From positions 1 to 64,000 of the forward strand of contig NZ_BCSG01000019.1 in assembly GCF_001570745.1 (NCBI RefSeq): a stretch of DNA of 64,000 nt. The letters run 5' to 3'. This DNA is from Alicyclobacillus mali NBRC 102425. Its GTDB lineage: Bacteria > Bacillota > Bacilli > Alicyclobacillales > Alicyclobacillaceae. A program made the position numbers and the translations under genes. Position 1 is the first letter of the stretch. The number at the start of each line of letters is the position of its first letter. The notes below the pieces were generated by a model. It saw nothing but the letters and a program-made list of their open reading frames with translations. It did no database searches and was not told where the DNA came from. Positions 1-64,000 of this stretch are shown here, piece by piece.

Positions 1-61
1 GACTTGTTGATGACATTTTCAAGCGACGAGAGGATGAAAGCCATGTGGGAGAGTGTAAAAT
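1..61. other. Left flank of the insertion sequence, unassigned
   Basis: This short stretch lies outside the left inverted repeat of the IS element. If the IS had inserted cleanly into the recombinase gene on its right, the minus strand here should carry on that protein. The frame that would continue it gives no recognisable recombinase sequence. A plus-strand frame is open through the stretch and into the IS end, but it is too short to identify. The flank is probably unrelated DNA joined by a rearrangement. Confidence 0.3.
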
Positions 62-105
62 TGGTATTGAGTCAATACAATGGACACATCAAAATCGAGA
101 ATATA
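62..105 (+). repeat. Left terminal inverted repeat of the IS3 element
   Basis: Read inward, the first 26 bases match the right end at about 18-19 positions, including TGGT at the tip and TGGACAC at positions 81-87. Beyond this, AATCGAGAAT also recurs at the other end after a one-base gap. About 135 bases lie between this repeat and the orfB stop, which is longer than usual but holds no other candidate end. Confidence 0.75.
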
Positions 106-241
106 CAAGATTTCCTGCCCGATGCGCTGCCTGAGCCGTACTTGACATGGAGCCTCCGCGGGCATGATGTCACGTTTGACCGCAGCCGAGCCACGCTCGC
201 CCTTGGAAGACCGGCCAGGCTATCATGCCCGCCTCTCCACG

Positions 242-1144
242 TCAAGCACTCACTTGGCCATCTGCACCGACACCTTTCAACTTCGCCTCGAAGTATTGGC
301 GCTCGACCTCATCGGGCGTCCGATACCCAACTGCACCGTGGATCCGTTGTCGGTTGTACCAGATTTCGATGTACTCGAAGATCCGTCGGATCGCCTCAGC
401 CTGCGTCCGAAATCTCTCGAGGTACACGAGTTCTCGCTTGAGCACACTGTGGAACGATTCCATACAAGCATTGTCATAGCAATTTCCTTTTCGACTCATG
501 CTTGCCGTCATCCCATAGGCTTTGAGTCGGTCCTGATACGCTTGCGACGCATACTGGCTCCCACGATCCGAATGGTGCAGGACAACGCCGTCGCGTTGCA
601 GCCTGCGTTTTTGCGCTTGCTCCAGGGCGCGGATGCACAACTCTTTCGACATCCTCGCACCTGCGCTCCAACCCACAATCTTACGGCTGTATAGATCCTC
701 AACGCTGGCAAGATACACCCATCCTTCATCCGTGGGGATGTACGTGATATCTGCCATATAGACCTGCCCTGGCCGTTCTGCCACAAAACGCTGATTGAGG
801 ACGTTCTCATGCACGGGATGACGATGCTTCGAATCCGTTGTCGCTTTGTACTTGCGTACGGTACGACTCCGAAGCCCGTGCTCTCGCATGAGACGTGCGA
901 CCGTCTTTTGTGCAATCCGTTCCCCGTCCTGACGCAGGAGCGCTGTGATCTTGGGACTCCCGTACAGTCGACGAGATTGCAGGAACAGCTCATGAATGCG
1001 ACGGATCCGTCGCTTCCTGCGCTTGGCGCGAAGACTTTCGGGCCGTCCGCGCCATGCGTAGTAGCCGCTCCGAGATACACCGAGGACTTTGCACATCTTC
1101 TGAACCGGAAATTCGGAGCGGTGCTTGTGGATCCAGGCATACAC
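242..1144 (-). CDS. IS3-family transposase OrfB (DDE catalytic domain)
   Basis: OrfB carries the integrase-like catalytic core that cuts and joins the element's ends. The 300-residue product starts with an HTH_21-type segment (residues about 15-60, ending GVSRSGYYAW). The rve core follows, with D132 in MADITYIPT, D193 in HHSDRGSQYAS and E229 in CYDNACMESF, the D-D-35-E spacing of the family. The GTG start overlaps the orfA stop as TAGTG. It is probably made mainly as an OrfAB fusion by a -1 ribosomal frameshift at 1177-1183. It appears intact. Confidence 0.93.
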   Translation of the reverse strand: MYAWIHKHRSEFPVQKMCKVLGVSRSGYYAWRGRPESLRAKRRKRRIRRIHELFLQSRRLYGSPKITALLRQDGERIAQKTVARLMREHGLRSRTVRKYKATTDSKHRHPVHENVLNQRFVAERPGQVYMADITYIPTDEGWVYLASVEDLYSRKIVGWSAGARMSKELCIRALEQAQKRRLQRDGVVLHHSDRGSQYASQAYQDRLKAYGMTASMSRKGNCYDNACMESFHSVLKRELVYLERFRTQAEAIRRIFEYIEIWYNRQRIHGAVGYRTPDEVERQYFEAKLKGVGADGQVSA

Positions 1145-1431
1145 TACTTCCGGTCGTTGGTGAAGATGCGCATGGCTTTTTTTAGGATCTCATTCTCCTC
1201 TCGCAATTGGCGATTTTCCCGCTCCAGATCGCGCATCGCTTTCGCTTCCGGTCTCAGGTTTCCGCTTCCGACGAACGGGGTTTCAGGATCTTCGCGATAC
1301 TTCGCGATCCACCCGTACAAACTCTTCACAGATATCCCGAGATCGCCTGCGATTTCACTTGCTGGCTTGTGGCCTTCCAAAGCGAGTTGAACAGCATGGA
1401 GTTTAAAGTCGTTGTCGTACTTTTGTGTCAC
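1144..1431 (-). CDS. IS3-family transposase OrfA (helix-turn-helix plus leucine zipper)
   Basis: OrfA supplies DNA binding and dimerisation for the transposase. An HTH covers residues about 5-50 (KYDNDFKLHAV, then LGISVKSLYGWIAKY). A heptad-patterned helix follows (DLERENRQLREENEILKKAM), typical of IS3 OrfA. I chose the GTG at 1431, which sits a few bases after GAGGTGAG. A GTG at 1440 would add three residues but lacks a ribosome site. The run A7 near the 3' end gives the slippery sequence for OrfAB synthesis. Confidence 0.9.
   Translation of the reverse strand: MTQKYDNDFKLHAVQLALEGHKPASEIAGDLGISVKSLYGWIAKYREDPETPFVGSGNLRPEAKAMRDLERENRQLREENEILKKAMRIFTNDRK
1177..1183 (-). promoter_or_regulatory. 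Programmed -1 frameshift slippery run (A7) joining orfA to orfB
   Basis: In orfA the codons CTA AAA AAA GCC contain seven A residues. Slipping back one base here reads on without a stop through SHAHLHQRPEVV into the OrfB sequence, giving an OrfAB fusion as in IS3, IS150 and IS911. The orfA stop lies about 33 bases downstream. Confidence 0.75.
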
Positions 1432-1458
1432 GTGGCTCACCTCGAATCGACTTATTCT

Positions 1459-1501
1459 TACATTCTCGATTCGCCGTGTCCACTGTTTTAACCTAACACC
1501 A
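1459..1501 (-). repeat. Right terminal inverted repeat of the IS3 element
   Basis: Read inward on the minus strand it starts TGGTGTTAGG and reaches TGGACACGGCGAATCGAGAA. It pairs with the left repeat over about 43 bases with mismatches and one gap. The tip contributes the TGG codon that follows the last genuine codon of the neighbouring recombinase fragment. Confidence 0.78.
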
Positions 1502-1936
1502 GTTTGCCGCTGGATTCGACGGAATAATCCCTTCTGCGTGGAGCCATTTGAAAAATGCCTTCATCGTACTGATTCGGATATTGACTGAAGCCGGTGAGAG
1601 TCCACGCTTTGCTTTATCCACTTCGGATTTGAGCGGATGCCCTTCGTAGTGAGGTTTTTCGTAGGTGAGGTAATAGACGTAGTCTCTCAACGTCTGCGCG
1701 GTGATGTCGCCAATATACTCGACCTCTGGATGAGAGTCTTTCAACCACTCCTCGAGATAGCGGAAATGTGTTCGATAGTCGTTGAGCGTCCTCTCGCGGA
1801 GTCCTTCGACTGCCTTCGCGTGGATAAAGACGTCAAACGCTTGTTCGAGAGAATACTTCACTACTCTCTCCAACGTTGACTTATCCGTTGACCTCGAACG
1901 AACTGCTCGCTTCCCTACACGTCTGTCTGTGGACAT
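1502..1936 (-). pseudogene. Tyrosine recombinase/integrase, N-terminal fragment cut by the IS
   Basis: The 145 remaining residues are the SAM-like core-binding domain of a XerC/D-type phage integrase. A helical N-terminus is followed by TLNDYRTHFRYLEEWL, and the fragment ends with the family-typical STMKAFFKWLHAEGIIPSNP. The whole catalytic domain (R, HxxR, Y) is missing, because the frame runs into the IS end at 1501 and stops. The ATG at 1936 has a GGAGG site 9 bases upstream. It lies about 190 bp past the 3' end of tRNA-Ser on the same strand, the usual place for an island integrase. The base mix is more AT-rich than nearby core genes. Confidence 0.85.
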
Positions 1937-2128
1937 AAAAAATCGACCTCCGTTCCGTCATTGCACAGAACGCGAAGCCGACTTGACCGACAACGGTCTC
2001 GGCGAATTACTAGCGGCGGTCTCGACTTTTTTCAGCCGAGTTCGCTGTCGTAAATCAACCGTTATCTGACGTTGCCTATCGCTCCACCGACGTCCAAAAA
2101 ACGTTGATGTGACGCGGAAAATTCGCTG

Positions 2129-2218
<90 letters not shown>

Positions 2219-2256
2219 ACATGACAACGAAGGAGAGGTACCCCTCCCCCTCATCA

Positions 2257-2331
2257 TGGAGCGGAAGACGGGATTCGAACCCGCGGCCCTCGCCTTGGCA
2301 AGGCGATGCTCTACCCCTGAGCTACTTCCGC
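2257..2331 (-). tRNA. tRNA-Gly (anticodon GCC)
   Basis: The 75-base cloverleaf has acceptor GCGGAAG/CTTCCGC, discriminator T and encoded CCA. The D arm is AGCTCAGGGGTAGAGC, the anticodon loop TTGCCAA, and the T arm contains GGTTCGAATCC. It is first in a two-tRNA transcript with tRNA-Ser. Confidence 0.96.
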
Positions 2332-2357
2332 AAGTCTCCAAACCAAGCGCAGATATA

Positions 2358-2387
2358 ACTTTACATCGAGTTTGACGTCCCTGTCAA
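2358..2387 (-). promoter_or_regulatory. Putative sigma-A promoter of the tRNA-Gly/tRNA-Ser unit
   Basis: The minus strand shows a perfect -35 TTGACA (2382-2387) and a -10-like TAAAGT (2358-2363), 18 bases apart, about 27 bases before the mature tRNA-Gly. Position and direction fit the tRNA transcript. Confidence 0.6.
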
Positions 2388-2466
2388 CTCTTAGCTTCTT
2401 CACAAAACGTCACAAAGACGGCCCCTACACCGGAGAATTTCATACAAATGGCCGCGCCCCGAGCGC

Positions 2467-2472
2467 TATAAT
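2467..2472 (+). promoter_or_regulatory. Putative -10 element for the gene at 2511
   Basis: A consensus TATAAT lies 38 bases before the TTG start, followed by an AGGGGAG ribosome site. No good -35 hexamer is seen 16-18 bases upstream. Confidence 0.4.
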
Positions 2473-2510
2473 ATCGTCAAGGCGAGTTCATCAACAAGGG
2501 GAGATCCGGG

Positions 2511-2957
2511 TTGCCAGCCATTCCACAGTGGGTTGTCTACGCCGCCGCTGTCGTATTCCCCGTCTTGGCCTTTGCCCTGACGCCGCCCAGCATATGGGTG
2601 AATCGACTCGTTTCGTCGCTCTCCATTCATCCGACGTTTGATGTCTCGCGCGTCACTTCGGTCAACGTGTACGGCACCGAGCTTCGCGGGCGTGATCGAG
2701 ACCGGTTTCTTCACGCCTTTAACCAAGCCGACTTTCTGTTTGAACGGGGGATGATCCCCGAGCTCAACTATAACCCGATTTTCATTCGTGTCAAAGAAGG
2801 CAAACGCATGTACGAGTTTACCGCCTACCTGTATGGAGACGGCATGGTTCAGGTGGTTCGGCGCAAGAGGAAGAAGAATGTTCCGTACCGGGTTTCATCC
2901 CAACAGCTGGAGTGGGTTCTTCAGTCCTGCGTGCGAGATCCCTGGTGGGTGAGCTGA
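2511..2957 (+). CDS. Small membrane-anchored or secreted protein of unknown function
   Basis: I do not recognise this family. The 148-residue product opens with a hydrophobic segment (about residues 6-30, WVVYAAAVVFPVLAFALTPP) that could be a signal anchor. A soluble part of about 110 residues follows, with mixed strand-like and helical stretches and a basic patch (VVRRKRKKNVPYRV). The TTG start follows AAGGGGAG at the right distance, and a TATAAT lies just upstream. It is transcribed away from the tRNAs and is followed 101 bases later by another exported protein, so the two may be a unit. Confidence 0.65.
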   Translation: MPAIPQWVVYAAAVVFPVLAFALTPPSIWVNRLVSSLSIHPTFDVSRVTSVNVYGTELRGRDRDRFLHAFNQADFLFERGMIPELNYNPIFIRVKEGKRMYEFTAYLYGDGMVQVVRRKRKKNVPYRVSSQQLEWVLQSCVRDPWWVS

Positions 2958-3058
2958 AACGCGGCGACCGACGTTCAAGGGGATTTCAAGCATCGTGTGT
3001 TACGTTGAATCCGTACCGCTCCTATTCCAGTTTCGGTACGGAGGTGGCAACTATACCA

Positions 3059-3877
3059 ATGTTCTTGCACCGGAAGACTCTTGTTGGTTCAGCCGCTCTG
3101 CTGTCGACGTTCGCCGTGGGCGGGGGCGTGACCTTTGCAGCCGTCGATCACGGCCACTCGTCTGTGCACGCGGCCAGTGAGCAGTCGGGGTCGTCGATGC
3201 GCGGGGATCGGCAAGTTCTCCGCACATTGCGGCAAGACCTTGTGACCGCAGCGGCACAGGAACTCAATCTCACGCCAACCGCCCTTCGCCAGGAATTGCG
3301 AGACGGCAAGACAATTCGTCAACTGGCTTCACAGGCGGGCGTCTCCACATTCACGCTCATCTCGGATCTCGAAAGCAAGGCGCAATCGGACCTTCAGGCC
3401 GATGTCACCAGCGGCTCCCTGACGAGCGCACAAGCTTCAAAAATCTCATCGCGGGTCGATCTCGTCATTCAAGCGTGGGTGAACGGGAAGTGGCCGGCTG
3501 GATGGGACAAGATGCGTCCGCGCGAATTCGGCGCGTGGCGCCATCAGCTGATCTCCACAGCTGCCAACGACCTTCACCTATCCGAGTCGTCGCTGATGGC
3601 GGACCTGCGCAACGGCCAAACGCTCGCGCAAATCGCCACAGCCCAGGGGGTTGCGGCGTCGACGCTGACCGCCGACCTTGAAAACGCGGCCCAAGCGGAC
3701 ATTCAAAAAGCGGTGTCCTCTGGGAAAATCACCTCGAGCGAGGCGCAGGCGCTCCAGGCTCGCGTGGACACATGGATCGCCGATTGGGTCAACGGGACGC
3801 TCCCACGTCCCAAAGGCGCCCACTTGCCCGGTGCACAACCCGCGTCGACCTCTTCCAGCACGGCTTCCAATGCATGA
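3059..3877 (+). CDS. Secreted protein with two copies of a ~90-residue helical repeat
   Basis: The 272-residue product begins with a signal peptide (MFLHRKTLVGS, hydrophobic core to about residue 28, AxA-like cleavage near HAASEQ). The mature part has two related segments at about 57-145 and 161-250. Each contains a helix, then LxDG/NGxT, then a QLA/QIA-xxxGVS/A turn and a second helical region ending xxWVNGxxP. A Ser/Thr/Ala-rich tail ends the protein. The internal step resembles a small DNA- or wall-binding helix-turn-helix, but I cannot name the family. The ATG at 3059 was chosen because GGAGGTG precedes it and a signal peptide follows. Confidence 0.7.
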   Translation: MFLHRKTLVGSAALLSTFAVGGGVTFAAVDHGHSSVHAASEQSGSSMRGDRQVLRTLRQDLVTAAAQELNLTPTALRQELRDGKTIRQLASQAGVSTFTLISDLESKAQSDLQADVTSGSLTSAQASKISSRVDLVIQAWVNGKWPAGWDKMRPREFGAWRHQLISTAANDLHLSESSLMADLRNGQTLAQIATAQGVAASTLTADLENAAQADIQKAVSSGKITSSEAQALQARVDTWIADWVNGTLPRPKGAHLPGAQPASTSSSTASNA

Positions 3878-3887
3878 GAGCCATTCG

Positions 3888-3908
3888 GCCCCGGCAGCAT
3901 GTCGGGGC
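3888..3908 (+). terminator. Possible terminator hairpin after the two-repeat protein
   Basis: GCCCCG and CGGGGC pair around a 9-base loop just after the stop codon, followed by TTCTTC. The T run is interrupted. A second GC hairpin (GGCGCC...GGCGCC, 3939-3955) follows without T residues. Confidence 0.4.
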
Positions 3909-4127
3909 TTCTTCATGATCTCAAGAGCCTCAGTTTTCGGCGCCCTGACGGCGCCACTCGGCAGATCCAGGACCATCCTTTGACTCTTGCCGCAAGTGTT
4001 CCTCTGGGTAATGGCTTGACCCAGGGCGTTTCCACCCGTTCCTGTTTCCCTCCGCCCGATCCATCATTCGTGTAATGAATGAGCTTGCGCTTCCTGTTAC
4101 GCTTTCAGTGCACCACTCACACCAAGA

Positions 4128-4252
4128 TTACGCCGAATCCTGCGGAACGCAGGTACGGGGGACAAGCGGGCTCAAGGCCCAGGGGTGAATTGCGCCATTG
4201 GCGCATAGGGGGACTCTTCCATCCGAACCCGTCAACTAACCTCGGAGGCTAC
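4128..4252 (+). promoter_or_regulatory. c-di-AMP riboswitch (ydaO/yuaA leader)
   Basis: The stretch just before the NlpC/P60 gene carries conserved ydaO-yuaA blocks in order: CGCCGAATCCTG, GGTACGGGGGAC, GGGGTGAATTG, ACTCTTCCATCCGAACCCGTC, then AACCTCGGAGGC. This class binds cyclic di-AMP and usually switches off cell-wall hydrolase, osmolyte and K+ transport genes when the ligand is high. Here it ends just before the AGGAGGAG ribosome site of the next gene, so it may act on transcription or on ribosome access. Confidence 0.9.
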
Positions 4253-4264
4253 AGGAGGAGAAGC

Positions 4265-4807
4265 ATGCTGCCGAAACGAACGTCCGTTGGAGCGATTGCC
4301 GCCACCGCGGCCACCCTTGCTACGCTGACGTTGGGAAGTTGCACCGCCTTTGCGCAATCTGCGCTGCCCCCAGGGGTTCATCTCGATCCGTCCATCCAAC
4401 CCCTCGCCTCGGAAAACGCGTCGTATCAACAGAAGACCCAGGCGGTTCTGGAAGTGGCCGAAAGCAAAATCGGCACGCCGTACATCTGGGGGCACAACGA
4501 AGACCGTGGGCAGTACGGATTCGACTGCTCGAACTTCGTGGAGTATGTGTATCACCATGCCCTTGGATATCGCTTCACGACATCGTCTCGCCTCCAGTAC
4601 TACGACGTGGGCTGGCGAGTGCCGTACAGCGACCTGAAGCCTGGCGACCTGCTCATCTTCAACGACGGCGGGCATGTCGGAATTTACGCTGGCAACGGAG
4701 AAATGATTCAATGCGGCGGCGGGCTCGGACGCGTCGGCTTCCTCAGCGTTCGGCCGGGATCGTACTGGTATCGGCACCTGTCGGCTGTTCGACAAATGTA
4801 TACCTGA
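4265..4807 (+). CDS. Secreted NlpC/P60 cell-wall hydrolase
   Basis: This is probably a peptidoglycan peptidase (gamma-glutamyl-diamino acid endopeptidase type) acting outside the cell. A signal peptide spans about residues 1-33, ending AFAQS. The NlpC/P60 domain fills residues about 55-175, with the catalytic Cys in FDCSNFVEYVY and His in GGHVGIYAGNG; the third polar residue is probably in the following IQCGGG stretch. There is no separate binding domain. The start has AGGAGGAG 5 bases upstream, directly after the c-di-AMP riboswitch, so expression should respond to c-di-AMP. Confidence 0.92.
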   Translation: MLPKRTSVGAIAATAATLATLTLGSCTAFAQSALPPGVHLDPSIQPLASENASYQQKTQAVLEVAESKIGTPYIWGHNEDRGQYGFDCSNFVEYVYHHALGYRFTTSSRLQYYDVGWRVPYSDLKPGDLLIFNDGGHVGIYAGNGEMIQCGGGLGRVGFLSVRPGSYWYRHLSAVRQMYT

Positions 4808-4818
4808 CAAGCATTGTC

Positions 4819-4852
4819 GCCCGGCCGCTGGCACTATCCGCGTCGGCCGGGC
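4819..4852 (+). terminator. GC hairpin after the NlpC/P60 gene
   Basis: A perfect 9-bp stem (GCCCGGCCG with CGGCCGGGC) and 16-base loop starts 12 bases after the stop codon. No T tract follows, so it may be a stabilising hairpin or a weak terminator. Confidence 0.45.
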
Positions 4853-4914
4853 AAGCCTCAGAAGGCACCCCTCTTGCGTTGCATAAATTGCCCTTCCAAG
4901 CACATCTTACAACC

Positions 4915-5445
4915 ATGAACAGTTCCCGTTGCATAGGTATGTGCCTCACACTGCTGTGTGCAGCCGCCTGTTGGTGCTCGAGCGCCGCATCGGCCCATGG
5001 AACGCCGGCGGCGAACCAAACGCACGCGAACACCCGCGCGCAGTCGGTGTCGTGGCGGTCCGAACCGGAGGCCATCACGGTGTTCGGCCGCAGTTACGAC
5101 ATTCGCCGGTGTCGAAAGCTCACGGACACGTTTGTCGTCACGGCTTACAACCTGGATCGCTTCTCCACCGGAAAGGACCCTGGCGACCCCGGCTTTGGCG
5201 TGACGAGCACCGGGCGGCCCGCCGTGATCGGCCGGACCGTTGCCGTCGATCCGGCGGTGATCCCTTACGGCAGCCTGCTCTACATCGAGGGCGTGGGCTG
5301 GCGAATCGCGGAAGACACGGGAGGTGCCATTCGAGGCCATCACATCGACGTGCTCATGCCGTCGCGGAAACATGCCTTGCAGTTTGGGGTGAAGCGCAAC
5401 TGCCGGGTGACCGTGTACATCCCGGACGATCTCGACGACGTCTAA
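4915..5445 (+). CDS. Secreted 3D-domain protein (MltA/RpfB-type fold)
   Basis: It is probably a cell-wall-active protein, perhaps a lytic transglycosylase-like enzyme. A signal peptide covers about residues 1-27 (hydrophobic, ending SSAASAHG). The C-terminal 3D domain (about 75-176) has its three aspartates in VDPAVIPYGS, AEDTGG and HHIDVLM, and the TAYN opening motif seen in YuiC/YocH-type proteins. No LysM or SH3 domain is present. The start is uncertain: the ATG at 4915 lacks a good ribosome site and ATG 4936 is an alternative. It ends 4 bases inside the convergent HepT-like gene. Confidence 0.85.
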   Translation: MNSSRCIGMCLTLLCAAACWCSSAASAHGTPAANQTHANTRAQSVSWRSEPEAITVFGRSYDIRRCRKLTDTFVVTAYNLDRFSTGKDPGDPGFGVTSTGRPAVIGRTVAVDPAVIPYGSLLYIEGVGWRIAEDTGGAIRGHHIDVLMPSRKHALQFGVKRNCRVTVYIPDDLDDV

Positions 5446-5873
5446 TTGTTGCGCATAAACTCGCGAATCTGGTTCATGAAGGGAGCGAACAGATCCGCGT
5501 AACGCGATACGGCCTCGCGCACGTCTTTCGGCGCGATGCGGGCGTGATCGCGAAGCAGGCGGGATCGGAAGTCGATCGCGCCGGTGAACGCTTCGAACCA
5601 TGGACGATCGAGGACCTGCTCCTCGACGAGGACTTTGACGATATCGGCGTAGCCGCCGGGATCGCGCATCACAAGGGCGTCGATGATGAGGGACGCGATG
5701 TCGGTGACGTACTCGACGCTGGTCCAGAGCGCGCGCTCGGCGGCGAGCCGCCACGTGAGATCTTCTTCCCACGCTTCCTCCCGCTCGGCCAAATCCTCCA
5801 ACCACGCAACCCGGGCACCGAGTGCGTCGAGCCACACCTCGATTTGCTGCTTATGATCCTTCGTCAGAAACAC
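5442..5873 (-). CDS. HepT-like / DUF86 protein (YutE family)
   Basis: The 143-residue, mostly helical protein resembles the HEPN-fold DUF86 family that includes HepT toxins and B. subtilis YutE. HepT RNases use an RX4-6HXY motif. The matching segment here, RSRLLRDHARIAP, keeps R and H but has I where the tyrosine belongs, so activity is doubtful. No MNT nucleotidyltransferase partner is next to it. The GTG start follows AGGTGAG inside the tail of the upstream NUDIX gene (4-base gap), so the two are probably co-translated. Confidence 0.7.
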   Translation of the reverse strand: MFLTKDHKQQIEVWLDALGARVAWLEDLAEREEAWEEDLTWRLAAERALWTSVEYVTDIASLIIDALVMRDPGGYADIVKVLVEEQVLDRPWFEAFTGAIDFRSRLLRDHARIAPKDVREAVSRYADLFAPFMNQIREFMRNN

Positions 5874-5877
5874 CGTC

Positions 5878-6354
5878 TCACCTCACTCGAAAGCGCGAGG
5901 CGACTTCGGAAAAAAGCCTCGCGAACACGTCATCCTGAACGATAGGGCTCAGGTCGTTGTCAGGAAAAGCCTGTATACCAGAAATCCAAGGCACGAGGCG
6001 CACCGCCGTGGTCTCCGACGTCGCGGGCCGAGCCTTCACGTCGTGCACGTCGGCGAGATACACCCATTTGCTCGCCTCAGAGCCGTCGCGCAGGACAATG
6101 GTGTACTGCGCGAACCAGACGAGATTGTCGAGCAGGGCACCCGCCTCTTCAAACGCTTCGCGCCGCGCTGCGGCGTCCGGCGTCTCTCCCGATTCCACCT
6201 TGCCGCCGGGAAGTTCCCAGCCTCGCGCGTGATGGCGCACCCACATGCAGCCGTCGAACAGCCTCGCAAACACGAGCACCGAATGCGGCGCGGGATGGCG
6301 CAGGGCGGGATCGAAGGTCAGATGCTTGGCTGGCGCAAACCCCTCGCCCCCCAC
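5878..6354 (-). CDS. NUDIX hydrolase (YtkD-like)
   Basis: It hydrolyses a nucleoside diphosphate linked to another moiety. YtkD-type enzymes act on 8-oxo-dGTP or on RNA 5' ends, but the substrate cannot be read here. The NUDIX box is complete ([12 protein letters not shown], then [10 protein letters not shown], about residues 50-72). I chose the GTG at 6354, one base after the stop of the upstream PAP2-like gene and 7-8 bases after AGGTGG. An ATG at 6396 would overlap that gene by 41 bases. It is the middle member of a three-gene minus-strand run. Confidence 0.85.
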
Positions 6355-6355
6355 G

Positions 6356-6838
6356 TTACCACCACCTGCCGAAAGCAATTCCGATGACGAGGCCAATGAG
6401 GCCGCCCACGACGATCTCGGCCGGTTCGTGCCCGAGGATCTCCTTCAAGCGTTCTCCCTCGGGCTGACCTGCGACGGCAGACTCCGATCGCTGTGAGAAT
6501 TCCATCGCGATACGATTCAAGAGGACCGCATGCTCGCCCGCGTGACGTCGAATGCCGCCGGCGTCGTACATCACAATGGCGGCAAATACGACCGCAACGG
6601 CGAAAATGGGGGACGTCGGGCCGACGACAAACCACAGCGCGCTGGCAAGCGCCACCACGCCCGCCGAGTGGGAACTTGGCATGCCGCCCGCTCCAAAGAC
6701 GCGGCTCCAATCCCAGGCGCGCGTCGTAAAATAGTGGATAGGGACCTTTAGAATCTGGGTCACCACGATGGCGCAAATAGCCGCCATCAACGCGGTATTT
6801 CCCCACAAGCCCTGCAAGAAGTGCAGAAGATCGGGCAT
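6356..6838 (-). CDS. Divergent PAP2-family membrane protein (DUF212, YuiD-like)
   Basis: The 160-residue integral membrane protein belongs to the divergent PAP2 family. Hydrophobic segments lie at about 12-32, 62-90 and 140-158. The family signature is seen as [15 protein letters not shown], with its Ser-His acid-phosphatase-like core, and [16 protein letters not shown]. The biochemical role in bacteria is not settled; a phosphatase on lipid phosphates is a guess. The start has GAGGAGG 7 bases upstream. It leads the run with the NUDIX and HepT-like genes. Confidence 0.85.
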
Positions 6839-6904
6839 TCAGGGGCCTCCTCGAGAAGCGAGGCGCCGACTCACCGGCGCCTCGCGGACTGTCCACTCTT
6901 CACT

Positions 6905-7987
6905 TTACCACGCCTGAATTTCGGTGACCATATCCCTGTCCAGCGCCTTCACCATGGCGGTGACGAGCTGAATCGCCTGCAGATAATCGTCCTCGTGCAC
7001 GACGCCGTTGTGGCTGTGGATGTAGCGCGTCGCGAAGCCGATGTTGACGCTCGGCACGCCGATGCCGTGCAGGTGGAACGATCCGGCATCCGTACCGCCG
7101 CCCGCCAGGCTGCTGAGCTGAACCGGGATGTTTTCCCCCGCGGCGATGTCCAGCACAAAATCGCGGAAGCGATTGTTTGGAATCATCGAGTGATCATAGA
7201 TCATGAGCAGCGGGCCCTTGCCGGCGTCGCCGAGGTGCTGGCGCTCCCCGCTCTCAATCCCGGGCGTATCGCCGGCGACGCCGACGTCAATGGAAATGGC
7301 GATGTCGGGATCGACCAGATGAACGAGCGTTTTCGCGCCGCGCAGGCCGACCTCTTCCTGAACGGTCGCACCCGCAAACACCACATTCGGGTGCGGCTGC
7401 CCCTGCAGTTCCTTCAGCACGCAGAGCGCGGTCGCGCAGCCGAGCCGGTTATCGAGTGCCTTGGACACGTACATCTTGGGATTGCCGAGCTGTGTGAACG
7501 GGCTGTACGGGACGATGGCGTCGCCCGGCCGCACGCCCATTTCCTCGGCGTGCTCCTTGCTCGTGGCCCCGATGTCCACAAACACGTCCTTCAGTTCAAC
7601 GACCTTGTTGCGTTCGTCGGCCGACAAAATGTGAGGAGGCTTCGAGCCCGTGACGCCGAGCAGAGGTCCCTTGCGCGTCTGCACGAGGACGCGCTGCGCC
7701 AGCACGACTTGAGACCACCAGCCGCCGATGGGCTGAAACTTCAGGAACCCCTCAGAGGTGATATGGGTGACCATGAAGCCGATTTCATCGAGGTGGCCCG
7801 CAACCAGCACCTTGGGCCCGTTTGGGTCACCGGTTTTGCGTCCCACCACGCCGCCTGTGCGATCGCGCAACAATTCCTCGGAAAGCGGCCTGAGGCGCTC
7901 CTCAAATTGTTTGCGCACGCCGGACTCGTAGCCGGAGATCCCGTGGGCGTCGCAGAGATCGCGCAACACTTCAACATGTGGATGCAT
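6905..7987 (-). CDS. M42-family metallo-aminopeptidase (YtoP-like)
   Basis: This is probably a cytoplasmic, dodecameric zinc or cobalt aminopeptidase trimming short peptides. The 360-residue length is typical. The metal and catalytic residues are in order: H and D in AGHLDEIGF (about 64-66), D in KALDNRLG (about 177), the paired E of TVQEEVGLRG (about 210), D in SIDVGVAG (about 234) and H in YIHSHNGV (about 317). The ATG follows GGGGGAGAG. It stands alone, 66 bases from the DUF212 gene on the same strand. Confidence 0.93.
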   Translation of the reverse strand: MHPHVEVLRDLCDAHGISGYESGVRKQFEERLRPLSEELLRDRTGGVVGRKTGDPNGPKVLVAGHLDEIGFMVTHITSEGFLKFQPIGGWWSQVVLAQRVLVQTRKGPLLGVTGSKPPHILSADERNKVVELKDVFVDIGATSKEHAEEMGVRPGDAIVPYSPFTQLGNPKMYVSKALDNRLGCATALCVLKELQGQPHPNVVFAGATVQEEVGLRGAKTLVHLVDPDIAISIDVGVAGDTPGIESGERQHLGDAGKGPLLMIYDHSMIPNNRFRDFVLDIAAGENIPVQLSSLAGGGTDAGSFHLHGIGVPSVNIGFATRYIHSHNGVVHEDDYLQAIQLVTAMVKALDRDMVTEIQAW

Positions 7988-8119
7988 CGATGACTCTCCC
8001 CCTCTGCGCCAAATCTGACACCGCCACTCATGATATCACAACCGGATTGGACAAGGCGCGCGCACCCTTGGCACTTTCGGCTCATACGATGGAGAGAACT
8101 CGAGGAGGAGAGATGCGGG

Positions 8120-8440
8120 ATGGTGCGCGTGGAGCCCATGTGGATTGAAGGATATCCCTTCACTGCCGTGCAGGTGGATTTGCCGAAGACGACGCTCCTC
8201 GTCATCGCGAATTCCGTGGGGTACGCGATGTGTGGGGCTCTCGACGTCCAGCTATTGCGGACCAAACTGCGGGATCGAAACGTCGTGGCCATGCGCGCGA
8301 CTGGCGTTCGCACGCTGGAGGAATTGCTCGCTGCGTCTGTCGATAGCCAAACCCAGGCCGCAGAGGAACTCGGGATTCATGCCGGCATGCCGATGCGTGA
8401 AGCGCTTGCGGCGCTCGGGCGCGCAGCGCAGAACGGATGA
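8120..8440 (+). CDS. YunC family (DUF1805) protein
   Basis: The 106-residue product matches the small YunC/DUF1805 family across its length. Visible motifs are MWIEGYPFTAVQVDLPKT, MCGALDVQLL, ATGVRTLEELL and AAEELGIHAGM. The family forms small ring-like oligomers, and I know of no firm activity. The ATG at 8120 is chosen because a GAGGAGGAG run lies about 9 bases upstream and the family starts at this point. Its stop codon sits exactly in the loop of a 12-bp perfect hairpin. Confidence 0.88.
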   Translation: MVRVEPMWIEGYPFTAVQVDLPKTTLLVIANSVGYAMCGALDVQLLRTKLRDRNVVAMRATGVRTLEELLAASVDSQTQAAEELGIHAGMPMREALAALGRAAQNG

Positions 8441-8452
8441 TCCGTTCTGCGC
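8426..8452 (+). terminator. Perfect 12-bp hairpin with the yunC-like stop codon as its loop
   Basis: GCGCAGAACGGA pairs without mismatch with TCCGTTCTGCGC, and the three loop bases are the TGA stop codon. No T tract follows, so termination is uncertain. It could equally protect the mRNA end. Confidence 0.5.
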
Positions 8453-8564
8453 CGGGACAAGCCCCTGAACTCGCGCAACCCTGATTTCGTCCTTGAGTTG
8501 TGACGAAATCCAGGTACCATGGTAAGAGGCTTGTCTCAGACCGCCGACGGAACGGAGGATGACC

Positions 8565-9158
8565 GTGTCGCATTTGACCACTCTTGTCGTTCATCACGGC
8601 CTCTTGAGCATTTTCCTGCTCATGGCCCTTGAAAGTTGCTGTATCCCCATCCCCTCCGAGGTCGTGATGCCGCTCGCCGGATTCCTCGCCTTTCGGCACC
8701 TGCTCGGCTTTTGGCCGGCGGTGCTTGTGGCCACACTGGCCAACGTCGTCGGAAGCCTCGTAGCGTACGCCATCGGCAACTACGCTGGCCGAGCCTTCGT
8801 CCTTCGCTATGGCCGTTACGTGGGCCTCACCCCCCGCCACCTGGAACGCGCGGAGCGCTGGTTCCACCGCTTCGGCGAGGCGACCGTCTTTTTCGGACGC
8901 ATGGTTCCCGCCGTGCGCACGTTCGTGTCCTTGCCCGCCGGCTTTGCACGCATGTCCATCGCGCGCTTTATCCTCTTCAGCTTGCTCGGATCGTTTGTGT
9001 GGAACCTGGCACTCGTGTACGGCGGCTACCAGCTGAACAAACACTGGCAGGTCCTGGCCGATCACGTCAAACCGTTCACGTATCTCGGGGCCGCCATCCT
9101 CGTCGCCGCCTTGCTCTGGTTCTGGTTGCGCCGCCGCTCGGATCAAAGAGCGGAATAA
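8565..9158 (+). CDS. DedA-family membrane protein
   Basis: This polytopic protein of the DedA/SNARE-associated family is linked to lipid carrier flipping and membrane homeostasis. The 197 residues contain family motifs E-x-C-x-P-x-PSEVVMPLAG (about 22-39), GNYAGR, FGRMVPAVRTFVSLPAGFARM (conserved F/GRxxPxxR with GxxxM) and G-x-W-N. About five hydrophobic segments are present. The GTG at 8565 fits GGAGG with a 6-base spacer better than the ATG at 8559, which follows it directly. It converges with the HD-domain gene, overlapping 16 bases. Confidence 0.9.
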   Translation: MSHLTTLVVHHGLLSIFLLMALESCCIPIPSEVVMPLAGFLAFRHLLGFWPAVLVATLANVVGSLVAYAIGNYAGRAFVLRYGRYVGLTPRHLERAERWFHRFGEATVFFGRMVPAVRTFVSLPAGFARMSIARFILFSLLGSFVWNLALVYGGYQLNKHWQVLADHVKPFTYLGAAILVAALLWFWLRRRSDQRAE

Positions 9159-10390
9159 GCGATGGAGCGGACGCGCGCCGAGAGCGGATTGGACGGATCG
9201 AGCATCTCCTTCGGCAGAAACAGGCGCTCTTCCTGGCTCGGCACGAGCGTACGTATGAGCTTGGACGCCTGGCTGAGATCTTCCACGCGGCCGTTTTCGT
9301 CTCGCAGGAGAAGTCCCTGACCGATGACGTCGTACCCCGGGATCTTGCAGGAGCGCAGCGTGACATAGTAGTCGGGATGAAATCCCATCGCTTTGGCCGT
9401 CGTGCGAAGCAGGGCGAGATCGTCGACGGGCGTCGACCCCTGGCGCACCACGGGCGCGAACAATCGGCGGTTGAGAAAGCGCTCCGCGAGATCGCGCAAG
9501 ATGGGATCCGGCTGCTCGGCAAACGTGTGGAAGGCGTATAGCAGAACGGATTCGTCCAGCCGGATGTACCACGATACGTCCTCCATGTCGCCCTGGAGCA
9601 CGCGCCGAAGAGGCTCCGGCATGTCGATCCGCTCTCCTTGCGCAATCAGGTCTTTTGCGCGAACCAGAATGTTTTCGACGAGGACATCGCTGCCCACCGT
9701 CACCGGATGCAGATAGACCTGAACGTACATGAAGTAGCGTGCAAGCAGATACTGCTCCACCGTATGTAAATTTTGCTTTTTGACGTACACACGCCCATCC
9801 GAATACGTCAGCGAGCGGATCAATCTCGCGAGTTCAAACAGGCCGTACGACACGCCTGTGGCTTCCGCGTCTCGAAGCATGTAATCCATACGGTCCACGT
9901 CGAGCTGACTCGAGATGAGCGACTCCACGGCGGGATACCGGCTGTCGCTGCGCAGGATGCGGACGAGATCCAACGCGAATTCGTCGTCCACGCCGTCGAG
10001 CACGGAACGCAAAGCAGGGTCCTCCAGGATCACTCGATGCGTCCACGTCTCATGGTGGACCCCAAGCACAGATTCGAACGTGTGCGAGAACGGGCCGTGC
10101 CCGATGTCGTGCAAAAGCGCCGCAGCGAGAGCCAGCCGAATTTCACGTGGATCTGTGGGCCAGCCGCATTCGCGCTGCAGATGAAATAAAACGCGCCGCA
10201 TGGTCTCATAGGCGCCAAGGGAATGTGCAAAGCGGGAATGCTCCGCACCGTGAAACGTGAGAAACGAGGTGCCGAGTTGACGGATGCGCCGCAGGCGCTG
10301 AAACGCAGGCACGTTGACCAGCGCCCACAGAAGCGGATCGTCAAACAGAATTTCGTCATGAACCGGATCTTTCAGGACTTTCTCGAACAC
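9143..10390 (-). CDS. HD-domain phosphohydrolase (YwfO-like)
   Basis: This is probably a metal-dependent nucleotide phosphohydrolase of the dGTPase/SAMHD1-like HD superfamily. The HD motif is split as usual: H in HSRFAHSLGAYE (about 50-60), HD in LLHDIGHGPFSHTFE (about 90-104) and D in SQLDVDRMDYMLRD (about 165-178). The 415 residues are a normal length for YwfO-type proteins. The GTG at 10390 was chosen because family similarity begins there (FEKVLKDPVHDEI). Upstream open sequence lacks similarity and overlaps the next gene's end. The ribosome site is weak. Confidence 0.88.
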   Translation of the reverse strand: MFEKVLKDPVHDEILFDDPLLWALVNVPAFQRLRRIRQLGTSFLTFHGAEHSRFAHSLGAYETMRRVLFHLQRECGWPTDPREIRLALAAALLHDIGHGPFSHTFESVLGVHHETWTHRVILEDPALRSVLDGVDDEFALDLVRILRSDSRYPAVESLISSQLDVDRMDYMLRDAEATGVSYGLFELARLIRSLTYSDGRVYVKKQNLHTVEQYLLARYFMYVQVYLHPVTVGSDVLVENILVRAKDLIAQGERIDMPEPLRRVLQGDMEDVSWYIRLDESVLLYAFHTFAEQPDPILRDLAERFLNRRLFAPVVRQGSTPVDDLALLRTTAKAMGFHPDYYVTLRSCKIPGYDVIGQGLLLRDENGRVEDLSQASKLIRTLVPSQEERLFLPKEMLDPSNPLSARVRSIAYSAL

Positions 10391-10421
10391 GTGGCGTCCC
10401 CCAACCCTCGTCTTACGCAGC

Positions 10422-10458
10422 AACGGGCCGGCCGAAGCGCGACTCCGGCCAGCCCGTT
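10422..10458 (-). terminator. Imperfect GC hairpin between the iscA-like and HD-domain genes
   Basis: AACGGGC with GCCCGTT, extended inward by CGGCC pairs, forms a strong stem in the 73-base gap. There is no clear T run on the minus strand, so it is a weak terminator candidate. Confidence 0.35.
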
Positions 10459-10463
10459 CCCAC

Positions 10464-10817
10464 TCAGTTGCACGATCCCGGCTGCCCCGCCTGCGTCGCG
10501 GTCCGGAAACTCGAACCGCAGCCGCACATCTGCGTGGCGTTCGGGTTGTTGATCTTGAAGCCTTGCCCAGTGAGATCGTCGACGTAGTCGATCTCGGACC
10601 CATCAATCAGTTCCAGGCTCTCTGGATCGACCACGAGCTTGACGCCGTGCTGCACCGTGACCACGTCGCCAGGCTTTTCGCTGTCGAGCGCAAGCCCGTA
10701 CGTGAACCCCGTGCAACCGCCCGGCTTGGTGTAGATGCGCAGCGCATCCTCCCCGGCATCCTGGGACTCGAGGAGGGTGCGAACGCGGTCTGCAGCTTGT
10801 TCGGTCAGCGTGATCAT
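10464..10817 (-). CDS. HesB/IscA-type iron-sulfur cluster carrier protein
   Basis: This A-type carrier holds and delivers Fe-S clusters or iron. The 117-residue product keeps the three cysteines of the family: one in KPGGCTGFTYG (about residue 35) and the pair in QMCGCGSSF (about 97-99). A short tail follows. The ATG at 10817 (MITLTEQ) is set by GGGGAGG 8 bases upstream; ATG 10823 lies too close. It is far from the suf operon at 56-62 kb. It could serve as ErpA or SufA would elsewhere. Confidence 0.9.
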   Translation of the reverse strand: MITLTEQAADRVRTLLESQDAGEDALRIYTKPGGCTGFTYGLALDSEKPGDVVTVQHGVKLVVDPESLELIDGSEIDYVDDLTGQGFKINNPNATQMCGCGSSFRTATQAGQPGSCN

Positions 10818-10868
10818 CGCCATCGCCTCCCCTTCCATCTTCCATTATACGACTTGTGACGTGTCGTT

Positions 10869-11339
10869 TCAGCCCGCGACTTCCCGGACCTTCGCGAGCA
10901 CCTCTTCCGCGTGGCCATCCACCTTCACTTTCGGAAACACGGCCGCAATGGCGCCGTCGCGATCGATTACGTACGTCGTCCGCTCAATGCCGATGGTTTT
11001 GCGGCCGTACATGTTCTTTTCCTTCAGCACGTCGTACGCCTCGCAGATCTGACCGTCTGGATCGGACAACAGGGGAAAATTCAGGCTGTGCTTGTCCCGG
11101 AACTTTGCGTGCGAACGCACATCGTCCCGAGATACGCCGTAAATGACCGCGCCGGCCTCTTCAAACCGCGCCTTCAGATCTCGGAACGCACAGGCCTCCT
11201 GCGTGCAGCCTGGCGTATCATCCTTCGGGTAAAAGTAGAGCACAACAACCTTGCCGCGCAGATCCGACAGCTTGACCATCTCGCCCGAGTCGGACTCCGC
11301 CGAGAACTCAGGCGCCTTCACACCGACTTCCAGCGCCAT
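10869..11339 (-). CDS. bcp: Thioredoxin-dependent peroxiredoxin, Bcp/PrxQ type
   Basis: It reduces hydrogen peroxide and organic hydroperoxides with thioredoxin. The AhpC/TSA fold covers the full 156 residues. The peroxidatic Cys45 sits in DDTPGCTQEAC, with the resolving Cys50 five residues later, the atypical 2-Cys PrxQ arrangement. The conserved Arg is in GIERTTYVID. A good ribosome site (GGAGGAG) precedes the ATG. It sits between speA and the iscA-like gene on one strand and may be co-transcribed with them. Confidence 0.94.
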   Translation of the reverse strand: MALEVGVKAPEFSAESDSGEMVKLSDLRGKVVVLYFYPKDDTPGCTQEACAFRDLKARFEEAGAVIYGVSRDDVRSHAKFRDKHSLNFPLLSDPDGQICEAYDVLKEKNMYGRKTIGIERTTYVIDRDGAIAAVFPKVKVDGHAEEVLAKVREVAG

Positions 11340-11366
11340 GCAAACTCCTCCTTCGCGGCCGGACGC

Positions 11367-12821
11367 TCAGTCGCGGACGACTTTGATCATGCGGATCTCG
11401 GGGTCGTCGGGGCCCTGCACCGGCAATCCGGCCCGCAGATTGGCTTCGATATAGTCGATATTATCCTGCGTAATGACTTCGCCAGGCAAGAGGATGGGGA
11501 TACCTGGCGGATACACCATGACCATCTCTGCCATGGTTCGACCCACGGCTTGCTGGAGGGGCACGACCTCCGTCCGGGCGTAAAAGGCGGAGCGCGGCGT
11601 CATCCGCAGTTCGGGCATCGACGGCAGCGTGACAGGTTGGTGCTCGCGCACCGCGCCCTGGCCGTAGCGCTCTGCGATGGCCTCGAGTGCCTGGATCAGC
11701 GCCTCGATGTCTTCCTCCGTGTCGCCCCACGAGATGATGCACAGGATGTTGTAGAGATCGCTCAACTCGACCTCAATGTTGTACTCCTCGCGCAGGATGC
11801 GCTCCACGTCGTACCCGGTGAGGCCGAGATCGCGCACAGAGATGGTCAACTTGGTGGGATCGAGCGCGTAGGTGGCGCTTGAGACGAGCTGACGTTCATC
11901 GAGGCACTGTAGGCCAGGAATGGCCTGAATCGCCCGCCGGGCCTTGCTCGCAAGGGAAATGGCGTAATCCAACCGCTCGCGCCCGTGAATGGCCAACTCC
12001 TTGCGCGCGACATCGAGCGATGCGAGCAGGAGATACGACGTGGACGTGGTGGTCAACATGCTCAGGACCACCTGGACGTGCCGAGGGTCGATCATCCCTT
12101 CGCGGACGTTCAAAACGCTCGATCCCGTCATGGAACCGCCGAGCTTGTGCACGCTGGTGGCGGCCATGTCGGCGCCCGCCTGCATCGCGGACAGTGGCAA
12201 ATCCGGATGGAACCCGATGTGCACGCCATGCGCTTCGTCCACGAGGACGGGGACGCCGACGCCGTGCGCCACCTCGACGATGCGCTCGAGATCGGCCGCA
12301 ATACCAAAATAGGTCGGGTTGATGACTACAAGGGCTCGCGCGTCGGGGTGCTCCTCGAGCGCGCGCGCCACGGTCTCGACGGACAGACCGTGTGAAATAC
12401 CGAATTCGCGATCCACCTCGGGGTGAAGAAAAACAGGCGTGGCGTCCGCCAAGATGATGGCCGTAAGGACCGACTTGTGCACATTGCGCGGCACCAGAAT
12501 TTTATCGCCGGGGCCGACCGTCGCCATGACCATCGTCATGATGGCCGTGGAGGTGCCCTGAACAGAGAAAAAGGTGTAATCGGCCCCGAATGCCTCTGCG
12601 GCGAGTTCCTGAGCGTGCCTGATGGCTCCCGTCGGATGATGGAGGTCGTCGAGCGGCGCGATGTTGATGAGATCAAGCGCGAGCGCGTTATCTCCGACAA
12701 ACGCGCGAAAACGGCTGTCCATACCGCGGCCCTTTTTGTGCCCTGGGATGTGAAACTGGCGCGGATTGCGCGCCACGTGTCTGAGCAATGCATCGAACAA
12801 CGGCGTTTCGTTCTGGTTCAA
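11367..12821 (-). CDS. speA: Arginine decarboxylase of the Orn/Lys/Arg class (SpeA)
   Basis: This PLP enzyme converts arginine to agmatine, the first step of polyamine synthesis in Bacillus. The 484 residues match the length of B. subtilis SpeA, with matching stretches such as QFHIPGHKKG near the start, FFSVQGTS, LVDEAHGVH and the PLP lysine K226 in ATSVHKLGGS. The C-terminal domain ends GPDDPEIRMIKV. Closely related lysine decarboxylases look alike, so substrate is inferred from overall similarity. No speE or speB neighbour is present. Confidence 0.88.
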   Translation of the reverse strand: MNQNETPLFDALLRHVARNPRQFHIPGHKKGRGMDSRFRAFVGDNALALDLINIAPLDDLHHPTGAIRHAQELAAEAFGADYTFFSVQGTSTAIMTMVMATVGPGDKILVPRNVHKSVLTAIILADATPVFLHPEVDREFGISHGLSVETVARALEEHPDARALVVINPTYFGIAADLERIVEVAHGVGVPVLVDEAHGVHIGFHPDLPLSAMQAGADMAATSVHKLGGSMTGSSVLNVREGMIDPRHVQVVLSMLTTTSTSYLLLASLDVARKELAIHGRERLDYAISLASKARRAIQAIPGLQCLDERQLVSSATYALDPTKLTISVRDLGLTGYDVERILREEYNIEVELSDLYNILCIISWGDTEEDIEALIQALEAIAERYGQGAVREHQPVTLPSMPELRMTPRSAFYARTEVVPLQQAVGRTMAEMVMVYPPGIPILLPGEVITQDNIDYIEANLRAGLPVQGPDDPEIRMIKVVRD

Positions 12822-12867
12822 GGGAGACTTCCCTCCTTGCCGTAGATGGGACCGCGGCCCAACCGCT

Positions 12868-13338
12868 TCACGCGGCGGAGAAAGCTTCTCGGAATGCTGG
12901 AGACGCGTTTTCCCAGAGATCCGGGCGAAGTCCGCGCAGGAACGCCGCGAACTTTTCGACTTGTTCTGAGCTCAAGAGGCTCAGATCCGCCTTGCCCTTC
13001 ACGGCCTTGTCCATGGCATTCACGTGGTCCGCGAGTTTCTTGTACCCGAGCTGCGCTTCGCTGTCAATCCACATTTCAATCGCCTGAACGCCGTTGAAGC
13101 CCATGCCATTTTCAAAGCGTTTCAGGCTGACCCAGAGCCCGACAATCCGCCTGGGATGAGGAACTTCCTCAAGCGAGCCAACAAAGCGAATGCCCACCTC
13201 GACGCGGCTCTTCGCATGAATGGCGTTGTTGTCGATGAAGATTTCGTCTCCGTCCATCAAGACGGCCGAGATACCCTTCAGTTGGTCATCGGACGTGTGT
13301 GGCTGCTTCGACTGACCAGTCAGACCCAACTTTTGCAT
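12868..13338 (-). CDS. YwhD family protein
   Basis: The 156-residue protein matches the YwhD family of Bacillus. Shared stretches are IFIDNNAIHAKSRVE, VGLWVSLKRFE, GVQAIEMWID and LADHVNAMDKAVK. Its function is unknown. In B. subtilis the gene neighbours spermidine and cell-wall genes; here it precedes speA by 46 bases on the same strand, which supports a link to polyamine genes by position only. The ATG at 13338 has GGAGGAGG in front. Confidence 0.82.
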   Translation of the reverse strand: MQKLGLTGQSKQPHTSDDQLKGISAVLMDGDEIFIDNNAIHAKSRVEVGIRFVGSLEEVPHPRRIVGLWVSLKRFENGMGFNGVQAIEMWIDSEAQLGYKKLADHVNAMDKAVKGKADLSLLSSEQVEKFAAFLRGLRPDLWENASPAFREAFSAA

Positions 13339-13510
13339 CCGAGATCCTCCTCCCGAATGGATGGAACGTGGCGTTCACGGGGATCGCTCGCAATTCTAAA
13401 CACTCATTGTACCCGCTCCACCGGGATGTGTCACATGTGCCACAAGCGCATGTCCGGCGGCAAGCGGGGAAAAGTAAAACAAACGACCACATCTCGCGAG
13501 GGGACAGGTC

Positions 13511-14149
13511 ATGACGAGAGTACAACGGACAATCAGCCTATTGTGCGCTAGCTGCGGCTTCGCCGCCATCGCGCCCATTCTTCCGGCGCCCCGCGTGGAA
13601 GCAGCTCAGACCATCTATAACACCAGTCCTCCTTCCGTGATCCGCGTCGCGATCCGAGAGAACAACGCCAGCGGAGAGCCGGATCCCCGCGGGCGGATCA
13701 TCTACGTGGAAGCCGTGCCGTTCGCAACCTACTGCGAAGACGTGTTGCCCAACGAATGGTTCCCGAGCTGGCACCCCGAGGCCCTCAAGGCCGGTGCCAT
13801 GGCCGTGAAGATGTTCGCCTGGTACCATCATCTGCACCCGGTCACCATTGATGGTTTCACGTTTGACGTGGATAACACAACGAATTTCCAACACTTTCAA
13901 GAGATGTCCAGCCAGCCGACCACCAACGCGGCATTTCAGGCGATTCAAAAACTCGCGTACACCAAGCCGAACGGTGAGATTGTCGAACTCAACTATTCCG
14001 CCGGCTACGAAAATGATCCGAACTGGCAGTACCGCAACGCGCAGAAAATGGCCCAGTGGGGATCGGAATACTGGGCGAGGAAAGGCCAGAGCTACCTGCA
14101 GATCCTGCAGTTTTACTATCAGAATCGGGCGCTTATGCGCCTGCAGTGA
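13511..14149 (+). CDS. Secreted SpoIID/LytB-domain protein
   Basis: The 212-residue product has a signal peptide (about 1-32, ending RVEAAQT) followed by one SpoIID domain. The key family segment is seen as YCEDVLPNEWFPSWHPEALK then AGAMAVKMFAWYH; SpoIID-type proteins usually show E-M/L-P-x-x-W-x-x-E-A-L-K-A-Q. Relatives cleave denuded glycan strands or enhance amidases. It lacks the transmembrane anchor layout of true SpoIID and lies outside a sporulation cluster, so a vegetative wall role is as likely. GAGGGGACAG precedes the start. Confidence 0.82.
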   Translation: MTRVQRTISLLCASCGFAAIAPILPAPRVEAAQTIYNTSPPSVIRVAIRENNASGEPDPRGRIIYVEAVPFATYCEDVLPNEWFPSWHPEALKAGAMAVKMFAWYHHLHPVTIDGFTFDVDNTTNFQHFQEMSSQPTTNAAFQAIQKLAYTKPNGEIVELNYSAGYENDPNWQYRNAQKMAQWGSEYWARKGQSYLQILQFYYQNRALMRLQ

Positions 14150-14197
14150 TGGCGCCGACTGACCGCCAACCATCGTTTGAGAAACGAGGGATACGCC

Positions 14198-15088
14198 ATG
14201 AAACGACATCCATCCAAGCGAAGCGTGATCATCGCGTCGCTTTTGGCAAGCGCAATTGTGGTGGCTATCCCCACGCAGCCGCAGATCGGCGCTCTTCGGC
14301 ACGCGCATGCTCGGACGCTGCACGGCGCCATCGCGGCGATGGCCCCAGCCGGGATCGACCCTGTGGAACAGCGCACCGAGGCGGCCCCGCAAGCGAAACC
14401 TCCGGTGAGCGAGGCGCCCGCACCCCAACCTCGCGCGCGAGACGCGGGGAACGGCAAGCCTGGGCCCGGCAAGGTCCCGGTGCAACCGAACCCAAGCGGG
14501 AGCAAGCCAAAAGCCTCGAATCCATCGAGCGGATCGAGCGCAGGTCAGGCGAAGCCGAACGCCTCGAGCGGGGCGTCACCCGCGACGCCCAAGCCCGTTC
14601 CGCCGCCTTCACCGGCAGCACAAGGCAATGACCAGCCCGCGGGCCCGGAATCGTGGGGCTATACCCGGAAAACCGCGAAACTTCGGATCCGAGTGATCGA
14701 CGGGAGAACCAAGGAGCCCATCGACGGTGCGGAAGTCGTCCTCATTGAAACTGAGCAGCGGTTCAAGACGGACGCGCAGGGTTTCACGCCTTGGTTTGAC
14801 GCGCCGGTGATCCGCAATCCGAAATACCGGCCCATGGTGGCGGAACTCCACGGACAGTTGGGCGCCATCGCGTACAAAGATGGGTACCGGGATTCCATCC
14901 ACCTCGGTATCCGCGTGCACGAAGGGATTCGCCAGCAGACGACGATTTGGATGTACAAGATTGGGCCGGCGGATCGCCGCATTGAACCCGTGCTGTACCA
15001 GGAGCCGTATCATCACCTGTGGCTGATTCAACTCGCGGACAAGTTCCGAAGCCACACCCAGCCCGGCGAGGGACCTGAGCGCCCTTAG
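14198..15088 (+). CDS. Exported Pro/Ala-rich protein with a C-terminal beta-sandwich-like domain
   Basis: I do not recognise the whole protein. Residues about 1-35 form a signal peptide. A low-complexity linker of roughly 110 residues rich in P, A, S, G, K and R follows. The last 140 residues resemble a carboxypeptidase regulatory-like fold: LRIRVIDGRTKEPIDGAEVV, then FKTDAQGFTPWFDAP. The ATG at 14198 is preferred over a TTG 21 bases earlier because the signal peptide begins there. It starts 48 bases after the SpoIID-like gene, so the pair may be co-expressed at the cell wall. It overlaps the convergent aminotransferase by 4 bases. Confidence 0.65.
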   Translation: MKRHPSKRSVIIASLLASAIVVAIPTQPQIGALRHAHARTLHGAIAAMAPAGIDPVEQRTEAAPQAKPPVSEAPAPQPRARDAGNGKPGPGKVPVQPNPSGSKPKASNPSSGSSAGQAKPNASSGASPATPKPVPPPSPAAQGNDQPAGPESWGYTRKTAKLRIRVIDGRTKEPIDGAEVVLIETEQRFKTDAQGFTPWFDAPVIRNPKYRPMVAELHGQLGAIAYKDGYRDSIHLGIRVHEGIRQQTTIWMYKIGPADRRIEPVLYQEPYHHLWLIQLADKFRSHTQPGEGPERP

Positions 15089-16260
15089 AACCGCTTCGTC
15101 CAGAACTGCGCCATCCGCTCGGCCGCCTCGATGAGGCGGTCTTCTGGCGCGAGCAGGCCCACGCGCACGTGCCCTTCTCCATGCTCGCCAAACCCTCTTC
15201 CCGGGGCGACCGCGACGTGCGCCTGCTCGAGCAGTTGCTCGGCGAATGCCACGGATGATACGCCTTCAGGAAGCGGAATCCAGCAGAAAAACGAGCCCTG
15301 GGGCGAAGGCGCATGGATGCCGGCAGCCCTCAGCGCGCCCAGGAATGCATCGCGGCGGCGCTGGTAGGTCTGGCGCAGAGCCTCGATGTCGTCAGCCGGC
15401 CCGTGCAGCGCGGCGATGGACGCGCGCTGCACGGCGGCAAAGATGGACACGTAGTAGTGATCTTGAATCAGGTTGATGTGCTCGATGACCTCTGGATGGC
15501 CCACTGCGAACGCGACGCGCCAACCGGCCATATTGAAGGTCTTGCTCAGCGTGTAGATCTCGATCCCGACTTCCTTGGCGCCTTTCATCTGCAGGAAGGA
15601 AGGTGGGCGGTGATGGTCGTAGCCAATGGCGCCGTACGCGAAGTCGTGCACAATGAGCACGCCGTGATGGCGCGCCTTTTCGATGGCCTGCTCGAAAAAG
15701 GCAGTTGTTGCGCCAGCACCGGTGGGGTTGTTTGGATAATTGATGTACCACACCCTGGCCCGCTTCCACACGTCTTCGGGCACCGCGTCGAGATCGGGAA
15801 TGTAGCTGTTTGACGCGGTGATGGGAAGCGCGTAGGGCTCCGCGCCAGCGAGCGCGATGCCGCTCAGGTAGTCGGGATAGCCCGGGTCGGGCACAAGTGC
15901 CACGTCACCCGTCTCTAGGTACAGCTCCGCAACCTCCACGAGCCCGGTCTTGCCGCCCACAAGAATGGCAATTTCCCGCTCTGGATCCAGCGCCACCCCA
16001 TAGGTGCGCTGGTAGAACTCCGCCGCCGCTTCCTTGAGCTCCGGCAGCCCGCGAAAAGGAGGATAGCGGTGCGTGACCGGATCCAGGACCGCGCCGCGCA
16101 GCGCCTCCACGATATGTGGCGGCGTGGGCAAATCCGGGTTCCCCTGCCCGAGGTTAATCACGTCATACCCAGCTTGCTGAAACCCCGCCACGCGCCTCGT
16201 CAATCCGGAAAAAAACTGCTCCGGCAACCGCACGATTCGATCCGACAGCCGAAATGTCAC
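15085..16260 (-). CDS. PLP-dependent aminotransferase, class I/II (MtnE/DapL-like)
   Basis: It transfers amino groups between an amino acid and a keto acid. The 391 residues show GYDVINLGQGNPDLPTPPHI, VWYINYPNNPTGAGA, the PLP-phosphate and lysine segment IYTLSKTFNMAGWRVAF, and the C-terminal Arg region. Similar Bacillus enzymes are annotated as methionine-salvage or LL-diaminopimelate-like aminotransferases; I cannot choose. The GTG start overlaps the stop of the upstream RodA-like gene as GTGA, so they are translationally coupled. Confidence 0.85.
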   Translation of the reverse strand: MTFRLSDRIVRLPEQFFSGLTRRVAGFQQAGYDVINLGQGNPDLPTPPHIVEALRGAVLDPVTHRYPPFRGLPELKEAAAEFYQRTYGVALDPEREIAILVGGKTGLVEVAELYLETGDVALVPDPGYPDYLSGIALAGAEPYALPITASNSYIPDLDAVPEDVWKRARVWYINYPNNPTGAGATTAFFEQAIEKARHHGVLIVHDFAYGAIGYDHHRPPSFLQMKGAKEVGIEIYTLSKTFNMAGWRVAFAVGHPEVIEHINLIQDHYYVSIFAAVQRASIAALHGPADDIEALRQTYQRRRDAFLGALRAAGIHAPSPQGSFFCWIPLPEGVSSVAFAEQLLEQAHVAVAPGRGFGEHGEGHVRVGLLAPEDRLIEAAERMAQFWTKRF

Positions 16261-17465
16261 GCCAATCTCCCCTTGCTCGCCTCGAATTGGGCCTGCAGGC
16301 GTGCACGCCTGCGCCTCAGCCCTACGCTCAACACGATGCCCACCGCGAAATAGTTGACCAGGAGCGACGTACCCCCGTAGCTGATGAATGGCAGCGTGAT
16401 GCCCGTCGACGGGCTCATGTACATGTCAGCACCGATGTTCTCAAAGACCTGAAACGCGAACATGCCGACGATCCCGACCGCGATGTACATGCCGAAGGTA
16501 TCGGTCGTCGTCTGGGCAATGCGGATGAGACGGTGGCACAAAATCAAGAAAAGAAGCACAAGGATGGCGGATCCCACGAAACCAAACTCCTCGCCGATGG
16601 CGGAGAAGATATAGTCCGTCCACTGGTTCGGCACCCAACCGCCCGACGTGAGCACGCCCTTGCCGTAACCTTCGCCAAACAGTTCACCGCTGCCGATGGC
16701 CGTCTGAGCCATGTGAATATTGTAGCCGTATTTGTCCTGACTGAAATTCGGATCCACCCACGTCAGGATGCGGTAAGCCTGATACCCCTTCAGAATGTGA
16801 TGCTTCATCAGGACGTCGACGAAGGCCAATGTCTGGTTCGTGAACACCGTCGTCGCCAGGACGCCGAGCGCGATCACGCCGAGCACGAAGAACATCAGCA
16901 CTGCGTACGGTCCCCGACGCGCAAACACACTGTACATCGTGAGGAAGATGGCGATCATCACGAGAGCCTGTCCAAGTGCCGGCTCTTTGAAGGTGAGCGC
17001 AAATGGCACAAGTATAATCGGTAGAAAGATCCACTGCCTCCGCAGGCGATAGTCAGGTACCTCCGCCTCTTCCACGTCCGACATGTACTTCGCCAGCCAG
17101 ACGACGATAGCGACCTTGGCCAGCTCGGACGGCTGGAAGGAGAAGGAATGAAACGAAATCCACGAGTGCGCGCCCATGGTCGCCGGAAACCCGAACACGG
17201 CCACCAACAGCACGCACGAAATCCCCCACAGCCACCAGTGCGCCTTCCGAAGCCAACGGTAATCCATCAACGCGCCAGCAAACAGCGCGACAAATCCCAG
17301 CACTTCGTACGCGATCTGCTTGCTCATCACGTGGGACGGGATGTTGACGCTGTGGTTGCCCGCGGTCGCCGCGTGAATCGCGAGACACGCGTACACGGCG
17401 AGCAGCGCGAGGACCACCACCACCGTGATGTCGAAGTATTTCCATTCGCGCCGAACCGATTCCAC
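16257..17465 (-). CDS. rodA: SEDS-family peptidoglycan polymerase, RodA type
   Basis: It polymerises lipid II into glycan strands in the membrane with a partner class B PBP. The 402 residues hold about ten membrane segments. SEDS marks are FQPSELAKVAIVVWLAKYM, FKEPALGQALVM (the site of the catalytic Asp is E-P here, with other acidic residues near), WVPNQWTDYIFSAIGEEFGF and TLPFISYGGTSLLVNY. The GTG at 17465 follows GGGGAGGAGGG by 6 bases. An FtsW-type gene lies 1.3 kb away on the other strand. RodA versus SpoVE is judged from overall likeness only. Confidence 0.85.
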   Translation of the reverse strand: MESVRREWKYFDITVVVVLALLAVYACLAIHAATAGNHSVNIPSHVMSKQIAYEVLGFVALFAGALMDYRWLRKAHWWLWGISCVLLVAVFGFPATMGAHSWISFHSFSFQPSELAKVAIVVWLAKYMSDVEEAEVPDYRLRRQWIFLPIILVPFALTFKEPALGQALVMIAIFLTMYSVFARRGPYAVLMFFVLGVIALGVLATTVFTNQTLAFVDVLMKHHILKGYQAYRILTWVDPNFSQDKYGYNIHMAQTAIGSGELFGEGYGKGVLTSGGWVPNQWTDYIFSAIGEEFGFVGSAILVLLFLILCHRLIRIAQTTTDTFGMYIAVGIVGMFAFQVFENIGADMYMSPSTGITLPFISYGGTSLLVNYFAVGIVLSVGLRRRRARLQAQFEASKGRLA

Positions 17466-17508
17466 GCGCCACCCTCCTCCCCGTACAAACAACCCCATGA
17501 TGTCACGT

Positions 17509-18312
17509 TTATTGTTCCAGTTCCAGCAGGAGCTTTTGCAAGATCTGCGGCGAATTTGTGACAATGCCGTCGACGCCCTGTCGGATGAGTTCTCGCATCA
17601 CATTTGGATCGTCCACTGTCCAAACGTCGATCTCCAGGCCACAGCGGTGCGCGAATTCTACGAAGCGAGTTGTCACCACGCGGACACCGTGTTGGCGCAT
17701 GGGCACCTGGACGGCGGCAAACGGCATCCTCAATTGCCCGCCGAACGCCCCACCAAGGCGGGCCAAAGCCAACACGCGCGCCACCTCGAGCGGCGAAGCG
17801 CTCGTTTTGAGCTGGGGGCAGCGCGCCCTGGCTTCCGCGAGCGTCCGATGGTGAAAGGACGCGAGCGTGACGCGATGAAGCGAATCTTCCTCCGCAAGCA
17901 TCCGCAAAAATAGACCGACGTGAGGGCGCTTCGGTTTCAAATCCACATTGAAATGGACGCCCGGAAACGCTCGAAGCGCCTCTCGCAAGGTCGGAATGCG
18001 AATTCCGCGCCCGCGGTACGGATACGTTCTCCCACCGTCGCGCGTGAATCGATAGCCGAAGTCGTAGCGCAGAAGTTCCTCGTATGTCATGTCCGCGATG
18101 GCCCCCGCCCCATCGGACACCCCTTCGATGCGCGCATCGTGGCAGATGACCAGTTCGCCATCCTTGGTCCAGTGGACGTCCGTCTCGATCACGTCCGCAC
18201 CTTGATGCAGCGCGACTTGAAACGCCGGCAACGTGTTCTCGGGGGCTTCGTGGCTCGCGCCCCTGTGTGCGAAAATCCGAACGCGCGATGTCCGTTTCTG
18301 CACCATGTCCAT
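17509..18312 (-). CDS. Glycerophosphodiester phosphodiesterase
   Basis: It hydrolyses glycerophosphodiesters to glycerol-3-phosphate and an alcohol. The GDPD TIM barrel fills the 267 residues. The active-site segment is FAHRGASHEAPENT (about 15-28), followed by ETDVHWTKDGELVICHD with the metal-binding Glu/Asp and second His. NVDLKPK and WTVDDP near the end are also typical. No signal peptide is seen, so it is cytosolic like UgpQ. ATG 18306 is an alternative start. The gene is 43 bases upstream of rodA. Confidence 0.93.
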   Translation of the reverse strand: MDMVQKRTSRVRIFAHRGASHEAPENTLPAFQVALHQGADVIETDVHWTKDGELVICHDARIEGVSDGAGAIADMTYEELLRYDFGYRFTRDGGRTYPYRGRGIRIPTLREALRAFPGVHFNVDLKPKRPHVGLFLRMLAEEDSLHRVTLASFHHRTLAEARARCPQLKTSASPLEVARVLALARLGGAFGGQLRMPFAAVQVPMRQHGVRVVTTRFVEFAHRCGLEIDVWTVDDPNVMRELIRQGVDGIVTNSPQILQKLLLELEQ

Positions 18313-18419
18313 CCGCCCGCCCTTGAACGAATTGTCTCCCAGGTCGCTTCATCGGTGCAGGCGCCCAGCCAAAGCGGACGCATGCCCCGTAACGTAATCA
18401 GGAGAGGAGGCGTTCACCT

Positions 18420-18734
18420 ATGCTTACGTTTCGCGATGTGCGTGCATACTTGGGGCGCCACGTCCACTGTCACACGCACTTTGGCTCGTTTCAAGGTGTC
18501 GTCGTTCACGTGACACGGCATCACCTGATTCTGCAGCACGCTGTGCGGGCGGACGCGGCCATCGCGCCACTCGACCACCCGCGTGGACTGTTTGGACCCG
18601 GCCCGCAGGGCATGCCGCCCACACCCCCGCCGAATCCGTACGGCCCACCGGGAGGACCTCAGAGCCCATGGCACCTTGCCATCCCGCTTGCTGCGATCCT
18701 GGGAATCACGGCCATCGGCGTCCACTGGTGGTAA
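18420..18734 (+). CDS. Small tail-anchored protein with a Pro-rich linker, unknown
   Basis: The 104-residue product is unfamiliar. Residues about 1-50 look like a small beta-rich domain (GRHVHCHTHFGSFQGVVVHV, with several His). A proline/glycine-rich stretch (about 58-82) follows, then one C-terminal hydrophobic helix (LAIPLAAILGITAIGVHWW). It would sit in the membrane with its N-terminus in the cytoplasm, or on the spore side if made in a spore compartment. AGGAGAGGAGG lies upstream at good spacing. It is transcribed toward ftsW, 76 bases away. Confidence 0.68.
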   Translation: MLTFRDVRAYLGRHVHCHTHFGSFQGVVVHVTRHHLILQHAVRADAAIAPLDHPRGLFGPGPQGMPPTPPPNPYGPPGGPQSPWHLAIPLAAILGITAIGVHWW

Positions 18735-18810
18735 TGCACGCTTGCCTTCTAGGAGGGAATGGCCGTAAGCTGTCGAATGAGGACATAGCCTAGACAGCGC
18801 AAAGCGGGGT

Positions 18811-20214
18811 GTGGACGTGCGGACCGAGCGACATCAACCGGATTACGTGCTCTTTATCGCGGTCCTCATGTTGACGGGCATTGGCGTGGTGACGGTGTAC
18901 TCCGCAAGCATGGTGTACGACATCCACCAAGGCCTCTCTCCAGATCACTTCGCCATTCGGCAGCTCGTGGCCGCCATCCTGGGCCTTGCCGCCATGGGCT
19001 CGTGCACGTTCATCCCCTATCACGTCTGGTACCAGCACGCACCCAGGCTCATGCTTGCAGCCTTGGGTCTGTTGCTGGTTGTCATGATACCCGGGATTGG
19101 CCATCGGAGTCTCGGAGCCACCCGCTGGATTGGCACCACGAGCGTCCACATTCAGCCGTCCGAGATCGCGCTCACAGCCCTCGTCGTCTACCTGTCCTAT
19201 TTACTGACGAGAAAACTTCCCATTTTGCGTGATCTGCGCCGGACCTTCAGGCCAGCCATGATCATGGTGGCATTGACCATCGGGCTCGTGTTCATCGAGC
19301 CAGATATGGGCACTGCGCTGTGCATTTTTTTGACCGCCATGGTCCTTCTGTTTGCGGCAGGCGTGCCAGGCAAGCCACTCGGGCTCACATTCGGCGCCTC
19401 GGTCCTCTTCGGCCTGCTTGGGGCAAGAATGGCGGAATACCGGTCGAGCCGCCTCGTGGCGTTCTTTCACCCGTTTCAACATCCGAAGTCGTCCGGTTAT
19501 CAACTCATTCAGGGACTCACGGCCATCGCCAACGGGGGACTCACGGGACGCGGCTTCGCGTCGAGTGTTTCAGCAACCGGCTACCTACCTGAGGCGTACA
19601 CCGACTTCATTTTCGCCGTCTTCACAGAAGAGTGGGGATGGCTCGGCGACCTAGGGCTGTTGGCGATCTTCGCCGTCGTCATTTGGCGAGGCTTCCATAT
19701 CGCAAGGTACGCGCGCGACAGGTTCGGGTCGCTGCTCGCAATTGGCCTCACGGCCTCGGTCATCGTGCAGACGCTCATCAACCTCGGCGCGGTGACGTGG
19801 CTTTTGCCCGTCACGGGCATCCCACTGCCGTTCATCAGCTACGGCGGCACGGATCTCGTCATGAATCTAGCTGCCATGGGGATTTTGCTCAGCGTCTCAC
19901 GCGAGACCGAACTCGAGCTTCCGGAAGAGGACACCCTCGCCGACATCATCTCGGTCGACGAGATCCGCGCCACTCGCCGGGAAGTCCCGGACCGCTCCAG
20001 GCGGTCTCCGGATCGCGCCCACGTGGCGCGCCTGTCCAACCTTCGGACGAGTCCGTTTCGCAAGGCCGGCGCAAGCGACCGCGGGGCTTCGCTGAAGCAG
20101 GCGGACCGCCCCATCTCGCTATCATGGCGAGCGAGCCGCGAAACGGCGGCCACCAAACGGCGCGACGAACGATCGCGAAAACCTGGCGGACCCTTTCGCC
20201 GCCACAAGCGCTAG
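18811..20214 (+). CDS. ftsW: SEDS-family peptidoglycan polymerase, FtsW/SpoVE type
   Basis: It is probably the division- or spore-cortex glycosyltransferase that works with a class B PBP. The 467 residues contain about ten membrane segments and SEDS motifs: GIGHRSLGATRWIG, IQPSEIALTALVVYLSYLL, VFIEPDMGTALCI (catalytic Asp), ATGYLPEAYTDFIFAVFTEE and TGIPLPFISYGGTDLVMNL. After the last helix an unusual basic tail of about 95 residues follows (many R and K, ending PFRRHKR). GTG 18811 is assumed; GTG 18817 fits the GGGG site as well. Confidence 0.88.
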   Translation: MDVRTERHQPDYVLFIAVLMLTGIGVVTVYSASMVYDIHQGLSPDHFAIRQLVAAILGLAAMGSCTFIPYHVWYQHAPRLMLAALGLLLVVMIPGIGHRSLGATRWIGTTSVHIQPSEIALTALVVYLSYLLTRKLPILRDLRRTFRPAMIMVALTIGLVFIEPDMGTALCIFLTAMVLLFAAGVPGKPLGLTFGASVLFGLLGARMAEYRSSRLVAFFHPFQHPKSSGYQLIQGLTAIANGGLTGRGFASSVSATGYLPEAYTDFIFAVFTEEWGWLGDLGLLAIFAVVIWRGFHIARYARDRFGSLLAIGLTASVIVQTLINLGAVTWLLPVTGIPLPFISYGGTDLVMNLAAMGILLSVSRETELELPEEDTLADIISVDEIRATRREVPDRSRRSPDRAHVARLSNLRTSPFRKAGASDRGASLKQADRPISLSWRASRETAATKRRDERSRKPGGPFRRHKR

Positions 20215-20227
20215 GGGGTAAGAAAAC

Positions 20228-21205
20228 ATGGAAGGACAGCACGCATCGTACCCACAGCCCGTCGAGATCGCGCGCGGCGTATTTCTCATTGACCTGATGG
20301 AACTTGGCATGCGCTATCGCACGTGTGCCTATGTCGTGCGCGATCGCGAGCCTCTGCTGATTGAAACCGGTTCCGCCCGGTCGCACGACGCGCTGCTCGC
20401 GGGGCTGCGCGCTTTGGGCCTCGCGCCAACGGATCTCGCCTACGTCGCGGTGACGCATATTCACCTCGATCACGCCGGCGGCGCGGGTCAGTTCATGAAG
20501 CTGGCGCCACAGGCGAAGCTGCTTGTCCACCCGCGCGGCGCTCGGCACATAATCGATCCGTCCCGCCTGTACCAGGGCGCCCGTGAGGTCTATGGGGATC
20601 GACTCGACCAGCTCTTCGGGCCTCTCGAACCCGTCCCGGCCGAACAGGTGCAGGCGATGCCCCACGAAAGCGAGCTCGTGATTGGAGAGCGGCGTCTCCT
20701 GTTCCTCGACGCTCCCGGACACGCGAGCCATCACTTCGCCATTGCGGATCCCGTCTCCAACGGCATTTTCACCGGCGACAGCGCGGGCCTCAGGTTCGTC
20801 AAAGGGTTCACCGGCTTTCCCTACGAATTCGTCATGCCCTCCACCTCGCCGGTGGATTTTGACCCCGAGGCCGTGCACAGGACGTGCGACATGTTCGCGA
20901 AACTGCCGATGGAGACGGTGTACCAGGCGCACTTCGGCCCTTCGCCCAAGAGCGAGGCCCTTCGCGAGACCGTGTACTATGCCGACAGATTCCGCGAGCT
21001 TATTGCGAGGACATTCGACGATCATCCGTCCCCTGAAGCGCTCGAACAGGCGCAGGCCGAGATCGTCCGAGAGCGGCTGGGCGAACTCGGATTGGACGCC
21101 TCGGCCTTCCGCCCGCAGGCCATTCACCTGGATCTCATGCTCAATGCGCTGGGCCTTCTGGCGTACGAATCGCGGAGGCGCCGGAAAATGGGAAGCGCCG
21201 GATGA
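20228..21205 (+). CDS. MBL-fold metallo-hydrolase
   Basis: This soluble metallo-beta-lactamase-fold enzyme has 325 residues. The metal motif THIHLDHAGGAG (HxHxDH) is at about 77-88, the third His in DAPGHASHHFA and the bridging Asp in GIFTGDSAGLRF. A helical C-terminal extension of about 100 residues follows, as in some thioesterase-like or glyoxalase-like members; the substrate is unknown. It begins 13 bases after ftsW with GGGGGT in front, so it is likely co-transcribed. Its end overlaps the convergent ThpR gene by 65 bases. Confidence 0.85.
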   Translation: MEGQHASYPQPVEIARGVFLIDLMELGMRYRTCAYVVRDREPLLIETGSARSHDALLAGLRALGLAPTDLAYVAVTHIHLDHAGGAGQFMKLAPQAKLLVHPRGARHIIDPSRLYQGAREVYGDRLDQLFGPLEPVPAEQVQAMPHESELVIGERRLLFLDAPGHASHHFAIADPVSNGIFTGDSAGLRFVKGFTGFPYEFVMPSTSPVDFDPEAVHRTCDMFAKLPMETVYQAHFGPSPKSEALRETVYYADRFRELIARTFDDHPSPEALEQAQAEIVRERLGELGLDASAFRPQAIHLDLMLNALGLLAYESRRRRKMGSAG

Positions 21206-21734
21206 CAGGATACGCGAGTTGACCGCTGTCGCGGGTCGCCTCGAACAGACACAGTTCCGTGAACTCGTGGCTCATGGGCCTTGGCACCGCAAGTTGGGTC
21301 GCCTCGTACTGGCGAAGCTCCCGGGCGAGCGTGATGTGAGGGCGATACGGTCTGTCTTCCAGGCGCACGCCAGGCAGTGCCTCCACAGTGGCCGCTCGCA
21401 CCCTCTGATGAAGCGCATTCAGCCGAGCGAGGTCAGCGTCTGGCCCGTCGAGCCCGAGCCAGAACACGCGGCTGCGATGAAAACGGCCACATGGGCCCGT
21501 GGTGAGCCGAAATGGCGCCTGGGCCCTGACGGCTTGCTCGCCGGCCGCGAAGACGCGCTCGAGATCGGCCGGATCGACGGCGCCGAGGAACAGCACGGTC
21601 AGATGGTACATGTCTTTGCGCGACCAATTGCGCGCGACGACCTCACCCTGCTGCCGAATGGACGCGCACCATGCCGCGATCTCGTCTTTCCAGGTGTCGG
21701 GCAGCTCGAGCCCGAAGAACAGGCGCCTCTTCAT
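21141..21734 (-). CDS. thpR: RNA 2',3'-cyclic phosphodiesterase (ThpR/LigT family)
   Basis: The 2H phosphoesterase fold is clear: two HxTx motifs, HLTVLFLG (about 43-50) and HITLAR (about 133-138), in a 197-residue protein. Members open 2',3'-cyclic phosphates and can ligate 2'-5' RNA in vitro; the natural substrate is unsettled. Its ATG overlaps the stop of the upstream ArsC/Spx-like gene... the two genes share ATGA at 21731-21734, with thpR upstream, so translation is probably coupled. Confidence 0.88.
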   Translation of the reverse strand: MKRRLFFGLELPDTWKDEIAAWCASIRQQGEVVARNWSRKDMYHLTVLFLGAVDPADLERVFAAGEQAVRAQAPFRLTTGPCGRFHRSRVFWLGLDGPDADLARLNALHQRVRAATVEALPGVRLEDRPYRPHITLARELRQYEATQLAVPRPMSHEFTELCLFEATRDSGQLAYPVIRRFPFSGASAIRTPEGPAH

Positions 21735-22096
21735 GGCGCCTGCTCCGTCGACACGGCATCGCGGTAGGCCGCCTCGTCGAAGCCCACAATGACGCGCCCC
21801 GATGGCGTCTCAAGCACTGGACGGCGGATGAGCTTCCCGTCGCGATGCAGTTCCTCGAGCCATGTGTCCACCGGCCACGCCACCTCTTTCAGCCCCCGCT
21901 TCCGATACACCTCGCCGCGGGTGTTGACGAGCGCTTTGATTTCGCCGTGTGCAGCTTCGAGCCAGCGGCGCAAGGTGGGAACGTCGGGCGGGCTTTCCAC
22001 GATGTCATGAAACGAGACATCGACACCCAAGCGCTCCAGAAACGCCTGCGCGTTGCGGCACGTCGAGCAGCGCCGGTAACCGTACAGATGGTACAA
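21731..22096 (-). CDS. ArsC/Spx-family thioredoxin-fold protein
   Basis: The 121-residue protein has the ArsC/Spx thioredoxin-like fold. A CxxC pair lies in YRRCSTCRNAQAFL near residue 10, and WLEELHRDGKLIRRPVL and VIVGFDE come in the second half. It may be an ArsC-like reductase or an Spx-type transcription partner. The TTG start at 22096 has GGAGG 9 bases upstream. The ATG at 22105 directly touches that site and is less likely. It is transcribed ahead of the ATGA-overlapping thpR partner: its reading frame ends at 21731, four bases into the region of the thpR start at 21734. Confidence 0.8.
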   Translation of the reverse strand: MYHLYGYRRCSTCRNAQAFLERLGVDVSFHDIVESPPDVPTLRRWLEAAHGEIKALVNTRGEVYRKRGLKEVAWPVDTWLEELHRDGKLIRRPVLETPSGRVIVGFDEAAYRDAVSTEQAP

Positions 22097-22146
22097 GCTG
22101 CGCATCCTCCTTCTTCGGGCGGCGGGCCCGAGTGATCGAAATATAG

Positions 22147-22152
22147 TATAAT
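22147..22152 (+). promoter_or_regulatory. Putative -10 element for murT-gatD
   Basis: A consensus TATAAT stands 29 bases before the first possible murT start codon, in the gap between divergent genes. No good -35 is visible at 16-18 bases. Confidence 0.45.
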
Positions 22153-22180
22153 CCACGGGAGAAAACCGTCGGGCGCGACG

Positions 22181-23596
22181 TTGTCCACGGACCCCATCTG
22201 CGATATGGAAAGGATGCATGCCCTCATGCTCGGCATCTGGATTGGCAAACTCATCCTGTGGGTGCTCAGGCTGCGCGGCAGAGACGCCACCAGTTTGCCG
22301 GGTAAAGTGGCGCTCCGCATCTCGCCCGGCCTCATCCGGCGCTTTGGCGGACAGGTGAAGCGCGTCATCGCCGTCACCGGCACCAACGGGAAGACCACGA
22401 CGACGTCCCTCTTGTCGGGCATGGTCGTCGAACGCGAACCCGTGGTCACCAACCACAAAGGCGCCAACCTCGCCCAAGGCATTGCCACAGCTTTTTTGCG
22501 GTCCTGTTCTTGGACAGGCCGGCTGTCCGCGGACACGGCGGTGTTGGAGATCGACGAGGCCACGCTGCCCGCGGTCGCGTCGGACCTGCCAATTGGCGTC
22601 ATCGTCGTGACGAATGTGTTTCGAGATCAGTTGGACCGATACGGTGAGTTGGATGGCACCTTGGCCAAACTCTTGGAGGGCATTCGAAAGACGCAAGCGA
22701 CGCTCGTGCTGAATGGGGACGATCCGCTCTGTCGCTATCTCGGCCTGCGCTCCTCGCGCAAGGTGATGTATTACGGGATGGCTCGAGACACGGCGAGATC
22801 GCCCCGGCGAGAGCAGATGCGCGACGGACAGTTCTGCCTGATGTGCGGACGGCCGCTTCGATACGATGGATTCTGGTACGGCCAGCTCGGCCTGTATCGG
22901 TGCGAGGAGTGCGACTTTGTCCGCCCGCACCCTGGGTTTCAGGGTGAACTCCAGGGAGGATTCCTGCGCTTCTCCGAAGAGGGGCTGCCCGATCTCCTGC
23001 TCGATCTCCCTGTCTCCGGGCTGTACAACGCATATAACGTCCTCGCGGCCGCCTCTGCGGCGCGCGCGCTTGGTCTGACCGGCGAGGCCATCCACGGAGG
23101 GCTTCGCGCGTACCGACCGCCGGAGGGACGCATGCAGCGCTTCGAGCTCGCGGCGCCGGTGACGCTTCACCTGATCAAGAATCCCACCGGCTGCGACAGC
23201 GTGCTCGATGCCGTCGTGACCGATGGAAGAAGCAAGGTGGCGGTGATTGGAATTAACGATCTCGCCGCCGACGGCCGCGACGTGTCCTGGCTTTGGGACG
23301 CCGACTTCGAACTGCTCGCCGAGGACCAGAAGTTGTCATACATTGTCACCACCGGATATCGGGCGCACGACATCGCGCTCCGGATGAAATACGCGGGCTT
23401 CCCGGAGTCCAGAATTCGCATCGAGCCGGAACTGGCCGCTGCGCTGCAACTGGGGATCGATGAGGGTACTGCTGCGGGCGCCGTCGTGCACGCGCTCGTG
23501 ACGTACACGCTTTTGCACCCCGCGGCCCGCTGGCTTTCGGAAAGAAGGGATGAGCGTGAGCCACAAGCCGCTCTGTATCGCACATCTGTATCCTGA
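22181..23596 (+). CDS. murT: Lipid II isoglutaminyl synthase subunit MurT
   Basis: With GatD it amidates the D-glutamate of lipid II to isoglutamine. The 471 residues show a Mur ligase ATP site (VTGTNGKTTTTS, about 66-77), a Mur central domain (TNVFRDQLDRYGELD) and, at about 214-247, the four-cysteine ribbon typical of MurT: CLMCG and CEEC. The C-terminal MurT domain carries DLAADGRDVSWLWD. The start is uncertain: TTG 22181 is the longest, while ATG 22205, 22214 or 22226 would match family N-termini better. It overlaps gatD by about 40 bases. Confidence 0.93.
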   Translation: MSTDPICDMERMHALMLGIWIGKLILWVLRLRGRDATSLPGKVALRISPGLIRRFGGQVKRVIAVTGTNGKTTTTSLLSGMVVEREPVVTNHKGANLAQGIATAFLRSCSWTGRLSADTAVLEIDEATLPAVASDLPIGVIVVTNVFRDQLDRYGELDGTLAKLLEGIRKTQATLVLNGDDPLCRYLGLRSSRKVMYYGMARDTARSPRREQMRDGQFCLMCGRPLRYDGFWYGQLGLYRCEECDFVRPHPGFQGELQGGFLRFSEEGLPDLLLDLPVSGLYNAYNVLAAASAARALGLTGEAIHGGLRAYRPPEGRMQRFELAAPVTLHLIKNPTGCDSVLDAVVTDGRSKVAVIGINDLAADGRDVSWLWDADFELLAEDQKLSYIVTTGYRAHDIALRMKYAGFPESRIRIEPELAAALQLGIDEGTAAGAVVHALVTYTLLHPAARWLSERRDEREPQAALYRTSVS

Positions 23597-24323
23597 TCTG
23601 CTGAATCTCTATGCCGATCGCGGCAATATCGCCGTGCTCCGCCGGCGCCTCGAGTGGCGAGGCTACGAGGTCGAGGTGGCGCACGTGACGCACAGCGAAA
23701 TCCCGGACTTCTCGCGCTATCACCTGGTGCTTCTGGGGGGCGGATCTGACCGCGAGCAGGCGATTGTTGCGGAAAAGCTGCGCGCCTGCGCGCCAGCGTT
23801 TCGCAGCGCCGTAGAGGACGGGCTGCCGGTTCTGGCCATCTGTGGCGGCTATCAGCTTCTCGGCGAATACTATCAACTTCCGAGCGGCGAGAAGGTCCCC
23901 GGCATCGGCCTCGTGGACATGGTGACGGAGGCCATCCCCGATGCGCCACGGCTCATTGGCAACATCGCCGTGTGGAGCGATGAGATTGGCGTGATCGTCG
24001 GATTTGAAAATCACGGCGGGCGCACGCGACACGGCCATCGGCCGCTGGGGCGCGTCCTGCACGGACATGGTAACGACGGGGTGAGCGGCCACGAGGGCCT
24101 GCGCCATCTGAACATCTGGGGCACCTACGTGCACGGCCCGCTCCTGCCGAAAAACCCGGCGCTGGCGGACGCGGTGCTGCGCGACGCCTTGGCCTACGCG
24201 CATCTGCCGGATCATCTCGAGGCGCTGGACGACCGGCTGGAACATGAGGCCCGGGCCGCCTTCGTGTCCTTGCGGATGAACGAGGTGGCGCCCATGTTGA
24301 AGGAGGAGGCGGGATCGCCATGA
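23556..24323 (+). CDS. gatD: Lipid II isoglutaminyl synthase glutaminase subunit GatD
   Basis: It releases ammonia from glutamine for MurT. The class I amidotransferase fold covers about 255 residues. The nucleophile Cys is in LAICGGYQLLGEYY (about 95) and the catalytic His in GTYVHGPLLPKNP (about 188). GTG 23556 has AGAAGGG at a better distance than ATG 23550. The murT-gatD overlap and the 4-base ATGA overlap with the next gene show a coupled operon. Confidence 0.93.
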   Translation: MSHKPLCIAHLYPDLLNLYADRGNIAVLRRRLEWRGYEVEVAHVTHSEIPDFSRYHLVLLGGGSDREQAIVAEKLRACAPAFRSAVEDGLPVLAICGGYQLLGEYYQLPSGEKVPGIGLVDMVTEAIPDAPRLIGNIAVWSDEIGVIVGFENHGGRTRHGHRPLGRVLHGHGNDGVSGHEGLRHLNIWGTYVHGPLLPKNPALADAVLRDALAYAHLPDHLEALDDRLEHEARAAFVSLRMNEVAPMLKEEAGSP

Positions 24324-25009
24324 CGGAGATTCGAAAGGCCGCCACGCTCGTGGTCATCCGGGACGGGGCGAGTGGCGACATCGAGGTGCTTGCCATCCGG
24401 CGCGCAATGACCATGCGGTTTTTGCCCGGCTTCGTGGCCTTCCCGGGGGGCGCGGTGGACCCGTCCGACGCCAGCGTGGCCAAGCGCGCGCTCGGAAGAC
24501 CAGTGTGCGCAGAAGACGATGACGATCCCGGCTTTGCCGTCACCGCGCTCCGAGAGACCGCCGAAGAGATCGGCTGGCTCCTCGCCGTGCAGGACGGCGC
24601 GGGAACCAGGCAGGACATACCGCTTTCGCCGGAAGAGCAGGCGGAACTGTGCAAGGGCGCAGCTTCGCTCTCGGCGTGGCTTTCCACGCGAGGCCTCGCG
24701 TTCGATCTCGGCTGCCTTCGGCGCATCGGGCGCTTCGTGACGCCGCCGACCCAGCCGGTGCGGTTCGACACGCGGTTCTTCCTCTGCGTGGGCCACGAGC
24801 TCGGCGAGCCGCGCATCCACGGAGCAGAACTCGACGCCGCACGGTGGGCGTCTGCACGAGACATGCTCGCGCGCATTGAATCCGGTGAGCTCCCCGCCGT
24901 TCGCCCCACCATCGCCGTGCTGAAGGCGCTTGCGGAATGCCAAAACGCCGAGATGGCCATGTCCAGCCTGAACATTGGGCCGCTCCCTCCGCCTGCCCCC
25001 CGGGCGTGA
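24320..25009 (+). CDS. NUDIX hydrolase (CoA-diphosphatase-like)
   Basis: The 229-residue protein has an extended NUDIX layout. FLPGFVAFPGGAVDP is followed by an insertion and then TALRETAEEIGWL, as in the NUDT7/NUDT8/NUDT19-type or RnfG-like hydrolases that often act on acyl-CoA or similar diphosphates. Substrate not readable. Its ATG overlaps gatD's stop by 4 bases, so it is the third gene of the murT operon, though a wall-related role is only inferred from this. Confidence 0.82.
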   Translation: MTEIRKAATLVVIRDGASGDIEVLAIRRAMTMRFLPGFVAFPGGAVDPSDASVAKRALGRPVCAEDDDDPGFAVTALRETAEEIGWLLAVQDGAGTRQDIPLSPEEQAELCKGAASLSAWLSTRGLAFDLGCLRRIGRFVTPPTQPVRFDTRFFLCVGHELGEPRIHGAELDAARWASARDMLARIESGELPAVRPTIAVLKALAECQNAEMAMSSLNIGPLPPPAPRA

Positions 25010-25059
25010 GCGCGGCGGCGCCAGAGGCCGAGAAGGGGCCCGCGCCGCCTGCTACACGC

Positions 25060-25488
25060 TCAGTTTTCGGTCGGCGTCACGTGCTCCATGCGCCCGCGGT
25101 TCTGAATGACGGCGAGCGTACAGCGCGAGATGCACACGAGGCGATCCCGCTCGTCCACGATGCGGATTTGCCACACCTGCGTGGTCGATCCCCGGTGGAT
25201 GGGCTCGGCGATGGCCTTTACCACGCCCTCCCGCATCGAGCGAAGATGATTTGCGTTGATCTCCATGCCCACCACGGTCTTCCCCTGATCGCTCACGTTC
25301 AGAGCGCCGCCCAGGCTGGCTGCGGACTCGGCGAGCGCCACGCTCGCGCCGCCGTGCAAGAGTCCCATCGGCTGATGTGTGCGGCTGTCCACCGGCATGG
25401 TCATCACCACGCGGTCCTTGTTGGCTTCCAGGACCTCCATGCCCAGATGGGCCATGAGGGTGTTTGGCAACGCCTCTCGAATATCCAT
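25060..25488 (-). CDS. Hotdog-fold thioesterase (PaaI/MenI-like)
   Basis: This is probably an acyl-CoA thioesterase. The 142 residues keep the 4HBT motif HQPMGLLHGGASVALAES (about 48-65), with the catalytic acidic residue in LAES, and GMEINANHLRSMREG. Bacillus YuxO/MenI hydrolyses DHNA-CoA in menaquinone synthesis, but no men gene is near, so the substrate is open. The ATG at 25488 follows GAGGTG. It lies 2 bases after thrB and is likely the last gene of the thrC-thrB unit. Confidence 0.85.
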   Translation of the reverse strand: MDIREALPNTLMAHLGMEVLEANKDRVVMTMPVDSRTHQPMGLLHGGASVALAESAASLGGALNVSDQGKTVVGMEINANHLRSMREGVVKAIAEPIHRGSTTQVWQIRIVDERDRLVCISRCTLAVIQNRGRMEHVTPTEN

Positions 25489-25490
25489 CT

Positions 25491-26462
25491 TCACACCTCG
25501 TCTCCTGTTGATTCCAACTTCCAATGTGCGCGCGTCTCGCCGTGCACCGGCCGCACGACGAGCGCGCGACACGGCGTGCCTGCGTTGCGCCACGCGAGCG
25601 TCATCTCGTCCGCCACGCGAAGGGCCACGTCCGGCTTGCACCAGGCGAGCAGCGTGGGCCCTGCGCCGCTCAGGGTCACGGCGTACGCGCCTGCGGCCAT
25701 CGCCGCTCGCTCGACCTCGTCCGCTCCAGGCACGAGCGGCTTGCGGTACGGCTCGTGGAAGTAATCCAGCATGCCTCCGCGAAGAAGGTCGAGATCGGGC
25801 TTGAGCAGCGCCAGCAACAGTCGTGCGCACTGCGCCACGTTTTCCACGGCCTCGTCCCGGGGATAGGCTTTCGGCAGGACGCGGCGCGCGAGTTCGGTCG
25901 GCAGCGCGAACTCGGGTGTCGCCGCCACAAAGCGCAGATTCGGAGGAATCGGCACTTCCGCCGTGCGAAGGCCAGCGCGATCGTGAAACGCCAGCACGCC
26001 GCCGCCAAGCAGTGCGGGCGCGACGTTGTCCGGGTGCCCCTCGAGCTCGGTGGCGAGCCGCAGCAGGCGATCCCGGCCCAGCTTTCGATCCGGCGCGTAC
26101 TCCTCAAGGAGCGCATTCCCAAGCACGAGGCCGGCCACAATTGCCGATGCGCTGGAGCCAAGCCCGGACGACACCGGAATCTGATTGTCCACCTCAAGCG
26201 CGAAGGGCGGCAACGCGCCGCGATGGACTCCCGCCTCCGCGAAGAGTCGGTCCATGGCGCGGATGACCGCGTTGTCCTCGGTCTTCGGCAAAATTTCGGC
26301 CGCCTCTCCACTCACGCGAACGGCAAACGCCTGACCGAGGCGGAGCGTGAAGGTGTTGTACAGCTGAAGCGCCATGCCCAGGCAGTCGAAGCCGGGGCCC
26401 AGGTTGGCGGTGGTCGCCGGCACGCGGACCGTGACCGAGCGGCGCATGTCACCCGGGCTCAT
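25491..26462 (-). CDS. thrB: Homoserine kinase
   Basis: It phosphorylates homoserine to O-phosphohomoserine, the substrate of threonine synthase. The GHMP fold is clear: [16 protein letters not shown] near residue 13, the ATP loop [14 protein letters not shown] (about 88-101) and [11 protein letters not shown] (about 265). The ATG at 26462 overlaps the thrC stop by 4 bases; ATG 26447 is an alternative. Order thrC-thrB on one strand is common in Bacillota. Confidence 0.94.
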
Positions 26463-27532
26463 GACAGTCCACCCAGCGCCCGCCGCACCGCGTCGGGATC
26501 GCCATCGACAACGAGGGCCTCCTGCGAGGCGAGGCGCATGGCGCTGTCCGGATCCTTCAGCCCATTGCCCGTCAACACGCACACCACGGTCTCGCCGCGG
26601 GTCAAGCCGCCCTCGCGGTGGCGCTTCAACAGCCCCGCGACGCTGGCCGCCGAAGCCGGCTCGGCGAACACGCCCTCCTGCGCGATGAGCCGGTACGCCT
26701 CGGCGATGGCCTCATCCGTCACGCAGTCGATGGCGCCGCCGGACTCCTGGGCGGCCCGGACCGCCTTGTCCCAGGACGCAGGGTTGCCGATGCGAATGGC
26801 TGTCGCAAAAGTCTCCGGATGCGCAATCGGTTCTCCGCGCACGATGGCCGCCGCGCCCTCGGCCTCAAAGCCGAACATCTTGGGGCGCGCATGGATGCGC
26901 TTCTCCTCGTAATAGCGCGTGAATCCCATCCAGTACGCCGAGATGTTGCCGGCGTTGCCCACCGGGATGTAGAGCGCGTCGGGCGCGCGCCCGAGGGTGT
27001 CGCAGATCTCGAACGCCGCCGTCTGCTGGCCCATCAGGCGGTAGGGGTTGATGGAATTCACCACCTCCATGCCGAGTGGTTCCGCCACCTCCCGCACGAT
27101 GGCAAGCGCCTGATCGAAATTTCCGCGAATGGCGACGATGCGAGCGCCGTACTGCACGGCCTGCGCCAGTTTGCCGAGCGCGACGTAGCCGTGCGGGATG
27201 AGGATGACCGCCTCCAGCCCAGCGCGCGCTGCGTAAGCGGCAGCCGACGCAGAGGTGTTCCCCGTGCTGGCACAGATCACGACGCGCTTGCCCGCTTCCT
27301 TGGCCTTGGCAACTGCGACCACCATGCCCCGGTCTTTGAACGATCCCGTCGGATTCGCGCCTTCGAACTTGAGGTACACGTGGCACTCGAGCCGCTCGCT
27401 CAGCTTGTCCGCGTAGACGAGCGGGGTGTTCCCCTCGTGCAGCGTGAGCCGCGGCGTGTGTTCGGTGACGGGAAGAAAGCTTGCATAGGCCTCCAAAATG
27501 CCCGGCCAACCCGGGCGGACGCTATGTTCCAT
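26459..27532 (-). CDS. thrC: Threonine synthase
   Basis: This PLP enzyme makes threonine from O-phosphohomoserine. The 357-residue type-II-fold protein has the PLP lysine in [11 protein letters not shown] (about 62-72), [17 protein letters not shown], the phosphate-binding [10 protein letters not shown] and the late VLTGNGLKD. The ATG at 27532 sits 7 bases after AAAGGAG; an upstream start two codons earlier is too close. It leads thrC-thrB, with a promoter candidate upstream. Confidence 0.95.
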
Positions 27533-27601
27533 GTCCATTCTCCTTTGTGACGCTGCGCGAGCCCGCCCTTGCCAGGCTCAGCTGTAGAACCTCTGGGATC
27601 G

Positions 27602-27631
27602 AATGTACTGACAAATCAGGGGGTTCGTCAA
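27602..27631 (-). promoter_or_regulatory. Putative promoter of thrC-thrB
   Basis: The minus strand shows TTGACG (27626-27631) and TACATT (27602-27607) separated by 18 bases, about 70 bases before thrC. The -35 overlaps the end of the upstream gene. I see no T-box motif in the leader. Confidence 0.5.
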
Positions 27632-28566
27632 TCGAGCCGCTTGGGTTTCTCGATAGATTTGGGTGACTTCACGTAATAGACCTCGCCATGCCGCATGGGC
27701 CACACCTTGTCGCCGTCGGCCACGGCCATGAGCCGCTGAAGCGGCTCGTCCACGGGCTCGCGCGAAAGCACGAACGTGTCGTGATGAATGGGAACGAAGG
27801 CCCGAGCGCCCGTCTGAAGAAACATGTCCCAGGCCTGCTCTGGCGTACAGTGCGCATTCTCAAACGGCGCAGGCGCGTAGGCGCCAATGGGCATGCACGC
27901 GATCTGCGGTTCATACCTTTCGACCGCCGATAGGTTCGTCGCCGCCGTGTCGCCGGCAAAAAACACGGACCACGGCCCCCGCCTGACGACGTAGCCCTGA
28001 TAGCCCATGTTTCGGTTCCACGGATACCTGCTGCCCCAGTGCCGGACCTCGATGGCCGCGATCTCCGTCCCATCCTCCAGCCGAATTTCCTCGCCCGGAC
28101 TCATCTCGTACACAGTTTTCGGCCCATGCCACCGGGCGAGGTAGCCCGTGCCTCGCGGCGTCACGACCACCGTCTGCCTCGTCACCACCCGCCGAAGGCT
28201 CGGGTGATCGAGGTGATCCATGTGGGCGTGCGACAGGAGGACGAGATGGACCGGTCCACACGCTTCAGGCCGGATGGGGCAGTCCACGTGGCGCCTGGGG
28301 CCAAAGGTCCAACCGAACGCCCGCACCCCGACGCGGGAAAACAGCACCGGATCCGTCAGGATGCGGACGCCGTCCATCTGCATGAGCACCGTCGAGTGCC
28401 CCAGCCAGGAGAGGTAAAGTCCTTCCTCACGCCACGCATCTGGCTTAGGCCTGTGCTCCGGCATTCGCCTCTTTGGCCGCGGCCAGTCCGCTGTCGTACG
28501 GCGATACAGCGCGTACAACAGCACGGCCACCGCGGCCACGACCACGATGATGGCCAACATCCACAT
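27628..28566 (-). CDS. Membrane-anchored MBL-fold hydrolase (UlaG / NAPE-PLD-like)
   Basis: The 312-residue product has an N-terminal membrane helix (about 4-24) and then a beta-lactamase-fold domain. WLGHSTVLMQMDG opens the fold, LLSHAHMDHLDHPS is the HxHxDH metal site, FFAGDTA holds the Asp and PIHHDTFV a late His. Relatives hydrolyse N-acylphosphatidylethanolamine or cyclic sugar lactones. The helix suggests action at the membrane. ATG 28566 follows AAGGAG by 10 bases; GTG 28599 would add a basic stretch. Confidence 0.8.
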   Translation of the reverse strand: MWMLAIIVVVAAVAVLLYALYRRTTADWPRPKRRMPEHRPKPDAWREEGLYLSWLGHSTVLMQMDGVRILTDPVLFSRVGVRAFGWTFGPRRHVDCPIRPEACGPVHLVLLSHAHMDHLDHPSLRRVVTRQTVVVTPRGTGYLARWHGPKTVYEMSPGEEIRLEDGTEIAAIEVRHWGSRYPWNRNMGYQGYVVRRGPWSVFFAGDTAATNLSAVERYEPQIACMPIGAYAPAPFENAHCTPEQAWDMFLQTGARAFVPIHHDTFVLSREPVDEPLQRLMAVADGDKVWPMRHGEVYYVKSPKSIEKPKRLD

Positions 28567-28621
28567 GAACGTCCGACTCCTTCTTCGCCTTAAGGACACA
28601 CGCCCTCATCCTTTGCGCCGC

Positions 28622-29911
28622 TCAGGACGGCACGACCGCGCTCACCACCATGTTGTCGTCGCGCAGATGCTCTCGCAAGCGTGCGTTCGCACGTTCGAGC
28701 GTCATGGTTTGGAGCACGGCGATCACGTCGGCAAAAGCAAACGCCTCCGCGCCACGAACGAAATACGTCACCCAGTTTCGAACGAGGAACGCATTTTGAT
28801 CCAGGCTCATGAGCACTCTGCCCATGATCTTTTTGCGCGCGCGTTCAAACGCGGTCTCGTCGATCCCGTGTTCGCGCACGTGCGCGAGGTGCGACTGAAT
28901 GCGCTCGGCCAGCACGTCGGGATGCGGCGTGTTGCCGCCGACCAGGGTGTACCCAAAGGTGTTCGCCAACTGGTAGCCCGCGGAGAATCCTTTGTCGATC
29001 AGACCGTCGTCCAGCAGGCTCTGGTAAAACGCCGACGTCGGGCCGAATAGCGCGTCCAAGAGAATCGTCATCGCCGTGTCCTGTTCGATCAAATTCGACC
29101 CACTCGCCCCGTTTGCCTCTTTCCAGCCCATGAGAAGGCGGGGTTGTTGGACGGGGAAATGCACCCAATGGCGGGAACGCGCGGGCGCCGAGGGTTCCTC
29201 GGCGTACAGGCGTTCGATGGCAGGCGGCTTGCCAAACGACTTCTTCGCCTGGTTTTCCTCGATGACGCGCGCGATCTCGTCCGCGTCAAAACCGCCGGCG
29301 ATGACCAGCACCATGTTGGACGGATGATAGAAGGTGTGGTAGCAGAGCAGAAGCTGCTCCTTGGTGATGGCCTGCACCGATTCGACGGTGCCGGCGATGT
29401 CGATGCGCACAGGATGCTCGTGGTACATGGCTTTGAGGAGTTCCATGTATCCCCTGCGATCCGGGTGGTCGTTGACCATGTGAATTTCCTGCGCGATGAT
29501 CCCCTTCTCCTTCTCCACGTTTTCGTCCGTCAGGTGGATGGACTGGACGAAGTCGAGCAGCGTGCCTACGTGCTTGGCGATCTCGCCCGTGCCCGAGAAA
29601 TAGTACGCCGTGTGATCGAAGGTGGTGTAGGCATCGACCGACGCCCCATGCGCGGCAAAGCGCGCGAACACGTCCATCTCGGGGTCCTCAAACATCTTGT
29701 GTTCCAAAAAGTGCGCAATTCCGTCGGGCATCTCATGCACTTTGCCGTCCGTCCGAAAGGCGCGATCGATTGAACCGTATCGGGTGGCGAACATGGCGTA
29801 CGTCTGGTGAAGCTCGGGGCGCGGCATCAAGGTGACCACGAGCCCGTTCTCAAGTTTCCAGGTGCGCGTCTCAAACGGCAGTTCAAGTGAAACGTGCCGA
29901 GCGTCGCTCAT
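28622..29911 (-). CDS. ymfH: M16-family peptidase, active-type subunit (YmfH-like)
   Basis: This insulinase-like metallopeptidase has 429 residues. The inverted zinc motif is present, HFLEH in GIAHFLEHKMFED (about 72-84), with the distal Glu region AQEIHMVND. In Bacillus, YmfH and YmfF are associated with 5-aminopentanol modification of EF-P, though their exact step is not clear. The ATG overlaps the stop of the partner gene upstream by 4 bases, so equal amounts are likely. The pair probably forms one heterodimer. Confidence 0.88.
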   Translation of the reverse strand: MSDARHVSLELPFETRTWKLENGLVVTLMPRPELHQTYAMFATRYGSIDRAFRTDGKVHEMPDGIAHFLEHKMFEDPEMDVFARFAAHGASVDAYTTFDHTAYYFSGTGEIAKHVGTLLDFVQSIHLTDENVEKEKGIIAQEIHMVNDHPDRRGYMELLKAMYHEHPVRIDIAGTVESVQAITKEQLLLCYHTFYHPSNMVLVIAGGFDADEIARVIEENQAKKSFGKPPAIERLYAEEPSAPARSRHWVHFPVQQPRLLMGWKEANGASGSNLIEQDTAMTILLDALFGPTSAFYQSLLDDGLIDKGFSAGYQLANTFGYTLVGGNTPHPDVLAERIQSHLAHVREHGIDETAFERARKKIMGRVLMSLDQNAFLVRNWVTYFVRGAEAFAFADVIAVLQTMTLERANARLREHLRDDNMVVSAVVPS

Positions 29912-31203
29912 GCGCGGCTCCCCCTTCCCTCGAGGACATACAGGCACACAGGCCGAAGCGCGGTAGCCAATGCCGCCGCGTCCTCGGGGCGCACCTGATC
30001 CAGCGCCGCGATCATCTCCGAGAGCGTGCGGGCACTCCCGGCGATGACGCCGTGATGGTGCCAGGCAATGAGCATCGCCGGCTGATCGAGCATCTGCTGA
30101 TACTGATTGCGCAACGTGGCGCGCGTCTCCTGCCATTCGCTCACCGCGATTTCCCCGCGCCGTATCGCGTCCAGCTCATCTTCCATGATTTGTCGGACCT
30201 CGTCTCGCTTATCGGCCGAGATGCCGGCGTACACCGTGACCAACCCCGTCGCGGCGTCGACGAACGACCACACGCTGTACGCAAGGGACCTGCGCTCGCG
30301 GATATTCATGAACAGCTTGGAGTGGGCAAAGCCGCCGAACACGCCGTTCATCATGACCAGCGCAGGGTACTCGGCGTCGCCGAATCCGACGCCAGAGGCA
30401 AAGGCGAGATCGAATTGCGTCTGCTGCGCCTCCTCAGCCTCGGTAACTTCTTCGAAGTCGCGCAGTTCCGCTGGCAAGACGACGTCGCGCGCCACCGCCT
30501 CCGCGCGCATCGTGCGCTTCTCCGGCAGGGTTTTCGCCAGCCGATCCGCCAATCGCTCGGCCAACCCGTTCATGTCACGGAACTGGCCCACGGCGTACGC
30601 GTGCACCTCAGCCTGCGCGAGAACCTGTTGGTGCGCCTCGTACAGCCGATCCGGCAGGAGAGCCTCCACGTCTTCCTCAAAGCCGAGCCGCGGCAGCCCC
30701 GCCGGCGTGTCGCGACAAGCGATCTGATGACATCGCTGCAGCGCATATGCGGCTTTGTCATCTCGGACCGCACGGATTCGCCTGCGGTGCAATTCCTTCT
30801 CGCGCTGCACAGCCGCCTCGGAGAAACCGCCCGCGCCGGCCGCGTGATCGACTGCCAACGACAGGGCGAGATCGAGCGCCCGCTCCACGAGCGCCGCCTC
30901 ATCCTCGCCCGGCACGTCCGGGACGCTTGTGCCCACCTCAAGGATGTGATGCCCGCCGCGCTTGCTAATGGACGCGCGCAGGTAGGTGCCGTAGAGATCG
31001 TCCGTTGCAAGCGCAATCTGCCGATGGCTGGGGAGGCCGATCGTGCCGTTCATCCACACGCCTGGCAACATCGCCTCTTCCGTAACGCGCTCGCGCGCCA
31101 TGCGCAAGTGGAACTTGAGCGAAATCTCCTTCGTGCGAAACGCAGGATGCGGAAGCGTGTGCACCTGGCATCGGCCCGCGTCCAGGGTTTGAAAGGATTC
31201 CAC
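29908..31203 (-). CDS. ymfF: M16-family peptidase-like subunit without zinc motif (YmfF-like)
   Basis: The 431-residue protein shares the M16 two-domain layout (GTSVPDVPGEDEAALVERAL in the first half; NGVFGGFAHSKLFMNIRE and RSLAYSVWSF in the second). It has no HxxEH motif where the zinc site should be, so it is the non-catalytic partner. It is translated just before ymfH, with overlapping stop and start codons. This active/inactive pairing is typical of bacterial M16B enzymes. Confidence 0.87.
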   Translation of the reverse strand: MESFQTLDAGRCQVHTLPHPAFRTKEISLKFHLRMARERVTEEAMLPGVWMNGTIGLPSHRQIALATDDLYGTYLRASISKRGGHHILEVGTSVPDVPGEDEAALVERALDLALSLAVDHAAGAGGFSEAAVQREKELHRRRIRAVRDDKAAYALQRCHQIACRDTPAGLPRLGFEEDVEALLPDRLYEAHQQVLAQAEVHAYAVGQFRDMNGLAERLADRLAKTLPEKRTMRAEAVARDVVLPAELRDFEEVTEAEEAQQTQFDLAFASGVGFGDAEYPALVMMNGVFGGFAHSKLFMNIRERRSLAYSVWSFVDAATGLVTVYAGISADKRDEVRQIMEDELDAIRRGEIAVSEWQETRATLRNQYQQMLDQPAMLIAWHHHGVIAGSARTLSEMIAALDQVRPEDAAALATALRPVCLYVLEGRGSRA

Positions 31204-31287
31204 GCGATCACTCCTTCGCCCTCATCAATCCCATTATAGTCGTTCACGGCGCACTGGCGACCATTGGCAGGCGAGCCGCTCGCAAGG

Positions 31288-32586
31288 TTAGGGCGTCGGT
31301 CTCGCTCGCCGCTTCGCCGACGTGTGGCTCTCTTCGTTTTCGCCGAGCCGAAACTGATGATGGCGCGATCGCGGCCCGAAGATCCGGGACTCGAGCGGCT
31401 GAATCAGCGCCACGGTCAAAAGCGGCATGAAACCGAGCGCGAACGCGAGCCACCCGAATCCGCCCACATGGCGCGCCGTCTCGAACGATCCCACGACGAA
31501 ATAGGCGAGCACACCCAGGATCCGCCCGGCATTCTCGAGCCATTCCCTGACGACGATGTGCGTGATGGACGGCACGTCGTCGTCGGCCAGCGTGTGCATG
31601 GCGTCGAATACGTAGCCCTGTAACGGCACGAGAAACAGCGGAAATGCGGCCGCGGCCAAGGCGCCGTAAACGATGAGCATCACCGCCGTCATGGGCCAAA
31701 GAAATGCGACGCTGGCTAAGAAAATTCCGACTGCCCCCACAAGAAACAGTCGCCAGCGAAAGCGACCCGACCAGCGCCCGGCGGCGTAAAACGCCAGAAA
31801 CGAGAGCGCCCCCTGCAACAGGAGGAATTCGCCGAGTTTCATTTCGCTGCCGGTGACGATGTAGAACAGGAGGCCGAGCAGAAACATGAAGACGCCTTCC
31901 CGCACGCCGTAGGCGGCCGAACCGAGGACGACGCGACGCCACGGCTTCTGCGCGAGCGCGCGAAATCCCTCCCGAAGCCGAAGCGCGCCAAGGCGCGCGC
32001 TCTTCAGACGAAGGCTGACCAGCGTGGCCACGACAAACAGGGCGAACGAAATGCCGAAGACCACGTGATAGCCCGTCAGTCCGCCGAAGTACGCGTCCTC
32101 CCGGCTGATGAGCGCGCCCGCGACGGGTGGAGCGATGACGTTCGCCACGGAGGTGAGCACGCCGAACAGGCCAAAGAACGGCTCATGCCCCTCCCTGTCC
32201 GTGTATTCCACGCTCAACACGTCAAACGCCAGCCAATAAAAGCCCTCCGCCAGGCCGGTGAGCACACCGAGCAACTCGGGCATGTGCGCTGCTTCCTCGC
32301 CCACCATGAGCGCGACGGCGAAAAAAATCGCGTAGAGCGCGATGCCAATCCGCAGGGACATGGCCGTCGAGGTGCGCCGGGCGACGGCCGCCGCCAGGAC
32401 GAAGGTGACGGGGAGCGTGGCGAAGATGAGCAGATGGTACCAGGCAATGGCGGAGAAGGAACGGTCGACTTTGAAGAGAAAAATGCTGACGAACGTGTTG
32501 GACAGACTGATGGAAAGCTGGAACAGCGCGCCGACGATGAGAAGCCACCAGGCCAAGGCCGGCAAGCGAAACGGCTTTGCGTGCAT
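31288..32586 (-). CDS. MFS transporter
   Basis: The 432-residue polytopic protein has about twelve hydrophobic segments in two bundles, with a cytoplasmic basic loop between (LRLKSARLGALRLREG). An acidic-aromatic loop (LSVEYTDREGHEPFFG) lies after helix 4. The substrate cannot be predicted. The ATG at 32586 has GAGGAGGG at 7 bases. Its C-terminal tail is charged and about 35 residues long. It is divergent from the endonuclease IV gene. Confidence 0.85.
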   Translation of the reverse strand: MHAKPFRLPALAWWLLIVGALFQLSISLSNTFVSIFLFKVDRSFSAIAWYHLLIFATLPVTFVLAAAVARRTSTAMSLRIGIALYAIFFAVALMVGEEAAHMPELLGVLTGLAEGFYWLAFDVLSVEYTDREGHEPFFGLFGVLTSVANVIAPPVAGALISREDAYFGGLTGYHVVFGISFALFVVATLVSLRLKSARLGALRLREGFRALAQKPWRRVVLGSAAYGVREGVFMFLLGLLFYIVTGSEMKLGEFLLLQGALSFLAFYAAGRWSGRFRWRLFLVGAVGIFLASVAFLWPMTAVMLIVYGALAAAAFPLFLVPLQGYVFDAMHTLADDDVPSITHIVVREWLENAGRILGVLAYFVVGSFETARHVGGFGWLAFALGFMPLLTVALIQPLESRIFGPRSRHHQFRLGENEESHTSAKRRARPTP

Positions 32587-32709
32587 GGCCACCCTCCTCG
32601 CTGCCCGCCTAGTATGTCGCATCCGGGGCAAGGTATGTACGGAGACGCTCGTGCCAGTTGCAAGTTCGTATGTTACGATAGGTCGAGATGGTAGGACGGG
32701 GGTTGAGGT

Positions 32710-33558
32710 ATGGGCGAAGAAGCTCGCTACGAGGGCATCCTGCTCGGCGCGAACGTCTCGGTCGCCGGGACGGGGCTCTTGGCAGCCGTGGAGGAGACCA
32801 TCTCGTACGGCGCCAACACGTTTATGATTTACACCCGCAGCAATCGGGGCGGGAAGGCTCGTCCCATCGAGTCCTTTCACCGGGACGAGGGCCTCGCCTT
32901 GATGCGGGAACACGGCATTCACGATCCCGTCGTGCACCTGTCGTACCTCGTCAATCTGGCGAGCCCGAAGCCGGAGACGCGGCAGTACGGCATGGACGTA
33001 TTGCGCGAGGAGATTGAACGGGTGGCGTATCTGGGTTTCCGCTACATCGTCATGCACCCCGGCTCCCACGTCGGCGAGGGAGAATCGTTCGCCATCCGGC
33101 AAATTGCCGACGCGCTGAACGAGATCCTCACGGGAGACGAGTCGCTGTGGCTGTGCCTCGAGACCATGGCGGGGGACGGATCGAAAGTCGGCAACAGCCT
33201 TGAGGAAATCGCCGATATCATCAGCCGCGTCAAGCACGAGGACCGGCTTGGCGTCTGCATCGACACGTGCCACAACTACAGCTATGGGTACGACGTCGTG
33301 AACGACTTCGACGGCTTCTTGGCCGAGTTCGATCGCGTCCTCGGGATGGATCGCCTGAAGGTGGTCCACGTCAACGACTCGAAGCATCCGTTCGGCTCGC
33401 GCAAGGATCGGCACGCCAACGTGGGCGAGGGGACGCTTGGCCTGGAGGCGCTCAAGCGCATCGTCCATCATCCGGCGCTCAAGGGTATCCCGCAGATCCT
33501 CGAGACGCCGGAAGGCAAGTACAAGGAGGAAATCGACCTGCTCCTCGACCGCGCGTGA
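32710..33558 (+). CDS. nfo: Endonuclease IV (AP endonuclease)
   Basis: It cuts DNA 5' to abasic sites in base-excision repair using three metal ions. The 282-residue TIM barrel shows the ligand set: H in VVHLSYLVNL, H in VMHPGSHVGEG, E in LETMAGDG, D and H in GVCIDTCHNYSYGYD, H and D in VVHVNDSKHPFGSRKDRH, and E in ILETPEG. A strong terminator lies 23 bases after the stop. GGGGGTTGAGG precedes the ATG. Confidence 0.95.
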   Translation: MGEEARYEGILLGANVSVAGTGLLAAVEETISYGANTFMIYTRSNRGGKARPIESFHRDEGLALMREHGIHDPVVHLSYLVNLASPKPETRQYGMDVLREEIERVAYLGFRYIVMHPGSHVGEGESFAIRQIADALNEILTGDESLWLCLETMAGDGSKVGNSLEEIADIISRVKHEDRLGVCIDTCHNYSYGYDVVNDFDGFLAEFDRVLGMDRLKVVHVNDSKHPFGSRKDRHANVGEGTLGLEALKRIVHHPALKGIPQILETPEGKYKEEIDLLLDRA

Positions 33559-33581
33559 GAGCGCATCGGGCACTCCGTTCA

Positions 33582-33607
33582 GGGCACCCATGGCAGGTGC
33601 CCTTTTT
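33582..33607 (+). terminator. Intrinsic terminator of nfo
   Basis: GGGCACC and GGTGCCC pair around a 7-base loop, followed by TTTTT. It stands between convergent genes and may also help stop the minus-strand transcript. Confidence 0.85.
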
Positions 33608-33612
33608 GCAGC

Positions 33613-33918
33613 TCAGAGATAACCCTTGCGCCGAAGCTTCTCGATATGCCGCTCGACCTCTCGCTCGATGTCGATGCCGTACAGGTCTTCGATGACAAAC
33701 ATCATGGACGTCGCGGTCTGCGCGACGTCGAGGAGTTCGGTCACGATGGCGCGGACGACTTCTTCGTCCGGCATGCGCTTCTCTTCACCCGAGAGGCCGC
33801 GGAACTTGCCGATGGCCTGGGCGAGCTCCCCGACCTCCTCGGTAATTTTGAGCATCGTCGACTCGAGCGTCGGCGTGAGCCGCTCGAGTTTGGGCAGAGA
33901 CAGCGTCTTTCGCTGCAA
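33613..33918 (-). CDS. MazG-like nucleotide pyrophosphohydrolase
   Basis: The small all-helical MazG-like fold fits the 101 residues. The metal-binding EExxE is in ITEEVGELAQAIGKF (about 26-40) and the ExxD in VTELLDVAQTATSMMF (about 59-74). Relatives hydrolyse (d)NTPs to monophosphates as house-cleaning enzymes. It is followed by nothing on its strand before the nfo terminator. A D-amino acid transaminase gene lies 27 bases upstream on the same strand. Confidence 0.82.
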   Translation of the reverse strand: MQRKTLSLPKLERLTPTLESTMLKITEEVGELAQAIGKFRGLSGEEKRMPDEEVVRAIVTELLDVAQTATSMMFVIEDLYGIDIEREVERHIEKLRRKGYL

Positions 33919-33945
33919 CCTTTCACGCTCCTTCGCGGCGTTGCA

Positions 33946-34875
33946 TCAGGCGATGGCACCTGCCCATGCGCGCACGCGTTCGACAAACGCAGCCCGAAGC
34001 CGCTCGACAAGCCCGAGGTCCCGCGCCGTCCACACCTCGCGAACCTGTTCCGGACCCACGCTTCGGGCCGGGACACGTTCAGCCGGGATCGACGCGCAGG
34101 GAATGTCCGGGTGTTCGACCACGGTCGCGATGGGATACACCTCGGTCAACGTCCCAGTCAGGAAGATGGCATCCACTTCCGACAGGCGCTCGCGCGGCAG
34201 CTTCTCTTCGCGGACCGGGATGCCGAGATCGCGCGCCATCTCAAGGACGAATCGGCGCGTGATGCCTGCCAGAATATACCGATCCGCCGGGGCGGTGACG
34301 AGTTCGCCGTTCACCACGAACCACACGTTGGAACTCGCAGCCTCGATCATGCAGCCGTCCCGCACGAGGAGCGCCTCGTCGGCCCCGGCGTCGTGCGCCG
34401 TTTGCTTGGCCATGATGTTGGGCAACAGGTTGAGCGACTTGATCCACGGGTTCAGCCAGCGCTCGTCGGGGACGAGGAGCAGCCGACCGGACTTGGCCTC
34501 GGTGGCGCCCGATTTCACGGGCCGAACTGTGGCAGAGACGTTCGCTTCGACCGAAGGTTCGGGAAACAGATGATTGCGCACGGCCGATCCTCGGGTGACC
34601 TGCAGGTAAATGGCCGCCTCCGATTCACCGCTCCGCTCGATGAGCGCGTGAATCAAGTCCTTGCACGCACCCGGATCAAAAGGCGGCCGGATGCGAAGCG
34701 CCTCCATACTCTGAAACAGCCGCTCCACGTGCCAGTCGAGCAGGAACGGCCGTCCGCCATAGGCACGAATCACCTCGTAGACGCCGTCGCCAAATTGGTG
34801 GCCGCGCTCGTCGAGCGGCACGCACGCCTCGGCCGGGTCGATCCACCGCCCGTTGAAATATCCAATCACCGCCAT
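33946..34875 (-). CDS. dat: D-amino acid transaminase (class IV aminotransferase)
   Basis: It probably makes D-glutamate or D-alanine precursors for the wall. The 309-residue class IV fold has GHQFGDGVYEVIRAYGG near residue 25, the PLP lysine K146 in NPWIKSLNLLPNIMAKQ, EALLVRDG, and the phosphate-binding ITRRFVLEMA and FLTGTLTEVYPI. The KSLNLL block is typical of D-amino acid transaminases; branched-chain enzymes and ADC lyase are the alternatives. The start has GAGGGATG in front. Confidence 0.88.
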   Translation of the reverse strand: MAVIGYFNGRWIDPAEACVPLDERGHQFGDGVYEVIRAYGGRPFLLDWHVERLFQSMEALRIRPPFDPGACKDLIHALIERSGESEAAIYLQVTRGSAVRNHLFPEPSVEANVSATVRPVKSGATEAKSGRLLLVPDERWLNPWIKSLNLLPNIMAKQTAHDAGADEALLVRDGCMIEAASSNVWFVVNGELVTAPADRYILAGITRRFVLEMARDLGIPVREEKLPRERLSEVDAIFLTGTLTEVYPIATVVEHPDIPCASIPAERVPARSVGPEQVREVWTARDLGLVERLRAAFVERVRAWAGAIA

Positions 34876-34994
34876 CTGGCATCCCTCTTCTCTTGTGAGC
34901 GTGGCAAGCGAGGCCTGCTCGCGGCCCCGTCGTTCTGGCCATCTCTTGTGCTTCCCGCGGCGCATTTCATTGGGCACGCGTTCGCGCCCCATTG

Positions 34995-35000
34995 TATAAT
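34995..35000 (+). promoter_or_regulatory. Putative -10 element for the HIT gene
   Basis: TATAAT stands 30 bases before the GTG start, with a poor -35 (TTGGGC) 19 bases upstream. Confidence 0.4.
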
Positions 35001-35030
35001 CGTCATGAGGCCCAACGAGGAGGGAACGAT

Positions 35031-35375
35031 GTGAGCTCATGCCTCTTTTGCCAATTGGTATCTGGCGACATTCCCGCCAACAAAGTGTATGAGGACGATC
35101 ACGTCCTCGCCTTTCACGACATCCGCCCACAGGCCCCCGTGCACATCCTCATCATTCCGAAGCGCCACATCGAATCAGCGCAGGCTGTGAAACCGGAAGA
35201 TCGCGAGACGCTGGGCTATCTCCACAGCGTTATTCCGGTCATCGCCGAGGATGCGGGGGTCGCGGAGGACGGGTATCGCCTCGTCGCCAACATCGGCCGA
35301 CACGGCCAGCAGACGGTCCCGCACCTCCACTACCATCTACTGGGTGGTCGACAACTCGGATGGCCGCCAGGTTAA
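35031..35375 (+). CDS. HIT-family (histidine triad) protein
   Basis: This small nucleotide hydrolase has 114 residues. CLFCQLVSGDIP (a possible zinc CxxC) opens the fold, FHDIRPQAPVHILIIPKRHI follows, and the triad HLHYHLLGG lies near the end. HinT-like enzymes hydrolyse aminoacyl- or phosphoramidate-linked AMP. The GTG at 35031 is fixed by GGAGGG 8 bases upstream. It converges with the OsmC gene with a 4-base overlap. Confidence 0.92.
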   Translation: MSSCLFCQLVSGDIPANKVYEDDHVLAFHDIRPQAPVHILIIPKRHIESAQAVKPEDRETLGYLHSVIPVIAEDAGVAEDGYRLVANIGRHGQQTVPHLHYHLLGGRQLGWPPG

Positions 35376-35827
35376 TCTGGCTGGCCGTCCACCACGACGT
35401 CGAGCGGAGGCACCTCCTGGCCATTGAGAACGAGGTGTGGAATCACCTCAGCCTTTAAGGAACCAATTGCTGAACAGTACTTCTGCTCACTGAGGCGAAT
35501 GGCGCGCCAGGCCTTGGCTGGCGGGACTTCGCCCGTCATGTGGTACGTTAAATGGATGCGCGTGAAGGCCTGCGGATACTCCTCGCGCCGCTCGCCCGCC
35601 GCCTCAATCTCGAGCCCCTGAAGCGGAACCCGCATCTTTTCCATAATCATGGCGATGTCGATGCCGGTACACCCGACGACGCCCATCAGCAGGAGTTCCA
35701 TGGGGCGGTTGCCTTGTCCCGTTCCTCCATCTTCCTTCTTGGCATCCATGTAGATGGTGTTGCCGGAAGGACCGTCAGCCTGGAAGTGGCGCTGTCCGAG
35801 CCACTTGCCCACCACTTTCATCTCCAT
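35372..35827 (-). CDS. OsmC-family protein
   Basis: This is probably a thiol peroxidase for organic hydroperoxides. The 151 residues keep both reactive cysteines: one in VVGCTGIDIAMIMEK (about 53) and one in QKYCSAIGSLKAE (about 118). The family is a head-to-tail dimer in the cytosol. GGGGGCGAGCGC precedes the ATG. There is no adjacent MarR/OhrR regulator. Confidence 0.88.
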   Translation of the reverse strand: MEMKVVGKWLGQRHFQADGPSGNTIYMDAKKEDGGTGQGNRPMELLLMGVVGCTGIDIAMIMEKMRVPLQGLEIEAAGERREEYPQAFTRIHLTYHMTGEVPPAKAWRAIRLSEQKYCSAIGSLKAEVIPHLVLNGQEVPPLDVVVDGQPD

Positions 35828-35878
35828 GCGCTCGCCCCCTTCCCGCCTATTGTAGCGCCGATTTGGGCCGGCGTCACG

Positions 35879-36268
35879 TCACTGCTCCGCCCCTGGCTGA
35901 GACGCCACCTTCATCGTCCCCTGCATCCCCACTTCAGGAATCCCGTCGCGATCGGAGTAGTAGCGAAAGTTTCCCGTTTTGTCAGGGACAAAGGAGACCG
36001 TGACCGTTTCCCCGGGCTGCAAGTTCTGCGTGAACACATAGAAATCCGGGACGACAAAGTTGTGAATTTGCGATCCTTCATTGCGGACCACGATGTCGAC
36101 CGTGGCGCCCTGCGTGACGTCGATCTCGCGCGGCTCGATCCCGCCATCCCGCAGTGTCACCTGGATGGGGCGGGCCGACACGACGGCACACGAAGCCTGG
36201 ACGAGTGTGACCGCGGCGAGGGATGAAAGGACCATCGCCAGCGCTTGAACCGGACGGACCTTGCGCAT
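35879..36268 (-). CDS. Exported cupredoxin-fold protein lacking most copper ligands
   Basis: A signal peptide (about 1-32) leads a single cupredoxin-like beta-sandwich of about 95 residues. In plastocyanin-like proteins copper is held by His...Cys-x2-4-His-x2-4-Met. Here the early His is kept (SQIHNFVVP) and so is the last Met (VGMQG), but the Cys is Ser (YYSDRDG) and the second His is absent. A type 1 copper site is therefore unlikely. It may be structural or bind another metal. GGGAGGGG precedes the ATG. Confidence 0.75.
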   Translation of the reverse strand: MRKVRPVQALAMVLSSLAAVTLVQASCAVVSARPIQVTLRDGGIEPREIDVTQGATVDIVVRNEGSQIHNFVVPDFYVFTQNLQPGETVTVSFVPDKTGNFRYYSDRDGIPEVGMQGTMKVASQPGAEQ

Positions 36269-36330
36269 ACGAGACCCCTCCCGTGAGAATCTGCAGGGGT
36301 TAGTGTGCGCGAGGAAAGGGATTTGATTCC

Positions 36331-36930
36331 TCATCGTCCATCCGAATTCGCTCCCATCAGCGCCCTCTCCAGCGGCAAGCCGCCCGCCCATTGAAGTGTG
36401 GAACACGCGTATCCGACCACCGCGCCGCTCGCCGCGCCGGCGATCACGTCGCTCGGATAGTGGAGCCCACAGTAGATGCGCGCGAGCGCCAACCAGATGG
36501 CGAGGGCCAGCATCACGTAGGCGACCGCGCCGAGATGCCAGCCTCCCAAGGCCAGTGCGAAGCCACCAGCCGCGTGGTTGCTGGGGAACGATTCGCCCGG
36601 CTCGTGGGCAACGAGCGTTTGAATGGGTTCCACCTCAAAGGGGCGAGGCCGCCGAGCCGCGCGACTGATGGGTTCGTGTGCGACGCGGACGATCACGGCC
36701 GCAGCCACGCTGGCGGCCGCCGCCCAAACAGATGACGCGGAGCGCGCTTGCCCGAGCCAGCCCGAAGCGGCGATGGCGATGAGCGCCAGCATCACGAAGG
36801 GCGTGTAGAGCGCACTTGCCATCATTGCCGCGTCGAACGCGGGCGAACGCCCCCAGAGCCGTTCACACCAGCGGAGGACGCGCCAGTCGGCGCGTTCGAT
36901 GAGCGACCAGATCTTCAGGACTCGTCCCAT
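36331..36930 (-). CDS. PAP2-family phosphatase (undecaprenyl-diphosphatase type)
   Basis: The 199-residue membrane protein holds the three phosphatase motifs: KxxxxxxRP-like SRAARRPRP (about 86-94), SFPSNHAAGG (PSGH, about 113-122) and ARIYCGLHYPSDV (SRxxxxxHxxxD, about 149-161). About five membrane helices are seen. BcrC-like enzymes recycle undecaprenyl pyrophosphate at the outer face. AAAAGGTGG precedes the ATG. It overlaps the upstream phospholipase D-like gene by 16 bases. Confidence 0.88.
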   Translation of the reverse strand: MGRVLKIWSLIERADWRVLRWCERLWGRSPAFDAAMMASALYTPFVMLALIAIAASGWLGQARSASSVWAAAASVAAAVIVRVAHEPISRAARRPRPFEVEPIQTLVAHEPGESFPSNHAAGGFALALGGWHLGAVAYVMLALAIWLALARIYCGLHYPSDVIAGAASGAVVGYACSTLQWAGGLPLERALMGANSDGR

Positions 36931-38024
36931 GATGCCACCTTTTCGCGAATGGGGTAAGAACTCCCGCGCGCCATCTGACGGTGCAGATCCGACTCGAAGG
37001 CCTCGGCAAACGCCGGGACGCGTATGAGTTCCACATCCGCCTCGTGATTGTACGTGAACGCCTGATGCGTGAAATTGGCACTCCCGATGATGAAGAAAGC
37101 GCCGTGATCGACGTCCAGGATTTTGGCGTGCAGCAACTCGTCCCCGTAGGGACGGTAATATCGTATCAAAGCGCCCGCTTGGCGCAACGACTCCACGGCG
37201 GCGCGATTGCGAGACTGGGACGGATCCACGAGGATGTTCACCGACACGCCCCGCGCGACGGCCCAGCGCAGGGCGTTCACGACGTCTTCGTCCGTCAGAT
37301 TGAAGGCCTCCATGTCGATCTCGCGCCGCGCGCCTCGAATCGCGCGGAGAACACACGGACCGATATCGCGGTCCGAGATGAGCGGAGATCGATCTTCCGG
37401 CGCTTCGGCGGTCTCTCCGTGGGCCCGCGCCGCGTCCCACAAGAACATTGGGAGAAAGATGTCGGCGCGTCCGGGCAAATCCACCGACGCATCGTGATTG
37501 GCCCAACTGTCGGCGCCGAAATTCATCCCGCCGATGAGGACATCGCCGTCCGCGATGATCATCTTGACGTGATCGATCCCCTGCTTGATGCGGATGGGCG
37601 CGACGTCGATGCCGGCCCTCGCGAGCGTGGGCAGCGCGACGGCCATCGAGTGCTTCTCGGTGGCATCGAGCACCACGCGAACCTCGACGCCGCGGCGTCT
37701 GGCTGCGATCAGGGCATGCAGCAGATCCGGATCCGAACACTCGTAGATGTCCACGTAGAGCCGATGGCGGCTTGCGCGAATCATGGCGAGCGCCTGCTTT
37801 TTGATATCACCGCTCCAGAGAAATGCCCGCCCGTCTGAGAGCTTCACGGGGGCCGGCGTTTTCTCTCCCTGCTCGGCTGGTAGGGGCCACAGCCCGCATC
37901 CTGTGAGAAGAGCGGAGAGCAAGGAGGTGAACACGAGTGCGCGCCACCGGCGAAAGGGCAGGCGCAGGCATCGGCGGATGGTGGAATGTTCAAAAAAGCG
38001 GGGGCGTGTGTGCAAGAGGTTCAC
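36915..38024 (-). CDS. Phospholipase D-family lipoprotein
   Basis: The 369-residue product has a basic N-terminus, a hydrophobic stretch and a lipobox LLTGC (about 41-45), so it is likely a lipoprotein. Two PLD domains follow. Each HKD is seen: HVKMIIADGDVLIGGMNFG (about 146-164) and HAKILDVDHGAFFIIGSANF (about 290-309). Members include cardiolipin synthases and exported nucleases. GTG 38024 is assumed; a TTG nine bases in has a better-placed AGGTG. Coupling to a PAP2 phosphatase points to lipid metabolism. Confidence 0.85.
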   Translation of the reverse strand: MNLLHTRPRFFEHSTIRRCLRLPFRRWRALVFTSLLSALLTGCGLWPLPAEQGEKTPAPVKLSDGRAFLWSGDIKKQALAMIRASRHRLYVDIYECSDPDLLHALIAARRRGVEVRVVLDATEKHSMAVALPTLARAGIDVAPIRIKQGIDHVKMIIADGDVLIGGMNFGADSWANHDASVDLPGRADIFLPMFLWDAARAHGETAEAPEDRSPLISDRDIGPCVLRAIRGARREIDMEAFNLTDEDVVNALRWAVARGVSVNILVDPSQSRNRAAVESLRQAGALIRYYRPYGDELLHAKILDVDHGAFFIIGSANFTHQAFTYNHEADVELIRVPAFAEAFESDLHRQMARGSSYPIREKVASWDES

Positions 38025-38134
38025 CTCGCGTCTCGGAATTCACGGTTCTTCCATTCGGCACGCGCCCACCGCTTCCTGTTTTCAATGGTATGAGTTTCAA
38101 TATCGTAAACCAAATGGACGGCTCCAAGCGACTT

Positions 38135-41100
38135 TCAGCCGGATGCGAGCGTCCAGATGTGCTCGACGCGGATTTGCGCCTTGAGCCCTCCACGCCGCTC
38201 GATGAGGCCCGACAGGCCAATCAATCTCCCGAATGGCGTGAACAAGACGGCCCCTTCGCGGCGGTACACGGTCTCAAACATCACGGCATCCGCGAGCCCC
38301 GTCTCGTCCTCCAAGGTGAAGAAGACGACCGTTTTTCCGCTTTTCGTCGGGGGGCGGTGCGGCCGGATCGAAAGCCCAGCCACCGTGACCTTCGCACCCT
38401 CCGGCTTCTCGCCCGCCTCCGCCAACGTACAATACCCCTCGTCTCGCAATGCCTCCCGATACAGCGACAGCCAATGCCCGCTCACGCCGACGCCCAGCAC
38501 CGAATACTCGTCGGCAATGCGCTCGGCCAAGCTCATGGGCGGCATGCTTTGTGAGAGGCGAGCCGCGCCCTCCGCTTGACCTGGCGCGGCGATGGTGTCG
38601 AAAAGCGCCAGATCTCGCTCCTTGCGAAGCGCGAGCCACCTTGGAAGCTGCCAAAGAAGTTCTCGGCGATCCCGGGTTTCGACGCGATCGAACGCGCCCG
38701 CGCGGATCAGGCGCTCGACGTGAAGGGCATCCGCTTGGGGCAGGCGCATCACCGCGTCGGCAAGGCTTCGAAAGGGGCCGGATGCCTGCCGCTCTTCGAC
38801 GAGTGCGCGCGCCACGGACTCCGAGAATGAACGGATGAGCCGAAATCCGAGGCGTATGGCGTCCGGTTCGGGAACGCCCGCGTCCCAGTCGCTCTCCTGG
38901 ATGTCGACAGGCAGAATTCGAACGCCGCGCCTTCGAGCTTCCGCGCAGATCACGTGCGCCGGATAATACCCCATGGGCAATTGATTCAACACCGCCGCGA
39001 AGAAACTCGCCGGATGATGTTCGATGAGATAGGCCGTCTTGTAGGCCGTGGTGGCAAATGCCGCCGCGTGCGCTTCGCAAAATCCGTAACTCGCGTAGCC
39101 GCGGATGTAGGAAAAGAGAGTCTTCGCGGTCTCCAGCGGCACACCCTGGCGCACGGCCTTCTGGACAAATCGCTCGCCGATTTGCTCCATTTCGGCGCGG
39201 TTGCGCGCATGGCTCATCACGCGGCGGAGTTCGTCCGCCTCGCCCGGCGTAAATCCTGCGATGGCGGTGGCAATCTCAATGACCTGCTCCTGGAACAGCA
39301 CCACGCCGTAGGTCTTGCCGAGAATGGGTTCAAGTTTCGGATGAAGATAACTCACAGGCTCCAGTCCGCGCCGGCGAGCCAGGAACGGATCGACCATGTT
39401 GCCCTGGATGGGACCCGGGCGAATGAGCGCAACGCTCGCCACCAGGTCCTCCAGGGACTCCGCGCCAAGCCGAACCTGCAGCGCCCGCTGCGCGGGGCTC
39501 TCCAACTGAAAGACGCCGATGGTGTCCCCGCGGCGAATGGAGGCAAACGTGGCCTCATCGTCCATCGGGATGCGATCATAGTCGACCGCGCGCGCCGTGC
39601 CGAGGCGGAGTGCCCCTTCCACGGCCGCCATGGTTCGGAGGGACAAGAGGTCGAGCTTCACAAGGCCCACGTCTTCCAGGAGCCGTTTGTCGTACGGCGT
39701 GATGAGCCACCCCGAGGCCGATGGCTGCAGGCTGGTGACTTTCATCAGCGGCTCCCCGCTGATGACAATGCCGCCGGTATGCGTCCCGAAGTGGCGAGGG
39801 AATCCCGCAATCTGGCGCGAGATGGCCAACATCCATTGAAATGCGCGCCGATAAGGCTGAAAATCTCGCAACTCAGGCACCCGTTCCAGCGCCTCTTCGA
39901 TTTCATCGGCGTGCGTGGACCACGGGATCCGCTTGGCCAACGTATCCAGGAGCTCTTCGGGGATCCCGAACACGCGCCCCACCTCGCGCACGGCAGATCT
40001 CGCCCGAAATGTCTGATACGTCGCTACGCGAGCCACCCGGTCGCGCCCGTAGCGCCGGTACACGTAGTCGATGACTTCGTCCCTGCGATCACTCGCAAAG
40101 TCGATGTCGATGTCCGGCCGCTCCGCTCGCTCGCGCGAGAGAAATCGCTCAAAGAGCAGATTTCGGTTCAGCGCGTCCACGTCCGTCAGATAGAGGCAGT
40201 ACGCGACCACGGAGTCGGCCGCAGAGCCGCGGCCCGCGCAGCGGATGCCGCGAGATCTCGCATATCGGACGATGTCCCATACGACGAGGAAGTAATCGGC
40301 ATAGCCGAGATCGCGAATGATGGCGAGCTCGTGTTCCAGACGCATTTGAAGTTCGGGACTCACTTTTCCGTATCGCTCCCGCGCCCCTTGCCACACGAGT
40401 TGGTCAAGAAGTTCCACCCCACCTCGGCCCGACGCATCTCGGTATTCGGGAAACAGAGGCCCTTCCGCGGGAAACACCGGGGAGCACCGCTCGGCGATCT
40501 CGACCGTCCTCGCCATGGCTCGCGGATCTTGCGCGAACCTGCGCCTTGCTTCGGCCTCATCATGCAAATATCCCAGGCGGTTAAACGGGCGCTCGGGATG
40601 GGGCGTCTGCAAATGGCACCCCACCCGAATGCAGGTGAGCACATCGTGCACCGCGACTTCCTCCGGGCTGGCGGCGCGAACATCGGTCGCCGCGACGTCG
40701 GGCACGCCCGTCGCCTCGGCGAGTTGGAGTAAATCCCGCATGCGCCGCGCGCAGCCCGGGAGTCCGTCTGCCGTCCACTCGAGATAAAACCGGTCCCCGA
40801 ACACATCCCGATATCGCTCCACGAACCTCCGGGCATCCCCGTACGCGCGCCGCGCCAAAGCTCGCTGGACAAATCCGCGCAGTCCGCCCGACAGGACGAG
40901 AAGCCCTTCGCTCCGCTCAAACAGATCCGCTTCCCGCAGCCTGGGATCCGCGCGATCCCGAGCCTCCACGTGCATGCGCGTGAGAAGCTCGCATAGATGG
41001 CGAAACCCCTTCGCATGTTCCGCCAGGACCACAAGCTGCGATCCGTCCTCCATCGTCAGCTCCGCGCCCGCGATGGGCTTCACGCCGTACGCGGCGGCCA

Positions 41101-41254
41101 ACCGATGAAACTCGGGCTGCCCCGCGATGGTATTTCGATCCGTCAAGGCCAGCGCGGGCATGCCCTGCGCGGCCGCCTGCGCGACCAGCGCCTCGATGCT
41201 GGAAGCCCCGTCGAGAAACGAATAGGGAGAATGACAGTGCAGATGGACAAACAT
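38135..41254 (-). CDS. dnaE2: Error-prone DNA polymerase III alpha subunit (DnaE2/ImuC)
   Basis: The 1039-residue length and operon fit DnaE2, the translesion polymerase of the ImuB-DnaE2 mutasome. The N-terminal PHP domain begins HLHCHSPYSFLDGASS. The polymerase core follows, with GRGSAADSVVAYCL, the catalytic PDIDIDFASDRRDEV (about 405-420) and LLSLRTMAAVEGA. A helix-hairpin-helix region and a C-terminal OB-fold end the protein. The short OB region and missing tau-binding tail separate it from replicative DnaE. It is the last gene of the imuB operon and so is probably SOS-induced. Confidence 0.9.
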   Translation of the reverse strand: MFVHLHCHSPYSFLDGASSIEALVAQAAAQGMPALALTDRNTIAGQPEFHRLAAAYGVKPIAGAELTMEDGSQLVVLAEHAKGFRHLCELLTRMHVEARDRADPRLREADLFERSEGLLVLSGGLRGFVQRALARRAYGDARRFVERYRDVFGDRFYLEWTADGLPGCARRMRDLLQLAEATGVPDVAATDVRAASPEEVAVHDVLTCIRVGCHLQTPHPERPFNRLGYLHDEAEARRRFAQDPRAMARTVEIAERCSPVFPAEGPLFPEYRDASGRGGVELLDQLVWQGARERYGKVSPELQMRLEHELAIIRDLGYADYFLVVWDIVRYARSRGIRCAGRGSAADSVVAYCLYLTDVDALNRNLLFERFLSRERAERPDIDIDFASDRRDEVIDYVYRRYGRDRVARVATYQTFRARSAVREVGRVFGIPEELLDTLAKRIPWSTHADEIEEALERVPELRDFQPYRRAFQWMLAISRQIAGFPRHFGTHTGGIVISGEPLMKVTSLQPSASGWLITPYDKRLLEDVGLVKLDLLSLRTMAAVEGALRLGTARAVDYDRIPMDDEATFASIRRGDTIGVFQLESPAQRALQVRLGAESLEDLVASVALIRPGPIQGNMVDPFLARRRGLEPVSYLHPKLEPILGKTYGVVLFQEQVIEIATAIAGFTPGEADELRRVMSHARNRAEMEQIGERFVQKAVRQGVPLETAKTLFSYIRGYASYGFCEAHAAAFATTAYKTAYLIEHHPASFFAAVLNQLPMGYYPAHVICAEARRRGVRILPVDIQESDWDAGVPEPDAIRLGFRLIRSFSESVARALVEERQASGPFRSLADAVMRLPQADALHVERLIRAGAFDRVETRDRRELLWQLPRWLALRKERDLALFDTIAAPGQAEGAARLSQSMPPMSLAERIADEYSVLGVGVSGHWLSLYREALRDEGYCTLAEAGEKPEGAKVTVAGLSIRPHRPPTKSGKTVVFFTLEDETGLADAVMFETVYRREGAVLFTPFGRLIGLSGLIERRGGLKAQIRVEHIWTLASG

Positions 41255-41266
41255 CGCACGCCCTCC

Positions 41267-41509
41267 TCAATCCCAAACGCGATACACGCGCCAGACCCCA
41301 TCCTCGCATTCCAAATCCATGCACGCGCCGACATCCGTCCACACGCGCACCATCCGCCGATCCCGCCCGGCTTTCCACCAGTCGCCCATCTCCCACCATT
41401 CATCGAGAACCCATAGAACCTGGTGTCTCTGGCCTTCGTATATGAACGAGCGCGGGAGATCCGCCTCCCATTGCAGCACGGCCAAGGGCCTGCGCACCAA
41501 GCGGCTCAA
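41267..41509 (-). CDS. DUF6504-like small protein of the mutasome operon
   Basis: The 80-residue product has PRSFIYEGQRHQVLWVLDEW, then a WW pair, RRMVRVWTDVGACMDL and a closing WRVYRVWD. This matches the small beta-rich DUF6504 pattern often linked to imuB/dnaE2 loci in Actinobacteria. The TTG at 41509 overlaps the imuB stop as TTGA, and the stop is 12 bases before dnaE2, so the three genes are tightly coupled. Function unknown; it could help assemble the mutasome. Confidence 0.7.
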   Translation of the reverse strand: MSRLVRRPLAVLQWEADLPRSFIYEGQRHQVLWVLDEWWEMGDWWKAGRDRRMVRVWTDVGACMDLECEDGVWRVYRVWD

Positions 41510-42714
41510 CGCGCCATCTCGGCGAGAACCAGCGCCAGGCGTCGTTCGCGAAAATCCGCCGCCATGCCCCGCTGCAACTTCGGCCACCTCGCCATCCACG
41601 CATCCCACGCGTTCAACCGCTCGAGCCGGTTCGCCGAATCCCGCGCCTCGAGGGCGTCGAGCGCCTTCCCTTGCGCCAACAGACCCATCTGCACCGGGCG
41701 AAGCTCCGCCACCTCGGTCGCGCATAATTCGACGCCCCAAATCCGCCGCGCCCGATGGATCTCTTCCGGCCACGCCATCTGGGCCCATAAGGCGTCCGGC
41801 TGAGGAGAGGGCTTCGCAATCCGCTTTTCCCATCGAATCTCGCGCGCGTCGGTCCACAAAGCGATGGACAGGGTTTGAACGGCCAGCCCCAATCGCACGA
41901 GGCGGCTACAAAGGCTTTCCATACATAGGCGAACTTGCATCTTCGCCTGTTCGAGCGGCACGCCTTCCGCGTCTCCGCGCCACGAGGCGCTCCACGCCTC
42001 AGGCGGGCGATCCTGCCGAAGCCCTCTGTTCTCCGTACCCTTCATCTGCCAGATCCGCGCCTGCTCTCCAAAGCGGGCATACAACATGTCCTCCGGGATC
42101 TCCGCCAGATCTTTCAGTCGGAAGACGCCCAGGGAGAGAAGCTCGGCCTTGGCATCGTCGGGAATCCACCACGACGCCGCGATGGGCGCGCGCATCCAGA
42201 CGGCTTCATCCTCCCTGCTCAGCAGATCCGGCGCCACCACCAGCGGCTCGGTCCCCAGTTTTCGGTACAGCGCCCCCGGCACCCGCTCCTGTCGGCTCCA
42301 CGCGAGGAGCATACGAGCCTGCCACGGCGTCTTGGCCAGCGCGAGCACCACCCGCTGTTCCTCCGTCAATCCCAGACGGATGTCGCGCGCCATCTGCCGC
42401 AGTTCCGCGAGAGGGACGCGCGGTCCGGAGAGCTCGATCCAAAACCGCCGCTCATCCGGGTGCGTTTCGACCCACGGCGTGTGCGACCACAGCACTTGGC
42501 GCAAATGCCTCCAGGGTGTCGATTCGCCTGCAGCCGACTCCACGCGACAGCCCGGGACGAGCGCCAGAGCTTCCCGTACCGGCATTCCCAGCCGCACCCC
42601 TGCCCGCGCAGCGGTGCGAGAGGCATCGATGATCCTGCCATCTTCTTCGACCAAAAACGGACCTTGGCCCTCGCCCAGCAGCCCTTCGCATTCGCCGTAC
42701 AGACTGTACCGCAT
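41506..42714 (-). CDS. imuB: ImuB-like inactive Y-family DNA polymerase
   Basis: ImuB proteins bind the sliding clamp and link it to DnaE2. The 402 residues show the Y-family palm/finger pattern IIDASRTAARAGVRLGMPVREA (broken at residue ~45 by no gap), VVLALAKTPWQARM and the helical LGVFRLKDLAEIPEDML. The catalytic acidic residues are absent: the N-terminal D-x-x-x-F-F is LYGECEGLL and the S-x-D-E block is WIELSG, so it should not polymerise. ATG 42714 sits 5 bases after GGTGGTGA; GTG 42726 is an alternative. Two LexA boxes lie in its promoter. Confidence 0.82.
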   Translation of the reverse strand: MRYSLYGECEGLLGEGQGPFLVEEDGRIIDASRTAARAGVRLGMPVREALALVPGCRVESAAGESTPWRHLRQVLWSHTPWVETHPDERRFWIELSGPRVPLAELRQMARDIRLGLTEEQRVVLALAKTPWQARMLLAWSRQERVPGALYRKLGTEPLVVAPDLLSREDEAVWMRAPIAASWWIPDDAKAELLSLGVFRLKDLAEIPEDMLYARFGEQARIWQMKGTENRGLRQDRPPEAWSASWRGDAEGVPLEQAKMQVRLCMESLCSRLVRLGLAVQTLSIALWTDAREIRWEKRIAKPSPQPDALWAQMAWPEEIHRARRIWGVELCATEVAELRPVQMGLLAQGKALDALEARDSANRLERLNAWDAWMARWPKLQRGMAADFRERRLALVLAEMAR

Positions 42715-42726
42715 CCGACTCACCAC

Positions 42727-42740
42727 CGAACAAATGTTCT
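42727..42740 (-). promoter_or_regulatory. LexA (DinR) box 2, downstream of the imuB transcription start
   Basis: CGAACAAATGTTCT on the plus strand matches the Gram-positive SOS box CGAAC-N4-GTTCG at all positions except the last base. It lies between the -10 element and the imuB start, where bound LexA would block early elongation. Confidence 0.88.
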
Positions 42741-42748
42741 ACACCTTC

Positions 42749-42777
42749 ATTATACCCTCGCGCACACAAAAAGCAAA
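42749..42777 (-). promoter_or_regulatory. Promoter of the imuB-DUF6504-dnaE2 operon
   Basis: The minus strand has a consensus TATAAT (42749-42754) and a weak -35 TTTGCT (42772-42777) with a 17-base spacer. The -35 overlaps LexA box 1. A start about 7 bases after the -10 would fall at the edge of box 2. Confidence 0.75.
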
Positions 42778-42787
42778 CATATGTTCG
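42774..42787 (-). promoter_or_regulatory. LexA (DinR) box 1, over the -35 of the imuB promoter
   Basis: CAAACATATGTTCG matches the CGAAC-N4-GTTCG palindrome with one change, and has the AT-rich alternating centre favoured in strong Bacillus sites. Its position over the -35 would exclude RNA polymerase. Confidence 0.9.
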
Positions 42788-42815
42788 CATCTTTGACCAA
42801 AAGAAAAGATCCGCC

Positions 42816-43475
42816 TCACGGGCGAATCTCAGGCCTCACGATGGGCCGCATCCTCCCCAACGGCCGAACCGGCGCATCTTTGCGCCACTCTTCGAGACTC
42901 CAATCCCCAGGCACATCGGTGCGCCCTGACGCCCCCGCGGCACTCGCGAGCGCGGCCGTCTCCTCCTGGACGAGATCGAGCAACTGGTCCACTTCGATCC
43001 CGACCAGCCGAAACGCCGCAAGCGGGTTTGTGTCCGCTTCCCAGATGAACGCGAGGAGCACCGCCACGACGTGCGGACAAAGTGGATCCATCTCCTCGCA
43101 GGTGCAGGTGGACAGCGCGCGCAGCCGAGCCGCCGTCTCGCCCGTCGGCACCACCTCCACCTGATGCGCGGACAGAAAATCCAGGAACGACTCGTCCCAC
43201 TCCCCTGCGTAATGCGCCGCGAGCCAATCGGGGCGCATCGCGAGCCAGCGCGCCACGTCTCGCGCGTGCCCCGCGTAATCCGCGAGCTTGGGCAGCCACA
43301 CGTCGAAGGCGCGGCGCGTGCCGCTCCGCTCCACCACCGCCCGCCAGCCAGCGCCGTCCCACGCTCTCGAGCGCACCGCTCCCGACATCGCCAGGCGCGT
43401 GGCGGCGCGAAGGTGAGACGGATCCACCTCGGCCAGCACGGGCTCCCAGCGCGACGCGTACGGACCGCGCTTCAC
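42816..43475 (-). CDS. SWIM zinc-finger protein
   Basis: The 219-residue product carries a SWIM finger at about 123-136: CTCEEMDPLCPH, giving CxC-x6-CxH. The N-terminal WEPVLAEVDPSHLRAATRLA and the segment after the finger (HVVAVLLAFIWEADTNPLAAF) match proteins paired with SNF2 helicases. It probably binds DNA or protein beside the helicase. Its ATG overlaps the SNF2 stop by 4 bases. The gene ends 29 bases before LexA box 1, so it is not itself under those boxes. Confidence 0.86.
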   Translation of the reverse strand: MKRGPYASRWEPVLAEVDPSHLRAATRLAMSGAVRSRAWDGAGWRAVVERSGTRRAFDVWLPKLADYAGHARDVARWLAMRPDWLAAHYAGEWDESFLDFLSAHQVEVVPTGETAARLRALSTCTCEEMDPLCPHVVAVLLAFIWEADTNPLAAFRLVGIEVDQLLDLVQEETAALASAAGASGRTDVPGDWSLEEWRKDAPVRPLGRMRPIVRPEIRP

Positions 43476-46321
43476 GGCTCATCCTCCTCCATCACGCCGA
43501 CCGGGTTCAACGCAAACAACTGATACAGCGCCTCGTCGTCGAGTTCCGTCACCCAGTCCTCCGACACGCGGCTCACCACGTCGGACAGCGCCCGCTTCGC
43601 CCGCAGCATCTCGTCAATTCGCTCCTCCAGCGTGCCGGCGCAGATCATCTTGTGCACCTCCACGCCCCGCGACTGGCCGATCCGATACGCGCGGTCCGTC
43701 GCCTGATCTTCCACCGCCGGATTCCACCATCGATCGTAGTGAAACACGTGATTCGCCCGCGTCAGATTCAGCCCCACGCCACCCGCTCGCAGCGACAGGA
43801 CGAGCACGGGCGACGCTACTCGCTTGGCCTGATACCGCTCGACGATCTCGCCCCGAGCCTTGGCGGACATGCCGCCGTGCAGGAAAGGCGGCCGAAATCC
43901 GAGCTCACCCTCCACCGCTGCGCACAACATCTCGCCCATCTCTCGAAACTGCGTGAAGATAAGCGCGGCCTCCCCGCCGTCCACGACCACGCGCAGGAGA
44001 TCCAACAGGCTCCGCAGTTTCCCACTCCGCTTGGCAGATGGCCGCCCGCCCGAGATGAGCGCCGGGTGATCGCACACCTGCTTGAGCCGGAGCAACGTGG
44101 TCAGAATCGCGCCTCTTCGCGCGATGCCGCTCGGACCGCACGCGATCTGCGCGAACATCTGATCCACCAATGCCTGATACATCGCGGCCTGCTCGGCCGT
44201 CAGGAGCGCGCGTTCCTCCACTTCCCACTTCTCCGGGAGCTCCGGCGCAATCGCCGGATCGCTCTTTCGGCGGCGCAGAAGCACCGGACGAAGCAGCAGC
44301 TGCAACTGGCGCATGCGCACGCCGCTCAAATCCCGCCCTTCTGCGATGGAACCGAATGTCGTCCGAAACCAGCGCAGCGATCCGAGGTAGCCAGGGTTCA
44401 AAAAATCCATGAGCGACCACAGCTCATCGAGCCGATTTTCCACAGGCGTGCCCGTGAGCGCGACGCGGTGACGGCTCGTCAACGCCCGAAGCGCTCGCGC
44501 TTGCTGCGTCGAGGCATTTTTCACCACCTGCGCCTCGTCGATGGCGACGCAGTCGAACGCCCGCTGGCGGAACGCCTCGCCGTCTCGAAGCAGCGTCCCG
44601 TACGTGGTGATGACGAGATCGACAGGGGGCGCGAAGGCCCTGTCGAGATTGCGGGCGGACCCATGATGCACGTACACCGAAAGATCGGGGGCAAACCGCT
44701 CGATCTCGGCCTTCCAATTCGCGACCAGCGAAGTCGGACAGACGAGGAGATGGGGTCCCGACGCCTCGCCCCGCTCTTTGACCCGAAGCCAGTACGCGAT
44801 CATCTGCACCGTCTTGCCGAGCCCCATGTCGTCCGCCAGGCAACCGCCGATTCCAAGCTTTCTCAACTGGATGAGCCACGCGTACCCTCGCTCCTGGTAG
44901 TGCCGCAGGGTGCCTCGAAACGAAGCTGGCGGCGGCTCCGGCTCCGCGTCTCGGCCGAGCGCCCACACGTCCACCCAGTTCGCGGCGCGTGGCGCCTCTG
45001 CGTCCACCTCCATCTTCCCCGGCCCGTCGTGCGCAGCGAGGGCATGCGCGCGCATCCACTCGAGGGGACTGACCTCCTGGCCGCGCTCAGGCAGCGCCTC
45101 GACCTGGCGCAGCAGATCGGCCAGCGGCACGAGGCGCCAGACGCCGTCCACCTGCACGAGTGGCGTTTGCCGTTCCACCATCCTTCGAAACTCCTCGGGC
45201 GTGAGCGTGTGATCGTCGATCACGACGGACCAATCAAACCGCGCGACCGCATCCGCGGAAAACCTCGGCATCCCCGCCGCTCTTCGTCCGCCTCCGCGGC
45301 GGAAAGCGCCGCCGTCCATACGCTCCAGTCGAACGCGAATCCGAATGTCCCGCGCCTCCTCGAGCGCCGTCGTCTCCACGACGAACGATGCGCGGCGAAG
45401 TTCGGGAAGTTCGTGGTACAAAAACCGAACCATCTCATCCGGATGGAGGACGGCCCGTGCGGGTGCAGGGGCGCGCAGAGCGCTCGCAATGGCGGGACAC
45501 AGCCGCGCCGCCTCACGCAGTTTCGGCAGAAACCAGCGCTCCGGCGCCACCAGCACATCCCCGTTGGCGGCCATTTCCCGGGAAGGGGACTGCCAGTACG
45601 CCGAAAGCGGAATTCGCTCGCCAGTCCACCGGTGGCGAAGTTCAAAGCGGAGTGCCCACTCCCCACCGAGATTCTCACCCGGCGGCTCGAGCGAAAAGGC
45701 GAGATCGTACGCGATCCGCCCGCTGTCGTCGTCGAAATCCGGGCGGCTCCAACCGGACCCCTCGAGGGACCGCGCGCACTCTCTGCTGACGATCCAGCCA
45801 TCCGCCAGAAAACGCGGCGACCCCACGAGCGCCCGCGCCCAAGCGGCGAGCGCTTCCTTCTCCCCGCGGTACATCACGCTGTATCCGTTCCCGGACGGCG
45901 TGCGCAGTTCCACGTCCACAACGCGCCGCCTCAGCTCGCGGTCCACGAGTTGGATCAACAGTGCGTCCACGGCTGCCGCGGACGAATAGACCTTGGCCAG
46001 GGCGCCGCGCGTGGCACAGGAGACGAGGCGATAGCGGAACGCCAAGAGCGCATCCGATGTCCACGCGGGAGCCCAGCGCGCCAGAAAGCTGGCTTCGCCT
46101 GAGGGGAAGCCCTGTGCCCTTCCCTGCGCCATCTGGCGAAGCCACAGCGCGACCTCCCGCTGCTCCATCCGCTCCCCATGCGCCACGGCCACCACGTCGC
46201 CATGGTCCACAATTTTTTGGGCGAGATCGAGCGCCAGCGCCTGCCAGGTACGCAGGGCGTCCGCCAGGCCAAGTTCTTCCACCACGCTCCGACCAATCCG
46301 CTCCGGCGCAGTCCGGTCCAT
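43472..46321 (-). CDS. SNF2-family DNA translocase/helicase
   Basis: The 949-residue protein has a long N-terminal half (about 1-470, SNF2-associated regions) and a SNF2/Rad54-type motor. Motif I is DDMGLGKTVQM (about 497-507), II is the DEAQ variant (about 593), III is VALTGTPVENRLDELWS, V is LSLRAGGVGLNLTRA and VI is DRAYRIGQSRGV. ATP-driven translocation on double-stranded DNA is expected, in repair or restart. ATG 46321 has GGGGGCG in front. It is coupled to the SWIM gene. Confidence 0.9.
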   Translation of the reverse strand: MDRTAPERIGRSVVEELGLADALRTWQALALDLAQKIVDHGDVVAVAHGERMEQREVALWLRQMAQGRAQGFPSGEASFLARWAPAWTSDALLAFRYRLVSCATRGALAKVYSSAAAVDALLIQLVDRELRRRVVDVELRTPSGNGYSVMYRGEKEALAAWARALVGSPRFLADGWIVSRECARSLEGSGWSRPDFDDDSGRIAYDLAFSLEPPGENLGGEWALRFELRHRWTGERIPLSAYWQSPSREMAANGDVLVAPERWFLPKLREAARLCPAIASALRAPAPARAVLHPDEMVRFLYHELPELRRASFVVETTALEEARDIRIRVRLERMDGGAFRRGGGRRAAGMPRFSADAVARFDWSVVIDDHTLTPEEFRRMVERQTPLVQVDGVWRLVPLADLLRQVEALPERGQEVSPLEWMRAHALAAHDGPGKMEVDAEAPRAANWVDVWALGRDAEPEPPPASFRGTLRHYQERGYAWLIQLRKLGIGGCLADDMGLGKTVQMIAYWLRVKERGEASGPHLLVCPTSLVANWKAEIERFAPDLSVYVHHGSARNLDRAFAPPVDLVITTYGTLLRDGEAFRQRAFDCVAIDEAQVVKNASTQQARALRALTSRHRVALTGTPVENRLDELWSLMDFLNPGYLGSLRWFRTTFGSIAEGRDLSGVRMRQLQLLLRPVLLRRRKSDPAIAPELPEKWEVEERALLTAEQAAMYQALVDQMFAQIACGPSGIARRGAILTTLLRLKQVCDHPALISGGRPSAKRSGKLRSLLDLLRVVVDGGEAALIFTQFREMGEMLCAAVEGELGFRPPFLHGGMSAKARGEIVERYQAKRVASPVLVLSLRAGGVGLNLTRANHVFHYDRWWNPAVEDQATDRAYRIGQSRGVEVHKMICAGTLEERIDEMLRAKRALSDVVSRVSEDWVTELDDEALYQLFALNPVGVMEEDEP

Positions 46322-46357
46322 CCACGCGCCCCCGTTCCTGAAATGTCCTGTCTCTCG

Positions 46358-46386
46358 ATCATAACACCTCGCACCACGCGCTGAAA
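46358..46386 (-). promoter_or_regulatory. Putative promoter of the SNF2-SWIM operon
   Basis: TTTCAG (46381-46386) and TATGAT (46358-46363) on the minus strand are 17 bases apart, about 37 bases before the SNF2 start. No SOS box is visible here. Confidence 0.45.
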
Positions 46387-46465
46387 CCCGTGACCCTCGC
46401 ACATGAGGGGCGCGGACGCGGCGTAAGATGAAGCAAAGCCTCGTCCTTTCGGGAGGCGGTTGGAC

Positions 46466-46801
46466 TTGTGGAACAGTATCGCTGAAAACTGCGTGCTCGA
46501 CTTTCTCGTCTCCATGGGCCTCGTGATCGGCGGATCGTTGTTTGGCGGACTCGCGGCGCTTCTCACGCATCACGATCCACAGGCGGCCATGAACGCACTC
46601 GCCTCCGACCTCAAGGTTTGGGCCATCGTCGCCGCGCTCGGAGGATCCATGGATGTCCTCCGCGTGATCGATCGCGGCGTGTTCGGCCTCCACGTCGGCC
46701 CCATGGTCCGCCAACTCATCTACCTGTTCGCAGCCTTTCTCGGCTGCCACGTCGGGTATGTCTTAATTCAATGGCTCACGGCAGGTCGTTCCTCCTCATG
46801 A
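46466..46801 (+). CDS. ytrH: Sporulation membrane protein YtrH
   Basis: The 111-residue protein matches YtrH, a sigma-E-made membrane protein needed for efficient sporulation in Bacillus. Motifs are GLVIGGSLFGGLAALLT, LKVWAIVAALGGSMDVLRV and LFAAFLGCHVGYVLI, with three membrane helices. TTG 46466 fits GGGAGG with 9 bases; an earlier TTG at 46460 sits too close. It overlaps ytrI by 4 bases. Confidence 0.88.
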   Translation: MWNSIAENCVLDFLVSMGLVIGGSLFGGLAALLTHHDPQAAMNALASDLKVWAIVAALGGSMDVLRVIDRGVFGLHVGPMVRQLIYLFAAFLGCHVGYVLIQWLTAGRSSS

Positions 46802-47259
46802 GCCGCTTGCGATCCACCGCCGCGATCACCGCACTCTCGTTTCTCGCGGGCCTCCTCGCCGCCACCGTGTACAGCGCGCGCGACCTGCACCGGATGCACA
46901 TGGAGGTGGCCAGCCTGCGCCAGGCGATCGACCAATTGGAGACCGAGAACCAGTTTCTGATCGCAGAACAGTCGGAGCCTGGCAAACGCTCGTTGCGGCG
47001 AATCGTGGTCGAATGCCCGCCGAACACGCCGCCAGAAGTCCAGACGGCCATCCGAAGGCAAGTTCTCGCGAGCCTCTCGTTCCTCTTGGGAAAGCCGATG
47101 CAGCTCCTGTACGACAACCCGTACATGCCGTCGGCCGTGCTCAACGTCCAAACCATCCCGGTCGCAAAGCGGCGCTACCGGCTTCACGTCACAGCGGCTA
47201 TAATGACGGGGGACACGCTGCACCTGTTCGTTCGGGGAGATGTGCAAGCAGAGTCGTGA
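46798..47259 (+). CDS. ytrI: Sporulation membrane protein YtrI-like
   Basis: The 153-residue product has an N-terminal membrane anchor (about 8-28), a short coiled coil (MHMEVASLRQAIDQLETENQ) and a soluble C-terminal region facing outside. Position directly after ytrH, with an ATGA overlap, and the overall layout fit YtrI, which helps forespore/mother-cell function. Sequence likeness to YtrI is modest, so the name leans on context. Confidence 0.78.
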   Translation: MSRLRSTAAITALSFLAGLLAATVYSARDLHRMHMEVASLRQAIDQLETENQFLIAEQSEPGKRSLRRIVVECPPNTPPEVQTAIRRQVLASLSFLLGKPMQLLYDNPYMPSAVLNVQTIPVAKRRYRLHVTAAIMTGDTLHLFVRGDVQAES

Positions 47260-47274
47260 AAGAGTGATGACGGG

Positions 47275-47589
47275 ATGTTGTACAGCGAGATGTCGAAGGA
47301 AGAACTGCAGCGAGAGATGACGGAACTGCAGCGGAAGGGCCGCGACGCTTATGAACGCGAGAACTGGAGCGAATATGAGATTTACATGACCCGCTGGTAC
47401 CTCGCAAAGAGTTACGAGATCAAGGACGAGGTAAACATCGAAATTGGGCGCACGTACCGCATCGCCGAGGAATACGACCGTCTCACCGTGACCGCCCTCG
47501 AAGGCATTATGGCGTGGGGTATCCGCCAAATGACAGGCGAAACCGCGGCCGTGCCCATCGCGCAACTCGAGCAGGAGGACGAGGCGTGA
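47275..47589 (+). CDS. DUF1811 (YfhH-like) protein
   Basis: The 104-residue protein matches DUF1811 (YfhH): YSEMSKEELQREMTELQRKG near the start, WYLAKSYEIKDEVNIEIGRTY and GIMAWGIR in the second half. It is a small soluble protein of unknown role. It follows ytrI by 15 bases and may belong to the same transcript. The ribosome site is weak; an ATG at 47290 is possible. Confidence 0.82.
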   Translation: MLYSEMSKEELQREMTELQRKGRDAYERENWSEYEIYMTRWYLAKSYEIKDEVNIEIGRTYRIAEEYDRLTVTALEGIMAWGIRQMTGETAAVPIAQLEQEDEA

Positions 47590-47614
47590 GAAAGCTCACG
47601 CCTCCTTCACATCT

Positions 47615-48712
47615 TCACACTCCTGGCAAGATCACTTCCTCCAGCCTCTTCGGCGCCTGATTGAGCACCAGGGCGCCGTCCTGCGTCGCAATCACCAAAT
47701 CCTCAATACGAACGCCAAACTTCCCTGGCAGGTAGATACCCGGTTCGATGCTGAAAGCCATCCCCTGCTCGACCACGCTTTCGTTCGCCGCATCCACGTA
47801 CGGAGGCTCGTGAATATCGAGGCCGACGCCGTGCCCCGTGCGATGTGTGAAATACGGGCCAAATCCCGCCTCTTCAATCACGCGGCGCGCCGCAGCATCG
47901 ATCTCACAGAACTTCACACCAGGCTTCACAGACGCGATGGCTGCGAGATTGGCGCGAAGCACCGCGTTGTACACGGCAGCGAGTTCGGCCGATGGTTCCC
48001 CCACGACAAACGTGCGCGTGATGTCACTCACATAGCCGTCACAGAAACCGCCCGTGTCGACAATGACGGCGTCTCCAGGCGAGATGACCCGATCGCCGGG
48101 CTCGTGATGCGGCTCGGCGCCTCCCGCGCCGAACGCCACAATGGGCGGAAACGACATGCCGGGGCTGCCCACCTCGCGCCAGATGCGGGCGATCTCGTCT
48201 GCAAGTTCAAGCTCTGAGACACCTGGACGAATGTGACCCCGGACGAGATCGACCACTCGGTCCGCACGCCGCGAAGCCTCTAACAGAAGCTCGATTTCGC
48301 GCTCATCCTTTCGAATTCTCAGGCTCGCGACGGCGTGATCGGCCAGCTCAAACGAGCATTTGCGAGCTTCCCTCATGAGAGGCAGCAAATGGTATGCAGG
48401 CAGACCGCCGTCGACGCCCACCTTCGCGCCCTCGGCCAGCCGGTCCGCAAGGAGCGCGTGCGCGTTTTCTCCGTCGCGCCACAGCTCGAACGGGACACCC
48501 ATCCGCTCAACCCAAGCCGCGAACATCTCATGCGCGATGGCGAACGCAAAGCCCTGGTCCGAGACGACGAGACACGCGAGTCGTTCTCCTGCCTCCAATC
48601 GGACGCCGGTGAAATAATGCCAATTGGCGGGGTGCGTGAGGAGGACGTACCGCCACCCGTGCGCTGCGCATGCGGACGCAAGCTTGGCCCTCCGATGCTC
48701 AAAACGTGCCAT
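47615..48712 (-). CDS. Xaa-Pro peptidase (M24 family)
   Basis: It removes residues before proline from peptides. The 365-residue, pita-bread fold enzyme has the metal ligands in order: [17 protein letters not shown] (two Asp), [13 protein letters not shown] (His), [14 protein letters not shown] (Glu) and VRIEDLV (Glu). The creatinase-like N-terminal half ([17 protein letters not shown]) is complete. ATG 48712 follows GGAGGG. It starts well clear of the permease terminator. Confidence 0.92.
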
Positions 48713-48773
48713 ATGAACCCTCCTACCTAATGCACTCCTTTCATTGTACCTCGCCCATCCTCGTCTCCAACCC

Positions 48774-48807
48774 AAAAAAGCTCGACCGATGCGAAGATCG
48801 GCCGAGC
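48774..48807 (-). terminator. Intrinsic terminator of the permease gene
   Basis: On the minus strand GCTCGGCCGAT...ATCGGTCGAGC forms a stem of about 11 bp with a short loop, followed by TTTTTT. It lies 14 bases after the permease stop codon. Confidence 0.85.
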
Positions 48808-48820
48808 CTGGAAAGCCACC

Positions 48821-50410
48821 TCAAAGCACAGCGGCGTTGACCTCCTCGTCTGCGACTTGGTCATCGTCAAACACCGGCTTCGGCAGCGCCGAATTCACGC
48901 CCCAGTAGTAGAGCGCCAGGGAGACCACCACGACGATGATCTGATCCCAAGGAGATGGAATCGCTTTGATTCCCCCGAACGTCCCGAGATAGGAGAGGAC
49001 GATCATGATGATGAAGTACGCCACGAGCCACCAGCTGGCGCGCAGCTGATCGCCAAAGCTTACGACATCTTTTGGGACGAAGCGTTGGAAGATGACGTAC
49101 AGGATAAACATCACCAGCATACAACCGAGAAGCCACGAATCCGTGCTCCAGCCGGTCCAGTACACGATGAGCGAAGCGACGATGAACGACAAGGGGCTGA
49201 TGATGGACATGCCCTTCAGCTTGAATGGGCGGTCCAGATCGGGCGCCGTCCTGCGGAACGCGTGCGCGGACACCGGGCCGACGACGTACGTCACGACCGT
49301 CGCAGCCGAGACGACGTTGACCATCGCGCCCCAGGACGGGAACGGCAGCGTCCAGAAGATGGCCATGACGAATGCCAGCCACAGCGCAGCGTGTGGGACG
49401 CCTGTCTTCTCGTCGACGTTGCCGAACACACGGAAGAACGTGCGGTTGCGCGCCCAACCAAAGATGACGCGCGTGGTCGCGGACAGGTAAATGTTTGCCG
49501 TGCCCGACGGAGAAATGAACGCGTCAAACAGAATGAGCCACGCGAGCCAGGTGAAACCAAGCACCACCGCGATGTCGTGGAACGGCAGCTTGAACACGTT
49601 GTCGACATTCGCCCAGCCCTGACCGATCTTATCCGCAGGCACAGCGCCGAGGAACGCGATCTGCAAGAGTTCGTAGAGGGCGGCCGACAACACCACCGCC
49701 AGGATGATGGCCATCGGCACATCGCGCTGCGGGCGGCGCGCCTCAGACGCAAAGCCAACGGACTGCTGGAATCCGAGATACGCAAAGATGATACCGGACG
49801 TGGAGACCGCGGCTTCGATGCCAGAGAAGCCAAACGGCGCAAAACCGTGCGAATGGAAGTTCACGCCCTTGAACTGCGTGAGAAGCGTGATGACCGTGAT
49901 GATCGGCACAATGAACTTGAACGCCGTGATGATGGTGTTGGTCTTCCCAAACAGCTTGACGCCGAAGTAGTTAATTCCAAAGAAGATGGCGAGAAGAGCC
50001 AACTGCACAAACCAGCCGAGCACTGTCGGATTGCTGCTTTGCGGCTGTGTGAGCTGAGGCCACCAGGCCGTGGCGTACTGGCGAGCCGCCTCGACCTCGA
50101 TGCCCGCCACACTGGAAAACGCGACGAGCGACGCAAACCCAAGCAAGTAACCGATGAGCGGCCCGTGGGAATACAGCGGATACCGCACGGAACCGCCCGC
50201 GCGCGGAATGGATCCCCCCAACTCCGCGTACACCAGGCCCAGCAGGATGACTGCAACAGCGCCAATTAACCAGCTGAGCGTTCCACCAGGCCCGGCCGTG
50301 GAAGCGACGCGCGCGGACGCGAACAGCCACCCGGACCCGATAATGGATCCCAGTCCGACGAACGTGAGATCCGTCAGCGAGAGTTGTTTTCGAAGTTTGC
50401 CTTGCTGCAA
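48821..50410 (-). CDS. APC-family amino acid permease
   Basis: The 529-residue protein has about 12-14 membrane helices. The APC signature is at the N-terminus: FVGLGSIIGSGWLFASARVA, the helix-1 unwound GSGW segment that binds the amino group, then EAARQYA and GFASEARRPQRDVPMAI. The substrate is not readable. The TTG start at 50410 has AGGGGGAT 7 bases upstream. A long leader precedes it. A strong terminator follows. Confidence 0.9.
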   Translation of the reverse strand: MQQGKLRKQLSLTDLTFVGLGSIIGSGWLFASARVASTAGPGGTLSWLIGAVAVILLGLVYAELGGSIPRAGGSVRYPLYSHGPLIGYLLGFASLVAFSSVAGIEVEAARQYATAWWPQLTQPQSSNPTVLGWFVQLALLAIFFGINYFGVKLFGKTNTIITAFKFIVPIITVITLLTQFKGVNFHSHGFAPFGFSGIEAAVSTSGIIFAYLGFQQSVGFASEARRPQRDVPMAIILAVVLSAALYELLQIAFLGAVPADKIGQGWANVDNVFKLPFHDIAVVLGFTWLAWLILFDAFISPSGTANIYLSATTRVIFGWARNRTFFRVFGNVDEKTGVPHAALWLAFVMAIFWTLPFPSWGAMVNVVSAATVVTYVVGPVSAHAFRRTAPDLDRPFKLKGMSIISPLSFIVASLIVYWTGWSTDSWLLGCMLVMFILYVIFQRFVPKDVVSFGDQLRASWWLVAYFIIMIVLSYLGTFGGIKAIPSPWDQIIVVVVSLALYYWGVNSALPKPVFDDDQVADEEVNAAVL

Positions 50411-50667
50411 AAAGCATCCCCCTAACGTCGTAATATCTGCCGATATCTCTGCGGCGCGCCTCTGCTCATCCTCCGCTCTTGTTACAGGCAGGGCGAAGTT
50501 TGTTGATCAAATATGAAAATTCCATGCAAGAGTCCTGCGTAAAACGGCCTTCGTTCAGCACTCGCCCTGCGTGGCGCGCGTCTCCCACGCCGTCGCGCGC
50601 CCCTCCTAATTCACCTCCCATTTCAAATATGTAAAGTTTTCTTTCAATTCTGCGCCGCCTCGGGGCT
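50411..50667 (-). promoter_or_regulatory. Long structured leader of the amino acid permease
   Basis: If transcription starts near 50661, the mRNA has about 250 untranslated bases. A perfect 8-bp GC stem (GGCGCGCG / CGCGCGCC, 50573-50601) and two GGAGG-like sites are visible. An open frame of about 51 codons begins at the ATG near 50622. There is no T-box sequence (TGGNACCGCG) and no known riboswitch class I can recognise. Attenuation by a leader peptide or a new RNA element is possible. Confidence 0.35.
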
Positions 50668-50695
50668 ATTATATCACCCTGTGTCCGTTTGTCGA
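50668..50695 (-). promoter_or_regulatory. Putative promoter of the permease transcript
   Basis: TATAAT (50668-50673) and TCGACA (about 50690-50695) on the minus strand are 16 bases apart. Confidence 0.55.
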
Positions 50696-50864
50696 ACCTC
50701 GAATTCATCAACGAGCAAAAATTTTTTCGATTCTTGTCGAAATGAAAGCGCTATCCTCAAATTGCAAGAGGCGAATGATTTCCCAGCTTCCATCACGGCG
50801 AAGGAAACTGTACATCGCATGGTACGTTTTCCGACACGGCGATCCCGTCGGCGCTCGCCAGCAC
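50696..50864. other. Intergenic stretch without a supported gene
   Basis: Only short open frames with no ribosome site or family likeness are present. The left half is AT-rich (including a run of A then T near 50716), the right half is GC-rich with partial inverted repeats that may help end the ispH transcript. Confidence 0.5.
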
Positions 50865-51089
50865 CTAGCGAGAGATATGCAGGACGTGGAGCAGGTTCAC
50901 GCCGCGATCGCCCGCCTCAAATCCCACGCCGTACCCGGCGATCGACAAGAAACCCAACCAGCAGAGCCATGTGAAGAACGTGAGAAATCCACGGCCGCGC
51001 GAACCCTTCGGCACGCGCAGCCGCCACGCCCAGAGACCTATGGAGACGACCAGACTTGCCCCTGCCACTGCCCACAGCGCTGTTCTCAT
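50865..51089 (-). CDS. Small two-helix membrane protein coupled to ispH
   Basis: The 74-residue product has two hydrophobic segments (about 4-22 and 38-58) separated by a basic loop ([12 protein letters not shown]). I do not recognise it. Its ATG overlaps the ispH stop as ATGA, and GAGGCG is just upstream, so it is made with ispH. A role is not evident; isoprenoid or membrane-lipid functions would be a guess from position. Confidence 0.65.
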
Positions 51090-52060
51090 GTCGCCTCGCG
51101 CTCCACGCCCTGGCGAACGCGCTCGTTTCGCAACACGGGCAGAATGCGATTCGGGTCCAGCGTGCGCTTCGGCTGGTGTGTTGAGGGATCCGCCGGATCG
51201 AAGTGTTCGAGGTAGTCCACGACTTCTTTGGTCACCGCGGTCGGCGTGCTCGCGCCGGAGGTGACCGCCACGCGTTTGGCGTTCAACAGCCACTCGGGAT
51301 GGATCTCCGTCACGTCCGCCACGCGGTACGCCTTTACCCCGGCAATCTCCTCCGCGACCTGGGCCAGGCGGTTGGAATTGTTGCTCCGCGGATCGCCGAC
51401 CACAATGCACAGGTCGGCCTGCCCTGCCTGTTCGGCAACCGCCTGTTGGCGCAACTGTGTCGCGAGGCAGATCTCGTTGTGCACTTCTGCCGTGGGATAT
51501 TTACGGCATACCAGCTCGGTCAGCTCGCGGGTGTCCCATTGGCTCATGGTGGTCTGATTGGTCACCACAATCCGATCCGTCTGCAGCGAAAGCGCTTCAA
51601 TGTCTTCCTTCTTTTCCACGAGGTGCACGTGCCCCGGCGCGACGCCCATCGCTCCTTCCGGCTCAGGATGGCCCCGTCGCCCGATGTAGACAATCTCGTA
51701 ACCTTGCGCGACCTTTTCCCGGATCAACTCGTGGGTGCGATTGACGTCTGGGCACGTCGCATCAAGCACGGTGAGGCCCCGCTCGCGCGCTCTCCGCTTC
51801 ACTTCCGGAGAAACGCCGTGCGCGGTGAAGATGACCGTCCCATGATCAATCTTCTCGAGCAGCGACAGGCGATCCGCGCCGTCCAGGGTGATCACGCCTT
51901 CCCTCGCAAACGCGTCCACCACGTGCTGGTTGTGCACAATCATACCCAGGATGTAGATGGGCCGCGGCAGGCGCTTGTCTTCCGCCGCCCGCTTGGCGAT
52001 CACCATCGCGTCCACCACGCCGTAACAGTAGCCGCGCGGCGTAATTTTGACGACCTCCAT
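51086..52060 (-). CDS. ispH: 4-hydroxy-3-methylbut-2-enyl diphosphate reductase (IspH)
   Basis: This is the last enzyme of the MEP isoprenoid pathway, with a 4Fe-4S centre. The three cluster cysteines are in PRGYCYGVV (C12), [12 protein letters not shown] (about 102) and HNEICLATQ (about 197). Conserved His ([15 protein letters not shown]) and the TNQTTMSQ and SNNSNRL substrate motifs are present. The 324-residue length fits. It depends on the suf machinery encoded 4 kb away. Confidence 0.95.
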
Positions 52061-52123
52061 ACGCTCGCCCCCTCGTCTCCATCATACCCGAACGCCGGGC
52101 GCAGGGCACGCTTGGCGAGTTTC

Positions 52124-53629
52124 CTACCGCCGCCACTCGTGCAACAGCCGCTGCTTCAAATCCCAGAGCGGTTTGGACAGATCCACGTGGTACTCATGCG
52201 GATTCAAGTGTCGGCGAACTTCCGACGAGAATGCGGACAACTGCGTTTCCACGCGCGCCTGGATCTCCTGCACCGTCGGCAACTCGTAGACCAGTTCACC
52301 GCCGACAAAGACTGGCTGCAGCAACTCCTCCACCTCGTAGTTCTGCACCACTTTGCGCTTGTACGTATGGATTGGATGGAACAGTTCGAGCGGCTCGGAC
52401 GGATCGTACATCTCCTCGTCGAGCGCGATGAGGTCCGCAGTGGCCGATCCGTTCACGTACAGGCGCAGGACCTTCTTCTTGCCTGGGTTCGTGATCTTGT
52501 TGGGATTTTCGGAGATCTTGATCCTCGGCTCCATTTGGTCGCCAAACTGCTGCGCGACGAGCTTGTACACGCAGCCAAGCGAAGGACAGTCTTCGCTCGT
52601 GATGAGCCGCGTGCCCACGCCCCAGGCGTCGATCTCGGCGCCCTGCGTCAGCAGGTCGCGAATGGTGTACTCGTCGAGATCGCTCGACGCGATGATCTGC
52701 ACCTCGGCAAGCCCCGCGTCGTTCAACATTTGACGGGCTCGCTTGGACAAATAGGCGAGATCGCCGCTGTCGATTCGAATTGCCCGGAGAGACTGACCCG
52801 CCGCCTTCATCTCAAGGCCGACGCAGATGGCGTTTGGCACGCCGCTCCTCAATACGTCGTACGTGTCGACGAGCAGGACCGTGTTGTCCGGAAACGCGGC
52901 CCGATATGCCTGGAATGCCTCATACTCGCTGGGGAAGCTCTGAATCCAACTGTGCGCCTGCGTGCCCGCAGCCGGAATGTTGTAGGCCTGCGCCGCCAAC
53001 ACGTTGCTCGTCGCCACGCATCCCCCGATGAACGCTGCGCGCGCGCCGAAGATGGCCGCGTCGGCATTTTGGGAGCGCCTGAGGCCCATTTCAATCACGG
53101 TGCTCCCGGGATGCCTGACGTTGGTCCGCGCCGCCTCCACGATCCGCCGCGCCTTCGTCGCGATGAGGCTCTGATGGTTGATGAACGCGAGCACCGCCGA
53201 CTCAATCAGCTGAACCTCCGCGATGGGCCCTTCCACGCGCAGGAGCGGCTCGTTGGGAAACACCACCGTGCCCTCCGGCACCGCGTACACGTCGCCCCGG
53301 AACCTGAAGTGGCGCAGATAGGAAAGAAAGTCGTCGGAGAACATGCCGAGCGACTGCAGGTAGGCGAGATCATCCTCTGAAAAGCGGAGATTGTGGAGGT
53401 ACCACGCCACCTGTTCGAGTCCCGCCGCGATGACGTAACCATTCCCGCAGGGATTCTTCCGGTAGAACAGGTCAAACACCACGCGGGTCTCGTGGCGACC
53501 GGCCCGGAAATGGCCGTACATCATCGTCAGTTGATACAAATCCGTGAGCAACGTCAGATGGCGATCACGATACACCGGCAACGCTCCTATCTCGTCGACG
53601 CGCGCCCTCGCGCGCTCTTTGATATCCAT
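52124..53629 (-). CDS. pncB: Nicotinate phosphoribosyltransferase
   Basis: It makes nicotinate mononucleotide from nicotinate and PRPP in NAD salvage. The 501 residues match the longer Gram-positive form. LLTDLYQLTMMYGHF and DLFYRKNPCGNGY open the protein, the catalytic His is in GTQAHSWIQSFPSEYEAF and the PRPP-side IRIDSGDLAYLS follows. VGTRLITSEDCPSLGCVYKLV is near the C-terminal domain. Start ATG 53629 has GGGG close by. Confidence 0.93.
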   Translation of the reverse strand: MDIKERARARVDEIGALPVYRDRHLTLLTDLYQLTMMYGHFRAGRHETRVVFDLFYRKNPCGNGYVIAAGLEQVAWYLHNLRFSEDDLAYLQSLGMFSDDFLSYLRHFRFRGDVYAVPEGTVVFPNEPLLRVEGPIAEVQLIESAVLAFINHQSLIATKARRIVEAARTNVRHPGSTVIEMGLRRSQNADAAIFGARAAFIGGCVATSNVLAAQAYNIPAAGTQAHSWIQSFPSEYEAFQAYRAAFPDNTVLLVDTYDVLRSGVPNAICVGLEMKAAGQSLRAIRIDSGDLAYLSKRARQMLNDAGLAEVQIIASSDLDEYTIRDLLTQGAEIDAWGVGTRLITSEDCPSLGCVYKLVAQQFGDQMEPRIKISENPNKITNPGKKKVLRLYVNGSATADLIALDEEMYDPSEPLELFHPIHTYKRKVVQNYEVEELLQPVFVGGELVYELPTVQEIQARVETQLSAFSSEVRRHLNPHEYHVDLSKPLWDLKQRLLHEWRR

Positions 53630-53664
53630 CCCCTCATCCCCACCTTGGCTCGACTGAGCTTACT

Positions 53665-54540
53665 TCACTCGACGGCAAGACGCGCCCCAAGCGCCCGGAG
53701 CATCTCGCCATCCGATCCGGCACACACGTCCCGAACGCGGAGCGAATAAGGCTCACCTTCCATCGACTGGATGACACCGCCCGCTTCCTGGACCAACAGC
53801 GCCCCTGCCGCGATGTCCCAGGCGTTGAGATCAAACTCCCAGAACACGTCGATGCGCCCCGCGGCCACATAAGCCAGATGCAGCGCGGCAGCGCCCAGCG
53901 TTCGCAGGCTCTTCACCTGGGCGATCACGTCCGCGGCTCTTTGCATCACGCGCGCTCGATCGCGGTGCCGGACGGGGAGGCCCGTCGCCATGACCGCGCG
54001 CCGCAATTCGCACACGCCGGACACGCGCATGCGCTTGCCCGGCCAATCCTCGGACGGCGCGGCGAGCCACGCCTCCACATCGTGATGACCCGCAGCATAC
54101 GCGCCCTGCCCGCGCAGCGCGTAAAACCACTCGCCTCGATACGGATCTAGCACGACGCCCATGCGCACCTCGCGGTCGCGCGCGTAAGCGATGGAAACCA
54201 CGCTCAGCGGCAGCTGATGGACGAAGTTCGTGGTGCCGTCCAGCGGATCAACAATCCACAGGTCCGCACAGTCGAGGCAATTCGTCAGCGCCTCGACCGC
54301 CGCTTCCCGGCCCGGCCGCACGCCCTCCTCACCCAGAACGCGATGATCCGGGAACGCATCGGCGAGCGTGCGGCGGATAGCCTCTTCACAGGCGCGATCG
54401 ACGTCGGTCACCACGTCCGCCAATGAAGATTTGGTCTCCACCACCAACTCTGTCCGATAACGCCCGATCATCTGAGCGCCCGCAGCACGGGCTGCGCGAA
54501 ACGCGGCCGCAGCGAGCGAAACGTAAGACGGCTCCATCAT
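53665..54540 (-). CDS. Inositol monophosphatase-family phosphatase
   Basis: This is a Mg-dependent sugar or nucleotide monophosphatase. The 291-residue fold keeps the metal motifs: VLGEEG (about 68-73), WIVDPLDGTTNFVHQ (about 95-109) and LNAWDIAAGALLVQEAGG (about 234-251). Members act on inositol-1-phosphate, fructose-1,6-bisphosphate, NADP or PAP; I cannot choose. It precedes pncB by 35 bases on the same strand, which may hint at a pyridine nucleotide substrate. A second ATG follows immediately. Confidence 0.9.
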   Translation of the reverse strand: MMEPSYVSLAAAAFRAARAAGAQMIGRYRTELVVETKSSLADVVTDVDRACEEAIRRTLADAFPDHRVLGEEGVRPGREAAVEALTNCLDCADLWIVDPLDGTTNFVHQLPLSVVSIAYARDREVRMGVVLDPYRGEWFYALRGQGAYAAGHHDVEAWLAAPSEDWPGKRMRVSGVCELRRAVMATGLPVRHRDRARVMQRAADVIAQVKSLRTLGAAALHLAYVAAGRIDVFWEFDLNAWDIAAGALLVQEAGGVIQSMEGEPYSLRVRDVCAGSDGEMLRALGARLAVE

Positions 54541-54556
54541 GCGTCACAATCCCTTC

Positions 54557-54940
54557 TCAGTCGTCGCCCTTGAAATAGCGCCAATCGAGCTTCGACTGCT
54601 CCAGCAGCGCCTCAAAGGACTCACTGTCGTCCCGCGGATTGAGGAGTTCCTCGAATGACAACTCCTCGTCCGCTTCAAGCTGTCTTTTGTCGCGGATTTT
54701 TGCCGAATGCCGCTGGGTCTTCTGAGGCGCGCGCTCACTCGGTTCGGCCGGTTCGAGCGATGCTTTCAGCGCGAGAAGCTTTTCAGCCATTTCACCTTTC
54801 AGCGCGTCCTCCAGCTGGACCGTCGTCCTTGTGGGCTTATCCTCTTGCGCTTCTTTGGGCTGCTCCGACTCGCCACGCGCATAGGCGGGCTTGTCGAGTC
54901 CGTCTTCATCCCGTCGTTTCAAGGGTCTCCGTTTGGCCAT
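54557..54940 (-). CDS. DUF3886 (YqkK-like) small charged protein
   Basis: The 127-residue product is highly charged. The middle (TTVQLEDALKGEMAEKLLALKA) and the end (LSFEELLNPR, then LLEQSKLDWRYFKGD) match the DUF3886/YqkK pattern of SFEELL followed by LDW-x-x-FK. It is mostly helical and probably soluble; its role is unknown. The ATG at 54940 is supported by GGGGGC. It is upstream of the inositol phosphatase gene by 16 bases. Confidence 0.7.
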   Translation of the reverse strand: MAKRRPLKRRDEDGLDKPAYARGESEQPKEAQEDKPTRTTVQLEDALKGEMAEKLLALKASLEPAEPSERAPQKTQRHSAKIRDKRQLEADEELSFEELLNPRDDSESFEALLEQSKLDWRYFKGDD

Positions 54941-55091
54941 CGCACATGCCCCCCATCCCCGGTTTCGCCATGCATGGCCCGGGTGCCGAGCGATCTGCCC
55001 ACGCGCCAACAGGCGCGAGATGAACTTAGCTATCCGATTTGCTACAATACCCGTAGTTTGGTCCGATGACAAGCAGAGGAGGCGCATTCCA

Positions 55092-55172
55092 TTGCGGACT
55101 TTTTTCTGGGTGCTGTTTTGGGTGGCCGTCGTGGTCGTCGGCATTGAGACCTTCATTCCCCGGAGCATCTGA
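55092..55172 (+). CDS. 26-residue membrane peptide (TTG start)
   Basis: A TTG with a strong GAGGAGG site 9 bases upstream opens a 26-codon frame, MRTFFWVLFWVAVVVVGIET then FIPRSI. It is a single hydrophobic helix with a short tail. A TACAAT lies about 45 bases before it and a GC hairpin follows. Such peptides often regulate membrane complexes, but I cannot assign it. The ribosome site makes it more than a chance frame. Confidence 0.5.
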   Translation: MRTFFWVLFWVAVVVVGIETFIPRSI

Positions 55173-55186
55173 ACACACACAAGGCG

Positions 55187-55215
55187 GCGCGGCGCCCACT
55201 CCTCTCGTGCCGCGC
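55187..55215 (+). terminator. GC hairpin after the 26-residue peptide
   Basis: GCGCGGC and GCCGCGC pair around a 15-base loop just after the stop codon, followed by GTCTTGC. The T-rich part is weak. Confidence 0.4.
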
Positions 55216-55384
55216 GTCTTGCTCGCTCATCCCGAAGCCGTGCAACAGAGCTACGGCGCATGGACCTGCTGCCGTTGCCCCTCCGCACGCCATGCCAAAA
55301 CTGGCGCATCCCCATTTCGCGCATTATACTGGTAGTAAGATGGCCTTTTCACACGGAAAGACGGCATGAAGGGGGGCTGCGGAA

Positions 55385-55666
55385 ATGGAGGTCTACCGCT
55401 CAGACGCTTGGTCGAACGCCCACTTCCGGGTGAAAGACACGCTGGCGGCGTTGCTCAACGAAATGCGCGACTGCGGGTACAATCCCAGCCATCACATTTC
55501 GTATGACGCAGGCGAACACCACTTGCTGGTCGATCCTGTCATCCTCCACAAACACCCGTCCATCAAAGAGATGTACCTCCAATACCTGGACGCGTGCCAC
55601 GAGCGAGACAAGGCCGTCGAACATATCCAGCAGTTGCCCAAACTCGATCTTGGGTTTACCAATTAA
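55385..55666 (+). CDS. Small soluble protein of unknown function
   Basis: I do not recognise this 93-residue protein. It begins EVYRSDAWSNAHFRVKDTLA, has a His-rich middle (NPSHHISYDAGEHHLL), then a helical end (MYLQYLDACHERDKAVEHIQ). No signal or membrane segment. AAGGGGGG precedes the ATG at good distance and codon use looks like its neighbours. It is convergent with the Rrf2 gene, 27 bases apart. Confidence 0.65.
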   Translation: MEVYRSDAWSNAHFRVKDTLAALLNEMRDCGYNPSHHISYDAGEHHLLVDPVILHKHPSIKEMYLQYLDACHERDKAVEHIQQLPKLDLGFTN

Positions 55667-55692
55667 ACACACAAATTGACGACGTGCCGCCT

Positions 55693-56127
55693 CTACACCT
55701 GAAGCGGCACGTCGTCGTGCATGACGTCTGCGAGCGACAGCTGATCAAGCGCTCGCGCGATGGCTTTTGTCACCCGCACCCACACGCTTCGCGCGTGACA
55801 ACCCGCGTACAGATCGCATGAGGCGGTGTCGGGATCGGCGTCGTCCACGCATGCAATGGGCGCAAGCGATCCCTCGAGCACCCGCACCAACTCGCCGACC
55901 GAGATCTCCTCCGCCGGCCGACTCAGATGGTACCCGCCGTTCACGCCGCGAACGCTCGTCACCAGATTGGCCCGGCGCAGCTTCGCCATAATCTGATCCA
56001 AGAACGGCTCCGGGATGGCCTCCACCTCTGCGATGGCCCGGAGTGGCACCGGGCGCTCATGCCCCGCCATTCTGGCAAGCGCCACCATGGCGCGGAGCCC
56101 GTATTCTGTGCGGCTTGAAATCTTCAA
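55693..56127 (-). CDS. Rrf2-family regulator with three cysteines (IscR/NsrR-like)
   Basis: The 144-residue protein is an Rrf2 winged-helix regulator. EYGLRAMVALARM and a helix-turn-helix (LRAIAEVEAIPEPFLDQIMAK) are followed by the wing VRGVNGGYHLSRPAE. Three cysteines (about 91, 102 and 108) sit where IscR and NsrR hold an Fe-S cluster, but the spacing is C-x10-C-x5-C rather than C-x5-C-x5-C. The TTG start has GGAGGG 5 bases upstream. Lying right after the suf operon, it is a good candidate for its regulator. Confidence 0.85.
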   Translation of the reverse strand: MKISSRTEYGLRAMVALARMAGHERPVPLRAIAEVEAIPEPFLDQIMAKLRRANLVTSVRGVNGGYHLSRPAEEISVGELVRVLEGSLAPIACVDDADPDTASCDLYAGCHARSVWVRVTKAIARALDQLSLADVMHDDVPLQV

Positions 56128-56177
56128 GTTATCCCTCCGTTCCGCGTCGAACGCGGAGGGCGAGATCGACGACCGGG

Positions 56178-56489
56178 TCAGCCCTCGTCGTCGATCCACA
56201 CTTCTCCGCCGCGAACCTCCACCGGATACGTCTGCAGCGGAATCACGCACGGCAGAGCCGTTGGCTCGCCTGTGCGGATATCAAATTTTCCTCCGTGACG
56301 CGGACAGTGCACAATGTGCCCTTCCAGACGGCCCTCCGTGAGCGACTGAGCCGCGTGTGTGCACACATCCGACGTCGCATAAAACCCGTCCTCGGCGTGG
56401 TAAATGGCGACGTCGTCATAAGGCAACTCGACGCGCTTCATCTCCCCCACGCCGATCTCGGAGACACTCGCCACCTTGATCCAAGCCAT
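56178..56489 (-). CDS. Rieske [2Fe-2S] ferredoxin-like protein
   Basis: The 103-residue protein holds both Rieske boxes, CTHAAQSL (about 43-50) and CPRHGGKFD (about 62-70), giving 2 Cys and 2 His for the cluster. It resembles the ferredoxin subunits of ring-hydroxylating dioxygenases. No oxygenase is nearby, but it starts at the sufB stop (one-base contact), so it may serve the Suf machinery or be matured by it. Confidence 0.9.
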   Translation of the reverse strand: MAWIKVASVSEIGVGEMKRVELPYDDVAIYHAEDGFYATSDVCTHAAQSLTEGRLEGHIVHCPRHGGKFDIRTGEPTALPCVIPLQTYPVEVRGGEVWIDDEG

Positions 56490-57886
56490 CAGCCGATCGA
56501 ACCTTCCATTTCCAGCTTGATGAGCCGATTCATTTCGACAGCGTACTCCATCGGCAGCTCACGCGTGAATGGCTCAATGAACCCCATCACGATCATGCGC
56601 GTCGCTTCTTCCTCCGAAATTCCACGGCTCATGAGGTAAAACAGCTGCTCCTCGCTCACCTTGGATACCGAGGCCTCGTGCTCGAGTGTCACGTCGTCGT
56701 TCATGATCTCGTTGTACGGAATCGTGTCCGACGTCGAGTTGTCGTCGAGGATCAGCGTATCACACTTGATGTTCGCCTTCGCGCCCTTCGCGTTCGGGCC
56801 AAAGCTCGCGAGACCCCTGTATGTCGTCTTGCCGCCGTGCTTGCTGATGGACTTCGACACGATGGTCGATGTCGTGTTGGGCGCCAGGTGAACCACTTTC
56901 GCGCCCGCGTCCTGATGCTGGCCGCGGCCCGCCACCGCGATGGACAGCACCATCGCCTTCGCGCCCTCTTCCTTCATGTACACCGACGGGTACTTCATCG
57001 TCAGCTTCGAGCCGATATTGCCGTCGACCCATTCCATCGTGGCGTTGCGGTACGCAACGGCACGCTTTGTCACCAGGTTGTAGATGTTCGGCGCCCAGTT
57101 CTGAATGGTCGTATAGCGGCAGCGAGCACCGCTCTTCACGATGATCTCGACCACGGCGCTGTGCAGCGAGTTGGTGCTGTAAATCGGCGCCGTGCAGCCC
57201 TCGACGTAGTGGACGAAGCTGTCGTCGTCGCAGATGATGAGCGTGCGCTCGAACTGACCCATGTTCTCGGAGTTGATGCGGAAGTACGCCTGCAACGGAA
57301 CCTCGCAGCGAACCCCCTTCGGCACATAGATGAAGCTGCCGCCGCTCCACACCGCGCTGTTGAGCGCCGCGAACTTGTTGTCCTCCGGTGGCACGACGGT
57401 GCCGAAATACTCCTTGAACAGCTCAGGGTACTCGCGCAGCGCGCTATCCGTGTCCATGAAGATGACGCCCATTTTCTCGAGGTCCTGGCGCATCGAGTGG
57501 TAGACGACCTCCGACTCGTACTGCGCCGAGACACCCGCGAGGAACTTCTGTTCCGCCTCCGGGATGCCGAGGCGATCAAACGTCCGCTTGATCTCCTCCG
57601 GCACCTCGTCCCACGAGCGCCCCTTCTTTTCTGTCGGTTTCACGTAGTACGTGATGTCGTCGAAGTTGAGCTCGCTCAGATCGCCGCCCCACATGGGCAT
57701 CGGCTTCTGCTCAAATATCTCCAGCGCGCGCAGGCGGAAGTCAGTCATCCATCCGGGCTCGTTCTTCATCATCGAGATCTGCTCGACGGTCTTTCGCGAC
57801 AAACCCTTGTCGAGCTTCGCCACGGCGATGTCCGGGTCGTGAAAACCATACTGGTACTCTTCCATGTCCGGCAGCACTTTCGCCAT
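56489..57886 (-). CDS. sufB: Fe-S cluster assembly scaffold SufB
   Basis: SufB forms the SufBCD scaffold and takes sulfur from SufS/SufU. The 465 residues show the SufB signature [42 protein letters not shown] and the C-terminal [20 protein letters not shown]. The C-terminal [16 protein letters not shown] has the conserved Glu/His region. ATG 57886 is chosen with GGAGGGG 7 bases before. It is the fifth suf gene in the minus-strand order C-D-S-U-B. Confidence 0.97.
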
Positions 57887-57937
57887 GTCCAATCCCCTCC
57901 TCGTGGTCGATCTCGGCCGCAGCTCGCGGCCCTTTCC

Positions 57938-60880
<2,943 letters not shown>

Positions 60881-60895
60881 GGCTGCGTCACCCCC

Positions 60896-61681
60896 TCAGG
60901 CTTCCACTTCGACAGTCTCATCTTCAATGCCGAGTTCTTGCTTCAACCAGTCATATCCCTTGGCCTCGAGCTCCTCGGCGAGTTTGGCGTCGCCCGACTT
61001 GACAATACGTCCCTGCATCATCACGTGCACCACGTCCGGCACGATGTAATTCAAAAGCCGCTGATAGTGCGTGATGATGAGGAAACCGATGTTATCCGAG
61101 CGCAGCTGATTGACGCCATTCGCGACGATTTTCAACGCGTCGATATCAAGGCCGGAGTCGATCTCGTCCAAAATGGCAATGCGAGGCTCGAGCATGGCCA
61201 TCTGCAGGATCTCGTTCCGCTTCTTCTCGCCCCCGGAGAAGCCCTCGTTCAAGTACCGCTCAGCAAACGATGGATCGATGCTCAATTCCTTCATCTTCTG
61301 CACGAGGCGGCGATGGAACTGAAGCACAGGCATCTCGTTCCCCTCACCGCGGCGGGCGTTCAACGCCGTGCGGATGAAGTTGGCGTTCGACACACCGGGA
61401 ACCTCGGCCGGGTACTGCATGGCCAGGAACAGCCCCGCGCGAGCGCGCTCGTCCACCGACATCTCCAGGACGTTCTGGCCGTCGAGCAGGATCTCTCCGC
61501 CGGTCACCTCGTAATGCGGATGGCCCATGATGGCCGAAGCCAGCGTGGATTTGCCTGTCCCATTCGGGCCCATGATGGCGTGAATCTCTCCTCCGCGAAC
61601 ATGAAGGTCCACGCCCTTCAGAATCTCCTTGCCTTCCACCGCAACGCGAAGGCCGCGAACAACAAAATCCGGTTTGCTCAC
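60896..61681 (-). CDS. sufC: Fe-S cluster assembly ATPase SufC
   Basis: The ABC-type ATPase of the SufBCD complex. In 261 residues it has Walker [14 protein letters not shown], signature [13 protein letters not shown], Walker [13 protein letters not shown] and the H-loop ITHYQRLL. The GTG at 61681 has AGAGGT upstream. It is the first gene of the suf operon; an inverted repeat lies just before it. Confidence 0.97.
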
Positions 61682-61716
61682 ACGAACCGACCTCTCTCTT
61701 TTCGCCTGTATCTTGG

Positions 61717-61729
61717 CAACATAATGTTG
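61717..61729 (-). repeat. 13-base perfect palindrome upstream of sufC, possible operator
   Basis: CAACAT-A-ATGTTG is a perfect 6-1-6 inverted repeat 36 bases before the sufC start. It could be a site for the Rrf2 regulator or another repressor. No clear promoter hexamers can be fixed around it. Confidence 0.4.
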
Positions 61730-61787
61730 ACTGCATAAGTCATCTTTCGATCCCAAGCGTACCACATCGACAGCAAAAAGCAAGTCG

Positions 61788-61817
61788 GCGCAGGGCGGAA
61801 GCGCCCCCGCCCTGCGC
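61788..61817 (-). terminator. Terminator hairpin between the sufT-like gene and sufC
   Basis: GCGCAGGGCGG pairs perfectly with CCGCCCTGCGC over an 8-base loop, 8 bases after the stop of the DUF59 gene. On the minus strand CTTGCTTTTTGC follows after a short gap, so termination is likely and the suf operon probably has its own promoter. Confidence 0.65.
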
Positions 61818-61825
61818 GATATGTG

Positions 61826-62134
61826 TTAGAACAAGTACTTGAACACCAGCTTGGCCTCTTCGGACATCATCTCTTTGTCCCAGGGCGGATCGAAGGTCAA
61901 CTCCACGTCGACCTCTTCGACCCCTTCCAGCTCGGACAGCTTCTCGATGATCTGTTCCTTGATGTCGTCAAACAACGGGCATCCCATCGTCGTCAGGGTG
62001 ACGGTAACCTTGATTCGCTTCCCGCCCTCCTGAATGTCGACGCCATACACCATGCCCAGGTTGACGATGTCGATCTGGATCTCGGGGTCAAGCACGTCCA
62101 TCAAGACTGTGCGCACCTGTTCCTCGGTGACCAC
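61826..62134 (-). CDS. DUF59/MIP18-family Fe-S assembly factor (SufT-like)
   Basis: The 102-residue protein matches the DUF59 family of Fe-S carrier or maturation factors. VLDPEIQIDIVNLGMVYGV is near the start, the conserved Cys is in LTTMGCPLFDDI (about 50) and the end has VELTFDPPWDKEMMSEEAK. GTG 62134 fits AAGGGGGG better than GTG 62140. It stands just upstream of the suf operon, which supports a role in Fe-S assembly. Confidence 0.9.
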   Translation of the reverse strand: MVTEEQVRTVLMDVLDPEIQIDIVNLGMVYGVDIQEGGKRIKVTVTLTTMGCPLFDDIKEQIIEKLSELEGVEEVDVELTFDPPWDKEMMSEEAKLVFKYLF

Positions 62135-62157
62135 GCGCACCCCCCCTTAGTCACATT

Positions 62158-63270
62158 TTACAGCAAACTGTCGATCGGCGTATACGCCAGCCCGAGCGCA
62201 TCCGCCACCGCCTGGTACGTGACACGGCCCTTGTAGACGTTCACGCCGCGGGCCAACGCCGGATCGTGCCGAAGCGCATCCTCACGCCCCTGCGCGAGCC
62301 GCAGCGCGTAGGGGGCCGTCGCGTTGGTCAGTGCAAGTGTCGAGGTTCGCGGCACCGCGCCCGGAATGTTGGCCACCGCGTAATGGAGCACGCCGTGCTT
62401 TTCAAACACAGGGTTCGAGTGCGTCGTAATGCGGTCGATGGTCTCAATGGACCCGCCCTGATCGATGGCCACGTCGACCACCACGGCGCCGCGGTTCATG
62501 CCCTTGATCATCTCTTCCGTGACGATCTTCGGTGCGCGCGCCCCCGGGATGAGCACTGCGCCGATAAGGAGATCCGCACCCTCGATGTGCTCCCGCAGAT
62601 TGTACGGGTTGGACATCATGGTCCGCACGCGCCCCTGGAACAGGTCGTCCAGTTCCCGCAGCCGCTTCGGATTGTTGTCGAAGATGGTGACATCGGCGCC
62701 CATGCCGACGGCCACGCGGGCCGCATTGGTGCCGACGATCCCGCCGCCCACCACAATCACGCGCGCAGGCGGTACACCGGGCACGCCGCCGAGCAACACG
62801 CCGCGCCCGCCGTGCGCCTTCTCCAAGAAGTGTGCCCCAATCTGAATGGACATGCGTCCCGCCACTTCGGACATCGGAGTCAAGAGGGGCAGCGAACGGT
62901 CTTCCAGTTGCACCGTCTCGTACGCGATGGCAGTGACGCCCGAATCCATCAGCGCCTTCGTGAGCTCCGGTTCCGGCGCGAGGTGGAGATAGGTAAATAA
63001 AATGAGCCCGGACCGGAAGTGCGAATATTCAACCGGTTGGGGCTCTTTGACCTTCATGACCATGTCCGCCGATTTCCAGACCGTCTCTGCGTCCGGGACG
63101 ATGGTGGCGCCTGCCGAGGTATAGTCTTCGTCTCGAAAACCGCTTCCCTCTCCCGCCCCCGCCTCAATCCGAACCTCGTGCCCTTGGTCCACCAGCGCGT
63201 GCGCTAGTGCCGGCGTGATGGCCACCCGATTCTCGTTGTCCTTCAATTCCTTGGGTACACCAATAATCAC
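62158..63270 (-). CDS. ald: Alanine dehydrogenase
   Basis: It interconverts L-alanine and pyruvate plus ammonia with NAD. The 370-residue hexamer type has the N-terminal [18 protein letters not shown]75 in [13 protein letters not shown]96 in [12 protein letters not shown], the NAD site [21 protein letters not shown] and late [12 protein letters not shown]. The GTG start follows GGGGGAT. It is 17 bases upstream of the SufT-like gene but probably a separate function. Confidence 0.96.
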
Positions 63271-63388
63271 CTAGATCCCCCCAGCGAGCCTTGGGGCAAG
63301 TCGCCCTCGTTTGTTCCGCATCCAGTGTACTGAGCACGTCCACGAAACGCAATGGCAGGCGGGGGACTGGGACAATACGGGTGCTACC

Positions 63389-64000
63389 CTAGTTCTCGGG
63401 AACGAGCGGCGCGTCCAACACGGCTACGTGACACACGCGGCTGAAAAAGTCCGTGCTTCTGGTTGACAGGACGCGGAAATCCACGCGCGCTCGTTGACCT
63501 GGCTTAAGCACGGTGGGCCACGAAACTCCTGGCAACTCCGGCGTCACGTGAAACAGAAACCGGACAGCGGACGGATCGAAAAACGTATCGGACGCCCCTT
63601 GCGAGAACCAGATGACGGCCCGCTCGTCCGCCAGATCCACCGTCCGAGACGAGCGATTCACGAGGGTGGCGTAGACGTCGACGGACTGCCAGGTCGCCCC
63701 CGCTCCGCCGGGTACGGGTAGCACCTGGACGTCTTCCACGCGAATCGGCGCCTGCTTCCACACGAGGTTGGCCCATTCAGCAGACGCTTCCCGACTGTAG
63801 AAAAACCGAAGATGAGGGATCTCCGAGAGGGCCTGGGACGATTGGGCGTGCGGCCCTGACGGGTGAAACCCCCACGTGACCGTCTGACCGGGCTTCAGCC
63901 CTTGGGCGGGCGCGTTGACGAACGTCAGCCAGTTCTCGCCGCCTCCGCTCCGCGGCGTAAACCAGAGAATGCCCATCACATCAGGCTCAACGAGCGTCTG
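63389..64000 (-). CDS. Partial protein, possible tandem SLAP domains
   Basis: The reading frame is open from the window edge to the stop at 63389, so about 204 C-terminal residues are seen and the start is missing. Two stretches look like the ends of beta-rich repeats: NWLTFVNAPAQGLKPGQTVTW, and later VDVYATLVNRSSRTVDL with LKPGQRARVDFRVLS. This resembles the SLAP (S-layer-like) domains of Bacillus surface proteins, weakly. No membrane segment is visible. An ATG at 63976 or a GTG at 63979 exists, but the upstream residues continue in frame. Confidence 0.5.
   Translation of the reverse strand, partial: QTLVEPDVMGILWFTPRSGGGENWLTFVNAPAQGLKPGQTVTWGFHPSGPHAQSSQALSEIPHLRFFYSREASAEWANLVWKQAPIRVEDVQVLPVPGGAGATWQSVDVYATLVNRSSRTVDLADERAVIWFSQGASDTFFDPSAVRFLFHVTPELPGVSWPTVLKPGQRARVDFRVLSTRSTDFFSRVCHVAVLDAPLVPEN

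Follow-up and report, generated by a model that had tools for sequence, protein, structure and literature searches.

In Alicyclobacillus mali NBRC 102425, imuB, a DUF6504 gene and dnaE2 very probably form a LexA-repressed, doubly gated operon for a mutasome without ImuA, an error-prone complex in which RecA would replace ImuA. After DNA damage, this gene set probably copies damaged DNA inaccurately. The operon (Table 1) was read in the window, the whole 64,000-nt stretch of DNA that was analysed; it corresponds to contig C19:1-64000, and the genome measures 2.79 Mb and is split into 85 contigs. An initial annotation had placed two SOS palindromes on both sides of a TATAAT element before imuB-DUF6504-dnaE2, and this arrangement was confirmed, coordinates included, by the sequence and by its conservation in relatives. 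On sequence grounds, it is highly likely that the operon is real, functional-looking and LexA-controlled. The earlier proposal of LexA control is upheld by lexA and recA, which have the same box type, and by the conserved imuB boxes; the classical ImuB/DnaE2 identity proposed with it is not, as the proteins fit an ImuA-less variant with a stand-alone ImuB-C. Mutation under damage, also proposed there, would be expected from the family to which the operon belongs.

Table 1. Features of the imuB operon and its promoter in the window, from upstream to downstream.
Feature	Position	Strand	Remarks
Terminator-like intrinsic hairpin	42806..42830	-	10 pairs, then TTCTTTT; 3' of the SNF2/SWIM genes, just before the imuB promoter
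LexA-type box A, CGAACATATGTTTG	42774..42787	-	read in the sequence, found by pattern scan, kept in relatives; overlaps the -35 candidate
-35 candidate, TTTGCT	42772..42777	-	17-nt spacer to the -10; weak match to TTGACA
-10 element, TATAAT	42749..42754	-	between boxes A and B
LexA-type box B, AGAACATTTGTTCG	42727..42740	-	over the expected transcription start; kept in relatives
Shine-Dalgarno-like, GGTGGTGAG	42719..42727	-	abuts box B
imuB-like gene, 402 aa	41506..42714	-	Y-family protein without catalytic acids (iPolY)
Stand-alone ImuB-C domain (DUF6504), 80 aa	41267..41509	-	TTG start overlaps the imuB stop
dnaE2, 1039 aa	38135..41254	-	cassette-type error-prone Pol III alpha

Boxes A and B are 47 bp apart, start to start; box A ends 19 nt before the -10 element and box B starts 8 nt after it. 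The -35 (TTTGCT) is poor, and a promoter consensus scan of the region upstream of imuB called no promoter. The imuB start is most likely the ATG at 42714, as in relatives, and not the GTG at 42726. In 13 of the 15 rows from the same genus (host included), GGTGGTG stands before this start. The genes are closely packed: the imuB stop is a TGA within the overlap with the DUF6504 start, and dnaE2 begins 12 nt after the end of DUF6504. imuB is the first gene behind the promoter, and the next gene upstream is a SWIM gene beyond the terminator-like hairpin. This hairpin is present in the MFE fold, but its z is only -1.56 and 12 of 200 shuffles fold equally well, which is not significant. The upstream genes, in window positions 42816-46351 (-), encode a SWIM-domain protein (Pfam score just below cut-off) and a SNF2-type helicase; a SWIM match occurs in 25 of the 33 fetched stretches, not always adjoining imuB, and the pair may be linked to DNA repair. 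The SNF2 protein was not accepted as a defence gene, since its PADLOC matches fall on the helicase part.

Single boxes are hardly enriched in the window, where a scan with up to 2 mismatches found 180 matches against 153 expected, a count reached by 4 of 100 shuffles. A pair of boxes 40-55 bp apart, each matching at 9/10 or better, occurs once in the window, against 2 pairs in total over 300 dinucleotide shuffles. Over the genome, the loose pattern CGAACNNNNGTTYG was uninformative (11 and 12 matches, 18 and 16 in the reversed control). The tighter core RAACRTNYGTTY gave 11 and 13 matches against 5 and 3 in the control, with many of these sites still inside reading frames.

The doubt over chance occurrence is removed by the relatives, which keep the two boxes. 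Among 41 genomes of one bacterial family, host included, an ImuB match was found in 33, and one stretch from each of these was analysed. All 33 also gave a DnaE2 match (in pieces in L052), and 32 gave a DUF6504 match (absent in G016). Genome G035 was without an ImuB hit in the genome search, yet it has DnaE2 and a double-box promoter, and profile searches found ImuB and DUF6504 on the same contig (L135); the cassette is carried by 34 of the 41 family genomes. The other seven genomes without an ImuB hit gave no DnaE2-like score, and four of these seven are only 62-85% complete. Two boxes are present in 31 of 33 imuB upstream regions (host included), against none of 990 shuffled upstream regions. 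These regions were anchored at the imuB start by motif, with L048 and L054 set by hand (30 of 33 without the hand anchor of L048). In one exception, L064, box A is at the right place with a 7/10 match. In the other, L056, imuB is preceded by part of an IS1595-type element (assigned by eye), and about 6 kb upstream there is a double-box promoter of the imuB type. This arrangement belongs to genome G030, which is covered by L056 and L224.

The geometry of the paired boxes was compared in 33 pairs, one per stretch and picked by score, the L056 pair belonging to the IS element. TATAAT lies between the boxes in 31 pairs and TATACT in two (L054 and the IS pair in L056). The -10 follows box A after 19-22 nt and precedes box B by 3-14 nt, and the boxes are 42-53 bp apart. 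A fixed helical phasing of the two boxes was rejected, as this spacing varies. The loose spacing favours two independent blocks over one rigid LexA-LexA complex.

The ImuB-like protein is a diverged member of the Y family, with Pfam IMS scores about at cut-off (21.4 and 23.6 bits in two runs; cut-off 23.2). Its AlphaFold model has a Y-family-like fold, a mean pLDDT of 82 and a pTM of 0.57, and the 50 listed Foldseek matches to solved structures are Y-family polymerases by title (best E 8e-18), with a whole-chain TM of only 0.38-0.48 by query length. When 33 ImuB rows were aligned to host DinB, the catalytic Glu of the DE pair was absent in all 33, the Asp column of that pair held D in 10, and the first catalytic Asp faced a gap in 31 and Y or F in two. 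The clamp-binding Gln is kept in all 33 rows, the full QxxLF in one row only (L041). A RecA-NT-like tail motif is clear by eye in several relatives (e.g. VNRKFPDALRMG) and is diverged or weak in the window ImuB (WMARWPKLQRGM).

The DUF6504 protein scored 23.6 bits with its Pfam model (cut-off 24.2), and W38, W44 and W45 are invariant in an alignment of 53 rows. This alignment matched the C-terminal 190 residues of ImuB with an hhalign probability of 91.6% (E 8e-7), whereas 40 column-shuffled control alignments reached at most 5.2% and the first 190 ImuB residues gave 0.0. The ImuB reference consisted of five proteins of classical-type operons, a sixth, from Thermomicrobium, having been omitted as unlike. 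A 32-row DUF6504 alignment gave 75.0% with the C-terminal part of ImuB, and plain HMM searches at E 0.01 linked DUF6504 and classical ImuB in neither direction. The structural model is an all-beta domain (pLDDT 89) with no match among solved structures (best E 0.27), which is also the case for ImuB-C according to a passage by its describers (PMC12926913). In A. pomorum (L050 and L124), no DUF6504 gene lies between imuB and dnaE2, and the complex may work there without ImuB-C.

For DnaE2, the best NCBIfam model is that of error-prone DNA polymerase, at a score below cut-off (879 against 939; next model 854). Its nearest named matches, in the first two rows listed, are from Alicyclobacillus species (95% and 90%). 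The palm aspartates are kept and the PHP ligands partly kept. In a quick tree of 39 rows, midpoint-rooted, the cassette DnaE2 proteins form one clade (SH-aLRT 99) beside six classical-type rows (98), and cassette and classical DnaE2 together are separated from DnaE3 and E. coli DnaE (100); the classical labels in this tree are our own, and no row was labelled DnaE2X by its authors.

The operon contains no imuA gene. The ImuA and RecA models each match one place in the genome, which is RecA itself. In none of the 10 control genomes giving matches (Caulobacter included) did the ImuA model reach its cut-off, which makes this a weak test by which a divergent ImuA could be missed; ImuA is likely to be absent from the genome. 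The genome encodes PolC (C12; named by length and score), another DnaE (C6) and the window DnaE2 (C19), and its Y-family proteins are one typical DinB (C6) and the divergent window ImuB. There is one RecA (C12) and one clear LexA (C32). lexA and recA each have one box of the imuB-operon type upstream, and uvrB, an sbcD-like gene and a SplB-like gene (names by eye) are also preceded by LexA-type boxes. The typical DinB gene has no box within 400 bp upstream.

The following mechanism is proposed. LexA dimers would bind both operators, covering the -35 and the transcription start respectively, and would shut the promoter tightly. Upon DNA damage, RecA filaments would trigger LexA self-cleavage, the LexA pool would fall and both operators would empty, with a tighter or later release than one operator might give. 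Induction would then yield imuB, imuB-C and dnaE2 from one transcript. The dead Y-family ImuB would bind the sliding clamp while its C-terminal tail would bind RecA in ImuA's stead, and ImuB-C would link ImuB to DnaE2. DnaE2 would copy past lesions with low fidelity, and mutagenesis would result.

The two boxes could also be read differently. Box B might be the sole working operator, with box A a relic or only shaping the -35, as Sulfobacillus-type loci with a single box just downstream of the -10 would suggest; box A also ends in TTTG in 31 of the 33 pairs, as expected if it also serves as the -35. This is quite unlikely: all 33 score-picked pairs, that of the IS element in L056 among them, have the outer (left) GAAC half of box A, for which the -35 has no use. 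It is highly improbable that both boxes are bound by a different repressor, for instance by either of the host's two weaker LexA_DNA_bind-like proteins. These two give weak hits with the LexA DNA-binding model, at 24.4 and 20.9 bits against a cut-off of 23.7, but the clear LexA scores 101.8 bits, and the same box type stands before lexA and recA, as an autoregulated LexA would have.

Other readings concern what the cassette does. Under LexA control, its output might be accurate or neutral gap filling and damage tolerance instead of mutagenesis. A passage in the review PMC9578287 credits DnaE2 with filling gaps in Caulobacter cells that do not divide, and the HLHxH and GAE motifs of PHP are kept in the cassette DnaE2 rows, more fully than in classical rows, which makes some nuclease activity possible. 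Host DnaE2 is, however, altered at further PHP places (TDR, DVR), and published passages on Caulobacter and mycobacteria state that dnaE2 deletion reduces damage-induced mutagenesis; an accurate or neutral output is considered unlikely, and DnaE2, with its PHP ligands partly kept, may or may not have lost proofreading. A cassette decaying and silent in the host lineage is scarcely credible. In one relative, A. suci (L052 and L176), dnaE2 is split into several frames, with imuB, DUF6504 and both boxes remaining, but in the window the frames are open and dN/dS in three comparisons points to purifying selection (imuB, 0.215-0.329; DUF6504 gene, 0.199-0.516 from few changes; dnaE2, 0.088-0.094).

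The protein content of the ImuA-less mutasome proposed here is of a known, recently described kind, and the conserved double operator is the new part. An operon for an inactive Y-family polymerase, a stand-alone ImuB-C and DnaE2 is described from Kyrpidia tusciae in part of an earlier study, where RecA was suggested in ImuA's place (Timinskas and Venclovas, 2019; PMC6511836), and DnaE2X systems composed of iPolY, ImuB-C and RecA are named in passages of a 2026 NAR survey (PMC12926913). ImuB-C had been defined by Aravind et al. (2013; excerpt of PMC3765255), and A. acidocaldarius was noted as having dnaE2 (excerpt of PMC3274465). The DnaE2X-iPolY-ImuB-C-RecA systems and the host operon share an inactive Y-family protein, a stand-alone ImuB-C, DnaE2 and, as far as the operon itself goes, the lack of an imuA gene. 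These systems are reported from hosts with PolC too, and the present host has PolC. In the survey passages, DnaE2X is the only DnaE2-based type found alongside all three replication systems (PMC12926913). The describers regard its mutasome as similar to the ancestor of the classical mutasome. The point of difference is that LexA operators and gene order are not given in those passages; the word LexA occurs 0 times in the main text (PMC12926913). The literature searched, with few subscription papers among it, gave no account of LexA operators of the DnaE2X variant. A little-studied DnaE2 mutasome gains a concrete SOS-type promoter, in a genus that is not known to be pathogenic.

The classical ImuA-ImuB-DnaE2 (imuABC) systems are similar in being SOS-controlled and in having a dead Y-family protein with DnaE2 and an ImuB-C domain. 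In contrast, the host operon has no imuA, its ImuB-C is a separate 80-aa gene not fused to ImuB, and its DnaE2 is not part of the clade formed by the six classical-type rows. The putative Gram-positive mutasome YqjW/UvrX-YqjX/YolD-RecA likewise involves a polymerase operon with a small partner gene, and YqjW/UvrX look-alikes in relatives share the imuB-type double-box promoter. It differs in its active Y-family polymerase and lack of DnaE2, and it is absent from the window. Several LexA boxes at one promoter are known from E. coli lexA, recN and colicin genes. Such multi-box SOS promoters also have more than one LexA operator, whereas here the operators lie over the -35 and over the start and are family-wide. 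The small subunits of YqjW/UvrX systems vary, according to a passage of the survey (PMC12926913). According to parts of PMC12700426, a single LexA box is present at about 97% of the SOS promoters of Caulobacter, imuABC is an early-induced operon, and induction timing is not explained by LexA-box features; the early imuABC and a timing independent of box features argue against a simple late-gene reading of the double box.

Double boxes were compared across genes. recA has one box in all 30 upstream regions examined, which come from 30 of the 41 genomes that gave a match. For uvrB, 30 of 40 genomes were covered in the same way, with one box in 27 and two in 3. lexA has one box in the host, and three and four in two other genomes examined. 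The idea that double boxes mark the imuB operon alone was rejected by a pair search over the 41 genomes. Further pairs were found at lexA of some species, at uvrB in three, at an IS1595-type element, at small-protein/polymerase operons and at another gene (L217); some pairs look like chance, including one in the host (C8:60244). When ten further promoters of the same geometry were read, eight led to a Y-family polymerase with a DMQSFYAS motif, and seven of these eight polymerases sit behind a listed gene of 83-97 aa. The remaining two are L225, which shows only the small gene, and L217, which leads to another gene. Double operators are thus the rule at two kinds of polymerase operon, yet other genes have them too.

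Behind these double-box promoters, the small gene and the polymerase occur in L215 and L218-L223, the polymerase is listed in L226, and the small gene is listed in L216 and L225. Two of the 83-97 aa proteins were tested and had no Pfam match; this protein is perhaps a new small subunit of YqjX/YolD type. An IS1595-type transposase gene (by eye) with its own LexA-like box pair was seen in L227 and L229 (G015 and G021), and a box pair is also present in L228 (G017).

A wider search gave 61 loci, 30 of which lay outside the family stretches, had enough upstream DNA and were scored by eye. This set omits L131 and anchorless loci, and the imuB start is only estimated in five; several of the 30 are near copies, so the counts are not independent, and L126 and L127 are among the family rows in the tree. 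Two boxes were found at 12 loci, one at 13 and none at 5. Four of the two-box loci have the host geometry (L126, L127, L132 and L172, titled Thermaerobacter). The other eight (L139, L140, L141, L143, L145, L147, L149 and L173) have a spacing of 28-32 bp, and their first box sits between TTGAC(T/C) and TATAAT. The one-box loci are L142, which also has a worn first box, L146, L154, L155, L157-L159, L161, L163, L165, L168, L170 and L174; in L155 and in three loci titled Sulfobacillus (L159, L163 and L168), the single box follows shortly after the -10. No box was counted in L153, L156, L164, L160 and L166, the last two holding only a chance-like site. Thus, with 13 one-box and 5 no-box loci among the 30, the cassette can do without the second operator. 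Because eight loci place the first box between the -35 and -10, the addition of a second operator probably happened more than once; the downstream box would be the older operator, with the second added at two different places.

A broader reading is possible but doubtful, namely that the double LexA operator in these Bacillota is a lock chiefly on mutagenic polymerases (iPolY-ImuB-C-DnaE2 and small-protein/Y-polymerase) while recA stays single, that the second operator was added at least twice (over the -35 and between the -35 and -10), and that mutagenesis has a higher damage threshold than repair. With one box at recA and two at imuB, a single genome provides a natural setting in which to ask whether the number of operators determines when error-prone copying is allowed.

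A few other sites were recorded in the host. In L072 and L088 (host C4 and C36), single LexA-type boxes precede a SplB-like gene of the radical SAM type and an sbcD-like gene for a nuclease (both named by eye). The genome's only CGAACATATGTTCG is in L077 (host C17:77396-77409), 133 bp before a flavoprotein-like gene (by eye). The window also carries a c-di-AMP riboswitch (RF00379) at 4121-4265 (+), with a score of 73.8 bits.
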